Notes under the pieces: generated by a model
The model's database searches: none
Told to the model about the DNA's origin: nothing
Seen by the model: only the letters and a program-made list of their open reading frames with translations
Part shown: positions 1 to 64,000 of the stretch, one piece after another
How positions within the stretch are numbered: the stretch's first letter is position 1
Layout of the letters: the number at the start of each line of letters is the position of its first letter
Assembly: GCF_018873765.1 (NCBI RefSeq)
Contig: NC_057924.1
Coordinates: 16,641,001-16,705,000, forward strand
Source: Telopea speciosissima
Taxonomy: Eukaryota > Streptophyta > Magnoliopsida > Proteales > Proteaceae
Direction of reading: 5' to 3'
DNA: 64,000 nucleotides
Translations under genes and position numbers: made by a program

Positions 1-53
1 TCAGGGTCAGGGTTTAGGCAGGCCCGGCCCAACCCGACCCATTGACACCCCTA
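1..53. mobile_element. right end of a hAT-like non-autonomous element
   Basis: The window opens inside a GGCCCGGCCCAACCCG-type quasi-repeat that stops at TTGACACCCCTA. The same terminus closes several elements here that have 8-bp target duplications (for example 23578-24265). Only the right end is present, so its duplication cannot be tested. Confidence 0.5.
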
Positions 54-298
54 ATCAATGGTGTTCGGTCATGAAGAAAATGTTATTGTACTGGTGAAGT
101 CTGATCTCAATCCAAAAAATACTGTGGTGATTTTTCAACGGGTCTCATTTTGAAACCGAAACACGCCAGAATGGCCAAAAAGATTGGATGGGCCTCTAAT
201 GCCAGTTTTGTACTTTTTAGGTTAGGGTTTTCTTATTTATTGTTGTTATGTTTTTAAGAGATGAGAGAGTGAAGGAGTAAATCACATAAATCTTGTCT

Positions 299-317
299 TG
301 TGTGTGTGTGTGTGTGT
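299..317. repeat. (TG)n microsatellite
   Basis: About nine perfect TG units, next to a small inverted-repeat element. Confidence 0.9.
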
Positions 318-334
318 ACTTTTGGATCTTTGTC

Positions 335-475
335 CCTTCCAGTTCTCTGTCCGGCCTAATTCCCCCCAATGCATGTAATAAGGATGGCACAATGACCACC
401 CTACCCCTGCCCAAAAACTCTGTTCAGGTGGGATCCACCCACCCTTATTACAGGCATTAGAGAACTGAAAGAGAT
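335..475. mobile_element. MITE-like inverted repeat
   Basis: The left arm (CAGTTCTCTG near 340, TGTAATAAGG near 375) is mirrored by the right arm (CCTTATTAC near 443, AGAGAACTGAAA near 459). The centre has the 'aatgaccaccctacccctgccc' type of sequence also seen in the 10.0, 15.2 and 29.2 kb MITEs. No clear target duplication was found. Confidence 0.5.
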
Positions 476-1036
476 AATTTTCCGTGTAATTTCTCTTCTT
501 TTTTCGTTTTCTGCAAAATCGTGATTCTAATGTGTTGTTTTTCTAACAAAAAAATTCCCTAACGAAAGATCTCAATTCCTAGATGCAATACTTCATGTGA
601 ACTTCCATCTTTTTTTGGTTGAGCTTCTATAAATATAATCTAAGTAGTAGGTGGGGTCAGTGGGGACCTATGTTTCTGTGGTATTATCTAAAATGAACAA
701 AACTATCCCATCATTTTGGATTAAAAAGATCAGTGAAAGCAACTTTGGTGAAACTAGTTATAGTGTTCTACAGCTTTAGATATCAAATGATGTTTCTGGG
801 GGGAGCAATCAAAGGAAAGACAACAAAAACATTCTTTCATAGACACAAACATTCAGAAAATTCAAATACATAAGACGAATAAAGATAGAAACTTAGAACA
901 TAAACTATACTACCTATACTACCCCTGGCATTTAAGGTTTAGGTACATATCCTTCTTTAATGTAAACCTGCAAAAGTCAAGTTCCAGAGTTCAGAGAGAG
1001 GGGTCATTGCCTCAATTCTCTTTCATGTCTTAGGGA

Positions 1037-2312
1037 TCAGTAACTCCACATGCAATCAAGCTCGGTGGCCCCCACTGGCAACCTGCTTGTCTCCATCTTC
1101 TGAGGTTCACATTCTGTCCAATTGACACCGGAGCTGCACATGTTAAGCCCATTTTGGTGGTTGGAGACCGGTATGGCACCCTCCGGCGCCACTTGAGAGA
1201 AGAAGAAAGGAAACTGTAGATTTTCCTGCAAAGATCTCAAGCTTGGGAACCCCGAGAGTCCCTCGTACCTCCCAAACCGTGCAGGGTTGTCTGTAGGAGA
1301 GATGAGCGACGAAGCAGATGACCCAAGAACCAATGGGAGCTGATGATTCATATAAGGTACAGCAGCAGCAGCAGCAGCAGAAGCAGCTACGGTGGAGAAA
1401 CAGGGCACGTGCTCCCTTGCGCTTTCGCTCTCATAAAAGCAACTCTCTCGGTCATTTACCGTGTAGGGAGACGAATCGAGCAGTGGCGGAAGCGACGACG
1501 ATGATGGAGACCCAACATCCTGGCAAAGATTTGCAGTGGAAGAGAGACGATTCTTCTTGCTTCCATTACTGCTACTTCCACTACCACCACCACCAATGGC
1601 TACAGTCTTTTGAAACACACGGGAGATCACCCACTCATCCTACGTTAATGGGTATCCAAATCAGTTTAAAGTGAGAAAGAGAGATTTGTAAAGCTAAAAA
1701 TAGCCTCAAATGGTAAAAAAGATCCACCACAAAGTGACAGCAGAATTCATACCCTGGAGCTTCGGGAGAGGTAATGGTACGATAGTTTCCCTTCAAGGCG
1801 ATATTCATGCATGACCCAGTTGCTTTTCTCACCCTTTGGAGCTCTACCACGATAGAAAACCAAAGTTTTCTTCATACCCACAAGTGCAGAAGTTCTTGAG
1901 CTGTAAATCTCTCTATCCTTCCCAGTTGCTTTCCAGTAACCAGCTTCAGTGGCTCTGTTTGTTCGAAGCCCAGTTGGGTACTTTCGGTCTCGGAGACTAA
2001 AGAAGTACCACTCTTTCTCACCCATCTTTGCTTTCTCTGCCCATTATAACACAGAAAATTTAACAAACAGTTTGAAGGTCAATGGAAAATTAAAAGTAAA
2101 AGAAAAAAAAAAAAAAAAAAAAAAACCCTACCTGGAAGCTCCCAAGGTTCACATTTGTTCAGATCAACCTCAGCAATAGCTCTGCCTGTGAAGCTACTGT
2201 CAAGAACCTTCTTAACAAGATAGTAAGTGATGAGCTCTTCGTCGGTTGGATGGAATCGAAAGCCAGGAGGCAAATGTGGGTCACTGTTGTCAAAAAGTTG
2301 GTAGTTTTCCAT
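1037..2312 (-). CDS. CUC2: NAC transcription factor, CUP-SHAPED COTYLEDON 2 / NAM type
   Basis: Three exons read on the minus strand: 2312-2132, 2036-1753 and 1639-1037, giving 355 aa. Introns of 95 and 113 bp both have GT-AG ends, and the frame closes exactly. The NAC domain fills residues about 13-165: [14 protein letters not shown], then [20 protein letters not shown], then [16 protein letters not shown] and [12 protein letters not shown], followed by [11 protein letters not shown]. The wording of the domain ([28 protein letters not shown]), the serine-rich SLPPLLDSS, the EHVPCFST segment and the C-terminal LDCMWSY are those of the CUC1/CUC2/NAM clade rather than CUC3 or other NACs. In that clade the protein is a nuclear factor that sets organ boundaries and the shoot meristem. 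A poly-alanine run (near residues 242-249) is specific to this copy. CUC1 and CUC2 cannot be separated with certainty. Start: first in-frame ATG with conserved spacing to the domain. Confidence 0.93.
1359..1383. repeat. CAG/GCT trinucleotide repeat coding for poly-alanine
   Basis: Seven CAG-type units, read on the minus strand as GCT codons, give an alanine run shortly after the miR164-site codons. Repeats of this kind often vary in length between individuals. Confidence 0.85.
1393..1413 (-). promoter_or_regulatory. miR164 target site in the NAC mRNA
   Basis: The plus strand here reads as miR164 itself, apart from one A for G at miRNA position 8 (a G:U wobble in the duplex) and the last base. 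The mRNA site codes for residues 231-237 (EHVPCFS), the place miR164 cuts CUC1, CUC2 and NAM mRNAs in other plants. Pairing at miRNA positions 9-11, around the cleavage point, is perfect. This strongly implies that miR164 restricts this gene. Confidence 0.93.
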
Positions 2313-3317
2313 GGAAACAGAAACCCAGTTGCAGAAAACAAAGGAAGAATATTTGAAGTACGGGGGAGGAGTTAAACTTAATGGGTTTTTTAAGCTTTCA
2401 TGAAAAAGTACTAAAAACCCATGATATAAGACAGAGCAAGAAAAAGGTTTCTTTTTAAGATCTCATAATAACCTTTGCTTCTGTAACCAATGGTTGAAAC
2501 GAATGAATTACAGAACAGAAGAGGAGGACCTCAGTTTTCTAAAACAGCAGAATAGAATTTGCAGGTTCCAACAAAAAAACCCTTTAAATGAAGGACCGGA
2601 AAGAGACTGACTACAAAACAAAGCAAATAAAAGAGCAAAAACCCAATATCTTCAAAAGCTTTAATCAAAGCCCAGGTAAGAAAAAGCCATAGAAAACCAG
2701 TGAGTTTGAACTACTCACACAAACTTGTTGCCAAAACATATGAAACTCCAGAAAACCATCAAAGCTACCAAACAAAGTGATCGATGAAAGTAGGAACTCT
2801 TCTTCGGTTTAGGGAAACTTGGACGATTGTGTGTGGACTGGAGAGAAGAAGTATTATATGCGTTTCTTATGGATTTGATGAATCGTGTGGCAGTGAGAAG
2901 GCGCAATAATAAGGTATGATCTGGCTGGAAGATCTGCATTTCCTGCTCTGTCCTTCCCTGTATCTCTGCGTCTCCTTCTGCTGCCTCTGCAGCCCTTATC
3001 ATATCCATAGCTGGAGAGAGAGAGAGAGAGAGATGGTTTATGTGTGTGGGGTTGGGGTTCTGGTTTGAGTATGCGTGCGTGCGCCAGAAAGTGTGCAGAT
3101 TTTTCTCTGTCAGTGAAGAAAATGAAAGGGGAGGGGAACAGAAAGTAGTTTAAGAGAGAAAGAGAGAGAGAGAAGGTTTGGAGGATTTGATCTGTGTATC
3201 GATAAGGCTGCTTCATATCTCATCTGTCAGCACATAAACACAGTACCAGATTAAATAATCCGATCGACAGGGACAAGGTAAATCCACGGCCACCTTCTCT
3301 CGTTCCCCATTCCTTCC

Positions 3318-3366
3318 TCTCTCTCTCTCTTTCTCTCTTTCTCTCTTTCTCTCTTTCTCTCTTTCT
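3318..3366. repeat. CT/CTTT microsatellite
   Basis: Alternating CTCTCT and CTTT units over about 49 bp. Confidence 0.85.
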
Positions 3367-3895
3367 CATTCCCTGTCATTAACTTCACTTTAATCTAAGA
3401 ACTTAGCATGAAAAGTAATCCATGTTTAACGAATTACAGTAAAGTTGATCCTTCTCATCTTTGCAGGGGTGAAAATTATGAAAATAGAGAAACCCAAGTT
3501 TTGAAATCCACTAAAAATTCATGATTTGATGTGTAAGTACTTGGAAGACAAATCACTGAAATATGAGAAAAATCATTTTTTTTTCTCATTTTCTGTAACA
3601 GAGCTTCATACTCATCAAATCCCATTCCCATCATGACTCAAATTTCCATAAATACATATCTTGAGATATAATCTTCTTAAGAGTATCAGAGATGGATTAA
3701 AAACTAAAAACAAAAAAGCAAAAAAGTACAAGTAAAGGAAAGAAGAGAATAAAGAGATGATAAATGGGAAATGGACTAATGGCTAAAGCCCCCTACAGAG
3801 AAGTAGAGCAGAGCTTCTGTCAAAGACCCATCAAAGTTGTTAAGTTTTTTTTTTCCTGTTGCTTTGTACTCAAAGGTAATTATTTCTTTCTATGC

Positions 3896-3950
3896 ATGCA
3901 TCCATCCATCCATCCATCCATCCATCTATCTATCCATCTATCAATTTCTC
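3896..3950. repeat. CATC tetranucleotide microsatellite
   Basis: About a dozen CATC units, perfect at first and then with CTAT variants. Confidence 0.9.
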
Positions 3951-5070
3951 CATGTCTTTCCATCTATCACCATCAAAGAGATTGATGCTCTGAGATTTTG
4001 ACGCGTCATGCTCGGATTTTGAGATACAGATTTGCAGCTTTACATCAAATCATCTCGTCAATCTTACATTACCCCTTCTCTTTCTCTCTCTCTCTTCTCT
4101 CATTTGTTTAAAATAATAAAAGACTTCCATTTGTCAACTTTCTCTTCTCCAACTTTCCTCAGTAATGGTTTCCACACAAAACCAAAAATCCCCCCACGAT
4201 TTTCTCCTTCTTGAGTTCATCTGGTTCTGAGTAACCTGCCATTATCGGCGGCAGATTTACAGTTCTTTCACTTTTAATCCAACTTGTTAATGGTTAAACC
4301 CACTGGTTAATTTGTGTATTAAAAGTTAAATACAAATAATTATTTTACTTCTTTCAGAACCCAACAAAGTATATATATATACAGCTGTAAAGCGAAAACT
4401 ACTACTATTATTGCTTTTTCTTCCTTCAAATACAGAAGGTGATGTCAACCACAGGTGCACAGCATTCTAATTCTCTATAAATGAATTTGTCACAATTTAA
4501 AGTGGTGGAGTTGTTGTACCAAACAAACACAAAATGTAAACAAAGTGAACAGTGTTACATTTTGAACTTGAAGGTTCATGTCACATCTCTCTTAACTAAT
4601 TTAGAAGATCTTTTTATATCCCCTTAATGTGATTAAATATTTTGATGCAACTAATCTTTGGAGAAAATTTTATACCAATGAGATCCAATGGCCTACTTGA
4701 GTTGAGCCTATCCCTTGTGATCCTAAGAAAACCAAATAGGGCATTCAAAACAAAAAAGATTTACCTAACATGTGGTTGGATGTGTAATCACATAATATGT
4801 GTGTTAGAGCATAATTTCATAATCTTTTTGTTACTAAAATTATTCTATGCATGGTTTTAGGTGTCGGTTTGGGATCCGCCGTATTGGTAGATGCGTATCA
4901 GTATCGATTGAGACTGATATAGATTCTTGAATGATCTCATATTAATATATTGGTATGGAACAAGGTTAAAAAGATAAAAATGATTTTTTAAGAAAATTAG
5001 GGGCAAAACAACCGTTTGGGGTGACCAATCCTAGATCCAATACCGTGAACTTAAATCATGATGTATATAA

Positions 5071-5259
5071 AAAGCATAAGAAATCGTTGTCTGGTTGTGA
5101 AGCCTCTGGACCAAAGCAGGGGCCAATGAGAGTGTGAACAAAGGCATCAACATGGAGTGTAATTTTTCATTTCACGAGGATGGTTGGGATGGTACATTTG
5201 TGCACTAATGTGTTTGGGCACAAGATCCATGAGACCAAGTAGTGTTCGTTTTCCAAAAT
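5071..5259. mobile_element. MITE, family with an AAGAGATCGTTGT...ACCAAGTAGTGTTCTTTTTC outline
   Basis: It has short related ends, a 'ggggccaatgaga...' section and a 'ttttcatttcacgaggatgg...' section. Relatives in the same order lie at 8537-8708, 51837-51968 (part), 62325-62460 and 63095-63258. The repeated layout supports one dispersed family. The transposase type is unknown. Confidence 0.6.
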
Positions 5260-5534
5260 AAAAAATGCAAAAGATTATATGTGTAGTTGTGTATGTAGAC
5301 AGTTGTGCCTTCAACCATTGGATATAGATGTGTTATTACACTTATGCTCCCACCCTCATCCAATGATTGAAAGACATGACTGTATATGAACATGACCCTG
5401 TTCCCTCAATAAAAAAATACAAAACCAAAGAATTTTTGGACATGCTATCTATATGAAAATACATAAACAGGACGTATATGCAAATGCATGAATGGGTTAT
5501 CCACTTTTGCCACATGGAAGGTTGAGAGTCGGGA

Positions 5535-5662
5535 TCATGTTCACGTACATGAATGTACGAGAACAGCTCATAGCCGTTCAGATGGAATCCACTATGTAAG
5601 TCCCACCTAGTGGATTCCATCTGAACGGTTGTGAGCCATTCTCATACGTGAACGTGAGCCCA
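5535..5662. mobile_element. foldback element with long arms
   Basis: The left arm ends CCGTTCAGATGGAATCCACTA. A 13-bp spacer follows, and the right arm begins with its exact reverse complement at 5609. The arms stay matched outward to GTTCACGTA with small gaps. A transcript would form a hairpin of about 45-50 bp. Confidence 0.85.
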
Positions 5663-5853
5663 ACTCGAAGGTTGATGTGATCAATCTAATCGTGGGATAT
5701 CGATGCAATGAATGATTTAAGTCAGCCACATTTCAAATTTCATACTCAAACCTAATTATTAACCCTCCCATTTATTGTTATATGTGTATGCACCCTCTTG
5801 GTATTCCATGCACTTTCATTGTAGTCTTAGATTTTTTTAATATTTTTATGGGT

Positions 5854-5994
5854 AAATGTTCTTTGTGTCGAGGGTACAGCCTGCACCCAGAAGACACATG
5901 GGGGTGGACGAAATGACAGCCCCACCCCCTAAATGATGGAAATGCCACTGCCATGTGTCTGGGCACAGCCTGTACTGTGACACTAAGAACATCG
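5854..5994. mobile_element. MITE with ATGTTCTNTGTG ends
   Basis: The left end AATGTTCTTTGTGTCG and the reverse complement of the right end, GATGTTCTTAGTGTCA, match, and further in both arms carry CCCAGA..CACATGG. A longer relative sits in the reticulon gene intron (61871-62061). Confidence 0.7.
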
Positions 5995-6307
5995 ACCCTA
6001 TTTTATTTATCTTGTGGTCAACTTTATTCATGCTAAAACTTAACATGTGAGCAGAAGACATTGTGGCGTATTTGTCCCCAAAATTTTATTTACATCCAAC
6101 CTACTATGTGGCATTATTAGATTTTCGTCTATAGATTTGATAGGGTATGGGTGCACCCATCTATAACATATCCCAAAATACAATTGTTCAAGCAATCATA
6201 TCACTTACTAGTTATTTACCTCCCCCCCAAAAAATACTAAACTATTTTTTTTAGGGAAATACCTGGCAGTGTCCCCTACACCCTCTCACATTGGATAATA
6301 AAATGAT

Positions 6308-7020
6308 GGGCAAATTACATGATTAGCTATTTTTAGGTTTTCACTTACAAAACTGTCCACCCTATGTTTGAGTTAACAAAAATAGACAAAAACAAGTTTA
6401 GTTTTACAAAACTAGACAAAACAGTGACTCTCCTTCCTTCCTCGGCAGTTCCCCTCTGAAAAAATCTCTTTTTTTTTTTTTTCCTCTGATACTTGGGGTA
6501 GCAGAGAATGGTGGTGGCTGGGACAAGGGTAGGGTTGCAGGGAACGGAGGATGCCTGAGCGAGATGGCAATGACAGGAGTAAAAATGTCTAAAAAAGTTA
6601 AGTGTGGGAGGGAGAGACACTATTTTATCCAGTTTTGTAAAACTTAACTTGTTTTTATCTATTTTTGTTGACTCAAACATAGGGGTGTAAATGAATAGCC
6701 AAAATCCGTTTCCATATCCGTGTCCGTATCCATTTAGCATAATTCGAATCCGTTCGAAAGCTAAACAGATGCTGATATGGATAGGCTATAGCTATTCGAA
6801 AAGCTATATTTACATGTAAACGGACAAAATATCCAATCTGTATCCGTGCCCGTATTAGTTTAGCACTATCCGAATCCGTCTGATAGCTAATCGGATGCGG
6901 ATGTGGATGCGGATATAGCACTATTCGAGCCGAATCCGATCCGCTTACAACCCTACTCAAACATAGAGTGGACAGTTTTGTAAATAAAAACCCAAAAGTA
7001 ACTAATCGTGTAATTTTTCC
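6308..7020. mobile_element. non-autonomous Mutator-like element, 713 bp
   Basis: TIRs of about 130 bp (GGGCAAATTACATGATTAGC at left; GGAAAAATTACACGATTAGT read inward from the right) lie inside a perfect 9-bp duplication, TAAAATGAT, at 6299-6307 and 7021-7029. A 9-bp duplication with long TIRs is the Mutator signature. There is no transposase. The right TIR is interrupted by the hAT-like element 6680-6955, which therefore came later. Confidence 0.88.
6680..6955. mobile_element. hAT-like non-autonomous element nested in a MULE
   Basis: The ends are TAGGGGTGTAAATG and CTTACAACCCTA, and a perfect 8-bp duplication CTCAAACA flanks it (6672-6679, 6956-6963), as expected for hAT. The 276-bp interior is built of variants of 'atccgtatccgaatccg' in both directions and codes for nothing. 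Confidence 0.9.
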
Positions 7021-7029
7021 TAAAATGAT

Positions 7030-9562
7030 CACTCCATCCCTCCCCTTGGATGCCCATATACACACTCCCATTGCCCCCCCACACTTACATAGGAACCTCG
7101 TAGAGACAGTAAATCCCTTCCCTGTTTTATTTTTTATTATTTAGCCATCAAGAAAAGAAGACAAGGATGGCAGTAGAAACTAGTAACATAAAAGTAGGAC
7201 CCATGGACGATTCAATCTCCCAAAAAGGAGGGGGGGGGGGGTAGGAAGGGGGGAAGTTCCTACATGTACCTTGTAGAATTCCATCCCTTCATGCCACTAC
7301 TTTTTCTTGTCATATAGATTAAATGATTCTTATGAAGTTTTCCTTTGCCGTAGAGGAGGAAAAATTCCTTCACCATGGATGAAGTGAGCTCATGATTGAC
7401 CATAAAGGCCCTGAACTCTAACTCTATTGTATTTTTCTCTTTTTAATTTTTATTTCTCTTTTTTCTCATCAAAAAACAAAATGTTAAATAAATGAGAATT
7501 CCGCAAAACACGCCTATTTCAATCAAATAACTTACTATATATGATGTTTAGTTAGATCTTCATAAATATTTACATTTGTAAATAATTTCTAAACCACTAT
7601 TGCATAGTCAAAAATACTTCATTAATTATTCCTCTAAAAGAACGGATCTTATTTTATTTTAACCAAAACTTTTCAAAACAGGTTACGTTGGTAAGCTTAT
7701 CAAATTCTCACCCCACCCCACCCCCCCCAAAAAAAAAAAAAAAAAAAAAAAAACCCAAGACAGATAAGCTCATCAAAATAGTCTAAAAATCTATCATGTG
7801 GAAAATCAGATGGGCCCAATATTTATGGACATGTAAACTCCAATCTGGCCCTTACCGTATGTAAATTTCAGTTGAAATAAAATTTTCTTGACACGTGGGT
7901 AATCTAGATCATGTACTTTATATCTAATGGTCAGAATTTCCACATTATTATTCTACATTGAACAATGAGGATGGTTTAATTACTTTGATAAGCATATTAA
8001 TGTCGGCCGCGAGAATGTGCTTTTCACTTTTATTTTTATACGTTTTTATATTCTATATATTGGTTGAACCATAAAAAATAATTAATAAAAAAAATTGATA
8101 ATAAAATACTATAAAATGAAGGATTTTATTGTTAGATTTTTATTATTTAGATTACATTACACAATAGAAACGTATCTTGTTCCAAGGGACAAACTATTCA
8201 CTAAAGATTAAAGAGTAATTTTTGCACTACATAGCCATTTTGAGGGTTAAAATATGTTACATTTGAAAAAAATAAAATAAAATACAATAAATTAGATAAA
8301 TATTTGAACTTATTTTTAAAACCCAATTATTTCAAAATTTTACTCCATTTTAAAAATTGAATAGATTTCAAATTTGGTATCCATTCTCAAACCTAAAATT
8401 CATGAAAAGCAAAACTTAAGACAAGACTCTACTCGATATCACTTCATTGCACTTCTCTTTGGTAAACTTATCATAGCATGAGAGCTATGTTTCTCGAGCA
8501 CATCTAAGTTTTGTATTTCTTCTACCATTAATAAAAGGGCAAGAGATCGTTGTTTGGTCACATAGCGCTTGCACTAGTGTGGGGACCAATGAGGGGTATG
8601 CAGAGATATCAATATAAATATGATTTTTTATTTCATAGGGGTAGGATGGTACTTTGCATGCTTGTGTTTAGGGTCAAGAGCCACACAACCAAGTAGTGTT
8701 CTTTTTCCTTGTCAAATGCCAATTAATCGGGCTGAAATTTAACATGTGAGTGAAGACCTTTAAGTCTACCTCTCTAAAAATTTCAGCCTCTATCAGACTT
8801 GCTATGTGTTACAAATAGGTGGACCATCCATAGATACCCTATGGATAGCCAGAATTTTTTTTTTTTTTTTTGGGGGGGGGGGGGGGGCTCCCTATATTTC
8901 CCTATATTTTCTATTAGAACTTGGTAATTATTTTAACCTACTTAATATCTTACCTGGAACAATTTAAAGAGAAATTAAAGATACAATATATACATCCGGA
9001 ATTTTTGAAGGTTTCCCAAAAGGCTATTGTGGAATTACTCAAGATCATTTGGGACTATTAGATTTTATGCCATCTAAATAAGGTGTTGAAGGAGTATAAG
9101 ATCTTTTTGAAAAACAATTGCTTGCAATTAAGTTTTCCTTCACCTATGGTGAAAAGAGAACCTCTTCACCATTGGTGATGTGACGTTATAATTGAACTCT
9201 TGGTATTTTGATTAAATTATATTTTTTTTTTTAGGAAAAATATTGCTATAGTGCCTTTGTACAAATTCTTTTAATCCCGTCTCACATAACTAAAAATTGG
9301 ACTCAAGCTCATTTTCTCTCTCCTATTCTGATCATGTGGATCCCAAATGAACCCCACATGGATGATATTATTTTCTAAACCTTCATTGGTGCAATGCAAA
9401 CTCCCTCTTATATACTGTTCTTGTAGGAAATCCTTCCCCCCATTTTTTGTTTGACTTTCTAGAGAATCTTTGTGTTTCTATCTCTCTCCTCAAACTATGA
9501 TGATACAATTATTGATTTATGTTCCATAAAAAAAATATTATTGACTTATGTCTTTATGGAAT
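7030..9562. other. gene-free AT-rich spacer
   Basis: No coding sequence was recognised. It holds a C-run followed by an A-run (7717-7753), a T-run followed by a G-run (8858-8887) and the MITE at 8537-8708. Around 9130-9185 is a short foldback built from TTTTCCTTCACC and GGTGAA segments. Confidence 0.5.
8537..8708. mobile_element. MITE, same family as 5071-5259
   Basis: It starts GGCAAGAGATCGTTGTTTGG and ends CCAAGTAGTGTTCTTTTTCC, with the same internal order as the 5.1-kb copy (ggggaccaatgag, then tttcataggggtaggatgg). Confidence 0.65.
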
Positions 9563-9755
9563 TGGATCTTATCTAGTCGTGGCGCAGCTGCACTTGTGCA
9601 ACACCGCTAAACGATAGAAAAAATAGGGGTAAGATAGTCATTTCATAGGTGGGTCCCATCTGGGCCCCACATGTGAAATGACCACTCTCCACCTGTATTT
9701 AGGGTGGTTTTTGGTGCTGCACAAGTGCAGCTCCCACCACAGCTGCACAAGATCC
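9563..9755. mobile_element. foldback MITE with GGATCTTNT ends
   Basis: The left arm GGATCTTATCTAGTCGTGGC...GCAGCTGCACTTGTGC pairs with the right arm read inward, GGATCTTGTGCAGCTGTGGT...GCTGCACTTGTGC. The centre is 'tcatttcataggtgggtcccatctgggccccac' and its mirror. Confidence 0.75.
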
Positions 9756-10001
9756 AAGTCCTGTTTCTATCTCCTTCTCTTCAAATTCAATTTTTTTTTG
9801 AATTTCTTCTTTTCTACATCCAAACGTAGCCTTAGTTTTGTTTAACCTCTTGCTTATTGCATGGTATATCTTGTGCCTTATTGTTCCCTGCCTAATTTTT
9901 TTCCTTCAAAATTAATCTAACTTACTAGCACCACAACTTCCAGAGTGTGTGTGGGATTGGGGATGAGGGGCGGGGGGAAGGAGAATTGGCATGCGCAATA
10001 G

Positions 10002-10169
10002 GAATCGTTATCCCCTCCAATTCGCTGCCCCTTTCAATTCCTCCAATTCCTCACGTGGGGGAGAAAATGACCACTCTATCCCCTGCCTGAAAACACTGCC
10101 CAAGGTGAGGTCCACTCCCCCCTATTAGAGGAATTGAAAGTGCCCACAAATTAAAGGTGATAATTATTC
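10002..10169. mobile_element. Mutator-type MITE, GAATCGTTATCC family
   Basis: TIRs GAATCGTTATCCCCTC and (inward from right) GAATAATTATCACC, flanked by near-perfect 9-bp repeats GCGCAATAG (9993-10001) and GTGCAATAA (10170-10178). A close relative is at 15204-15357. Confidence 0.75.
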
Positions 10170-10299
10170 GTGCAATAACCAATAGGCCACGTCCTTGCCG
10201 ACTGAGAATTCATTCCCTGTCTTAATTCTGCTCGTTTGATTGTAAAATTTTATTACACTTAATTAATTGTAAACCCCTTCACAAACCAGCGTTTTAGGA

Positions 10300-10545
10300 A
10301 TTGATATCGGATACGTGATTTGTTTCGGCCATTATCAATTGGATACGATGCGAATTGACCTATTGGCTATACTTGCATATGCTTTTCAATAAAAAAATAT
10401 TTTTTAAAACTTTTTGTCCTTAGTCCGTACCGATTCACTGATATACAATTGCCTCATAATTGGTATCACAGAGCACCGATATCGATATGAATCCGACGAT
10501 CTGATACCGATATTTTGATCTTGTCACAAACAAAATCATACCATT
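10300..10545. repeat. quasi-palindromic GATATCGATACG module
   Basis: Many overlapping variants of GATACCGATATC in both orientations, without clear ends. Related modules lie near 4862-4930, 16715-16925 and 39475-39570. Confidence 0.5.
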
Positions 10546-12280
10546 ACCAATCTTTTAGGATGTATTTGAAATGGGTAGAAAAGAAAAAAGAGAGATGCAC
10601 ATAAATTTGTGTCTTTATTTTCATCATGCATTACTTTGGTTCTTAATCATCTTCCCTATGTCCTATTCATTTTTTTTTTCTTTTTCTATTCATTTCTCAT
10701 TTCTTGCCATTGGAAATATTAAAACTATTAAGAAACTGAACTTGGTCAAGCTTTTTTATTATACTTTATTTCTAAGACCAAGTTTTCCTTCAACCACGGT
10801 CACGGTCACCGCAAGACTTCAAATGCGCATGGAAGGATATCAAGAGGGTATTTATGAAATATACTAAAACCGTGTAAGGGTTTGTGAAACCCAGGATGGA
10901 TGGTGTGGTGAACCTTCACAACGTAGTAAAGGAAAATATTTTCCTTATTTCTGTTTGAAATTGAGAAATACTTGCACCGAAAAAAAATATATATAAAAAA
11001 AAAAAAACTTTTAGGACCTATTTTTTTTCTCAGAATCTCTTCAACCATGACATCTGAAGCTTTGATTGGACTGGGAATAGTATTTTTCACATCATATAAT
11101 AAGTTGTGGGAATAAAGATGGCATCTACCCTTCCCATAGTTCAATATCAAATAACCAATGAAGACACCATGGGTGAAGGAAAACTTAACCTAATAGTTCG
11201 TGTGGTATCAACATTGATTCTAGTATAGACGATGTGGTGTCTATTTGCATTTCAAATTCAATAATGGCCCATATCCACAATATGGTTCATCATGTATAAG
11301 TCTTTTCTTTTGTCTTTTTAACTACGCTATTATTATTATTTGACACAAGTTTTCATGCACGGCCTGTATGGAGGCCAGTTGGATGGGCATTTCTGAAATG
11401 ACCAAAGACACCCCTGCCCCCCTGATGGGACAGGCTCGATGAGAAGAATCTCCCATGTACGAGTCTTGTCCCCTTATTTTTTTTCTATGAGAACTATATT
11501 ATTGTTTGAAGGATGGAAATCCTGCACGTGCAGGGCCAATCACAGCTTGTGTTGGAGCATCAACAGTTATAAAATTTTTCATTTTCATGGGGGCAGGCAG
11601 TCATTTCGTCTCCCCTTCTTTTTGAGTGCAAGCGTAACACTGCCAGATAGGGTCAATTTCCCCTAATTTTAAAAACAAATTCATATAAGACATGAAGAGG
11701 TTGGTAGCCTAATATTTTTCTTCAAGTTCCTTTTGCAAGCTTAGCTGTAATAGTATAGCCACTTCGTTTGACATATACTTGGAATCTAAGGAAGAAAAAC
11801 AAAACGATATTTAAGAACCAAAATTTCATCCTCACACAGGTGGTGATTTGCTTGCCTTTAATGTCCTTAGAGAGAACCTTCTCTATAGCTACGTTTGGAT
11901 GTCAAGAAAACAAAAAGAAAAAATTCAAAAAAAATTTGAATTTGAGGAGATAAATAGACTCATAAAATAATTATTATATCATCATGATTTTTGTCACATT
12001 ATGATTCACTATTTCTGTTACACATATGTCAAGTTTCACTCGTAATGGGAGTTTGACAAGCGCATGGCAAAACAAAACACTAAAAATTTTTAGACCACCA
12101 ATAGGGTGCACAGGAGTAAATGGGGTCCATAAACATACAATGGAATGCGTTGACAAACGTAAGAGCGTATATAAATTTGAATATAAAATTTGACACATGA
12201 CTTATGTACACCTTCCCATGTCTAACAAATAGTTAGAATTATGAGTTGAGCTAGGCTTGCTCTGGTGATTTGGCACTGGT
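10546..12280. other. gene-free spacer with degraded repeats
   Basis: No gene was seen. A pair of inverted ends, CCAAGTTTTCCTTCAACCA near 10780 and TGGGTGAAGGAAAACTTAA near 11170, suggests an old element of about 410 bp. A 'gttttcatgcacggcctgtatgg' stretch at 11349 resembles the tip of the element at 31981. 'Caatttcccct' and 'tcatttcgtctcccc' pieces near 11600 belong to the common MITE centres. Confidence 0.4.
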
Positions 12281-13200
12281 TCCTTTTTTTTTTGGTTTTT
12301 GGGTAAGAAAATTTTTATTAAGGATAACATGAGAAAATCATGATTGGACATTACATAGATCATGCAACCATGGATTAGAAACATGGCACACTATCATACA
12401 CGTCACCGATAGGGCCCTCCTTGCCAGGGAGTTAGCCAAGCTATTAATCTCGCTTGGAACGTAAGAGAAATACAACTAGGAAAATAAGTTGATAGATGTT
12501 TGATGTCCTCCAAAATAGATCTCAAATATGGAGGAGAAGCAACAGCTCCTTTTTGCACGTAAGTAATTAACCACATCCTAGGACTGTAAATAGGAAAGCC
12601 CATATTCTAGCTAAAGGGCTGCACTTTTGAAGCCAAGGTGTGGTGGTTGCATCCACCTCCTTTTTTTTGTAAATCCTTCTTTATTGAAGGATAACTTTGT
12701 TGATTCTTCTCTTTTTCTATGGATCTCGCTTGATGGAGGCGTTACCCCACCTTCTCTTGACCAAAAAAAAAACAGTAACCACATCCTTGCAATCCGATTC
12801 AAGAACCATCATTTCATAATCTTCTAACAACGCATATAAAAGAGCAACATGGATGGCCATGGCCTCTCCTGCTGCCACAAAATAGAAGTTTTTCTGGGAT
12901 TGACACTGCAAGGAGAGGATTACCACCAAAATCCCGACAAACCACACCCAAATCACCGGTTGAAGAATTGGGAATCAGACTTGCATCACAGTTTATTTTA
13001 ATGGTACTTGTAGTAGGAGCAATCCAACCAGTAAATGTCGGTGGTTGGAAAGTTTGAGTAGAATGTTGTGATCTCGGTGAAGATAAGGAATGCTTGAACT
13101 GCAGGAAAACTTTTGTAGAGGCAGCAATAACCTCTTCAAGCAACCAAATTTTGCGACAAAAAAATTGTTCATTTCTTGCCTACCTTTGGAGCATACTTAA
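12281..13200 (-). pseudogene. L1-type LINE remnant, RNase H-like domain
   Basis: Minus-strand fragments read KINCDASLIP...GDLGVVCRDFGGNPLL, then AAGEAMAIHVALLYAL, then VLESDCKDVV, and after an insertion LRSILEDIKHLSTYF. These are the D, E and D blocks of the plant LINE RNase H domain. At least two frameshifts break it. The 3' end shows the usual form on this strand: a T-run at 12283-12292 beside ggtttttgggtaagaaaatttttatta. Reverse transcriptase is missing, so it is 5'-truncated. Confidence 0.8.
12579..12775 (+). mobile_element. SINE-like retroposon nested in the LINE remnant
   Basis: About 197 bp lie between two copies of TAACCACATCC (12568-12578 and 12776-12786) and end in an A-run (12763-12772) just before the second copy. 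Removing it rejoins the RNase H text (KDVV followed by NYLRAK), so it is a later insertion. No pol III boxes are obvious, so it may instead be a short LINE-derived piece. Confidence 0.7.
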
Positions 13201-13413
13201 AACTTGGTTAGTCAACGACATCAGGTCACAGATTATTGCTTTTCAATAAGTGTGGCCCTTTTCATCCCTGTTTTTTTGATGAAAGTGTAATCACACAAAC
13301 CACACACCAATCCCAAAAGGTTAATCAGCCCTTATTAACCCTTTATTGAGTCTTTTGCTTGAACCTTCAGTGGTCCTTCTCACTTCTAGTGAGATTTTAC
13401 GAAGAAAAAAAAA

Positions 13414-13766
13414 GGGTAAATTACACGTCACCCCTGGGTTTCAAATGAAACTTAGATCACCCTCTGGTTTTTGAAAAAACTCAAATCACCCACTGGTTTA
13501 GATCCCAATATGACAAATTAGTTCATATCATTAGTTTTATGTTGTTATGTGATGATGTCAGCCAGTTAAATAAATTTAAATCCCTAAACTACCCTTGACC
13601 AATGTTGAAGATGAAGGAAGGGTAGTATTTTAAATTTATTTCTAATGTTTTAGTACAAGGGTAAAATCATTATTTCACACCAATAACTAACAGCAGACTA
13701 ACACTGTTACTATAAAGGGGGTGATTTGAGTTTTTTCTAAAACCAGAGGGTGACATGTAATTTACC
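13414..13766. mobile_element. small non-autonomous MULE, GGGTAAATTACA ends
   Basis: The left end GGGTAAATTACACGTCACCC and the right end read inward, GGGTAAATTACATGTCACCC, match, and both arms continue with CTCTGGTTTT...AAAAAACTCAAATCACCC. The flanks are A-runs that fit a 9-bp duplication but prove little. The ends belong to the same group as the Pack-MULE at 18484. Confidence 0.75.
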
Positions 13767-15203
13767 CAAAAAAAAGAGTAAAAAAATTTAGAATTAAAAC
13801 TATCTTACCATGTGGTATTTTGTGGCCAATGGACCAAAACAACCCCCGAGACTAATTTTACAAATATGCACAATGAAGTGTGGACAAAAAAGCTGCGTAC
13901 AAAAAGGTTAAAACCAGGTTTGCCGAGTGCTGCCAGCCCCCCCTCCCCACAGGCGAAGTATCAAGAGGTTCCCTAATCCAACTGTATCCATCCTAAGGGC
14001 TTGTCCTTGTGGTTCGTTACTCCTTTCGGAGAACTGCGACAGTAGCTTGAACAATGATTCAAGTCTCCTTAACAGCTCCAAGTCCACATTTACATGCTCT
14101 CCAAGAATTGGAGTCCTATGAATACCATATTTGATCCTTTGTGGATCTTCTCTTGCCTCCTTGTGGGGCCCTATGGCCAATCGGCCCTTGAATTACACAA
14201 TCCAGATCCTCTACTGTCGAGCTGCCCGGTAGGATCGTGTAGCCCAAACACATTGAGGCGTGCAATGACCGCCTTGCCCCTACCCAAACGCCTTATTCGA
14301 ATGGGGGTAAGACGATCATTGTATGCCTCACTGTATCTGGACTGCACGGCCCTGCCGAGCAACTCGACAATAAAGGATCACTATCCTGAATTACACCCCC
14401 CAAAAAAAATACACCAAAAAATGTGGTGATCAGTTAAACTCATACAACAGTAATTGATAACAACTCAAAAATAAATGGAATGGAATGGAACCATCGGAAG
14501 TTACTGCACACGACAATATGGTGATGGACTGATTGACCGGCCGACCATCAATGACCCCACCACTATTACTATGCCTGTGAATCTGTGATGGGATGCGATC
14601 AGACAAACAGACTTTGAGTGTTATGGGGTGGGTTGGGAGGGGAGGGGATGGTGGTGGGACTTGGAACTTGGAAGTGTGGAAGTGTGGAAGTGTGTAATTA
14701 CTTGATGGAGAGAGAGAGAGAGAGAGAGGATGGCCCAATGATTGGTCATGTAAGATGTGGGCCGGCCGACTTAAGAATTTCCTACTTGACTTGAAATTAA
14801 ACTGAGATCTGGAGTAGTAACACTTTGATTTCCAAACATCACCCCATGTTTGACCTGTCACTCACCATCTATGGTCGATCTAATCTATAAATCTAATCAA
14901 ACTAACAATAGGACTTCACAGAGACTCCGACAACCCATGCTGCCTCGCCTGTGAGCCGTGAAGGAGAGAAGAGTGAAGGGAGAAGAGAGAGTGAGAGTGT
15001 CTCACTATCCACCCCAACTTCAGGTGATTCAGGTCATTGTGAGTCCATATATCATTGGGTGAGGCACTGAGGCCCACATCACACCAGCCCTTATAATAAA
15101 CGGGCTATCATTGGGTGAGGCACTCGGGCCCACACCACCATTGAATGAGACACTGAGTGAGGCCCATGATTCTTAAATGAGTTGGGAGGTATAGACCTCA
15201 ACC
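13767..15203. other. gene-free spacer with a foldback MITE and GA microsatellite
   Basis: At 14192-14392 the arms CTACTGTCGAGCTGCCCGGTAGG and (inward from right) TTATTGTCGAGTTGCTCGGCAGG make a foldback. A (GA)n run is at 14708-14728. Nothing coding was recognised. Confidence 0.55.
14192..14392. mobile_element. foldback MITE
   Basis: Long imperfect arms centred on 'aatgaccgccttgcccctacccaaacg'. The arms contain GTCGAG(C/T)TGC(C/T)CGG(T/C)AGG and its reverse complement. Confidence 0.65.
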
Positions 15204-15357
15204 GAATCGTTATCCCACTTCAATTCCTTCAATTCCTCACATAGGGGGGGTTGAAATGACCACCCTATCTCTTGTCCGAACACATGGCCCAAGGTGAGGT
15301 CCACTCCCTCTATTAGAGGAATTGGAACGGGCAGCGAATTGAAGGAGATAATTATTC
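15204..15357. mobile_element. Mutator-type MITE, GAATCGTTATCC family, second copy
   Basis: It starts GAATCGTTATCCCACTTCAA and ends GAGATAATTATTC, with the same internal 'aaggtgaggtccactcc' as 10002-10169. The flanks GACCTCAACC and GACCTTGACC are a plausible, slightly decayed duplication. Confidence 0.7.
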
Positions 15358-15865
15358 GACCTTGACCTGCTTAATACCAGCGATGCCCTGAATAACCCTC
15401 TTGAATCTTGATACCATTATTATGACTTGTATCGCTTCATCTTTCTTCTTTATATATATATTTTTTCCAGCCTCAGCCCAAACTGAGGTCTATAAACTCA
15501 GAGGCCAAATTGCCTCTATTTTTATTTGGGTGCAAGTCAGGTGGTCTCTCAGGGTGATCCGATATAACGTTTACTGTGGCAGATTAATTAGGGCCCAAAA
15601 TTTTTATTCATCAAGTTTTGGGCCATTTAGTTTTCGTTATAAGTCCGTTTGTTTCGGTGTAAAACATCCGATAAAACAAATTTTATTCTAAAATCATAAT
15701 TTCCGCTGTTTGTTTTGTAGATTGAAAATTTTTCATAGATCTTAAAATTTTACAACAACGTACCCTTTTCCAGAAAAAGCAATGAAAAATTTTACCTCGT
15801 GAAATTGTGTAAACGGAGTCGGGAGCCGGGAGTGTTGAAACTCGTGAATGTCGTCTCGATTGTTT

Positions 15866-16023
15866 AATTTTTATCCTCTCCTGTTACAGCACGGTGCTGT
15901 AACGCATCATGCGGCGGCTGGAGAGGCCATGCGCATCATGTGAGGCCCGCTGTGTCATATGGCCTCTCCAACGCCGCACGATACATTACAGCACCATGCT
16001 ATAACAGGAGAGGATAACGATTC
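15866..16023. mobile_element. 158-bp foldback MITE, copy 1
   Basis: The arms TTTTTATCCTCTCCTGTTACA and its near-perfect mirror TGTAATAACAG..GGATAACGATTC pair over about 60 bp. An 11-bp direct repeat CTCGATTGTTT flanks it (15855-15865, 16024-16034). The second copy at 27866-28023 has exactly the same length. Confidence 0.88.
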
Positions 16024-16399
16024 CTCGATTGTTTGGATTCATTTCTGGGTCCCTACCAATGGTGCCCCTTTTCAACTTCTAAAAGAATTGGATACCTTTT
16101 TGAATCTGTTCATCTAGAGTCCAAGGGAAAATTGTGGTCTCCCTTGAGTCAGGATAAACAAACAAGAAGTTAGAAGAGTTTTCTAATTCCTCTCTAACCG
16201 TTATTTATTTTTTTGATTCCTCAGAAAACATGGCGAGAACCCAAGTGAGCTCAAGCTCTTACTTCCTAGCGTGGATTATGTAACTACAAACTCTTAATTA
16301 TTGTGAAAATTGAATGAACCGGTTGGGACTTGCAGGGGAGAAGGATGCTGCGGCCAAGTTCAATATGGTCTTCAAGCTGAGACTCGCATGGGTGAATAA

Positions 16400-16631
16400 T
16401 TTTTTTTTTGGGCTGCACCGTTTAAAGACCGTTTAGATTTAAACAGGGCCATAGCCTGGTTAAGACCCAGTTAAGGCCCGTTTCTAGTACCCAATTATAG
16501 CTTGGACCTGACCGAGCCCATCTAGGCCCGGCCCGATTACCTAAACGGTTGGTCATGGTGCAGGCTTCAAGCTTAGTTAAGCCCGGTTAGACCCGACCAA
16601 GAATGACCGAGCCCGACTGGTTGACACCCCT
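16400..16631. mobile_element. hAT-like GGCCCGG quasi-repeat module, one end visible
   Basis: Variants of 'aggcccggcccga' run into the terminus GGTTGACACCCCTA at 16618-16631. The matching left end was not found. Confidence 0.5.
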
Positions 16632-17639
16632 AGTTTCTGAAAGGACCACCAAGGAAGGCAAGAATACACTACTATGTGCTATCACCCTGCCTTTTCTCTA
16701 TGGTTCTAGCACACATCAGATCGGGTATCTGTCACCTGCAAAACCGATACGATATTGTATCGGAAAAAATTTATTCCTGATTTTCTTTTAAAAAAAACAA
16801 GATTTTTTTTTAATTGTTTTACCCCTTGTCTGTACCGTGTCATTGATACAATATCGAGATCGGTGACTAGCAAAACTGTTACATATTGTTTTCTATAGGC
16901 GATATGATACCGATACCTCAAACCATGCTTTCCTCAGTAGCATGAAATGACTTTTCTACTTCAGTACTTCCTCAATGTATGAAATTGTTTCCTTGTTGCC
17001 CTCCCTTATGGCGCTTGCTAGAGAATCCTCTCTTGTTCATAACTAGGATTCAAATCCTCTCCAATGAGGAGATTGTCCAATGAGTGCCCAATGAGGCATC
17101 CAACAATTGGGTTGGCTGGTGCACACATCCCAACGCACTCTCAATCAGCAAGTCAAGCTAACCCATCCATTGGATGCTCATTGGGCATTCATTGGATGTT
17201 CTCTCCATTAGGGAAGATCCTAATGTATTGGACTTGGAATCTGAGGACTTCACGTTTGTGAAGCCATTTTCTATGGCTTCCATTGTTTTTCCAGTCCAAT
17301 GTCTCTCCTCCTTATGGGACCTGACTTTCCTCCAGCCGTGGTGGGAGTTGGAGGATCCAGCCCAACCAAAAGAGGGGGTTTGATCATTTCATAGGGGGGC
17401 CCACCTGTGAAATGACCCAAACACCCCTATTTTGACTGGGTTGTATCCTCTAGCTCTCGCCACAATTGGAGGAGAGCCGAATTCCTCCTTATGTGGCTTA
17501 GCAACGATTGACACTGCTAAAAAATCATCCTTATGGCTAGGAAGTCTGGAATACTCTGGAGCACTTACCTTTACGGATACAATAATTAAGGGACACTAAT
17601 TATGTTGGTTTATTAGCGTGTGTTTCACGAGGGAGGGGA

Positions 17640-18474
17640 ATCTTCACGTACATTATAAAAGGAAAATTTATTGAAGAAAACCTCTACGGAAGAAAATACA
17701 AAAAACATCAGAAAAAAGAAGCAATAAAATGATCGGTTGGGGGGTGGAGAAGTTCCACACTACAAGGTCGTTGGTATGGACACCAAACGTTGCTAGAGCA
17801 TCCGCTGCAAAGTTCCCTTCACGAAGAGTGTGCATTATTGTCACTGAATCAAAATGAGCCATTAGAATTTGACAATCCTCCAGAATGTTCTTAACTCTCC
17901 ATGGTATTGAGGCATTGAGCCCTTTGAGGGAGTTGATCAAATTATCTCCTTCTATGATAATTCTTCTGAGACCATATAAATTTGCCAAATATAAGGCCTG
18001 TCGGACCGCTAATGCTTCAGCCACCAATAATATTGTTATGCCAACAAATGCCGCAAAACCAAATAAGAATTTCATTAGAGTCTCTACCCACTCCTCCAAT
18101 ACCAGCCGGGCTTGGATTCCCTTTGCTTGCCCCATCAATATTTATTATGACTGTGCCTAATGGGGGCAATTTCCAGCAAATTTGAGTGTTGAGACGTTGC
18201 TTAGCTGACTGAGGAACATTTTTGTAATATTCTTTGGCTAAATGTATAGCTTTGGATGCTATAGAATTGTTTGGTTGAAGGTAATCTCCATGAACAAAGC
18301 CCATATAGGATGTCCGTAACTGCCACAAACTACTTGCAATGGTTGATAATCTTATTCTCTCCCCTCATTAGGTGAATGAGACTGGATAGGCTGACGAAGA
18401 CAATTGTAATATCAAACGACATTAAGCATTCCAGTAGCCGAGTTCTTTTCCATAAAGCTTGAGCCTTTGGACAA
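17640..18474 (-). pseudogene. L1-type LINE fragment, RNase H half (3' part)
   Basis: Minus strand: INIDGASKGNPSPAGIGGVGRDS, then after one frameshift AEALAVRQALYLANLYGL, IIIEGDNLI, and HTLREGNFAADALATF. These are the four acidic blocks and the His of the LINE-type RNase H domain. Further 5' on the strand, near 18460, CPKAQALWKRT belongs to the zinc-binding RT linker. The sequence stops at 18474 and resumes at 19973 because the Pack-MULE sits between. Frameshifts make it non-functional. Confidence 0.85.
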
Positions 18475-18483
18475 TTTAAAAAT

Positions 18484-19963
18484 GGGTAATTTACACATAC
18501 CACCCCTAAGGTTTGATGAAAGGATAATTTTACCTCACAGTTTTGAAAAATTCTGCATACCCCCCTTGAGATTTATAAATAATAACAAATAAATCCATTC
18601 CGTCAGCTCATGATTAACAGTGTTAAAAATAAAAGGTGAATTGATAAAATTACCCTTGCAAAAAAAAAAAAAAAAAAAAAAACTGGAAGATTCCGTTGTA
18701 GGGTTTCAAAACCCTTTTAATCTTTTAAGGCATTTAGGGTTTCAAATTGAAAAAAAACCCTCAAATCAAAACTTTTTTGCGGACCTGAGATACTCACTAA
18801 CATCAATCAACACTGAACCACACCCAAAAAGAAACGTCCTTTGTTCTGTATCTGTTCAAGACAGGGTGTACCTTCACACCGATAACAGTCAAGGGGAAGT
18901 TCCCATTGAAGACGAAACCAGTGAGACAACCGATTCAAGAGGCCGCGATCCTTCCCAGAAAAATCCACGGGAAACTCATCCATGTTGCATTCAGACGAAG
19001 ATGATGGAGATGGAGTTTTCGGGAAATCGACGACACCGGATGAGTAGTGAAGATCATGTGCTCCACAGCGTCTGACACCCCACAATTCGTAACCGTTATC
19101 TTTTTCTGTTGCGAGGATACTAAGATTGGCCTCGCATATTCCAAAGTAAAGAGGGGGGGCCTTTTCTGTTGAAAGGTAAGATTCCCGGAAATGGATGGGA
19201 AGGTGAAATCGTAGAGTTCATAGCAGCTGTTCCGTCCTATGAGTTTCGAGAAATTTCGATCATGAATGAAAATCATCTTTTCCTTGTAGTCGATGTTTTT
19301 AACCTCCAAAATGTCCTCCGGATCTTCTTTAGTAGAATTGACAAGTTGTGCTATTGAGTTGTCAAAACAATGGACGACGCCTAACCCACATTCTTCCTTT
19401 GGGTATATGGAGAAGGGGTAACTGATGTTTAATTCCCCACAGTTGGAGTGGAAGGGAGCACAACGGTGGATCAAAAGGTTTTCTTCTTCATCAACTGATG
19501 ATCCAAGTGAAAGCTGCGACACAATTAGTAAGCAGAAGAAGAAAAGAAAAACAAGAAGAACAAACGAGGAGGCATGCTTATGGGAAAACAATATTAATGA
19601 AGAAGATTTTAATTTTTTGGGTTTTGGGGGGTGGTTCAGTGTTGACTGATGTTAGTGAATATCTCACGTGTGCAAAAGGGTTTTGATTTGGGATTTTTTT
19701 TCAATTTGAAACCCTAACTTTCTCAAGGGTTTGAAAGATTTTTAAACCTTGGGGAAGATGAGTTGCAGGTTTTGTTTTTATCTTTTTTTTGCAAGGGTAA
19801 TTTTGTCAGTTCACCTCTTAGTTTTAACACTGTTAGTCATGAACTGACGGAATGGCCTTATTTGTTACTATTTACAAACCTGGGGAGGTACATAGAATTT
19901 TTCAAAACTGGGAGTAAAATTATCCTTTCGTCAAACCTCAGGGATGGTATGTGTAAATTACCC
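18484..19963 (-). mobile_element. Pack-MULE carrying a receptor-kinase gene fragment
   Basis: A 1480-bp element with TIRs of about 175 bp: 18484-18659 and 19791-19963, starting GGGTAATTTACACATACC on both sides and about 85-90% alike by eye. A perfect 9-bp duplication TTTAAAAAT lies at 18475-18483 and 19964-19972. Long TIRs plus a 9-bp duplication define the Mutator superfamily. There is no transposase. The 1.1-kb interior carries a host gene fragment on the minus strand (see 18807-19591). It is inserted in the LINE, whose halves join across it. Confidence 0.93.
18807..19591 (-). pseudogene. captured fragment of a LRK10L/WAK-type receptor kinase ectodomain
   Basis: The main frame runs 19591-18935. 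It opens with a hydrophobic signal-like run (FVLLVFLFFFCLLIVSQL), followed by CAPFHSNCGELNISYPFS, ECGLGVVHC, and the closing hydrophobic and charged text typical of the galacturonan-binding WAK ectodomain (GUB_WAK_bind). After a frameshift near 19000 the second frame continues with LSHWFRLQWELPLDCYRCEG, which fits the cysteine-rich WAK-associated part. No kinase or membrane segment is present, and the codon at the expected start is TTG, not ATG. It is therefore a captured, decaying piece, not a working receptor. Family placement is by motif only. Confidence 0.75.
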
Positions 19964-19972
19964 TTTAAAAAT

Positions 19973-20520
19973 AGATGATTTGGGTTTTTATCAATCCAGC
20001 CGAACATATGTGGCATTGCGGCGATATGTTTATTCCCCAACCCTTTAGCAGATCCGCTGTTGGTAATCGACCCTGAATCAACTTCTATAAGAATATTTTA
20101 ATTTTTGGAGCCGTTGGAATGTGCCATAGTCTTAACCAAATAGAGTTAGCTTGGATAGTTTCACTATCAATTGTTACCTGTATGCCGAAGAAACTGAGAA
20201 ATTGCCATTACTAGTTGGAATCCAAATAAATCGATCATCAGAAGATTGAAGAGGAATAGGGGCCGGGGATAGCCAATATAATATCTGTTATATCATCAGG
20301 CCACCAATAACGAACGTACTCTTCTTTCCATAGTCTAGAATTAAAATCTATTAACTCACTTACCCTATTTGGAGCATTGAAAGGAACTGGGAAAGGAGCA
20401 GATCCTGGTGGATAATTGGGAATCCAGTAGCCTTGCCAGGGATTAATCATAGACCCATTACAAACGTGCATAAAAAGGCCTTTCTTCAATAAAGGGATAG
20501 AACTTGTAACCAATTTTCAT
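19973..20520 (-). pseudogene. L1-type LINE fragment, RT C-terminal/zinc-binding half (5' part)
   Basis: Minus strand from 20513: KKGLFMHVCNGSMINPWQGY, then SELIDFNSRLWKEEYV and DDITDIILAIP, the segment just after reverse transcriptase in plant L1 elements. After a frameshift it continues SSDDRFIWIPTSNGNFSVSS and KIKIFL...GRLPTADLL and CHICSAGLI (zf-RVT). The text carries on at 18474 beyond the Pack-MULE. 5'-truncated at about 20520. Confidence 0.82.
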
Positions 20521-21204
20521 GCCCAAGAAGATAACACAGGAGTAGTGGCATGTATGATATCCATTGAAGGCCTTCCAACAAAGGATATCATTCACCATTT
20601 TTTAAATATTGACATTGCATGTGTGCTGTGTAATTCAGGACAGGAATCACATTGGCACCTCTTTATCTCTTGTCCTTTCTCAAAACGGATATGGGCAGCA
20701 GGACCCCTAGGCCTTAGAACTCAGCACCTCAGAGATTCATCAATTTTTAATCTTTTATCCAATTGTCTTTTCTCCGACCAAAACCAATATTGTGGAAAAA
20801 ACATTCGTTTTATCCATTTTTTCCATTACTTCCTATTTCATATGGATGATCAAAAATGAATGCACCTTTCATAAGCAAAATCCAAATCCCTCCCAACTCA
20901 TGCATAACATCCATAGATGGATCTTCGATCTAAAAATCCAACCAAAGTCCATGCCTACCTCAATACCACCACTAGGAGATGACTTTAGACCATCTCTGGA
21001 GCAATACTTGGCGAGCATACGACCAAATGTGATCGGAGTTTTGGGTTCGCCGGGATCTAACTTGTCTAACTCCCTCAACCAAACACATACTTAAGAAACC
21101 GGTGGGAATTGGAACTGCTTGGGTCCATTTAAAAGGCATATATAAACCTAATTTAAGGGTTATGTCCTTATGGAAGATGTTTATTTAACTGGTTTGGGAA
21201 TTTT
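20521..21204 (+). pseudogene. second L1-type LINE fragment, opposite orientation
   Basis: Plus strand: GLPTKDIIHHFLNIDIACVL, CNSGQESHWHLFISCPFSKR, IWAAGPLGLRTQHL, then after a frameshift FIWMIKNECTFHKQNPNP and WIFDLKIQP. This is the zf-RVT block and the linker to RNase H. It overlaps in content with the neighbour on the left, so it is a separate insertion. The right end is interrupted by the next LINE at its duplicated target. Confidence 0.8.
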
Positions 21205-21220
21205 TTTTTGTTAGTGATTT

Positions 21221-23209
21221 TTTATTTTTTTTTTTGAAAACAAAAAGGAAGGGTACTTATAGATTTTGATAGAATGCATAGTGTTTGTCTTGCGCATAGG
21301 ATGCAAGGTTAAGAGCTACAGTTAAACATAAGTTATCTTTAAACAATAGTAATGGTAATGTTTAGAGATCTATCACTTATATACATTAGATCTTTAATGC
21401 ATCGCCAAGGCCATGGAGAGTTAGTAGGGGATGGAAGAGCATTGGCAATCATTTGGTTTGAGCACCGAATCTCCTTGATCTCCAAACCTATATGAGCTGC
21501 ATGATCTAGACCAGTCCTGATACTGTACAATTTTGGTTCCCATAGCGTAGAAGACAAAATATTTCCTACAACAAATAACAAAAACCTTCCATCCATCAAA
21601 AAATATACGACCAGCTTGCCAGTCTTACTCCTGGGGTCTAGATTCCTGCACACATCAAAATAGGATATTTAAGCTGAGGAATAGATTTCCATGAAACCAG
21701 TTTGCAAATATTGTCGAGCAACTTAAATACATCATTGGGCGAAGAAGGAAGGGGGTGTAAATGTAAATCTGCTATCCAGCGTGAAACCTGGTTTATCACC
21801 CATATGGCATTTGGTTTCTCAGAACCAAAGATAATTTTGTTTCTGGCCGACCATATGAAAAAGCAAGTAATAATAAACACCTCAAAAAACCAGGTAGTTG
21901 AGGCCTTATCTAACTGTCTTGATGAAAAAAATTTAAAACAAAAGTCGCTCAGGGAATCATAGACTAGAGATTCAGTACATAATCCCAGAGGTCCAGCCAC
22001 CCAAATATGTTTGACCCAATCGCATGAAAGGAATAGATGCTAGTAGGATTCGATACAATTTCCACAGAAGGCACAAGAAGGGTAGTTCTATAGCCATTTG
22101 GAAACGGAAGCCTTGACTGGAATTCCTGCATGTATCACACGCCAGAAGAAAATTTTAAATTTGGGGTGAATCTTGAGTTTCCAAAAGAAATTCCACCATG
22201 AGGAAAATAAAGATTAGTGGTAGCAAGGGAGGAGAGAAGATAATTAGCAGCTAGTTTAGTACTAAATTTGCCATTTTTGGCCAATGTGCACCATCATCTA
22301 TCATCAGAATTATTTAAGTTAAAATTAAAAATCATGGGGTGTAGGTTAGCCGGGATTAGGGATGGAACAAAATTAGGAGTGAGACCCTCCTCCAATTCAA
22401 TCTAAGCTATGGTGGTCCTTGTGTCCTTGATAGAAAGACTAGAGGTGGTATAATTTTTTAGGCTTAAAGGAAGAGATGGATTCTACATATCAGTCCAAAA
22501 GAAGGTGTTTACACCATTCCCTAATTTCCTAATGACCATCTTTTCAAGATTAGGGGTTAAATGCGCAATGCTGTTCCAGATTTATGAACCTCTTTTGGAT
22601 CTAGTGGCAGGGTCGAAGAAGGAGGTCTTAGGAAAGTATTTGGCCTTATGAACTCTAGCCCAGAGAGAGCTCGGTTCGGTGATCACCCTCCATCTAAGTT
22701 TTAATAATAGTGCCTTAATGTGGATCTCAGCTTTTCGAAAACCAAGGCCACCATGAGATTTTGGGCAGCACATTTTTTCGCATGCAATGAGTGTAGAGTT
22801 CCTTTTGTTGTTCTTGTTTCCAAGCCAGAACTTGAGGTAAATTGAATCAATGTTCCTGCAAATTTGTCCAGGTAACAAGAAACAATTCATAATATAAGCT
22901 GGGGTAGAAGCTAATACCGATTGGATTAATACCCTACGACCTGCAAAGGATAATAAATTTGATTTCCAAACGGTAAGCTTTTTTTGCATTCGGGCCACAA
23001 TTCCACTAAATTCCCTTATTTTGGACCTGCAAGGAAAAATGTTAGTCCCCAGACACATAGAGTTTTTTGTCATTTCTTTTATCCCATTTAGATCAGAGAG
23101 AGTCTTCTTGGTTGAAGAAGGCACATTTCTGTTAAAATGGAGACCGCTTTTAGAAAGATTTATTTCTTGTCCCGATAGATCTGAGAAGAGATCAAGAATT
23201 GCCTTAATC
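21221..23209 (-). mobile_element. 5'-truncated L1-type LINE with 16-bp target duplication
   Basis: A direct repeat TTTTTGTTAGTGATTT lies at 21205-21220 and 23210-23225. The minus-strand A-tail (T-run 21224-21235) abuts the left copy. Coding remains read from right to left: a long RT C-terminal frame at 23124-22582 (MQKKLTVWKSNLLSFAGRRV, LQSVLASTPAYIMNCFLLP, CCPKSHGGLGFRKAEIHIKA), a zf-RVT and linker frame at 22000-21638 (AGPLGLCTESLV, CFFIWSARNKIIFGSEKP) and RNase H scraps at 21653-21339. The catalytic RT motifs lie beyond the truncation. It inserted next to or inside the plus-strand LINE. Confidence 0.9.
22582..23124 (-). pseudogene. LINE reverse transcriptase C-terminal fragment
   Basis: The longest open stretch of this LINE, 180 codons from the thumb side of reverse transcriptase into the connecting region. 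LGTNIFPCRSKIREFSGIVA corresponds to the conserved YLGxP region with the Tyr lost, followed by the KLxxWKxxxLSxAGRxxLIxSVLxSxPxYxM pattern that is clear in plant L1 ORF2. It lacks the fingers, the palm and the FADD box, so no activity is expected. In-frame homology continues upstream to about 23209. Confidence 0.85.
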
Positions 23210-23577
23210 TTTTTGTTAGTGATTTGAAAGTAAAGACTTTTGGACTTATTTGTATGATGAGAAATGAATTTTTATTCTTTACCTTTTGGTGTTGTATGCA
23301 TGCATATGAATAGATTTTTTATTATTTGTATGTTAGGAATATATATTCAATTATTTTCAATTCTTAAGAAAATATTTGGAATTTTTGACATTGCAGTAGT
23401 GCCAGAACACTTTAGAAACTGTAATTGAATCATCCCATTATTATATGGGATAGAACCCACTTTTGGAAGCATTTACAAACCAGACGGTATTGATATTGAC
23501 CCGCTGGGATCATAACTGATTAGGAATCATCCCGATTGACATTCTTACAACCACCAAGATTCGTGATTGATTGGTAC

Positions 23578-24265
23578 TAGGGATGAAACAGGGTCGGGTT
23601 AGGTCGGATTTTTTAAAACCATAGTCCAACCCTGAGTCCTCTTAGCTCAATCCAAGCCCAACCTAGCCCTAGGTCAGGCTGAGATATCTCAGCCCAGGTC
23701 CAATCCTGTCTGGTTCAGCCTAGCCCAGCCCGGCCCTGATTGACCTTAATCGGGTAGGGCTGGGCCGGGCTGGCCTCGATTAAACCTAATTTTTGCCAAG
23801 GGCTGGATTGCCCCTGATTGACCTTGAAATTTAGTAGGACTTGGTTGGCCCTGACTTGCCCTGCTTTTTTGCCATTTACGTCATCCTATGCATTAATAAA
23901 ATGAGAAACATGTGCTTGGGTATTGATTTGTTTCATATTCAATTGACTATTAGACTCTTCTTTGGGTTAAGAAATTTAGTCCAATCTTAAAATCATAAAT
24001 ATTTTCGTTCAATATATAAATTAGCATTTTTTTTGGTAAACTGATAGATAATTAGATACTAAAAAAATTTGTAAAATGTAAACAATAAATTGTAAAGCAT
24101 AACGTGACACAGGTTCGGGCCGGGCCTCAACCATGGCCCAGCCCAACCATATCCCCAGGCCTGAAAATTTCAACCCTAACCCGCCCTTAGGGTTGAAAAA
24201 TCCAGCCTAGACCCTGTTCGGGCTCAGGGTGGGCTTGGGCTGACAAGGCAAAACTTACACCCCTA
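23578..24265. mobile_element. hAT-like non-autonomous element, 688 bp
   Basis: Ends TAGGGATGAAAC and ACTTACACCCCTA lie inside a perfect 8-bp duplication ATTGGTAC (23570-23577, 24266-24273). Inside are two blocks of 'ggctgggccgggc' quasi-repeats separated by an AT-rich middle. No transposase. Its right portion is repeated at 25677-26112 and in part at 27399-27490. Confidence 0.88.
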
Positions 24266-24363
24266 ATTGGTACTGCCCTAGAGTACTTGTCACCATAGTA
24301 CAGTTTAACCACATACTTCAAGATTGATTAGTGTTCTTTCTCTACAACTAATACACCAAAGTA

Positions 24364-24456
24364 CGAGTCTCCTGGCTGGTACCTTATCCCCTTCCCGGTT
24401 CGATCCCCCTCCTCTAGACAAAATATATATATATATAAAGCTCCCAATTCCAAAAA
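24364..24456 (+). mobile_element. very short tRNA-derived SINE (unit 1 only)
   Basis: 93 bp between two copies of ATACACCAAAGTA (24351-24363, 24457-24469). Unit 2 has the empty site (near 26206). It contains a pol III B-box-like GGTTCGATCCC at 24397-24407, an A-box-like CTGGCTGGTACC before it, an AT microsatellite and a short A-tail. Confidence 0.85.
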
Positions 24457-24741
24457 ATACACCAAAGTATCAAACCATAAACAAAGAAATACACGAGAGA
24501 AAAACATATTGTCTAGTGTTTAATTGTCACCTATCTTATTCTCAAAAAGTTTTTAAGATAGGGATACAATAGTGTTTTCAAAAATAAGTTGAAAATGATA
24601 TATTATTATGTCAATAACAAAAGGTGTCATTGTCATACAAATTTTTTTTAGTATATATGTGGAATAACATTATTATTCTATTAGAAAAAAAATGTCATAC
24701 AAAAATGGCAAAAAAAAGTAAGGTTACAAATTTGAAGGGTG

Positions 24742-25464
24742 TGTTTACACCTTATTTTCGTTCTATTTCAGTCAGCAGAGAAATAGATCGAAATCTATTA
24801 CAATCAAAACTAACTTGTCAGTCAGTGATCAGAAAAGAAAATGGTCAGTGACTGACGGAAGGTGACTGACCGACCGAATGGTCAGTGATCGACGAATGGT
24901 CAGTAGCCGACGAAGAGTGACCGACGAAGAGTCAGAGATTGACAAATTGTGTGTGAGCGACGAGCGGTCAGAGTTTAACTAAAATGTGTGTGACCGACGG
25001 ACGGTTGCTAAATGGGTAGTTATGAAACTACCTAGTAACTGCAGAAACTACCCCAAGGATACTTATAAAAGGGAGTTTCAGCACAGAAGATGTGATCCCC
25101 GGATCAACAACACAACACTCTACAAGAGCCTTTATTTTATTTTATCTTTTATCTCTTCATTTTATCTTTCACGATGATCGAGTTTATTTTTATTTTTCAA
25201 GATGATCAAAGTTTATCTCTCATCTTTGTCTTTAGCTTTCTTAGATTTCATCTGTTATCAATAATACTACAATTTTTCTATATTTTTCCTTCTTGGCATT
25301 GTGATCATTAAAAGTCCTTGGAGCGATCGAGGCAATGGAAAGAACCTTTTCTTTCCTGGCTAGAAGTCAGATTCAATCATTTTATTATCTCTTGAGTCCT
25401 TGCGACTCTGGCATGCTTGCGCATCTTCAACTCACGTCGGTGTTTGCTGAAAAGAGGGTAAACA
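24742..25464 (+). mobile_element. LTR-like segment in unit 1
   Basis: It runs from TGTTTACACC to GGGTAAACA. It has a TATA box (ACTTATAAAAGGG, 25061-25073), a pyrimidine-rich leader, and a primer-binding-like TTTTGGCACACCCGGCGGGAC directly after the end. Its front part is an unusual array of GACCGACGAA/GGTCAGTGA words. Behaves as an LTR of a gypsy-type element whose body is missing. Confidence 0.7.
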
Positions 25465-26496
25465 TTTTGGCACACCCGGCGGGACACCATATTATCGCCA
25501 AGAAGAAGGAATGCCGATGAAGGGAATTTATTCCCGAATCAAGCAGTGAAAATGTGCTCAACCAGGGGCAATTCTGCTGGAAATGAGCATCGAAAAGCCG
25601 TAACCCATTGGCAAGGGGCACGGTTTATGGCCAATAGATTTGTAATGGTTTAAAGAAAAAAAAAATGCTCTCTACAATTTAGTAGGACTTGGTTGGCCTT
25701 GACTTGCCCTGCTTTTTTGCCATTTACGTCATCCTATGCATTAATAAAATGAGAAACATGTGCTTGGGTATTGATTTGTTTCATATTCAATTGACTATTA
25801 GACTCTTCTTTGGGTTAAAAAATTTAGTCCAATCTGAAAATCATAAATATTTTCATTTAATATATAAATTAGCCTTTTTTTTGGGTAAACCAATAGATAA
25901 TTAGATACTAAAAAAATTTGTAAACTATAAACAATAAATTGTAAAGCATAACCTGACACAGGGTTGGGCCGGGCCTCCCATGGCCCAGCCCAACCCTGTC
26001 CCGGGGCCTGAAAATTTCAACCCTTACCCGCCCTCAGGGTTGAAAAATTCAGCCCAGACCCTGTTCGGGCTCAGGGCGGGCTTGGGCTAATAGGGCAAAA
26101 TTGACACCCCTAATTGGTACTGCCCTACAGTACTTGTCACCATAGTACAGTTTAACCACATACTTCAAGATTGATTAGTGTTCTTTCTCTACAACTAATA
26201 CACTAAAGTATCAAACTATAAACAAAGAAATACACGAGAGAAAAACATATTGCCTAGTGTTTAATTGTCACTTATCTTATTCTCAAAAAGTTTTTAAGAT
26301 AGGGATACAATAGTGTTTTCAAAAATAAGTTGAAAATGATATATTATTATGTCATTAACAAAATATGTCATTGCCATACACATTTTTTTTAGTATATATG
26401 TGGAATAATATTATTATCCTGTTAGAAAAGAATTATGTGTCATACCAAAATGGTGAAAAGAGTAAGGTGACAAATTATTTAATACCTTGAAGGGTG

Positions 26497-27213
26497 TGTT
26501 TACACCCTATTTTCGTTCTATTTCAGTCAGCAGAGAAATAGACCGAAATCTATTTCAGTCAAGACTAACTTGTCAGTCAGTGATTGGAAAAGAAAAGTGT
26601 CAGTGACTGACTGACAAATGGTCAGTGACCGACGAATTATGAGTGATCGACGAATAGTCAAAGATTGACAAATTGTGTGTGAGCGACGAATGGTCAGAGG
26701 TTAACTAAAATGTGTGTGACCGACGGACGGTTGAGAAATGGGTAGTTATGAAACTACCTAGTAACTACAGAAACTACCCCAAGGATACTTATAAAAGGGA
26801 GTTTCAGCCACAGAGGATAGGATCCCCGGATCAACAACACAACACTCTACAAGAGCCTTTACTTTATGTTATCTTTTATCTTTTATCTTTTCATTTTATC
26901 ATTCAAGATGATCGAGTTTATCTCTCATCTTTGTCTTTTTATTTTTCAAGATGATCAAAGTTTATCTCTCATCTTTGTCTTTAGCTTTCTTAGATTTAAT
27001 CTGTTATCAATAATACTATAATTTTTCTATATTTTTCCTTCTTGGCATTGTGATCTTAAAAGTCCTTGGAGCGATCGAGGCAATGGAAAGATCCTTTTCT
27101 TTCCTAGCTAGAAGTCAAATTCAATCATTTTATCATCTCTTGAGTTCTTGCGACTCCGGCACGTTTACACATCTTCAACTCACGTCGTCGTTTTGCCGAA
27201 AAGAGGGTAAACA
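26497..27213 (+). mobile_element. LTR-like segment in unit 2
   Basis: Same boundaries (TGTTTACACC to GGGTAAACA), TATA box near 26798 and downstream TTTTGGCACGCCCGGTGG as the first copy. The two copies differ by scattered substitutions and a duplicated CAAGATGATC...TTTATCTCTCATC stretch. Confidence 0.7.
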
Positions 27214-27865
27214 TTTTGGCACGCCCGGTGGAACACTATATTTTCGCCAAGAAGAAAGAATGCCGATGAAGGGAATTTATTCCCAAACCAGGCAGTGAAA
27301 TGTGCTCAATTGAGAAGCCGTAACCCATCGGTAAGGGGCACGGTTTATGTCTAGCAGAATTGTGATGGTTTGAAATTTAAAAAAAAAAATGCTCTCTACA
27401 ATTTAGTCGGACTTGGTTGGCCCTGACTTGCCCAGCTTTTTTGTCATTTACGTCATCCTATGCATTAATAAAATGAGAAACATGTGCATAATCTAGGTAG
27501 CCTTTTTTTTTTTTTTTAATTCTTTTTAATTTTTATATAAACTAAATCCGTCTACGTATTCCATTCCACTTGAGAGATTTTTTTTTTATTTTATTTTTTC
27601 AAACCAATTGAGAGATTTCACTTTCATACATCGACAATAAAATTGAATCAGATAACATGACTTTGGTGATGCCTTATCTGATGATCACCAGAATTTATCA
27701 AGAAGAGCTAAAGCCAAAAGGGACAGCGAAGGTCTAGCCGCCTAGCTCACAATACTACAAAATATCCAATTCATTATTTGTTCTCTACCCAATAAGCAGG
27801 AACTTGGCCAACTTGGTAGATTTCAAGCCAAATGCATTTATATGTTTCTTGTTGCCATGTGATAG

Positions 27866-28023
27866 GAATCGTTATCCTCTACAGTTACAGCATGGTGGTG
27901 TATTGCATCGTGCTGTGCTGCAGAGACCATGTGGCATAGCAGGTCTCACGTGGCGCACATGGCCTCTTCAGTTCTGCATGATGCAATACAGCACTGTGTT
28001 ATTACAACATAGGATAAAAATTC
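27866..28023. mobile_element. 158-bp foldback MITE, copy 2
   Basis: Starts GAATCGTTATCCTCTACAG, ends AGGATAAAAATTC, and is flanked by a perfect 9-bp duplication ATGTGATAG (27857-27865, 28024-28032). The arms pair over about 60 bp. The 9-bp duplication suggests Mutator-driven movement. Confidence 0.9.
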
Positions 28024-29634
28024 ATGTGATAGTGTTGAAGGTAATCCAAAGTTCTTAATGTGAATTTCATATGAGAGTTACGGCCAGATAGGCAGTGGAA
28101 TTAGCTAGCTTGCACCATATGTACAATAGACATACACTAAAAGAGAAACCATTTTAGCTTAAGTCATTATAAATAAAAAAATTTCTTTTACCAAAAAGGA
28201 TTAGGTTCACCACTGAAAAGCATCCAAGTAGTCCTAATCAAGCAAACTATGATGCATGTATAGAAAAATTAACACGGCATATGTAGTGGATCAATGCGTC
28301 AGAGATGTTTTAAAAGAAGAATTAGAAGATGAAACCAAGTTTTATGGAATTTTCCTCCCTACCATCAATTAGAATATGATAAAGGTTGGACGATTGCCAG
28401 TCAATTTAGTCCAATTAATTTGTCATTCTATCATAATATATTAATGAGAAGGGTGTGGGGTCTTCCATCACATTATTTAGCCTCATCTACTCATATTTAT
28501 CACATTTGTTAAAGGAATGTTAACCAACTTTTAATTAAGTGGAATCGGAGATGGAATTAGTCTCAGGAGTTGGATCTTTATCCTCTCAATTCCGGTGCAT
28601 CTGATTGTGTATCGGATGGTGCACCACTTTTGAGAGGATAAAAATCCACTCGTAAGTGGTGTGATGCACCGGGCTTGAGAGGATAAAAATTCCTGATGAT
28701 TCATCCGACAACGATCCATTATTTTGGATAGGTCAAAACCTCCAGACTGGATCCTCTGTACGTAGGTGCAGGTGCACGACACGTGAGAGGCAACCACCTA
28801 CCTCTTTTGTTTTCATAAATACCCTTCATCACCTTGTTAATGGCAATATTGAGACGGATGGTACGCTTTCATATGTACATGCAAAGGAACTAAACTCTAC
28901 AACCCCTCTCTTTCTCTCTTTCTCTCTCTTTTTTCTTCAGAAAGATTTTACCTTGGGTTTTTTTTTAAAGGGGGATCGTTCTTTATCGAGGAGTGCAGGG
29001 CCACGCGCACGTGACAGCAAATGAGAACGCACGCTGGCATCTCAGGGGCTGGATTTCCGCCTTACATGGGGGTCCAGGCGGTCATTTCACCCCATTGTGT
29101 CTGGGTTTGGCCTATGATCCTTATAGTGAAAATTCCCTTTTAAAATTATAAGATGCTGACATGTGTCCACTATGCATGTAATCAGAATTGATCAAAACAG
29201 GGATCATTTCCCTACCCGGTCTATTTTCCCAAGTTATTTTAATATGGGGGAAAATAATCACCTTATCCTTTAATCGAACATACTACTTGGGTGGGATCCA
29301 CCCTATAGGGACTTGGGGAAATGAACCGAGCAGGAAATGGAGGAGCAAATAACTTTCTGTCAAAACAGTCGATTTGGAGTGGATCAGATCTTAGGTCCAC
29401 TTGATTTGCTGACATGGTAATCGACCATGAAACGAAAGATGGATTGGGTGTTCCGGAACTGATTTTACTAAAACATGGTGTGGCGCTTATGAATGACAAA
29501 AAGTGACCAACCAAAGCGATGTTGGGTTTCCTTTCTAGGTGAGTCCACTTGGAAAAGCATATCTATATGGGTTACGATTAGATCATGTGTCACCTTAAAA
29601 TCCAAAAGAAGCTATGTCGTAGCGATTATAGAGC
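28024..29634. other. gene-free spacer with several small foldbacks
   Basis: 28568-28695 holds one left arm TTTATCCTCTCAATTCCGG and two successive mirror arms ending GAGAGGATAAAAAT. 28980-29130 resembles the MITE centres (ggtcatttcaccccattgtgtctgg). 29200-29355 is a degraded member of the 'cctacccggtctatttt...' inverted-repeat type. Nothing coding was recognised. Confidence 0.5.
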
Positions 29635-30204
29635 TAGGGGTGTCAAAATTGAGATCAAACCAGGTAAACCGGCCCAAACTAAACCAAAATGATCTGGACC
29701 AAATCACATTGATGGCTTAGTGGACAGGTTGCGAATTGGGCTATTACAATCCTGAAACCGGATTGAATAAAAAATCGAAAGAAACCAACAATGAAATCAA
29801 ACCGGATAAACCGGCCCAAACTGAACCAAAATGGCCTGGATAGAATCGTATTGATGGCTTAGTGGACAGGTTGCGAATTGGGGTTTTACAACCTTGAAAA
29901 GAACTCGACACCGAGATCGAAACCAAATCGATCTACCTGCTAAGAAACTCATAACAATCCAAAATCCACAAAAATAAAAATAAAATCAGATTTTTTCATA
30001 GTTTTGTGTAAATATGTATGTTAAACCGAACCCAAATCGGGCTGAAATTGAAATCGACCCAGATAACAAACTGATGGAACCCGAAGCCAAATTGAACCGA
30101 GACCAAACTTTCCTTATAGGTTTGGTTTTGGATTCATCATTCTTACACCGAAACTAACTCAACCTAAACCGAAACTGGCCCAAACCAATTGATTGACACC
30201 CCTA
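29635..30204. mobile_element. hAT-like element with an internal tandem repeat
   Basis: Ends TAGGGGTGTCAAAATT and TGATTGACACCCCTA are good inverted repeats. No convincing 8-bp duplication remains. The interior is built of 'aaccggcccaaactgaacc' words and contains two copies, 142 bp apart, of GATGGCTTAGTGGACAGGTT (29711 and 29853). Confidence 0.75.
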
Positions 30205-30769
30205 ACATGTAGTCTCTTATTGTAGTTTGGATTTTTCAAAGTTCTATTTTATTACTTGGCCAAGTCTTTTTGATAAGTTTACAAATTTTATCTTCATTCA
30301 ACTTCTTGTGTAGTAGAATTAGGTGCCTCTCCACAAATTGTGTGTTTAAACCTCAGCTTACAAAAACTACTCCTTAAAAGAAAAGAGCAAATGTTTTCAA
30401 AACAAACCTCTTAAAAAAGCCCAAATATCTGCCTTGTGGCAAATTGGATGGACTTCAAATTTATGGAGAGGTAGACCCTCAAATTTTAGACTACCAGAGT
30501 TTACCAAATGATTAAACAGAACTTTGAAAATCTAGACTATGAAAGAATGCATGGGTATACATGGATGGCTGAAAATAAATGAATGCAAAGACATACGTAC
30601 ATGAGAGAGTATTTGGTTGAATTTGACTATGAGATTTATAATGTGACTAATTCATAAGGTGTATGAAATAATCCAACGGTTAGTTGACCAAAATCAATTG
30701 TTCACGTGGCTCAAAACAATAAATCACTTTAATTCTTATCTAATCATGACCATGAAAATAAATTTTCGG

Positions 30770-31005
30770 TAGTTCCATTTGTTTCGACATAGAGTTTTAT
30801 CTGGAAAATTTTATTTGATAATTTTTACTTCAAAAAAATTTAGATGTAAAATTTTAAATGTTGAAAAGTGTTCCAATGTGTTTTTTTTTTATGAAAACAA
30901 ACATCAAAAAAATTTTCAATGTGTAAAATTTTACAGTTACAAAATAAAATTTAATGTATAAAAATTTTTAACTAAGATTTTATGCTAAAACAAACAGAAC
31001 CTAAA
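30770..31005. mobile_element. AT-rich MITE with GTTCYRTTTGTTT ends
   Basis: The left end GTTCCATTTGTTTCGACATA and the right end read inward, GTTCTGTTTGTTTTAGCATA, match. The interior is variations on AAAATTTTA. A related piece is near 15640-15720. Confidence 0.6.
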
Positions 31006-31264
31006 GAAATTTGATTCCAGTGTTCATCCCGAACTATCTTAATAATAGAAAGGTGTGTTTATTTAGGCTTTTGGTATAGCTAAGAAGAATACCAACAACA
31101 TATCTTAAAGAATAGTAATTGCATCACCCAAGCGATCATGCTATTCCATCCATCCACAAAAGAATAAAAAGAAACATCACTTAAGTTGTAATTATCTAAA
31201 TGGATTGGAAATAGGTAAAGAAATTTGTTTTTTGGCTCCAGATTTTATCAACAAAAAAATTTTA

Positions 31265-31436
31265 TGGGAAAAAGTTTTCTGTCCGAGAGTGTGGCATATG
31301 TCAGCACTCCCATTAGTCTATCTCTCTCCTCCCCATTTGAAAAGACACCTTTACCCCCTTTTTGGAGGAGGAGAGAGATAGACACATGAGAGTGCTGGCG
31401 TATGGCACCCTCTCAGACAGAAAACTATTTCCCATT
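31265..31436. mobile_element. foldback MITE
   Basis: The arm GTTTTCTGTCCGAGAGTGTG...GTCAGCACTCCC...GTCTATCTCTCTCCTCC is mirrored after a short centre by the right arm (GGAGGAGAGAGATAGAC ... CAGACAGAAAAC). Confidence 0.85.
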
Positions 31437-31734
31437 GTTTATGAAAAGTTTACTTATTGAAAAAGTTTCCAAAATTTATTTTTAGGTGGTAAAATATGAT
31501 GTAAAATATCATCATCAAAAATTTTCAATGTTTGTTTATTATTTATTTCACATGGTAAAATTATTTAAATAATAACCTAAGACGTCAGTATAACAAATTT
31601 GGATTTGGCTTCCCATATTATATGATTGTAAGAACCATGTATTGACATGGAACCCACATATACATAGTTGTTGTGTACGTAACCCATATTATATGCTCAA
31701 TATGAGATGCTTCCATCTTTAATTTAGGGAAATG

Positions 31735-31875
31735 GTTCTCTGAATCTACAACGCTTCCTATGTCTTCTCGCAATGGAATTTTTTATTTATTTTTTCATGG
31801 AGAGAGAGTTAATAGTAAAAAAAAACTCCTATATGAGGAGGCGTAGGAAACACTGTAGGTTCAGTAATTTTATTT
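31735..31875. mobile_element. foldback MITE
   Basis: Left GAATCTACAACGCTTCCTATG and right TAGGAAACACTGTAGGTTCAG form inverted arms around an AT-rich centre with a GAGAGAGAG run. Confidence 0.7.
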
Positions 31876-32393
31876 TTCCAATAACCAGGTTGGTAGCCAT
31901 TCATCATGTATTTAAAGGAATACACTTCTTATTTATTACTCGATTATAATTCCTATCTTTTCTATATAAATTTTGGGGATGGTTTTCATGCACGGTCGTG
32001 TATAAAAAGAATCTTTTACACTGGTTTTTAGTAACTGTCAGATTGAATTGTTTTAATCTGAACAGTCCAAAAATAAAGTAATGATAGATACTTATCCTAT
32101 ACGATTACTCTTTCAAATACATCTACAAGACTTTGTATTTATTGATTAAAAAAAACGATATTTTTTTTATGAGAAAAAAAAAGAAATAATTTCCATATTT
32201 TTCGTTCCCTGCAACTCCCTTTTCTCTTGCTCAAAAAAATCTATTCTCTCTTCCTCTCTTTCTCTCTGCCGCAAAACACGGTTTCTTCACCTCAATCTCA
32301 ACTCTCAATCGGCCATGAATCTTAATTTTCATCCTTTTTTCTCTTTCTTTTTCAGTTCGCTCCACCTTCTATCACAACCAGTTGGATCCCACA

Positions 32394-32438
32394 ATGGCTA
32401 CCGCCGTTTCCATCGGTGGAGCTGTTATTAGAGCACCG
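32394..32438 (+). pseudogene. captured first exon, plastid-protein-like N-terminus
   Basis: An ATG in a good plant context (ACAATGGCT) opens MATAVSIGGAVIRAP. This MAT-type, Ser/Ala-rich start looks like a chloroplast transit peptide. It is followed at once by a possible donor, CCG then GTACTG, and an intron-like T-rich stretch to about 32930. A CT-rich leader precedes it. I do not recognise the parent gene, and no second exon was found. If the donor is ignored the frame runs on to 32735 without resembling a protein. Confidence 0.5.
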
Positions 32439-32966
32439 GTACTGTGTTCTTCCCGCCCTTTTCACCCTTTGTACCAATCCTTGCTTATTTGTTTCTTTCG
32501 TTTCAATTTCACATGGCAGAATGGAAATAGTTCCACGATCTCTTCTGAATTGTTGGATTTCTTTCAATTTTTTCTCCAAATTACATCCAAAATTATAATG
32601 ACCATTCATGGTTATATCTATTTTCAACGTCTTTGGGTTCAGTACGCGTTCTTTCGAATTTTTTGTCCCATAATTTTGCTTTTCCGAGTTCTGTGGAATT
32701 TAGAGATTAGAAAGAGAATCTGCAGTTTCGTTTGAATTTCATCCCTTTATTATTTTTGTTCATGGGTAATTTCATTTTCCCATTGGTGATCGCCGAAATT
32801 CTGGACTGCTTTTAGCTTCATTTATGGGTTTCTTATTTTTTTTTTTATTTCTAAATTTTCTTTTTCCAGTTATAGTTTGATTTTGGGAACATATATAATT
32901 TGTGATTCTGTTTGAATTTCTTGGTTTCTCTAGGTATAAAGAGTAGGGTTTGCCGGCGCATCGGTG

Positions 32967-33281
32967 TTATTCATCGTCTTTGGGTGCTTCGTCGGTGCAT
33001 CGGTGTTCTTCTTTTCCTTCATATTCCTCGAGTCTCTGAAGACCAGGGATGATTCTCATCATTCGTGGTGTCACAAGTTCTTTCTTGAACTTGAAGCCCA
33101 GATCGCTGAACCCTTTTAGCTCTTCGTATTCCAGTTCCCATAAGCTCTTGCAGCTTTTCGTCTTCCTTAATCTCCTTCCCTCACCATCAGCACTACCTGA
33201 ATATCTGAGACGATATGGGACTTTTTTAACCAAAGGAGACGATGATTGAGACCGGATTTTGGTTATTGTCGAAAGGTTCAA
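32967..33281 (-). pseudogene. captured fragment of a DUF1685 gene
   Basis: The minus-strand frame includes RRLRKTKSCKSLWELEYEEL, KGFSDLGFKF and LVTPRMMRIIPGLQRL. The series (tandem 'ELxxLKGxxDLGFxF', then 'TPRxxxIIPGLQ') is the core of the plant DUF1685 family, a group of unknown function. The piece begins at or just before 33281 and runs out of homology after about residue 85. It lies opposite in direction to the plastid-like exon 0.5 kb away, so the two were picked up separately. Confidence 0.72.
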
Positions 33282-33763
33282 CCTTGTGGGTCTTAATTCC
33301 TCTTCTTCGTTGTGAATGGGATAACTAAAGCACGACAGCAGCAGAAATTCAGAAACTGATCATTAGACTACTAGAATTACCTGAGTAGTAGTTGGAGATG
33401 TACAGCGGCTGGGTATGGGTTGCGTGGGTACAGGGGTTGGGTTACAGAGTAATATAGCTGTTGGCTGTGGGTTGCAGAGAACTTAAAAAAATGGAAGTTG
33501 TTTCTTTTTTCTTTTTTCTTTTTTGTAAAAATTTCGATTTTTTTTTATCATTATTGATAGAGGACGGTTTTTATTGTATTTTTTAATCATTGTTGATAAA
33601 TATAAAAGTCTTTTACACGTATTTGAAAAAATATTAAAAAATAACCATATAAGAGTTATCTACCATTACTTTATCCTTGGATGGTTCAGATTAAAACACT
33701 TTAATTTGACGGTTACTAAAAACCAGCATAAAAGATTCCTCTTATACACGACGTGTATGAAAC

Positions 33764-35367
33764 TTTTAGCCATAAGCTTTTGTTGAAGATTATAATCATC
33801 ATGTGTTGCTTAGGCTTATAAAGCATATATGAGACACACATGATCTTAGGGCAAAGAGGGGTCTGTCAAGAAACGGTTTGACTAATTTGAGATTCCCATT
33901 AGATAGGGGGAGTTCTAGTTTGGATACAATTTTGGGTCCTAGACCCTCCTCTAGGTGGTGACTCCTACATATATTTTCACCTTTCTTTTTTTTCCTAAAG
34001 AGGGATGAGATGGAGGACATGTAGCAATCCCCCACCATGGCATCTTGTCCTCACCACCACCCTCTGCAAGCCATCGCAACCCATTCCATCACTCATCCCT
34101 CTTGGCCCAGATCCCTTGACGCAATCCATATCCTACCCCATGACGCAATCACCGCCTTTACCCTCTGAACATCACACCGCCCGTGCCCCTGCCCGTGAAT
34201 TGCCACTCCCCTTCCCTACCCCTCCCTCCCCTATTCATCCTACTGCCCCATCCCCTCTACACTTTTCTGCGAAGAAAACAAAAGAAAAAAAAGAAGAGGA
34301 AGGAAATCCCACAGGGCCACAACGGTACGGTTTCATTTCAGATTTCTTTACCTATGTGATTTTACATCGTTGCTTATCATTTTTCTTGTGGGGATATAGT
34401 TTTCCATCACTTCATGGTTCCAACAAGTCAATTGGCACTGTGAAAAAAATTCAACCTAAGATCACGTGCGTTTCATATGTGCTTTATAATAAGCCTCAGT
34501 GATGATTATAGCCTTCAATAAAAGTTTAAATAGAAAAATGAGAATTATTTTTTTGGTAATATAAGATGGGAATTATAATTGAGTAATAAATAAGAAGTGT
34601 CTTTGTTTGTGAATTAGCAAATTTGAATATAAAGCACATATGAAACTAGGGATGTAAATGGATCGGATTTGGTTCGGATAGTGCTATATCTGTATCTGCA
34701 TCTGATTAACTTTCGAACGGATTTGGATAGTGCTAAACGGATATGGACACAGATACAGATCAGATATTTTATCCGTTTATATGTAAATATTGTTCTTCAG
34801 ATAGCTATAGTCTATCCGTATCCGTATTCATTTAGCTTTCAGATGGATTCGGATAGTGCTTAACGGATACGGAGATGGATTTTGACTATTCATTTACATC
34901 CCTATATGAAACGCACGTGATCTTAGCTTGAATTTTTTTCACACCCCTCTCCCTAGAAGCCCGTATTCGTGATCCTATTGCAGAGGGAGGGGTGGGATGG
35001 TCAACAATTTCTACCCTTAGAGGCTTCTATATTTTCCCCCCTTCCCCCTCTCCGACGGATTTTGGGGGCTTTTGCACCCCAAAAAAAAAAAATAAAAAAT
35101 TAGGGCATTTTTAGAGGGGTTTGTTAGAGAAAATGTGTGACTAATTTGAGAGTCCCATTAGATAGGGAAGCTCTAGTTTGGATGCAATCCCTTATTTATA
35201 ATTTATTTATGAGAAACAGAACGGTGCCTGACAACATCCCTTGCACCTCTCACATGGGGCAATGAATTGCCCATCCCACCCCTCCCCTTGGAAGCCCGTA
35301 TCTGTGATCCTATTGCGGGGGCTGCATAATCTTGCAGCAAACTCTTTCGTTTATTTATATACATTAC
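33764..35367. other. gene-free spacer of nested repeats
   Basis: Three copies of a word like ATAAAGCACATATGAAACGCACGTGATCTTAG occur (33812-33850 as a variant, 34455-34495 inverted, 34630-34935 split by a hAT-like element). A 70-bp 'actaatttgagagtcccattagatagg' repeat occurs at 33880 and 35130. An open frame at 34005-34502 is proline-rich and repeat-derived. Confidence 0.5.
34647..34904. mobile_element. hAT-like non-autonomous element, 258 bp
   Basis: TIRs TAGGGATGTAAATGG / CATTTACATCCCTA lie inside a perfect 8-bp duplication TATGAAAC (34639-34646, 34905-34912). It interrupts a repeat whose intact, inverted copy is at 34455-34495, which proves insertion. The interior is 'cggatatggacacagatac'-type quasi-repeat, like 6680-6955. 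Confidence 0.92.
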
Positions 35368-35852
35368 TAGGGGTGCAAGTTTGGCATGGGATGAGGTACC
35401 CTCTTGTCCCTGAGGGCAGGTTAGGGTTGGAAATTTCTAGTCCCAAGTTAGGGTCGTGCCGGGTCAGGATTGAGCCTTGGGTTGAGCCGGGCCAAACGTT
35501 GTTTTAAGTTATACTATGAAATACATATCGATATAATATATATTATAAATTTTAAATGTCACACGTATTTTGTTTTATAATATGTTACATATGATGATTT
35601 TAAGTGATAATATATTTTATTATAATGTTATTTTATACAAAATTGATATTTTTTTTCTTCGGCCTATCCTAGCCCATGCATCTTTCTCCCCCCTCTCCAT
35701 GACTAGGGCCAGTCAGGGTTAGCCTAGCCTGACCTTGTGGGAGAGTCAGGGTTGGATTTAAGGTTGGGCCAGGCCTAGGTCCAGCTAAGTGGACTCAGGG
35801 TTGGGCAGGGGTTTTAAAAAACCTGGACCAATCTGACCCTGTTGCAGCCCTA
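35368..35852. mobile_element. hAT-like element, GGGTTGGGCC type
   Basis: Ends TAGGGGTGCAAG and GTTGCAGCCCTA, flanked by TACATTAC and TACATTGT (6 of 8). The interior has two GC-rich quasi-repeat blocks around an AT-rich core, as in 23578-24265. Confidence 0.75.
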
Positions 35853-35864
35853 TACATTGTAAAT

Positions 35865-36052
35865 AGGGTTGGGTCGAACCAGGCTCAACTAGACTTCAGC
35901 CTAGGCTCGGCCCATCCCACCTCGGACTTGAAAATTGTAGCCCACGCTTACTTTGCAAGCTGAAAAGCTCAGCCCAAGTCTTGTCCAGGCTGTGGGTGGG
36001 TGGTGGGTGGTGGGGGGTCTCTGTTGGCCAGGCCAAATTGACACCCCTAATG
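35865..36052. mobile_element. hAT-like quasi-repeat module
   Basis: A 'gggttgggtcgaacc' beginning and an AAATTGACACCCCTA end. The left end is less certain and no duplication was found. Confidence 0.5.
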
Positions 36053-36064
36053 TGACCTTAAGGG

Positions 36065-36583
36065 TGTCAAATGGTCGGTTTGGCTTGGTTTTGGTTGGGT
36101 TGAACCAGTTTTAATTTCGGTCCAGTATGGTTTTGGTTTATTTTGATTTTCAATATCCAATTAATATCGGTTTAGATCGATTTGCTTTCAGGCTTAAACG
36201 ACAATGAAACCTAACATTCATATCTTATAGTAAAGAAAGATTTGATAAAAAACACTATAAATCATCTTCCCAAGTCAAACAAGTAAACAATAAAAAATAA
36301 GAAAATAAATTTGATGTATTACTGTGTAATTGGAACAAATGAAGAGGAATAAATTATAAGGGAAGATAAGTTATATTGAAATCAATGGATAAACAGAATT
36401 TGTATTGAAATCAATTTTACAAATCAATCATTGTTTATGAATGAAAAAGGAAAGAACTATTATTGAAATCAATGGATAAACAGAATTTGTAAAGAAATCA
36501 TGTTAACCTGAATTGATTCATCAAGGTATTGTTTCAGTCTTTCCGATCTGTTTTACCGATTCGGATTAGGTTTTGCCATCCCT
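36065..36583. mobile_element. hAT-like element, 'ggtttggcttgg' type
   Basis: Left TAAGGGTGTCAAATGG and right TTTTGCCATCCCTA. Decayed flanks share GTGAC. The AT-rich middle includes two copies of ATCAATGGATAAACAGAATTTG. Confidence 0.6.
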
Positions 36584-37445
36584 ACGTGACTATGTGAGTC
36601 ACGTGACCTTCCCCAACCTTAGAAGAACACGACACGTTCTCCCATGCTATACATTGAAGACCTAAAATTCTAGAAATGAAAACGAAGGGTGGATCCACAT
36701 ATATTTGCTGACCTGTCTAGATCAGGCTCAATCCTTCTGTCGTGACATTCCGTATTTAACAAATTTACGCAACAGACTTCTCTTTCACGAGCTACAAGGA
36801 CTCGCTCCCAATCTCTCTCCAGTCTCCCACAGGCCACCCACAATCCCACACTCCGACCCCATCCCTCTGTTCTCCGCACTGTCCTCTCCTGTACATCTGT
36901 TCCCTCCAAGTTCCACTTGCGTTTGATTTTTGCCATTTTGAGGCTCAAAATCCTCACCGATAGTTGAGCTCCTCTCTTGCACGGGACGATGTTCAGCACA
37001 CATCGTCCGGCTGGGAGGCCTTGATCCACACATTATTGCATTGAGATTCATGTGGTGGGGTGGATCGAAGCCCCCCAACCACATGATGTGCAATGGAGAG
37101 GAGCCGGATCAGAAAGAGATTTCCCAACGCCAAGTATGGCTGACCTGGTCCGAAAACGGAGTTCAAATTTAACACGTGTCTTTCAATTAGTAGAGGGGAC
37201 AACCACCGACTTATGGGTCCTTAAAATTTGGCAAAAAGGAATTTCGCCTCCAGTGACTGGATGTCACAGTCAAAGTGGTAAGTCCAGACCTATTCCATTT
37301 CGTTATGGAAGAGAAACGTGTCACGTTAATCTCCAGGGACGAGAGTTATCGTTTACATGCTTGCTTGGCAGACTCGTCTATATATGTGTATGAAGCTGAA
37401 GAGTGGTCTCAGTCTCTCTCTCTTATTCGAGTTCCAGAAAGAGTA
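36584..37445 (+). promoter_or_regulatory. upstream region and leader of the aminotransferase gene
   Basis: No protein was recognised. The minus strand has open frames with no known motif. The TAT frame is open upstream to 37275 but without an ATG, and the region just before the ATG is CT-rich (CAGTCTCTCTCTCTTATTCG), as in plant 5' leaders. No transcription start can be assigned. Confidence 0.45.
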
Positions 37446-40400
37446 ATGGAGAACGGAAATGGCTTGAAGATAATGGAGAAGAATGGTTTGAGTTTGAATT
37501 TGAAGTTGCAGAACGGAACGAAGGTGGATAACGGTACTCATTGGTGTTTCAGAGGAAACAAAGAACTCGACACACCTCCTGAAATCACCATTAGAGGTGT
37601 TCTAGGCATGCTTAAGGATAGTCTTGATCCTTCAGACCCTAGACCCACTATTCCTCTCGGCCATGGCGATCCTTCTTACTTTCCTTGCTTCCGTACGGCC
37701 GAGGTAGCTGAGAAATCCATCGCCGATGCTCTTCACTCTGCTAATTTCAACTGTTATGCTCCCACTGCTGGTCTCCCTTCTGCTCGCAGGTAAATTAAAT
37801 TACTACTAATTACACTCTACTTATCAGAAGTGAACATCTTCGGATGAAGATTCCTTCATTAATGGTTAATTCCCCAATCCATTAGTACTTTACAGTTGCA
37901 GGTTTACCCCCATTGTTGACCTCATGTGGCCATTTTTCAAATACGCTAATTAAAAGGATTTTTTGCTCGAATACGCTTATTCTACTCCACTAGATTCTCG
38001 GCAATTCCATCGACCTAACCTAGGATTAGTAGTTAACATTTATTCTTTTTTAATACCATAATATCTAATGAGTAATTTATAGTTTTCTCAGATTAATTGT
38101 ATAATTCTGGAGTAGTTAAGCTTTATCTTTTTCCCCTTTCACGAGTACAGGGCTGTGGCAGAGCATCTCTCTGCTGATCTTCCATACAAGTTAATAGCTG
38201 ATGATGTTTTCATCACCGTCGGTTGTACACAAGCGATTGAAGTGGCGTTATGTGCCTTGGCTCGCCCAGGTGCAAATATTTTGCTTCCTAGACCAGGTTT
38301 CCCTATCTATGAGGCTCGTGCGGTTTATAGCCATCTCGAAATACGATTTTTTGATCTTCTTCCTGAAAAGGGCTGGGACGTCGATCTCAATGCGATTGAA
38401 GCTCTCGCAGATGAGAACACAGTTGCAATGGTTATCATTAACCCTGGCAATCCTTGTGGGAATGTCTTCACTTATGAACATTTGGAGAAGGTGAGTGGGT
38501 TCCTGTCATCTCTATTCTATCCTTAGAAATTCGATTCTTGATTAGAATTGATGTTGACGGGGTTATGGATGTTTTATTTTGCTTCAGGTTGCTGAAACTG
38601 CGAGAAAGCTTGGAATCCTGGTAATTTCAGATGAGGTTTATGATCACATCACTTTTGGGAGCAAGCCATTTGTGCCGATGGGAGTATTTGCTTCCATTGT
38701 CCCAGTCCTTACTCTTGGCTCTATATCCAAAAGATGGATAGTGCCTGGTTGGAGAATCGGTTGGTTGGCCACAAATGATCCTAATGGCATCCTTAAAAAA
38801 ACTAGGGTAATTCTTATCCTTAACTTTATCCCCTGTTCTCATCCTACATTGTTTTTAGCATCATCTGCTGTTTCTTCCATTTCCTACAATACACTCTGTT
38901 ACATAACACACACGTATATTGGGCATAGAGCAGTCATCTGTTATACAGATAATCATTGAAGGAATTCGAAAGCCCAAGTGCTGAACTACTTGCATCTTTC
39001 TTCAGTATACAAGGAGGAATGGTGGATGTATAGTAAAGAAGCAACTGGCAAAACTATAGTTTGCGTATACTTTGTTTTCAAGTGATAAGTAGGTATGTAT
39101 GCATATTGTTCAGATATTGTAAATTATTCTCTATCGCTTGATAAGAAGAAAAATGGCTTAGGATGAAACAGCCAGCTCAGTCTTAGATGGCAATTTGTTG
39201 GCAGGGCCAGACAACAGGATGCAAGGACCATATATGTCATACGCCTTCTCCCAAATACAAAAAAAAGTAAGGTCCATATGGCAAACCTGGATTTTAAGCC
39301 TAACATTCAGGCCCACCCCACCTGGATGGCAGACCAGATCGGATATCCTTCTATGGTGGGTCTCCTTTTTTGACACAAATATTCCGTTTATGTTAAAACA
39401 AACCTATCTTAGCCCAGTTAATCTCTCTGTTCAGTAATTGGGACTTGGGGGGGATATGAATTTAATTGACGGTATAGGTGGCCATCGATATCGATACAGA
39501 TACGTAAAAACCATATTCGTATCATATTGGTCAGTATGACTCAGCCGATTCGATGCTTATTCCTAAAACCGGGGTGGGGGATCTTGAGTCTGAAGATTGA
39601 ATCTTATCCAACATAGAAATTTCTTTTCTTAAAAGGTGATACATTTAACAACAAATTTTCGTTTGTCACCTTTCCCTAACCACTCCACTTTAATGTCAGT
39701 TGCAATTGTTTATTGTGCCTTTAGCTAGGCTAGCATATATTCATATATATATTGGATAGTTCTGGACTGGGCCAGGGCTGATTGTGTATATGTCTACCTG
39801 CTGTCTGCCTGTGCACTCTCTCATCTAGATCCCCTTTGCCATGTACATCAGTATGGTTGGACTTCTAAGTTTTCCTTTTGGAAAATCCTGGCACCTAATA
39901 ATTTTCAATTGTTATTTGTTGCTGAGCTTTTTGCCCCGTTTCTCTGCATATACTCGTATTTAGATCAGTTGTCAGACTTTACTCTGCATGTAGGTCCATA
40001 AACAATGGTATAGAATCCACATTTTATGGTTCTTTTTCTTTTTATGTTCCACCTAAATGGTTGTCATAAAAAAAATTGGATTAGTAATGAGGCATTTACC
40101 GACTTAGAAACATGAGCATGCTCAACAAATGGCCTTCTTATTTTCACTTCATTTTAAATATTGGTTTTTAGTATTAATAGGTAACGAGTAGCTCCTGACA
40201 TTTGTAGACTTATCTCTGATATGCAAGGAACACCTTATCTTAAATTAGTAAAGCCATGATGGAGAATGTTGTGGTTCACACTTTCATTGTCTATCTGGCT
40301 TAGTTATCGATCTGAAGGGTTATGATTTATGATTCTCAATGATGTTTATTGTCAATGAATACGATGATGCCTAATGGTCTTGGCATGAAAAGATTGTAAT

Positions 40401-41288
40401 CAGAGTGAATTCTTCTTGGATCTGGATTACACTTTTAATTTGTGATTCATTAATCAAACATAAAAGGTCAAGATCATCCTTTAGTTTCTCATGGCCATGA
40501 GTATCATCAATGACTCACTGGTTTCCTTTCAGTGAGCTTGTGCTGTCATTCTCTATTATCAAGAAAATGTGTTGTGAAAATGAAATAGTTTGGCAACAAT
40601 ATACTAACCATATGATGTTTTCCAACTGCCTTTGTACATAAGCAGATTAAGATTTTAACAGGTTATAGATTTGTAATGTGGCAGCCTGTGCTAACTTATA
40701 TTTTATTGTCATTTTCCTCAGGTTGTTGACTGCATTAAGGGGTATCTCAATATCTCTGTTGATCCAACAACCTTTAATCAGGTTTGTATCTCGGATGCAT
40801 GGTTATTTCTGACTTACTTTTTCTGGATAGCAAATTGTGCATACATCCTGCTATGTAGTTCAAGGGTTGCTAGGTTTTGAAAACTATTTGATTTCTGGGC
40901 AAACCAACCACAGAAGATCGAGAAATCAAGCACTCAAATTGACACACAATTCCATGCAAATCATGTGTGATAAAGAATACTACATAAATAGACTCAGGTT
41001 AACTTCTCTGGCTCCCATTCTAATACCAAATAATAGAGGATCCTGAACAATTGAAGGTATCCTAAGCTTTTTCTCTAGGCATTATTCAATCACCATATGT
41101 ATTTCCTTTATATATTGGCTTTGACTATCTAGATTAACTTTAAATGCTTTTTCATCTTCCTTTTTTTTCTATCATGGATATTATATTGGTGGCCATAACA
41201 ATTCTAAATTTTTGGTCAGTTTATTTCTTAAAATATTTAATTGGTGTTTACAAACAAGTTTCTCATTCCTCTCTCTCTCTCTCTTTTT

Positions 41289-41319
<31 letters not shown>

Positions 41320-42081
41320 GGGGAATCAGGTGAAATGTATAGTGTATCTTTAATTCTCCCATTTCACTTAGAATATTTGAAGCTCACCTCTAAAACCTTT
41401 ACTGTTGTGCGTATCCATTGTTCAAATTTAGCTGTTTTCAGAACCATCTACTTGTCTTCCTTACTTTGATGTTTGATGACAAAATGTTTAATGCACAGGG
41501 GGCACTTCCTCATATCCTTGAGAAAACAAAAGAAGATTTCTTTCAGAATATCATAAATACCTTGGAGCACACTTCGGAAATTTGTTATCAGAAGCTAAAG
41601 GAGATTGATTGCATTACTTGTCCGCATAAAGCAGAGGGATCCATGTTTGTAATGGTAAGAAACCTGGGAAAATGGAGTTCTCTGTGCTTGGAATCAAATA
41701 GGTGCTAGAGATATTCTTGCTCATTTTTTGCAATGCAGGTAAAACTGAATCTGGGACTTCTAGAAGACATTAAGGATGATATGGACTTCTGCTTCAAGTT
41801 GGCCAAAGAGGAATCCGTGATTGTTCTTCCAGGTGAGGGGGAAAAAAAAGAAGGGCTGAGAACTGCTAAAATCTTGGAATTAGCTGATCATGCACTAATC
41901 AAACCTTTAATCTTCTGGAATTTAAGTCATTTGTAATGGATTAGGAATGACATTTGTTGCAGGTATTGTGGTGGGACTGAAAAACTGGCTCCGCATCTCC
42001 TTTGCTATTGATCCATGTTCTCTTGAAGATGCCTTGGGGAGAATAAAAGTTTTTTGCCAGAGGCATTCCAAGCAAAAGTAA
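37446..42081 (+). CDS. TAT: tyrosine aminotransferase
   Basis: Seven exons: 37446-37789, 38151-38490, 38588-38806, 40722-40781, 41499-41654, 41739-41832 and 41963-42081; all introns GT-AG, 443 aa. This is a fold-type I PLP enzyme that moves the amino group of tyrosine to 2-oxoglutarate, giving 4-hydroxyphenylpyruvate for tocopherol, plastoquinone and tyrosine breakdown; plant TATs are cytosolic. Visible motifs: [11 protein letters not shown] and [20 protein letters not shown] near the N-terminus, [10 protein letters not shown] (residues 211-220), SDEVYDH (Asp243, Tyr246), the PLP lysine K276 in [16 protein letters not shown], and the substrate-carboxylate arginine R415 in KNWLRISFA. No plastid signal is seen. 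The first ATG in frame (MENGNG) is taken as the start. The third intron is 1.9 kb. Related alliinase- and nicotianamine-aminotransferase-like clades are possible, but the text fits TAT. Confidence 0.93.
38807..40721 (+). other. long third intron of TAT
   Basis: 1.9 kb with no coding sequence or complete element recognised. A GATATCGATACAG quasi-repeat lies at 39475-39570. The ends are GTAATT and TTTTCCTCAG. Confidence 0.7.
41281..41323. repeat. CT, T and G homopolymer run
   Basis: In the fourth TAT intron a CT run passes into about 16 T and then about 25 G. Such a G-run is unusual and may be of uncertain length in the assembly. Confidence 0.85.
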
Positions 42082-42797
42082 GGGAACTACCTATCATTTG
42101 TATGAACCATGGAGAGGAGGTCATCAACTGCTCGTTGGATGTCAAGCTCCATTATATTTGCTGAAACCAGTTACCTGTCCTTTGGTCTATTGAGCATTTT
42201 AGCAGGAGGAAATCATCTGAACGAAATAATTATAATTTTAATGAAGTAATTTTATTTTTCATTTACAAGATCTTTCTTTATCTTGGAATATCAAAGCTTG
42301 AAGCATGATCGCGATAAGTGTCCTCATTTGAAACATCTCTGATGACCATCAGATTAGAAAGGAGTTAACAGCATATTTCACAACATTAGTGTCTATTCCA
42401 ATATCTGATCAGGCTTTTTCAATGGCAGTGTAAGCATGAGGTTAATCTCATAAAATCATATTGGATCTTTCCACCAAGTTGCTATTAATCTCAACACATG
42501 ACAGCTTTTTCTATCCTTCTCCTTCACAGTACATCATTCAGAGGGGCAAAAATGAAAGAAAGAAAAAAGCAAAACGTATTGTAAGGGGAAGATTCCTGGG
42601 TGAACTTGAAAAATTTCTCCATAATTAATTAGTCAGCATTCATTTCTTTATTAAATCTTTCCATATCAAAGAAGGTAAAATTTATAAACTATTCTTGAGC
42701 TATTAGCTTAAAGCAGATATAAATATGACAAAAATGACTCATCAACACTATCAGATTTTGAAGGTTACATCAACAATGCCAAAATCGTTTATTTATG
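42082..42797 (+). other. downstream flank of TAT
   Basis: Likely contains the 3' UTR of TAT (AATAAT/ATAATTTTAATG near 42225). No other feature was recognised. Confidence 0.4.
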
Positions 42798-42985
42798 GGT
42801 TAAATATACATACCCCTTAAAATATATCCAATATTCCTCAGGCACCCTTCTGATAATTTCACACGCATCCCTTGAAAATTTCACGTATACCCTTTACTCC
42901 TCTTAAACCTAAAGCCATTTAAGGCAACGCCGTTAATTTCAAGTGTTAAAGTTAAAAAAATTTCAAGTGTTGAAGTTAAAAAAAA
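42798..42985. mobile_element. single MULE-like terminal repeat
   Basis: GGGTTAAATATACATACCCC, then alternating 'acgcatccctt' and 'cacgtataccc', then GCCGTTAATTTCAAGTGTTAAAG, is laid out like the TIR of the Pack-MULE at 18484 (GGGTAATTTACACATACC...CCGTCAGCTCATGATTAACAGTGTTAAA). No partner end was found. The threonine synthase fragment begins shortly inside it. Confidence 0.6.
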
Positions 42986-43015
42986 ATTTATTGACCAAAT
43001 TACCCTTTCTTCTAA

Positions 43016-43507
<492 letters not shown>

Positions 43508-43577
43508 TAAATGTACTACTTAACTGCTGCAGAAAAACACTCTTCACTGTACTTTCTTTCTCTGGTTCAAAATCACG

Positions 43578-44514
43578 AACAGAGAGGACTCTGAAGAGGA
43601 TTAGAAAACAGTTCTAGGATTTCTACCTCGTCCATGAAAGAGAAAAATGTTAAGTTCTCGATTTGCAGATTTCAAATGGGAACCACCAGAAGAAAAAGAA
43701 AGAAATTTGTGAGTGGAATGAAAAGAAACCCTCTTTCTACGTTCCTCTATAACAAAACAGAGAGAGAAAAACATTCAACCAAAAAAAAAAAAAGATAGAA
43801 AGATTTGATCAAAATCACAGAGATTGATATATAGATCATCAAGGATGAAGAAACTATCACGACAACCGGAGCAAACTTTTAGTTCGACTAACGATTTGCA
43901 AGATCTAAAACGAAAGAATAGAGAAAAAAATGTGAAACATTTTGTAAGAATAATTGAAACAAAAATGAAGGGGATACTGAGATTGCCTAAGTTGAACGAA
44001 CACATTCTGTCCTTAAGACAATATTTGCACCGTTATTACTGTAATGGGTTACGGCAAATCTGCTTTCCAAGATAAATCAGGCTTGACTTAATCATTGTTT
44101 TGTAGGAACAATAATCTTACTTGAAAAACTATATGAGAATGACTGAATTCGTGAACTATTTATGGGCTTGCACTTGGTTGTTCGGATGGGTTGCAACCAT
44201 TAGGCTCGATGCTTGTTCGAAGGGTTACACCCTTTGGTTCAGATACCAATCCAACAGAGAGGACTCTCTGAAGAGGATTAGAAAACAATTCTAGGTTTTC
44301 TACCTCGTCCATGAAAGAGAAAAATGTTAAGATCTCGATTTGCAGATTTCAGATGGAAAACACCAGAAGAAAAAGAAAGAAATTTGCGAATGGAATGAAA
44401 AGAAACCCTCTTTCTACGTTCCTCTATAACAGAAAAGAGAGAGCGAAGCATTCAACCCAAAAAATAAAAAAAATGGAAAGAAAGATTTGATCAAAATAAC
44501 AAAGATTGATATAT
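43578..44514 (-). mobile_element. TRIM-like element: two direct repeats with a primer-binding-like site
   Basis: Direct repeats of about 260 bp (43578-43833, 44253-44514; roughly 90% alike) enclose 419 bp. Read on the minus strand, the right repeat is followed within 3 bp by TTGGTATCTGAAC (44249-44237), close to the TGGTATCAGAGC initiator-Met primer site of many plant LTR elements. No coding sequence. Clean TG...CA ends and a target duplication were not found, so simple duplication is an alternative. Confidence 0.6.
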
Positions 44515-44557
44515 ATATATATATATATATTGCGCACCTCATTATATTCCAGCATGA

Positions 44558-44741
44558 ATATGGACATTAATGTCGTGTAATGTACCTTGTATTCTAACTA
44601 GGGGGCCACTGCTAATGCCATGTAAGACAGTCTGACCTCTTTCCACTCATTAGCTCCAAGATCTCTGTACTTTGTTGGATGCCGCGGCATGATCTTCAAT
44701 AAATCTATCTTTTACCAAAAAAAAAAAATATGGACATTAAT
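44558..44741 (+). mobile_element. short retroposon with 14-bp target duplication
   Basis: ATATGGACATTAAT occurs at 44558-44571 and 44728-44741. The 156 bp between end ATCTTTTACC plus about 12 A, the LINE-tail form also seen at 12283 and 57288 on the other strand. Likely a 5'-truncated LINE or a SINE sharing its tail. Confidence 0.88.
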
Positions 44742-45072
44742 CACGCTGTTTGCTTTGCTGGAAAGAAAAAATGACACATCACCAGCACCTCTACTAATCT
44801 TTCCAGCTTTGTGCCTTTTTCGAGCAATATATAACTGGGTCCCAAATGGATTCCAATGTCAACACTACGCTTGAAAGTTAAAACCAACCAGACCAAATAT
44901 TTTGTCTTACTCCACTTCTGCTCCTCTCTTCTGCTTCTACCATCTCTGTTTTTCTACTTATCTCTCTCTCTCTCTGGGAGCCTGAGGAAGAAGCTTGATC
45001 ATAGTGGACAGAAAGAGGAACCAACGGTCTGAGACCTCCTTGATTCGTCTCCACTCTCATCTCCTTTTTGCC

Positions 45073-47914
45073 ATGGAGAACCCCTCTTCTGGTCAGTAAA
45101 CAATTATATTTCGTTGTTCATTTCGCATTTAACTTCATATTTTGAAGGATGATGATCGGTTCATTTCATTTTCTTTCACTCTGTATATACTCTCTTTTTT
45201 ATTATTATTATTGACTGTGATTCTACATTTTCTTTTCTTTCTGAGCGAAATCTGATGGTTCTTCCTTCTTTTTTTTGGATATGCATAGCTGTATCCGAGG
45301 TTGACAGTGGTAGCGATCTTGTGGTTCCTGTGTATTCATCGTCGTTGGAGGTGAACACCCTTGTACTTCTTATGCTTCGTGTTATAGTTACTTCAATTAT
45401 CATTTCACATTTTCACCTTTGTTTCTGTAAGGATCCCACATGGGTTAAGAATGGGATTTCCATGTTTGGGTTAGAATTTGACACTTTTATCAATTTATTT
45501 TGGCCTAAGATATAATGCTTCAATGGCTTGCATTTACCTTAATTTGAAGTGTATGAGAAAAAAAAAGCGATAAATGCTTAACAACCCCTCCCCCTCTCCC
45601 CAACCCTTTGAAAAAGAGTGGGTGAAATGGCATAAGATATTATAAATGTTGGTGATGTACCACCGGATAAAGGTTAATTAACAACCTTTAGTTTTTGGGA
45701 ATATCAGTCACTAGAATTTTTTTGCTGCAGAGCATGAAAGAATTTAGTTGATGGGATGAAAATCATGTAACTACTGTTTTTATTGTGTTGCCTCACATTC
45801 ATTTGGTTCTCTGTTGATTGGTTTGTGTAGAATAATGTGAAAATTCTGAACAGACTATTGTTGTGCTAAAACATACTGAACCCATCATATTGGTTTAGTA
45901 CCTACATGGCACATACAAAGACAGAAGAAAAAAATGAATAAAATAGTTTGAGGCAACTGAATCATGTCACCCTTCCAAAACCTCCAAAAGGGGGGGGGGG
46001 ATATCAATGAGGAAGAAGTACATATATATGAGTTCATACAAAATTGGTAGCTAGAGCATAGAGACACCATCTGACCAGGCGGCTCTCCAAGGTTGGCTAT
46101 ATACTGTTGGAGTGAAATCTACTCTAAAGGTTCACCAATAGGGAAAAATGTTATGAACTAGCAGGAAATTCAGGCTTTGATTGGTCCTTTTGGCATATAT
46201 CCAAAAGTTGGCCCATTTCTGTAGTTTCAGAGTGTGAGATTAATCAAAAACTGGATCACATGCTGTGACTTTGTACTATGCACAAATCGTAGGAAAAATT
46301 ATCATCACCTGCAATGCCATACTGCTAATCATGTCGGGAAACTGATGTCTGCATTTCCCATAAACTCCATGTCATTGTAACCTTTTTTTGTGTGTGTGTG
46401 GGGGGGGGGGGGGACTGGATGTTGTTCTTGCTCCTGCTTATGTTCTCTTCTTGAACTCTATCTTCAGTTGCTTACGAAGCTGCAAGAGAAGTGGAACTCA
46501 GGGGAAAAGAAACCATACCCAGCAATGTATTCTAGTATTTTTGGTGGTATTATTCTTGACCTAGCAATGATGGTTATTCCAATCGATGATCATATGGTTC
46601 ACCGAGGGCATGGTGTCTTTGATACAGCGATGATTCTCGATGGGTAGGTACATTGTTTCTTTTTTGATAATTAGTTATTTATGTCTTGACCTTGGCTCGT
46701 ATGCTCACTGGCCAGTGCATCAATATAGACCCCAAGTACACTGCAGAGTACTGTATATTGTAACATCTTACGCTCTTCTCTGTGGTCAGACTTGTTTTGC
46801 TTGTAACAGAATTGGATCATCTAACCCAATCTTCACTGCCATCAAAAGATACTTGTTAAATTCCAGTTGTTAGATCAAGTTACTGATTTGCTTCACCTTC
46901 ACTTCTTTGTTTTCCCTTAATTCTTGAAATCGGACCTAAGCCACTAAAACTTTCGGTTCACCTTTGATTGCTCCATGACACCTTGAACCTATTAAACATT
47001 GCAGTTTTTAAATTTGTCATTGCTAACAGATACTTGTATGAATTGGACACCCATCTGGACCGATTTTTGAGATCAGCATCAAAAGCAAAGATTTGTTCTC
47101 CTTTCCCTCGATCAAGTCTTAGAAGCATTCTTGTGCAGCTGGCAGCAGTGTCACAGTGCAGGAAAGGCTCTTTGAGGTATTGGTTGAGTGCAGGCCCGGG
47201 GAACTTCTTGCTCTCACCTGCTGGCTGCCCAACATCTGCATTCTATGCAATAGTCATTGCCGATAACTACTCCCAATGCAAAGAAGGGGTGAAAGTGGTA
47301 ACATCCACTGTACCCATGAAGGCACCAGAATTTGCTACCATGAAGAATGTGAACTACCTTCCAAACACCTTGTCCTTAATGGAAGCTGAAGAGAAGGGAG
47401 CATTTGCTGCCATCTGGTTGGATGATGAGGGTTATATTGCAGAGGGACCAAATGTAAATGTTGCTTTTATAACCCACAACAAGGAGCTTCTGTTGCCCTC
47501 ATTTGATAAGATCCTTAGTGGATGCACTGCAAAGAGGCTTATCGCTTTGGCACCCAAATTGGTTGAGAAGGGCCTTTTGAAGAGTGTGAACACTACCAAT
47601 ATAACCCTGGAAGAAGGCAAAAGTGCAGCAGAGATGATGTTTGTAGGAAGTGGTCTTCCAATATTACCAATTATCATGTGGGACGGAAAACCCATAGGAG
47701 ATGGTAAGTATTCCTCAAAGCTGTTTTATCAGTCTTTAAATGATTTTATTTTCCTCTATATCAAAGAAAAACTATTTGTTTTCTGCTGATAAAAGTGTTC
47801 TTTTTTATCTTGGCAGGCAGGGTGGGAGAGTTGACACTTGCCCTCTCAGATCTGCTATGGGAGGACATGGTAGCAGGTCCAGAAACTCAAAGGCTATGCA
47901 TTCCTTATGTGTAG
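45073..47914 (+). CDS. class-IV PLP aminotransferase, D-amino-acid/branched-chain aminotransferase-like
   Basis: Five exons: 45073-45091, 45289-45350, 46468-46643, 47030-47703 and 47817-47914; all introns GT-AG, 342 aa. The frame closes at each join. Conserved text: PYPAMYSSIFGGIILDLAMM, IPIDDHMVHRGHGVFDTAMI, YLYELDTHLDRFLRSASKAK, LRYWLSAGPGNFLLS, the PLP lysine K191 in FATMKNVNYLPN, E224 in GYIAEGPNVNVAF, and LSGCTAKR. This is fold-type IV, the group of bacterial D-alanine aminotransferase and aminodeoxychorismate lyase; the closest plant relatives I know are Arabidopsis At5g27410 and At3g05190 and, more distantly, At5g57850 (D-amino-acid transaminase/ADC lyase). The exact substrate is not shown by sequence. 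No plastid presequence is seen with this start, so cytosolic location is likely. The Pro usual after IILD is Leu here. Confidence 0.88.
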
Positions 47915-48061
47915 GGTATCAGAAAGTGATCACAGCAATGTTTCCTTCAAAGATATCGATGTCCTCCATCATTGCTGGTCATGTAATGAAGACTTGCCCT
48001 TATATATTTTCTTGTATTTACTCTTTCCTTTTATCTCAACAGCAGTAGAATAAGGTGTTGA

Positions 48062-48111
48062 ATAAGTAATTGAATGTTTCTACCCAAAAACAATAAAAAG
48101 AATAAGTAATT
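48062..48111 (+). mobile_element. trace insertion of a retroposon tail in the 3' flank
   Basis: GAATAAGTAATT(T)GAATGT is repeated at about 48060 and 48099, separated by about 22 nt (tttctacccaaaaacaataa...). This looks like a target duplication around a nearly empty LINE/SINE tail. Small size lowers certainty. Confidence 0.5.
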
Positions 48112-48171
48112 TGAATGTGCTTGATTTTAGTGTGAGGTTATATTGCACTTATCATTTGATGGATATTTCAA

Positions 48172-48520
48172 CAACAACTACAACAGCTACTCAACCTTAT
48201 CCCAACTAAATGGGTTTGGCTACATGGATTCTTTCAAAACAAAGTAGGGAAAACTGAGATCAACACAAAGGACTTGAAAGTAAGAGGAATAAAGAATAAA
48301 AATGAAAAAAAAAATGAGATAAGAAAAGTGTGAAATGAAAAATGAAGGTAAGAGGAAAGAGGATAGCCCCGGGAAATCAGGAAAAATCTTAACTACATGG
48401 TGTCGACAACGTAGATCCTTGCCCTCCAATAGGCTCTATCTGAGGTCATACTTGGCACAAAACCCAGACTATGCATGTCATTCTTCACAACCTCACTTAT
48501 GGTCATTTTAGGCCTGCACC
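48172..48520 (-). mobile_element. RTE-type LINE 3'-end fragment
   Basis: On the minus strand it ends ...GGTTGAGTAGCTGTTGTAGTTGTTGTTG, preceded by CCATGTAGCCAAACCCATTT and 'agttgggataagg'. This text with a TTG-repeat tail is very common in plant genomes and, from memory, belongs to RTE-like LINEs or their SINEs. No coding part is present. Confidence 0.6.
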
Positions 48521-49616
48521 TATGGTCATTTGATGGATGTTTCAATATGTCGTAATTATATATAAGCTTGCAGTCATAGTTTAGAAGCCAAATAAATTAG
48601 AGAACTGGAACTTAATATTTTGGCTGAAAATCATATGTAAAAGAAACATCAGCCACCATTATGACCAAGTCAAATGTTTAGCAGTTTCTGGATCCATTAG
48701 TATAGATCTAAATTGACATGATCCCACCTCCATCATGACTTTGTTCCACACACCCAAATCTAGCACCCAAAGCATGGTCATAGTTGTTTCTCCATTCCTA
48801 TGCATGTAAGTTGCAGGGTCACAACAAAAGGCAATCAGTATTCACATATGAGGTCTCATCAAAACCTGTTTCAACTTAAAATTATGAATCAGGCTAGCTT
48901 CCACATCAACCTTGCTTTTCATAGATTTAAAGCCTCTGATGTTCTGAACCCTAACAATCAAAGGGACTTGCACGAGCCCCTTCAACCTTTAGATCACCAC
49001 TATACCCTTGCTTGTCATGCTTTTTTCTGTAACATAAATTTAAAGTTCTCATGTTTGGGTTGTTGACATCTGAATCCACCGACTGCTCGAAAATCAGAAA
49101 CTGTTCAAATGGACTTACCTGGCGTAGCTGGTCTACCCAGAAAAGGCCAAAGAGAGGCCTCTGCTTGCCTACTGCACAACAGGTGAATAGGCAATCTCCT
49201 CTATAGCTTCAGTTATGGCCACAATAACAAGCCTTTCCATTCCCCTCCACAACTCTTTATCCAACAGTTATTGCATCCTACTTCTGAGTACAAGCATATC
49301 AATTCTCCTACTGCAGCATTCTGATTTAGTTCACTTGAACCATGATATCCTCCTACCTGCTCAAACTTGTACCTTCACTTCTCCCCAACGCCCCTTCAAA
49401 GGACTCTGCTCTGTTCCATTAGCTGGAACAAAATGTCTCCCTCCATGAGTGTCAATCTAAGAATATTAACACTGCTAAACTCTATGTATGCATCTAGAGA
49501 AACGTATCAGTGCCCCTCCAATTCTAATGAACAACTTCACAAATGATAAAAAATCAAAGAAGAAAAAGGAAGGAAACAGAACATTTCAAGCTTCTTACTT
49601 TAACTATGTAGCTCAA
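48521..49616. other. gene-free spacer
   Basis: No protein or RNA gene was recognised. Open frames here have no known motif. Confidence 0.5.
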
Positions 49617-50451
49617 TGATGGTATTCTAAGTCACTCATAGGTAGAGACTGTGGTTCCAAATAGAAACTAGAATCGGAGGGTTAGGTTGAATCAAAATTA
49701 AGAGAAAATGACGATTCACAAACTGTTGGTCAAAGGATCTGTATATGGACAGGAGTATACCACAACTAAAAATCATAAAAGGAAGCTTTAGTAACCCATG
49801 GCAGCCAGGTGTCCTCCTTCAATTAGGGACTATCTACCCAACTGGAAAGAGTGTCAGTGATGCTGGGCTGAAACTTAATCAATGACTGAACTCAAGGGGA
49901 ATAAAAAAATCAAAAGAAAACTTAGGAATAATAGAACTAGAACTTAGTGATGCATAAGAAAAACTTTAGCAATATTACCATTCATAGCTTGAATGCACCA
50001 AGGTTGGATGAAGACTGAATTTGAAGATGAATAGTTGGGTAGAATAAGAGGATATGTTGGTCTCCCACCAATCTACTTCTTGGAATCTCACCAAGGGTTG
50101 ATAACATGAGGCATCTCACATCCACACACAAGCACATAACAATGTTCTGTTTTTATTGTCAAATTCATGGCTACTATAATGGCCTCTTCTCTTTTTATAA
50201 TGGTAAAACTATTACAAGAAATAGTAGTTTCATTAATGAACATTGGCAATGAAACCTAATTTATTGAAAATGGAACCTCCTTTGTTAACAACCATTATGC
50301 TTCTAGAAAATCCTCCTCACACATGGACTAAAATTGGCCTTAGGCTTTGAGCTAGGACTTGGCTCATGAAGACAAATAAACATGGTTCCATGTTGGTTGG
50401 GCTTTTATGTTCCTGTGGATATATTTTTGCTGGAACCTTTGATCCACGTCA
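49617..50451 (-). repeat. 3' LTR of the gypsy element
   Basis: Bounded by TGACGTGGATC (minus, from 50451) and ...ATACCATCA (to 49617). Its last 110-120 bp match 56476-56590 (for example GATGGTATNCTAAGTCACTC and AATAGAAACYAGAATC), which is all that remains of the 5' LTR. Confidence 0.8.
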
Positions 50452-50622
50452 ATTCTCCCCAGCTTGATTTCATTTGTTTCTGATGAATGCATGAGTGCCA
50501 TATATTGTTCATACAAGTTAGGGTTTAGGCACTTGAAGTCATCTTCATGGATCTAGTACAGTCCATCCGTGGTCATCCCTTCCACTTGACAAGGAAAGAG
50601 TGATAACCACCCCCTTTTCATG

Positions 50623-51460
50623 TCATGATATACTTATCATCCCCCACATATTTAAAGCATGTTCAGTATCTCCGTCATCGAAATGATGGTCCAAGTAGAG
50701 AGTAAGGTTGGCCACATTGAAGACTTTGCTAATGGCCAAATCTGGTGGAAGGTCAAGTACATAGGCATTGGGGATCATTTTCTTCAACACTTTGTAATGG
50801 CCCATTTTCCGAGGATGCAATTTTATGTTAGCATGTGGAGCAAATCTTTTCGGGGCAATACGAACCAACACCATGTCTCTGGGCTGAAACTCGACATATC
50901 ACCGATGACTGTCAGTAACCACCTTATAGGCTTTATTACTAAGGTTGATCCGTCTATGCATATCTGTTTGTACCTTAGAATTATGGCGTGAGAATTCGTT
51001 AGCTTCAATACTAACTCATGCCTCAAGTAGTAGAGGGATAAGGTTGATGGGTTATTTGGGATGAACTCTAAGCAGAATTTCAAAGGGAGTACCATCCGTC
51101 ATCCTATTGACAGAGCTGTTGTAGGCAAACTAAGCTACATCTAGTATCAATGATCACTTCTTTTCATAATTGTGAACAAGGCACTGTAACAAATTACCCA
51201 AGCTTTGGTTAACCACCTTGGTTTTCCCATCAATCTAAGGATAAAAGGCTATATAAAATTATAAATTTATACTAATCCTCGTCTACTAGGTTTTTTAAAA
51301 ATAACTCATGATCACTAATGTCTCTATCAGAAACAATGGACTTCGGTAAGCCATGAAATTGTATTACTTCTTTGAAAAAGAGAGTAGCAATATGTGAAGT
51401 ATCATATGTCCGTTGACAATATATAAAATGCGCCATCTTAGAGAAGTGATCAACCACCAT
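50623..51460 (-). pseudogene. gypsy integrase remnant
   Basis: 51460-51272 reads [13 protein letters not shown]...[11 protein letters not shown] (integrase core with two of the catalytic Asp). 51095-50900 and 50874-50623 hold the C-terminal part: IAPKRFAPHANIKLHPRKMG, HYKVLKKMIPNAYVLDLPPD and SKVFNVANLTLY, the region following integrase in plant gypsy elements. At least two frame changes. Confidence 0.85.
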
Positions 51461-51469
51461 AAATATAGA

Positions 51470-53069
51470 GTCATGTTTTTCCTTTGTGGTATAAGTAATC
51501 CAAATATGAAATCATACTAATATGGACAAAAGGTGTGTTTGGAATGGGGAAAGGATAGTACAAGCACATGTTTTGCCTTGTCCCTTTGGCAAGTTGACAT
51601 ACATGACAACTTTTGATTACATGATCAACGTCTTGGGACATGTGAAACCAATAATATTGATTTGAGACTTATAGAAGAGTCTTATGTTTGCTAAAATGAT
51701 CACCCAATCTTTCACCATGCAGTTTTCGTATAAGGTGATGACGTGAAAAAAATCTCTGGAATGAACAATTAGGACCCAAAGAAGAGATAACCATCATGGA
51801 CAAACTGCTTAGTCGGGTAACCCTTGCACTTGCAGAGGGGTCATTGAAAGTGTGTATAGGGGTATAAACATGGATGGGTTTCTTGGTTTCACAGGAGAGC
51901 GGGATGGTAAATTCGCACTCTTGTGTCTAAATGCAGGAACCATGCGACCAAGTAGCATTCTTTTAGTTTTATTTTTAGATATCTAATGTGTGTAAGAATA
52001 TTGATGGGTTGTTCTTCTCTCTTTTTATTGTGTTGTTGTCTTGCTGAGATTAGGTTAGATTTTGGGAATTTATAACCTTAACAACAAAACAACAGAAAGA
52101 AAATTGCCGACAAAGCATTGCCAACTAAGCAAAGTTCACAACTTCAAGAGTGGAGCAAGCATTTAGGCTTTAGGCGCAAGGCTATTTCAAAGGTTAGTCC
52201 ATTGATGTTTCTATCTTTCTCAAACCCTTAGCGTCCACCTTTGTTTTTGGCTGGATCAAAAACTCCAACGTCATCAACTGGACTAAATATTCAAACAATC
52301 GAAACTTATTTATCAATTATGTTGTTCTTGTTTTCAGGCAGAAACTCACATATGAAGAAATTTTTTTAATAACTATTTAATTTTTATACGATTTTATTTC
52401 TAAATCTTCCTTTAGGGGTCTGCCACAAGAAATAAATTACAACAAGAATAATTTGATACACTCTTTGTCTATATTTTAATTTTGCATAACTAAATACTAG
52501 AATAATTTAATGTATTAATTAGTCCAATAATTCAATGAGAAATTTTAGAGTGTACATATTATTAAGGGTGGGCATGTGGATGCTACAACGAAATATGGGT
52601 ATTAATTAAAGAGATAATATAATATTAATTGTTATGTAATATGTAGTTATTGGGGTGGACCCAAGAACTTAAGTCCCTGGAGTGGTCTATCCAGTACCAA
52701 CTCCACCTAGCCTTCATATTTGGTCTTAGTTTTTTTTCGATCAACAGTATTTTTTTTTAGGATAATCTTCCATAGCACTATGTCCACCTTGTTGCAATTC
52801 TTAAAAAATCTATGAGAATTCCTTATCTGAAGCATATTCATCCCGAATGTGTTTGATACTGATGAAATGGTATGAAAAAGTATGTATGGTCAACACTTTA
52901 AGGCTCAAAGCATCAACTACAACGTTTCCTTTATGGCCTTATAATTCAGTGCAAAAATGAACTCCTAGAGGTATGTCACGCACTTGGCATGTTGATGGCT
53001 AACGGCCTTTTGAGAATGCAATCGCTTAAGGGTCTTACTAATAAGGTAATGCTTTCAATACTACAAAAC
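51470..53069. other. gypsy interior with foreign repeats
   Basis: Between integrase and RNase H. A MITE relative of 5071-5259 lies at 51837-51968. AT-rich sequence 51970-52760 does not resemble a retrotransposon and may be a further insertion. Confidence 0.5.
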
Positions 53070-53903
53070 TTAAACCACAAGGTAAAGTTCAAGGTTGTGG
53101 ATGGAGTAAAGCCTCTTGACGTCATTAAACTTCTCACTGTAGGAGGCTAGAGATCCTCTAAGACCAATATGTGAGGCATCAGTAACAACCTCAAACACTA
53201 GGTTAAAGTCTGAAAATTGCAACATGGGAGCCTTTGTCATCTTCTTCTTGATCAATGCAAAGGTTTTGTTTGCCACGGGGGTCCACTTCGACTTACCTTT
53301 TGCCTGCTTAGTACATTCTATGATCAGGGCCATGAAATTCCAAATAAACTTCCAGAAGAATGAAACGAGGTCATGGAAAATGTGTCTCCATAAGGGTTCT
53401 TGGTGAAAGCCAATCAATTATGTTTTTGATCTTTTCCAAATCAGCTTCAACTCCCTTTGATGATATGATGACTCCAAGGAACACTAGCCTTGATAGCATA
53501 AATGAACACTTCTTGAGATTGATATAGAGATTTTCAACTTGAAGTATCTTCAAAATGTGTCATAAGTGATTCATATGATCATCTTATTATTTATTGTAAA
53601 TTGAAATATTTCGTAAGTGATTCATATGATCGACTTGTTTTTGTTGTAAATCAGAACATTGTCAAAGTAAACAACAAGAAAATGACCAATAAAAGAACGG
53701 AGTACCTATGTCATCATATGCAAAAAGGTACTAGGTGCATTGGTTAAGTCGAATGGTATAACCCACCACTCGAATAGTCCATCTTTTATTTTGAATCTCG
53801 TCTTCCATTTATTCCCCAACTGAATGCGTATTTGATGGTAGAAACTCTTAAGGTCTATTTTTAGAAAATACCATGGCACCGGATAGCATGTCAAGTATAT
53901 CAT
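53070..53903 (-). pseudogene. gypsy reverse transcriptase / RNase H remnant
   Basis: 53903-53706: [48 protein letters not shown] (RT fingers and palm; first catalytic Asp in KIDLKS). 53553-53371: NLYINLKKCSFMLSRLVFLG, VIISSKG (RT thumb). 53417-53070: SKWTPVANKTFALIKKKMTK, APMLQFSDF, FEVVTDASHIGL (RNase H Asp), YSIHNLELYLVV. The region with the YxDD box, near 53600-53700, is disrupted by a short repeat. Confidence 0.88.
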
Positions 53904-54561
53904 CTAATCAAGGAATGAAAAATCTATAGTTAATGGTAATTTTACTGATGACTCTACTAGCAATACACATCCACCATGTACCATCCTTCTTTGGAGTGAG
54001 TAATGCGGGGATTGCACACAGACTCAAGCTTTCTTGTATGAAACATTTCCTTAATAAGTTGTTGATTTACCGTTTCAACTTGGCATGCTTATTTGGACTA
54101 AGACGATAAACTATAAGGTAAAGAAATACTGAACCCAATATCAAATCAATTGTGTGCTGAGAATCACATATTGACTGTAATTCATCTAATAGATCATCAA
54201 GTATGAAGTCTGAAAAGTCAGAAATTAGATTTTGTATAGATTTGAAAAACTTAACCTGGTTGATGGGCCACTTCCCATGTAATAAGAGCTAATATAAGAC
54301 CTGCCTCCTTGTTGGTTTAAATGAATTACTTGTGGAGTACTGTTAACACCATTTTGTTGTCACTAGGCTGCCCTTTATCTCCTAGTTTCATAACCTTCTT
54401 ATATCTGCTAGTTTTTATCTTCTATTGTGCTCTCTTGACTGGAATATTGATAGGGTTAAAGATCATTGACTTCCTGTGAAAAATGATGATAAATTGATTA
54501 TTGATTTCGCCTACCAAGATATCGCCATCGAAAAGGCAAGGCTGTCTCAGCCACACATCTA

Positions 54562-55063
54562 TCAATTACATGAGAATAATGTCGCACCAAACAAACTCCT
54601 CATATTCTCCCAACTTGAGTGGTAACGAATATTGTTGGTCAACCTCAAGGGTAAAGTCATTGAGGAGAGAGACACGGTAATGTTATGTATGCTTCTTATG
54701 CTGAAAACTAGACCTTTTGATACCACATTGACGCAGTTACCATTGTCCACGATCACTTGAGCCACTTTAGGTCCTCTGTTCATACAGGTATAAAAGATAC
54801 AATTACGTTGTCAATCCGTCCCCTTTCATTTTAGTGGCTAGAATACAACACATCATATTGACCTCATAGGTCTTCTCTATGTTATCAATGTCATGGTCTA
54901 ATGTCTCTTCTTCATCAAGTGGAACTCCATCACAACATTGTGTCTCTTCATTAGTCTCATAAACAGTAACATCATTGGTACTTCTTTGTCGCTTTAAAAT
55001 TTTTTTTGAGAAGTGCCCATATTGTTGACAGTGATAACATTTCATCTTGTCGTTGTCATCCAT
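54562..55063 (-). pseudogene. gypsy gag zinc knuckle and protease remnant
   Basis: 55063-54803 begins KMKCYHCQQYGHFSKKI. The knuckle is CX2CX4HX4, but the final cysteine is replaced by Ile. 54783-54562 reads NRGPKVAQVIVDNGNCVNVV, matching the retroviral-type aspartic protease around its D(S/G)G loop, here D-N-G-N. Separate frames. Confidence 0.75.
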
Positions 55064-55103
55064 AAGGGTCTTGCCCTTAACATTAGTAAGAGGTGTAGAT
55101 AGA

Positions 55104-55543
55104 CTTGTAAATGGATCGGATTCGGCTCGAATACGGATCAGATTTGATCGGATCCGGATATTCCCTGGTTGAATACGGATACCTCTGAATGGATTCAGAT
55201 GCGGATCGAATTTGAATTTTTGACCATCCGTTTACATCTCTGTCTTGTGTAACCTGAGTCTTCTTCCCCCTAGCGGATACAATTCACTCTTAATCCATAT
55301 CGCTTAGATCATGATTCTCTTTTCCTAATATTTTAGAACTTGTTGAATCTTCAAAAACCCGCAAGATCATTATTTATTTAAGTTTTTTATTATTAAATAT
55401 TTGGATTTTTTTTTGGATGAATTTTTATCGGAGTATTTGAATTTTTTTTTCGGATATCTCTAAACGAATACGGATGTCCCTAAATGGATACAGATACGGA
55501 TCGAATTCAAATTTTTGGTTATCCATTTACAACCATAGGTGTG
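55104..55543. mobile_element. hAT-like 'cggatcggattcgg' element inside the gypsy
   Basis: TIRs TAGACTTGTAAATGGATCGG and GGTTATCCATTTACAACCATA lie between GGTGTAGA and GGTGTGTA, an imperfect 8-bp duplication. The interior is of the same word type as 6680-6955 and 34647-34904, and contains a second, shorter repeat of that motif. Confidence 0.7.
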
Positions 55544-56739
55544 TATGGTTGCCAAACAAGTAGTCTAGTAATTGTAGGATTCCTCCAGTAGGATTCCTCA
55601 AGTACTCTCCAACTTGAAATGTGAGCCTCTGTAGGGACCTCTCACATTTTTCTCAGCTAACAACGCCTTCTAGAAGCAATACTATAGACCATAAATGTCA
55701 TGTACAATCAGTTCTTTACATTTCTTGGGATTCAAACCAGATTTGAACTTTGACACCAATTGTGTCATCCTCATAGAGTCTCGTGCGTGCAACAAGAGCA
55801 TCAAAATGCTCCATATAATTTTCTTTGAACAAGTTTCCTTTAACGAAAAGTGTTTAACTTATAATTCAAATGAGCTTTGTAATTAGTAGGCATGTTCTTG
55901 CTTGTGAACTTTCCCTTTCATCTTAGCCAATGTAGTAAAGTTGTTCATCGTGCTTGCATCCGTCGTTCATAATGATCCAATCACTCTCTTATTGATCCTA
56001 CTAACTTGGCCCTAGCAAATCATATCTTCTGGACTTCTGTCAAATCAAACCATTCAAGATAGTTTTTCAAACTATTCAACTAATCTTGGAACACTTGGGA
56101 CCTAATTTCATATTGTATTCTTTAAACTCAAGCCTTACTCATTGGGAGTCACCATTAAATCTATTGGTCCAATCATAAGAAGGCTATGGAGGGCATCTTC
56201 CAATAGAGCTAGGGAATTGAAGGTCTTTGTGGTCCTCTCATTGCACGAGAGATATGGTTCGTGGTGGAATGAGCTGGAAATCTATCACCCATCCATAATT
56301 CATCGTTAGTTTCATGAGATGGTGTATGAGAGAGAATATCTATACGTTGTTTTAGGGCGGTTACCTCTTCAGATATTACTGGCATATTTTGATAAATATA
56401 TTACATAATCTTAAATAATTATGCAAGAGATTCAAGAGTCTTAGAGCTACTGTTGGTTTGGCTCTGATACCAAAATGATGGTATCCTAAGTCACTCACAA
56501 GTAAAGAATAGGATTCCAAATAGAAACCAGAATCACAGGGCTAGGTCGAACCAAAATTAATAGAAAATGATGATTCCCAAGTTGCTAATGAATTGCCTTG
56601 CCTCACTTTAATTATTCCAAAGGGGGGGTATGAGTTAGTGTTTCCTATTGGCAAAACATATGCTCCCAAACAAAAAAGAAAATTCTCACTTATTATTATA
56701 GACACAAGAGTTGCTGAAATTACCTACTCTACCCCTGTG

Positions 56740-56880
56740 AAATGAAAAATCTCATCTATGTTGATGTACTTGGATGCTCTCATTGGGCCCCCACACTGGT
56801 GCAGGGGCTACTTGACCAGGCAGCCATCTTTTGCCCATTTATTATTTAGGTAAAAGATCTCCCACATTGTCTAGTCCCTT
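56740..56880. repeat. inverted relative of the 5071-5259 MITE family
   Basis: 'ctgtgaaatgaaaaatctcatc...', 'ctcattgggcccccacac' and 'ggggctacttgacc' are the reverse complement of that family's sections, ends eroded. Confidence 0.5.
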
Positions 56881-57287
56881 TAGCTAGGGGTGTCAAGTGT
56901 CAACTTGTCGGGCTTGGTCGGGCTTAACCGGGCTCTATCAATCTCAAGTCTTGCGTCTTGATCGCTCATTTAGCTAATCGTGTTGGGCCTGGTCAGGCTC
57001 GATCGGTCTCGGGCTATAATTGGGCTACTATAATTGGGCCTTAACTGGCCTATGGGCCTGTTTAATTCTAAACGGTCTTTAAACATGCCTTAACCGGGCT
57101 AATAGGATGATATTCATTATTTATTCATCTTAATGAATCCATTATCTATTAATTAAATAATAACTTGATCATTAAGATTTCCATCCTAAATGTTTTTTAT
57201 AGTGTAAAGAAAGAGCATCACTTCTTACCCCCCCCCCAAAAAAAAAAACACCACTTAAAATAGCACACAAGGCTCAATTAGAGGTTT

Positions 57288-57575
57288 TTTTTTTTTGGTA
57301 AAATAAAATTCTATTTAGATAATTAGAAGACATGTGTTACACAAGGTTTCAAAAACATTTAGCTTTAGAAACCAATGAATGGAATATGACCCTGTCTTAC
57401 ATGTCATAAACGAGACCTTCCGAGTTAGGGAATGGATACAACCAATAATATCCCTAGAAACGAAGCTGATAGTCCAGCTAACGAAACAAGAAGATATATT
57501 AAACATATTCTTCACACTTGGTAAAGTCACTGTGGGCATTGGAGCACCAGGCTTGACAACCTAGATCATCACATT
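57288..57575 (-). mobile_element. LINE 3'-end fragment
   Basis: A T-run at 57288-57298 followed by ggtaaaataaaattc is the minus-strand form of the LINE tail (TTTTACC plus A-run). The next 250 bp have no recognised coding sequence. Confidence 0.55.
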
Positions 57576-57818
57576 TGCTTCACGGGATGCACTTAAAACC
57601 ACATTTGCTTCACTGGGATTGTAACCGCTGAACACAAATGGTAATTGATAAGCACTAAATGTAGATGTTAGTGGAGCACTAAGTGTACTTTGGAGGAGCA
57701 CTAAATGTGGACGTTGGTGGAGTATTAAATGACATAACCAACGAGAGATAAACAGATTGATTACCACTAGGAGATGTGAAACCACTACCTTGAATGGATT
57801 GATGAGTTTTTTCTTGTA

Positions 57819-59046
57819 GTAAATGACAGTTGGGATACCCAACGTTTAGACAAAATCCACCCAAGGTACCCAATGTTTTTGAAAGTATATTTGGGGTGCC
57901 TATTTTTATATTTCCAATTATACCCCCAAAACATAATTTTACAGCAACGCAACACCACCACTACCGTCACCGCCTCCGACACTACTACCACCTCTTGCAA
58001 TACCCCTCCCCTGTAACCCCTTAATAGATATACCTTTCAAGCTATCCTTCCATTTCCCTCTTAACTTGGGTCTTTGTCAATTGGGTCTTGCGAAAGAGGA
58101 CGAGAGAGATTATTGGGATCTGAGAAAAATTAAGCAATTACAAAGTGACAGACGGCGAGAGACATAAGAGTTTCTCTTTCAGCCCGTCCCATTGTCTAGC
58201 GATTCCCTCTCTACTACAATGAGCAATGAGTGATGACCTCATTTTGCATAATTTTGCGATCATCTCTCCACAATTTCTCTAATTTCCTTGAAAATTCCAC
58301 CAAAACCCAGTGAGAATTTGATTGAGCTTCTTTTGTTCCCAGTTCCAATCCACATGTCAGGACTGATTCGACAATCCCCACTCTCATCCCACCCTTCTTT
58401 TTTCTGATAACCCCATTGTTCCCCCTTAAAGTCTTGGAACCACACAAAATTGAAACTGTAAAAAATGTGACTGCCTTGATTTTTATTTCCAATTCTTCCA
58501 TGGTTTGAGGAAGCGAATGGATTCAGTGGAGAGGGTTACAGGAATTGCGAAGGCAGGGGAGGGGGCTGTGGGAATTGCGTGGCAAGGGGAGAGAGAGAAA
58601 GAGAGAGAATGGGGAGGGGTGGAGGAGGAGAGAGGGGTGCGGGAATAAGTAGAGCCGTGTGGGAGGGACACGGGAGGGTGGAGGTAGAAGTTGGTGGTGG
58701 GGGCAACAGGTGGGGGACGAGGGTTAAGCGGAGAAGCTAAGGCCGGGACAGGGTAGGGGGAGATTTGGAGAGAGAGAGAGAGAGAGAGAGAAATGCCCAA
58801 CAATGGTGATACAGCATGGCAAAGAGGGAAGGGAACGGGAAAAAGAGCAGTAGAGCGAGTGGGTGAGGAGGGGTAATATTAGAATTATGAAAAAAAATAA
58901 GGAATCTTAAATGTAATATTATTGAAACATAAAGTACCTCATATGTAACATTAGTGAAATGTAAGTTATTCAAGACATGAAATTGCAAACGTTAGGTACC
59001 CAAGATGTATTTTCTGCAAACATTAGGTATCTCAAGTGTCATTTAC
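57819..59046. mobile_element. third long-TIR, Mutator-like element with unknown cargo
   Basis: The left end GTAAATGACAGTTGGGATACC and the right end read inward, GTAAATGACACTTGAGATACC, match, and both arms continue with CCAANGTTT and GGGTACC over more than 100 bp. Inside, minus-strand frames at 58501-58214 and 58803-58483 (a Ser/Pro-rich stretch beside an (AG)n run) look like leader plus first exon of something, but I recognise no family. The target duplication is too decayed to prove. Confidence 0.65.
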
Positions 59047-59401
59047 TCTTTTTTTAAAGACATCAAAAGTATGGTCAATCAACCCAAAGCTTAAAAATAA
59101 TAATCAATTGCTCTAACATGTCCAAATTATATTTCTAGTTATGCCCCCAGCTACTCATCCAATCAACTTAATCAATAAAAAATGTATCTTAGGGTAAATT
59201 GGGAATTTCAAGCAATCTTAAATGAATTGGGTTAGGACCGTTAGGTCAAGTTGTAATCGGGCAGGCTAGGTCGGGCCTGGAATCGATCGGTCCAGTTGAA
59301 CGCCCGACAGGCTTAGACCTCACACTGGAATCGACCGGGCCAGGCTTTAACCAAACAGGCTCGATCGATCATGTCAAGCGGGCCTAGAATTGACACCCCT
59401 A

Positions 59402-59995
59402 CCTTTAGGCCTCTGGTTCTTTTTAATCATTTTCTCTCTCCTCTTTAAAACCCTCAGCATTATTATTTAGTACTCGAATAAAAGTAATGGATAAAAAGAT
59501 GAATCTAAGCCAAATAGCCCATACACAACCAACGGGCAACGGCTACAACAAGATTATCATGTAACATTACAATTACACATCTCCCAACGTTACAGTTTAC
59601 ATTTTCTACCAAAAATAAAAAAAACGCTACAGTTTATATGTTCAAACCCTGACCGTCCAAAGCCTCCAAAGAATTCCGGAATCCAAAGAAACCAAGACTT
59701 TTTGGTTATCCAAATCGACCCTACAAACCGAACCAAAGGAACTAAAAAAATACCTAAAAAAGGAGAATCACCGTCCGATTCTTACCGTTTTATAGTCCTT
59801 TATGGTAATATGGTCCCCACCCAATCACCTCAAATTTCAAACTTGTGAAAATCCATTAAAGAAATACCTCCAACGGCTACTTCATCATCACCATCAGCGA
59901 GTGCAAAGCCTCTTCTTCATCTACTGCTCTCCTTCTCTATCAATCCAACGCAAAGCCAATAATTTCCTGCAAAAACCAACTACTGAAGTCTGAAG
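59402..59995 (+). promoter_or_regulatory. upstream region and leader of the reticulon-like gene
   Basis: Gene-free. A CT/CA-rich stretch (59870-59960) just before the start codon suits a plant 5' leader. No transcription start can be placed. Confidence 0.5.
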
Positions 59996-62898
59996 ATGCA
60001 TGCTGCCATGGATTCTACTCCCCCATCTCATCAATCGGGTCCCCGTCTACGAAGAAAATCTGTTTCTCCTCTCCCTCCAATCGGGGTTTTAGGTGTCGAA
60101 GCCGAAAATCTCGCTCCTGATCCCATTCCCTCCACTTCTCCACAACCTAAGAAAACTCCTTCGCCCTCTCGTCTCTCTCTGAGATCCTCCACCAACTCTC
60201 TTCCTCTTCAAGAACTGTTACTCCTTTCTCCTTCCCCTCTTCGACGATCCAGAACCCGGCTCCTTGAAAGAACGGAAATGGCGGAAGAAGTCCTTGAGCC
60301 GGTAAGCCATCGCAGAAGATGCAAGAGCAGAGCTGCTTCCATGGCTCTGTTGGCATGTCCTTCCCCAAGAAACGCAAGGAGGACTCGGAAGCGAATGGAA
60401 CTAGAGATCCGAGAAGAAAGGGATGTGGGTCTGGGAGATGAGGTTGGGAAACCAAGGAGAAGAAAACAGAGTAATCGATCTCGAAGGGAGAATCTAAGTC
60501 TAGTCCCTTTAGTTCCTTGTTCAAGCTTATCCCCAAGTATATTCAGATTTTCACTTCCTCATTTTGCTTTTTCCCCTTTGTATAACTCTGATTCTTACCA
60601 TTTTGATGCTTATTTCTTGGTACCCAGGAAGCAGCGATGAAGATCAAAGTAGCTTAGATCGTGTTGGGCAGCTGATATCCGACCTTATTATGTGGAAGGA
60701 TGTTGCCAGATCAAGCCTCTGGTTTGGGTTTGGGTCCCTCTGTTTCCTGTCTTCTTGTTTTACAGGAGGATTGAGCTTTAGGTAGGCATTTTCCTCTGTC
60801 TTCTCTGGACTTACATTCTTCCAATTTGCTGTGATTTTGGAAATATTGAGTTGGCTTCTCTGAATCTCTTGCAGCCTTTTCTCCGTGGTTTCCCAACTTG
60901 GTCTTTTGTTTTTAGGTTTATCATTTTTCTGCAATTCATTATCCCAAAGGTATTCAAACACTCACTTTCTCTGAAATGTACTTCTCAATATTTCATCTTT
61001 CTGTCCCTGAGTTGTAGAGGTGACATTGCAGAAACAAGGAATCCAAGAAGCAGGACTTCAAGCTGAAAGAAGACGACATTATACGGGCTGCTCGAGTGAT
61101 CCTTCCTGCTGCAAACCTTGCTATTGCTAAGACCAGAGAAGTCTTCTCAGGAGACCCATCAATGACTCTAAAAGTGGGAGCATTATCTCAGTTATCCTTC
61201 CTCTTCTTCCCATGTTTATGAATTGCCAAAAGAGATAATTCAAAAGCCCATGTTTCCTTGTGCAGGTAGCACCCATACTCTTATTCGGAGCTGAATATGG
61301 CCACTTCATAACCATAAGGAAACTAATTGCAATTGGTTAGCCAAAAATGTCTTAAACCCACATCCCCAAATTCTATTTGCATTGTCTTCTGGTGCTTTTA
61401 CTTCTTCTTTAGACAAATTCTGTAATAGATTCTATAAATCTATGCAGGATTTTTTGTAAGCTTCACTGCCCCCAAGTTCTATTCTTGTTACTCTGAGCAG
61501 ATAAATAAAAAAGGTAATGTGGAGTTGGAACCTTCCTTCCCCCAATGCTTTCAAGCGACAGGTGTTCCTCACTTAAACAGATTTGTAAAAAATGTCTGTT
61601 CTGATTAAGCAGTTGAGTACTTGAGATATTGTGTATGGGACGCATGGGGAGCTTGCTCTCACAAGAAGATTGTGGCAGCATCAGCAGCTACAGTCTTTTG
61701 GAATCTGTCTTCTGTGAAGACCCGTGTTTTAGCAGGTACACTGTCACTTCTTTCATTGCACGTTTTCTGTTTTATCCGTTGCATACAGACGTATGTGAGT
61801 ATGTCCATCAAATTACTTCCATATTCATTTGCCATAGTATCTGCATAAGTTTGTTTTTATGCTTAGGGCTGATGTTCTCTGTGCCGCGGTGCAGCCTGTT
61901 CCCAGTCACATGGGCCTGCCATTTAGGGGGGAGCAGGGTGGTCATTTCACCCACCCCCCATATGTCTGGCCGCAGCCTGTGCTGCCATTCAGGGGGAAAG
62001 GTGGTCATTTTGCCCACCCCCGTGTGTCTGGGTGCAGCTGAGCCCCGGCACAGAGAACATTTGGCCTTATGCCTATATCTCAACTCCCTGGTCCATAGAA
62101 ATCCTTTCAATTCATCCAAGGTCCTTCTAGGCCTCACTATGCCTAGTGAAGTATAATGCTTCACTATTTGTCACTTGATAGTTCATGTGATAGCAGACCT
62201 CACGTAGATCTCAATGGTCAAATTTTAATCCAAAGTAAGCAAAAAAAGTTGCTCAAACTTTGATTCAAAGTTTTAATAAAATTACCAAAATACCATCCAA
62301 TGAAGATGAATATAAAATACAAGGGTCGTGTAGCGCCTACACCAGCGTGAGGGCCAATGAGAGGCTGTGTAGGGGGATGTACTTGAGTGTGATTTTTTAT
62401 TTCATTGGGGGCTGAATGGTAAATTCACACGGACTGTGACTGGGGCACAGGAACTGACATTTTTGTGTAATTTTAGCTACTTCACTCATTTTAAGCTGAA
62501 ATTGTATTAATGAGATGCTTGTCTAGTCTTCTATCACATGGAAAATAACCCATGTATTGTTATGTGACAAATAGTGAAGCTTTATACTTCACTAGGCATA
62601 GTGATAGGGAAGAAAACGCATCCTAATTGTAATCATCAAGTAATTATGAATACTAACCTATCGCATGTGCCTGCAATTGCAATTTCGGGTCATTTTGTTA
62701 TTTGTAAAAAATCTACATGGTATGCTATTGTTATCATTTTCAACTTCATCTAATTCTCTCTCTGCAGCATTTATTTCTGTAGTAACATTCCGATACTATC
62801 AACAACACATGCAAGCGGAAGCAGAAGAAGAAGAAGCGGATGAACAGAGACAGCAGCACCAGGCTTTGGTGGTTGCCGAAAAGGGATCACCGAAGTAG
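59996..62898 (+). CDS. reticulon-like protein (RTNLB), long N-terminal type
   Basis: Eight exons: 59996-60536, 60628-60781, 60875-60949, 61032-61173, 61266-61335, 61448-61513, 61613-61735 and 62768-62898; all introns GT-AG, 433 aa. Residues 1-180 are basic, Ser/Pro/Arg-rich and probably disordered. The reticulon domain follows (about 190-405): QLISDLIMWKDVARSSLWFG, then the first long hydrophobic hairpin (SLCFLSSCF...LGLLFLGLSFF, about 208-252), a loop (FKLKEDDIIRAARVILPAAN, SGDPSMTLKV), the second hairpin (VAPILLFGAEYGHFITIRKL...FFVSFTAPKFYSCY, about 305-345), and AWGACSHKKIVAASAATVFW. Reticulons sit in ER membranes and bend them into tubules. The C-terminus is Glu/Gln-rich and lacks the usual dilysine end. 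It resembles the Arabidopsis RTNLBs with long N-termini (the B17/B21 group). The start could also be the ATG at 60008. Confidence 0.9.
61871..62061. mobile_element. MITE with ATGTTCTCTGTG ends in the last reticulon intron
   Basis: The left end ATGTTCTCTGTGCCGCGGTG and the right end read inward, ATGTTCTCTGTGCCGGGGCT, match. Two 'ggtcatttcacccaccccc...gtctgg' blocks lie inside. Longer relative of 5854-5994. Confidence 0.8.
62135..62603. mobile_element. element with 40-bp TIRs in the last reticulon intron
   Basis: 62135-62174 and 62564-62603 are inverted copies starting CACTATGCCTAGTGAAGTAT with one or two differences, and both continue inward with CATGTGATAG. A relative of the 5071-5259 MITE sits inside (62325-62460). 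No target duplication is evident. Confidence 0.82.
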
Positions 62899-63094
62899 GA
62901 GTTTAGCTTGTTGTAGACCACATTAAATAATTATTCTTGTTTCCTAATATTTAACGGTGTCATCTTTTTACATATGAATATATAAATTCTTAATAAATAA
63001 AAAACGGTGAATTATTATTGTCACAAAAGTTTGTTATTTTACCAAATATCACAAAGCATCTATTCTATCACATGGACAGACGTGTTGAATTTCA

Positions 63095-63258
63095 AAAGGG
63101 CAAGAGATCTCTACTTGACCGCATGGTCTCTACACAAGCATCTGGACCAACGGGTGGGAGAGCACCCTGGGTAGATACCCAGGGGGCAGAGACGTCATCT
63201 CACGATGTCCCTTTGAGAGGGCATAGAAAACACCACCAAGTAGAGATCTTTTTCTCTT
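63095..63258. mobile_element. MITE, 5071-5259 family
   Basis: It starts GGGCAAGAGATCTCTACTTG and ends CAAGTAGAGATCTTTTTCTC, the clearest inverted ends of this family in the window. The centre has a second foldback (CACCCTGGGTAGATACCCAGG). Confidence 0.75.
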
Positions 63259-63587
63259 CAATCAAATACCTCTACCCCTTTCGTTATTCGTACACATCTA
63301 ATATGTTTTTCTTTTCTTTTCATGGCTATGTTTTGGATGCCAAGAAAAGAAAGAGAAAAATATAATGAGACAAAGATCATGAATGATTGATTTATGTCTC
63401 TCTCTCCTCAAATTCATTTTTTTTTTCTTTTCTTCATATCTAAACATTACCTTCAATGAGGAATTTAAGAACTAAAAGAGATCAATCCAAAAAAATAAAA
63501 AAAACCTAACCATCAATGTAGGTTTAACCGGATGAGATAGAACAATTTTATGGTAGAGTAAATAAGTTGGGCACGGATAAGTTAAAC

Positions 63588-63645
63588 AAACTGTGCATCA
63601 ATAACCTATCAAAAAAGAAAAAAAAAAAAAACTGTGCATCAATAA
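63588..63645 (+). mobile_element. 24-nt retroposon tail between 17-bp direct repeats
   Basis: AAACTGTGCATCAATAA occurs at 63588-63604 and 63629-63645. Between them are only 24 nt, CCTATC followed by an A-rich run. This is the outcome expected when LINE reverse transcription stops almost at once after priming on the poly(A) tail. Confidence 0.85.
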
Positions 63646-63776
63646 TACTTTTTAAAAAATTTGGCACAAAAAAATCTGTGCGGCAATAATACGGTACATA
63701 TTAATATAATTTTTTAATAAAAAATATGAGCATATATTCACTATGCAACAAACATGTATATCACATAAGATTATCC

Positions 63777-63995
63777 TTCCTAACGTATTCAATCTCTTAA
63801 ATCTTAATTGGAAAATAGAGACAGAACTCAGGAGAGAATACTTTTGACAAGAATATGAAACTTTGAAATTAGGAGCATCAAGCTGCATCATTAAGGAGTT
63901 TTATATCAGTTTCATATTCTTGTCAAAAGTATTCTCTTATGAGTTCTGTCTCTATTTTTCAATTAAGACTTAAGAGATAGAATACCTTACGAACG
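63777..63995. mobile_element. long foldback element
   Basis: Left arm 63777-63871 and right arm 63912-63995 are inverted copies of about 84 bp with few mismatches (for example GAGAATACTTTTGACAAGAATATGAAACT, split by a short loop). RNA from here would be a long near-perfect hairpin. Confidence 0.9.
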
Positions 63996-64000
63996 TCGCA

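Follow-up and report, generated by a model that had tools for sequence, protein, structure and literature searches.

Pack-MULEs, reportedly the subject of Jiang et al. in 2004, are the described elements closest to the one analyzed here. Like them, our element has long TIRs, a 9-bp target-site duplication (TSD), no transposase that we could find and a piece of a host gene inside, and it shares with them a donor elsewhere in the genome and siblings carrying other pieces. We see no essential difference from Pack-MULEs; the interior of this element was found in no other element in a whole-genome search. Passages of two papers describe such elements (PMC13317346, PMC4858842). In the parts of the literature covered, elements of Pack-MULE type number in the thousands in rice and most captured pieces are called non-functional, and some are expressed, give rise to small RNAs or show selection (PMC2528002, PMC13317346, PMC4858842). 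MULEs with multiple long TIRs, as outlined in PMC3310237, likewise combine a gene fragment with long TIRs, but our element differs in having no tandem TIR. A grapevine MULE family with cellulose-synthase pieces, as portrayed in passages of PMC2528002, is alike in its transduplicated gene piece and 9-nt TSD but carries another gene, in intronic and exonic sequence, whereas our element holds part of a single exon. Titles and abstracts from a literature search contained no receptor-kinase capture by a Pack-MULE, which is no proof that none is in print; the passages of PMC8903248 contain neither "receptor" nor "kinase", and three TIR strings had no match in the text of the literature searched. Set beside these systems, the element is a genuine, decaying Pack-MULE, ordinary for plant genomes.

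The window, that is, the whole 64-kb stretch of DNA analyzed, is C9:16641001-16705000 of an 823-Mb genome (G000), and the element fills 1480 bp of it (18484-19963) between exact 9-bp repeats (Table 1). The perfect duplication on both sides that had been described in the earlier note is indeed exact. Its TIRs of about 175 bp were real inverted repeats of which only the outer half had been seen: the arms are about 345 bp long (347/342 bp) and 86% identical over aligned bases, with 90% identity in the outer 175 bp, 73% in the middle ~70 bp and 89% in the inner 92 bp. A reading of the inner similarity as tandem TIRs was rejected, as it continues one 345-bp TIR. The terminal 20-mer, allowing up to three mismatches, has two matches in the 64-kb window versus 0.01 expected, and across the genome TIR matches occur at dozens of further places; at least 98 matching pieces were counted, among them the element and the donors, with the best 40 of 2520 candidates scored. 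The TIRs are probably Mutator-type, an assignment that rests on TIR length and the 9-bp TSD and not on a transposase. As the earlier note had it, there is no transposase among the Pfam matches of five open frames of the element (two on the minus strand, one of which was also run in a longer form, and three on the plus strand); the sole Pfam match of the plus-strand frames, SPT6_acidic (E 0.027), lies below the cut-off. An exact TIR 20-mer had no match in viral contigs. Separately, the family's terminal 19-mer has one exact match in genome contigs, in a bacterial MAG (L001:7472-7490), which reflects chance or contamination.

Table 1. Features of the element and its insertion site (positions in the window).
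Feature	Position	Strand	Basis or remark
LINE remnant, one target side, RVT_3 (RNase H-like) frame at 17668-18141	17668..18474	-	RVT_3 E 3.8e-13
Target-site duplication, left copy TTTAAAAAT	18475..18483	.	identical to 19964-19972
Left TIR, 347 bp, begins GGGTAATTTACACATACCAC	18484..18830	+	86% to reverse complement of 19622-19963; TIR family elsewhere in genome
AAAA common to TIR end and donor exon, 4-bp overlap at one capture junction	18827..18830	.	reading of alignments
Captured piece, GUB_WAK_bind receptor gene first exon, donor codon 3 to first base of Cys codon (TGT in dB)	18831..19606	-	88% to dA and dB; three-way alignment
Open frame of 218 aa as listed, from a TTG that is no start but the internal donor codon Leu8	18935..19591	-	
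Net 2-bp insertion versus both donors (G7 run), frame broken	19153..19161	-	
15 bp assigned to neither donor nor TIR, in place of donor codons 1-2 (ATG GGT) and 5' sequence	19607..19621	.	
Right TIR, 342 bp	19622..19963	-	alignment to left arm
Target-site duplication, right copy TTTAAAAAT	19964..19972	.	identical to 18475-18483
LINE remnant, other target side, zf-RVT match	19973..20204 (end approximate)	-	zf-RVT E 3.9e-10

The element is inserted into a LINE remnant, pieces of which lie on either side; the zf-RVT match was obtained on a stretch with X typed at one stop. When the flanks are joined at a single TSD, an open stretch, NHLFLNCPKAQALWKR, runs across the join. Pfam had no match for this stretch, joined or not, and the LINE frame changes shortly before the join. 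The argument for a formerly empty site rests on the TSD, the two flank Pfam matches and, by eye, the open join. Other repeats in the window include a 1.3-kb direct repeat of 86% identity (24456-25763 and 26197-27487), a ~260-bp direct repeat of 90% (43578-43836 and 44253-44518), and palindromic stretches of ~90-220 bp that look MITE-like by eye (63777-63993, 31264-31435, 15871-16017, 9558-9761 and 5555-5647).

Searching the whole genome with the interior gave five candidates, all scored: the element itself, two full-length genes and two lesser pieces. The genes, dA (C11:55238065-55238859) and dB (C11:55359287-55360057), lie 121 kb apart on contig C11, and both match over query positions 1-776 at 88%; the lesser matches are an 86-bp piece on C1 and, within the C11 cluster of these genes, a partial one at 71%. 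The matching frame of dB opens with an ATG; it is the ectodomain frame, and hydrophobic/juxtamembrane (judged by eye; no Pfam match) and kinase (Pkinase E 8e-44) frames follow it in that order on the same strand. In dA, a kinase frame also lies downstream (E 8.7e-46). For GUB_WAK_bind, dB clears the 29.4-bit cut-off with 34.3 bits and dA falls just short with 27.8, and WAK_assoc, absent from dA and dB, appears below the cut-off in a neighbouring paralogue. A search for a donor gene in the same genome, the check that the earlier note had proposed, thus yielded two C11 genes with a kinase frame downstream of each, and the claimed capture of a receptor ectodomain holds, the interior matching the first exon of two GUB_WAK_bind receptor genes. 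We take these receptor kinases to be LRK10L-like. The captured piece comes from their ectodomain exon, and, unlike them, the element lacks a kinase, a start codon and a transmembrane part.

These two genes are the donors or close relatives of the donor. They resemble each other over ~1.5 kb at 91%, extending past the captured piece on both sides, which argues that copying ran from gene to element. There is no TIR similarity in the 15-kb stretch around either donor, and outside the exon the element matches these stretches only in A-run pieces and in one 58-column piece in a neighbouring paralogue. Three-way identities are 90.5% for the element and dA (698/771), 89.0% for the element and dB (681/765) and 90.3% for dA and dB (696/771), and the sites shared with one donor or the other form a patchwork with a three-way split. 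Since dA, dB and the element are about equally distant from one another, the copy may stem from a third paralogue, lost or unassembled, or gene conversion may have been involved. A separate observation concerns dA (L010:6823-9366; C11:55236322-55238865), where the similarity to dB ends before the kinase frame and the kinase frame resembles, by eye, that of another neighbouring receptor gene (12563-13834 in dA coordinates) rather than that of dB: a domain swap within the C11 cluster is possible.

On the 5' side of the gene, the donors' ATG GGT is TTA AAA in the element, the position of the donor ATG reading TTA (19610-19612). Most simply, the capture missed the ATG; its later loss is also possible. 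On the 3' side, where the AAAA overlap between TIR and donor lies, the piece ends at TTCTTTT, the last base of which is the first of a TGT (Cys) codon in dB; dA has a different length there and continues to FVLYGHESR and a stop. A neighbouring paralogue (L055) ends in FCAVPNHG, which suggests that the donor exon would end about 20 bases past the capture breakpoint. Intron retention is uninformative here, since all of the captured sequence comes from a single open donor exon, and DNA and RNA templates cannot be told apart.

We consider it very probable that this is a decaying, non-autonomous Pack-MULE that copied ~776 bp of a GUB_WAK_bind first exon and inserted into a dead LINE. The earlier note had arrived at a Pack-MULE as well, and the TIRs, the 9-bp TSD, the lack of any transposase found and a gene piece with its donor outside such elements bear this out. 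In the history that we propose, a member of a Pack-MULE family would have copied this part of a receptor-gene first exon between its TIRs, perhaps by gap repair or template switching during transposition, as the 4-bp overlap and 15-bp filler at the junctions may indicate. The donor ATG would have been left behind at capture rather than lost later, and insertion into the dead LINE at the present site, then decay, would have followed. The element most likely is a harmless leftover of a well-known process.

Alternatively, TIR-driven, antisense or fold-back transcripts of the element could be a source of small RNAs dampening the donor receptor genes, an idea that the earlier note had also raised. 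Such an effect is unlikely, though if the element acts at all, RNA would be the likeliest route, with a transcript sharing 21-mers with donor mRNAs. The 21-mers of donor exon 1 that are shared exactly (73 of 841 for dB, 80 of 808 for dA) make small-RNA action on the donors possible, and the arms, at 86% alike, could let a full-length transcript fold back; against this, 17500-21000 contains no Rfam match at the gathering score, a result that says little about siRNA.

The Pack-MULE reading also places the element in a family. A further 36 loci with these TIRs were drawn from the best 40 of 2520 candidates, and 35 of them have paired ends within 4.2 kb (L027 has no pair). A perfect, unshifted 9-bp duplication flanks 20 of the 35 siblings; allowing one mismatch, shifts of up to three and lengths of 8-10, the count is 34 of 35, several of them A/T runs in which chance matches come easily, and L034 has no credible duplication. 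Open frames were picked for length and look from 20 of the 35 elements, and 13 of the 20 match a Pfam family at E 0.01 or better, a rate that is no estimate for the family; two of the 13 (L017, L053) lie below the curated cut-off. These pieces represent LRR, kinesin (two), PPPDE peptidase, zinc knuckle, Agenet, 3'-5' exonuclease, CRAL_TRIO_N, FH2, BMT5-like, senescence regulator, MORN and COBRA C-terminal. Enrichment for receptor genes is not claimed: two of 36 elements (22 interior clusters) are too few, with a minority of the interiors identified. Dating by TIR divergence was likewise rejected, since an arm's own partner is its nearest relative for just 6 of 72 arms (36 elements); the arms of the window element, compared over their outer 180 bp, are 88% identical, the sixth-lowest value among the 36, and each is closer to other elements.

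The LRR piece belongs to a sibling Pack-MULE, L023:234-1969 (C2:80296233-80297968; TSD A9), in which the 5' part of an LRR receptor-kinase gene is found, 97% identical to C10:59094635-59095670. It has an in-frame ATG, a signal-like stretch, and LRRNT_2 and LRRs, and is open for 305 codons. Compared with the C10 gene, it has lost 4 bp, which leaves its first ATG (of two) out of frame, and has gained 1 bp, which brings the frame to an early end; over the 305 codons open from the second ATG, 9 of 19 changes are synonymous versus 27% expected, a hint of constraint that is weak and may just as well reflect the donor. On the basis of this 305-aa piece and the GUB_WAK piece of the window element, the MULE family might carry receptor ectodomains repeatedly, supplying the host with kinase-less receptor modules or with small RNAs against receptor clusters, a scenario that we regard as quite improbable.

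A secreted receptor decoy made from the minus-strand frame had been suggested in the earlier note. The frame is of receptor type, as that note claimed, with a GUB_WAK_bind match (PF13947, E 8.9e-8, 32.8 bits versus a cut-off of 29.4, residues 44-111), and its start is signal-like, judged by eye; WAK_assoc was not found in the element, even on read-through with X at the frameshift, and a kinase domain is absent from its frames by Pfam. However, the supposed TTG start was a misreading of donor codon 8, the donor ATG being replaced by TTA. In the same register, an ATG at 19840 meets a stop after nine codons, and the first ATG to open the donor frame, at 19276, falls near residue 106 of the 218-aa frame, past the signal-like stretch and almost the whole domain, such that no start codon and signal peptide were found in one open frame. 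Furthermore, the frameshift is real against both donors, which have four and five G where the element has G7, and the copy stops before a cysteine that follows in dB. With the ATG absent, the first usable ATG late and the frame shifted, a secreted decoy from this element is very unlikely indeed. The missing donor ATG and the net insertion agree with the earlier view of a decaying copy.

Substitutions allow the decay to be examined further. The 38 changes unique to the element fall 15/11/12 on the three codon positions, and 9 of them are synonymous versus 24% expected without selection; the changes unique to either donor show a similar picture (9 of 29 and 9 of 44 synonymous), so this test fails to discriminate. 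Apart from the frameshift, the donor frame has no stop. With 38 unselected changes the chance of zero stops would be ~0.23, and with 78 it would be ~0.05, which leaves room for much of the divergence to be older than the capture, or for some constraint; the remaining length differences mostly come in multiples of three, as would also fit divergence before capture. A protein search of a 5.8-billion set returned 128 candidates, none at E 0.001, and a sequence search of the PDB gave no match up to E 1. We infer no protein-level role for the element.

That the interior is instead what remains of an older receptor gene once present here, flanked by TIRs by chance, is refuted almost beyond doubt by breakpoints that abut the TIRs (at one TIR end there is a 4-bp overlap with the donor homology, at the other a gap of 15 bp) and by the interrupted target, both flanks being LINE pieces.

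The decaying Pack-MULE in this window is a well-resolved case, with the element, its target, the matching genes and the two capture junctions all placed to within a few bases. It illustrates that a captured piece may look like a secreted protein on a raw reading despite a missing start codon. For asking whether captured receptor ectodomains get used, the sibling L023 is the better object.
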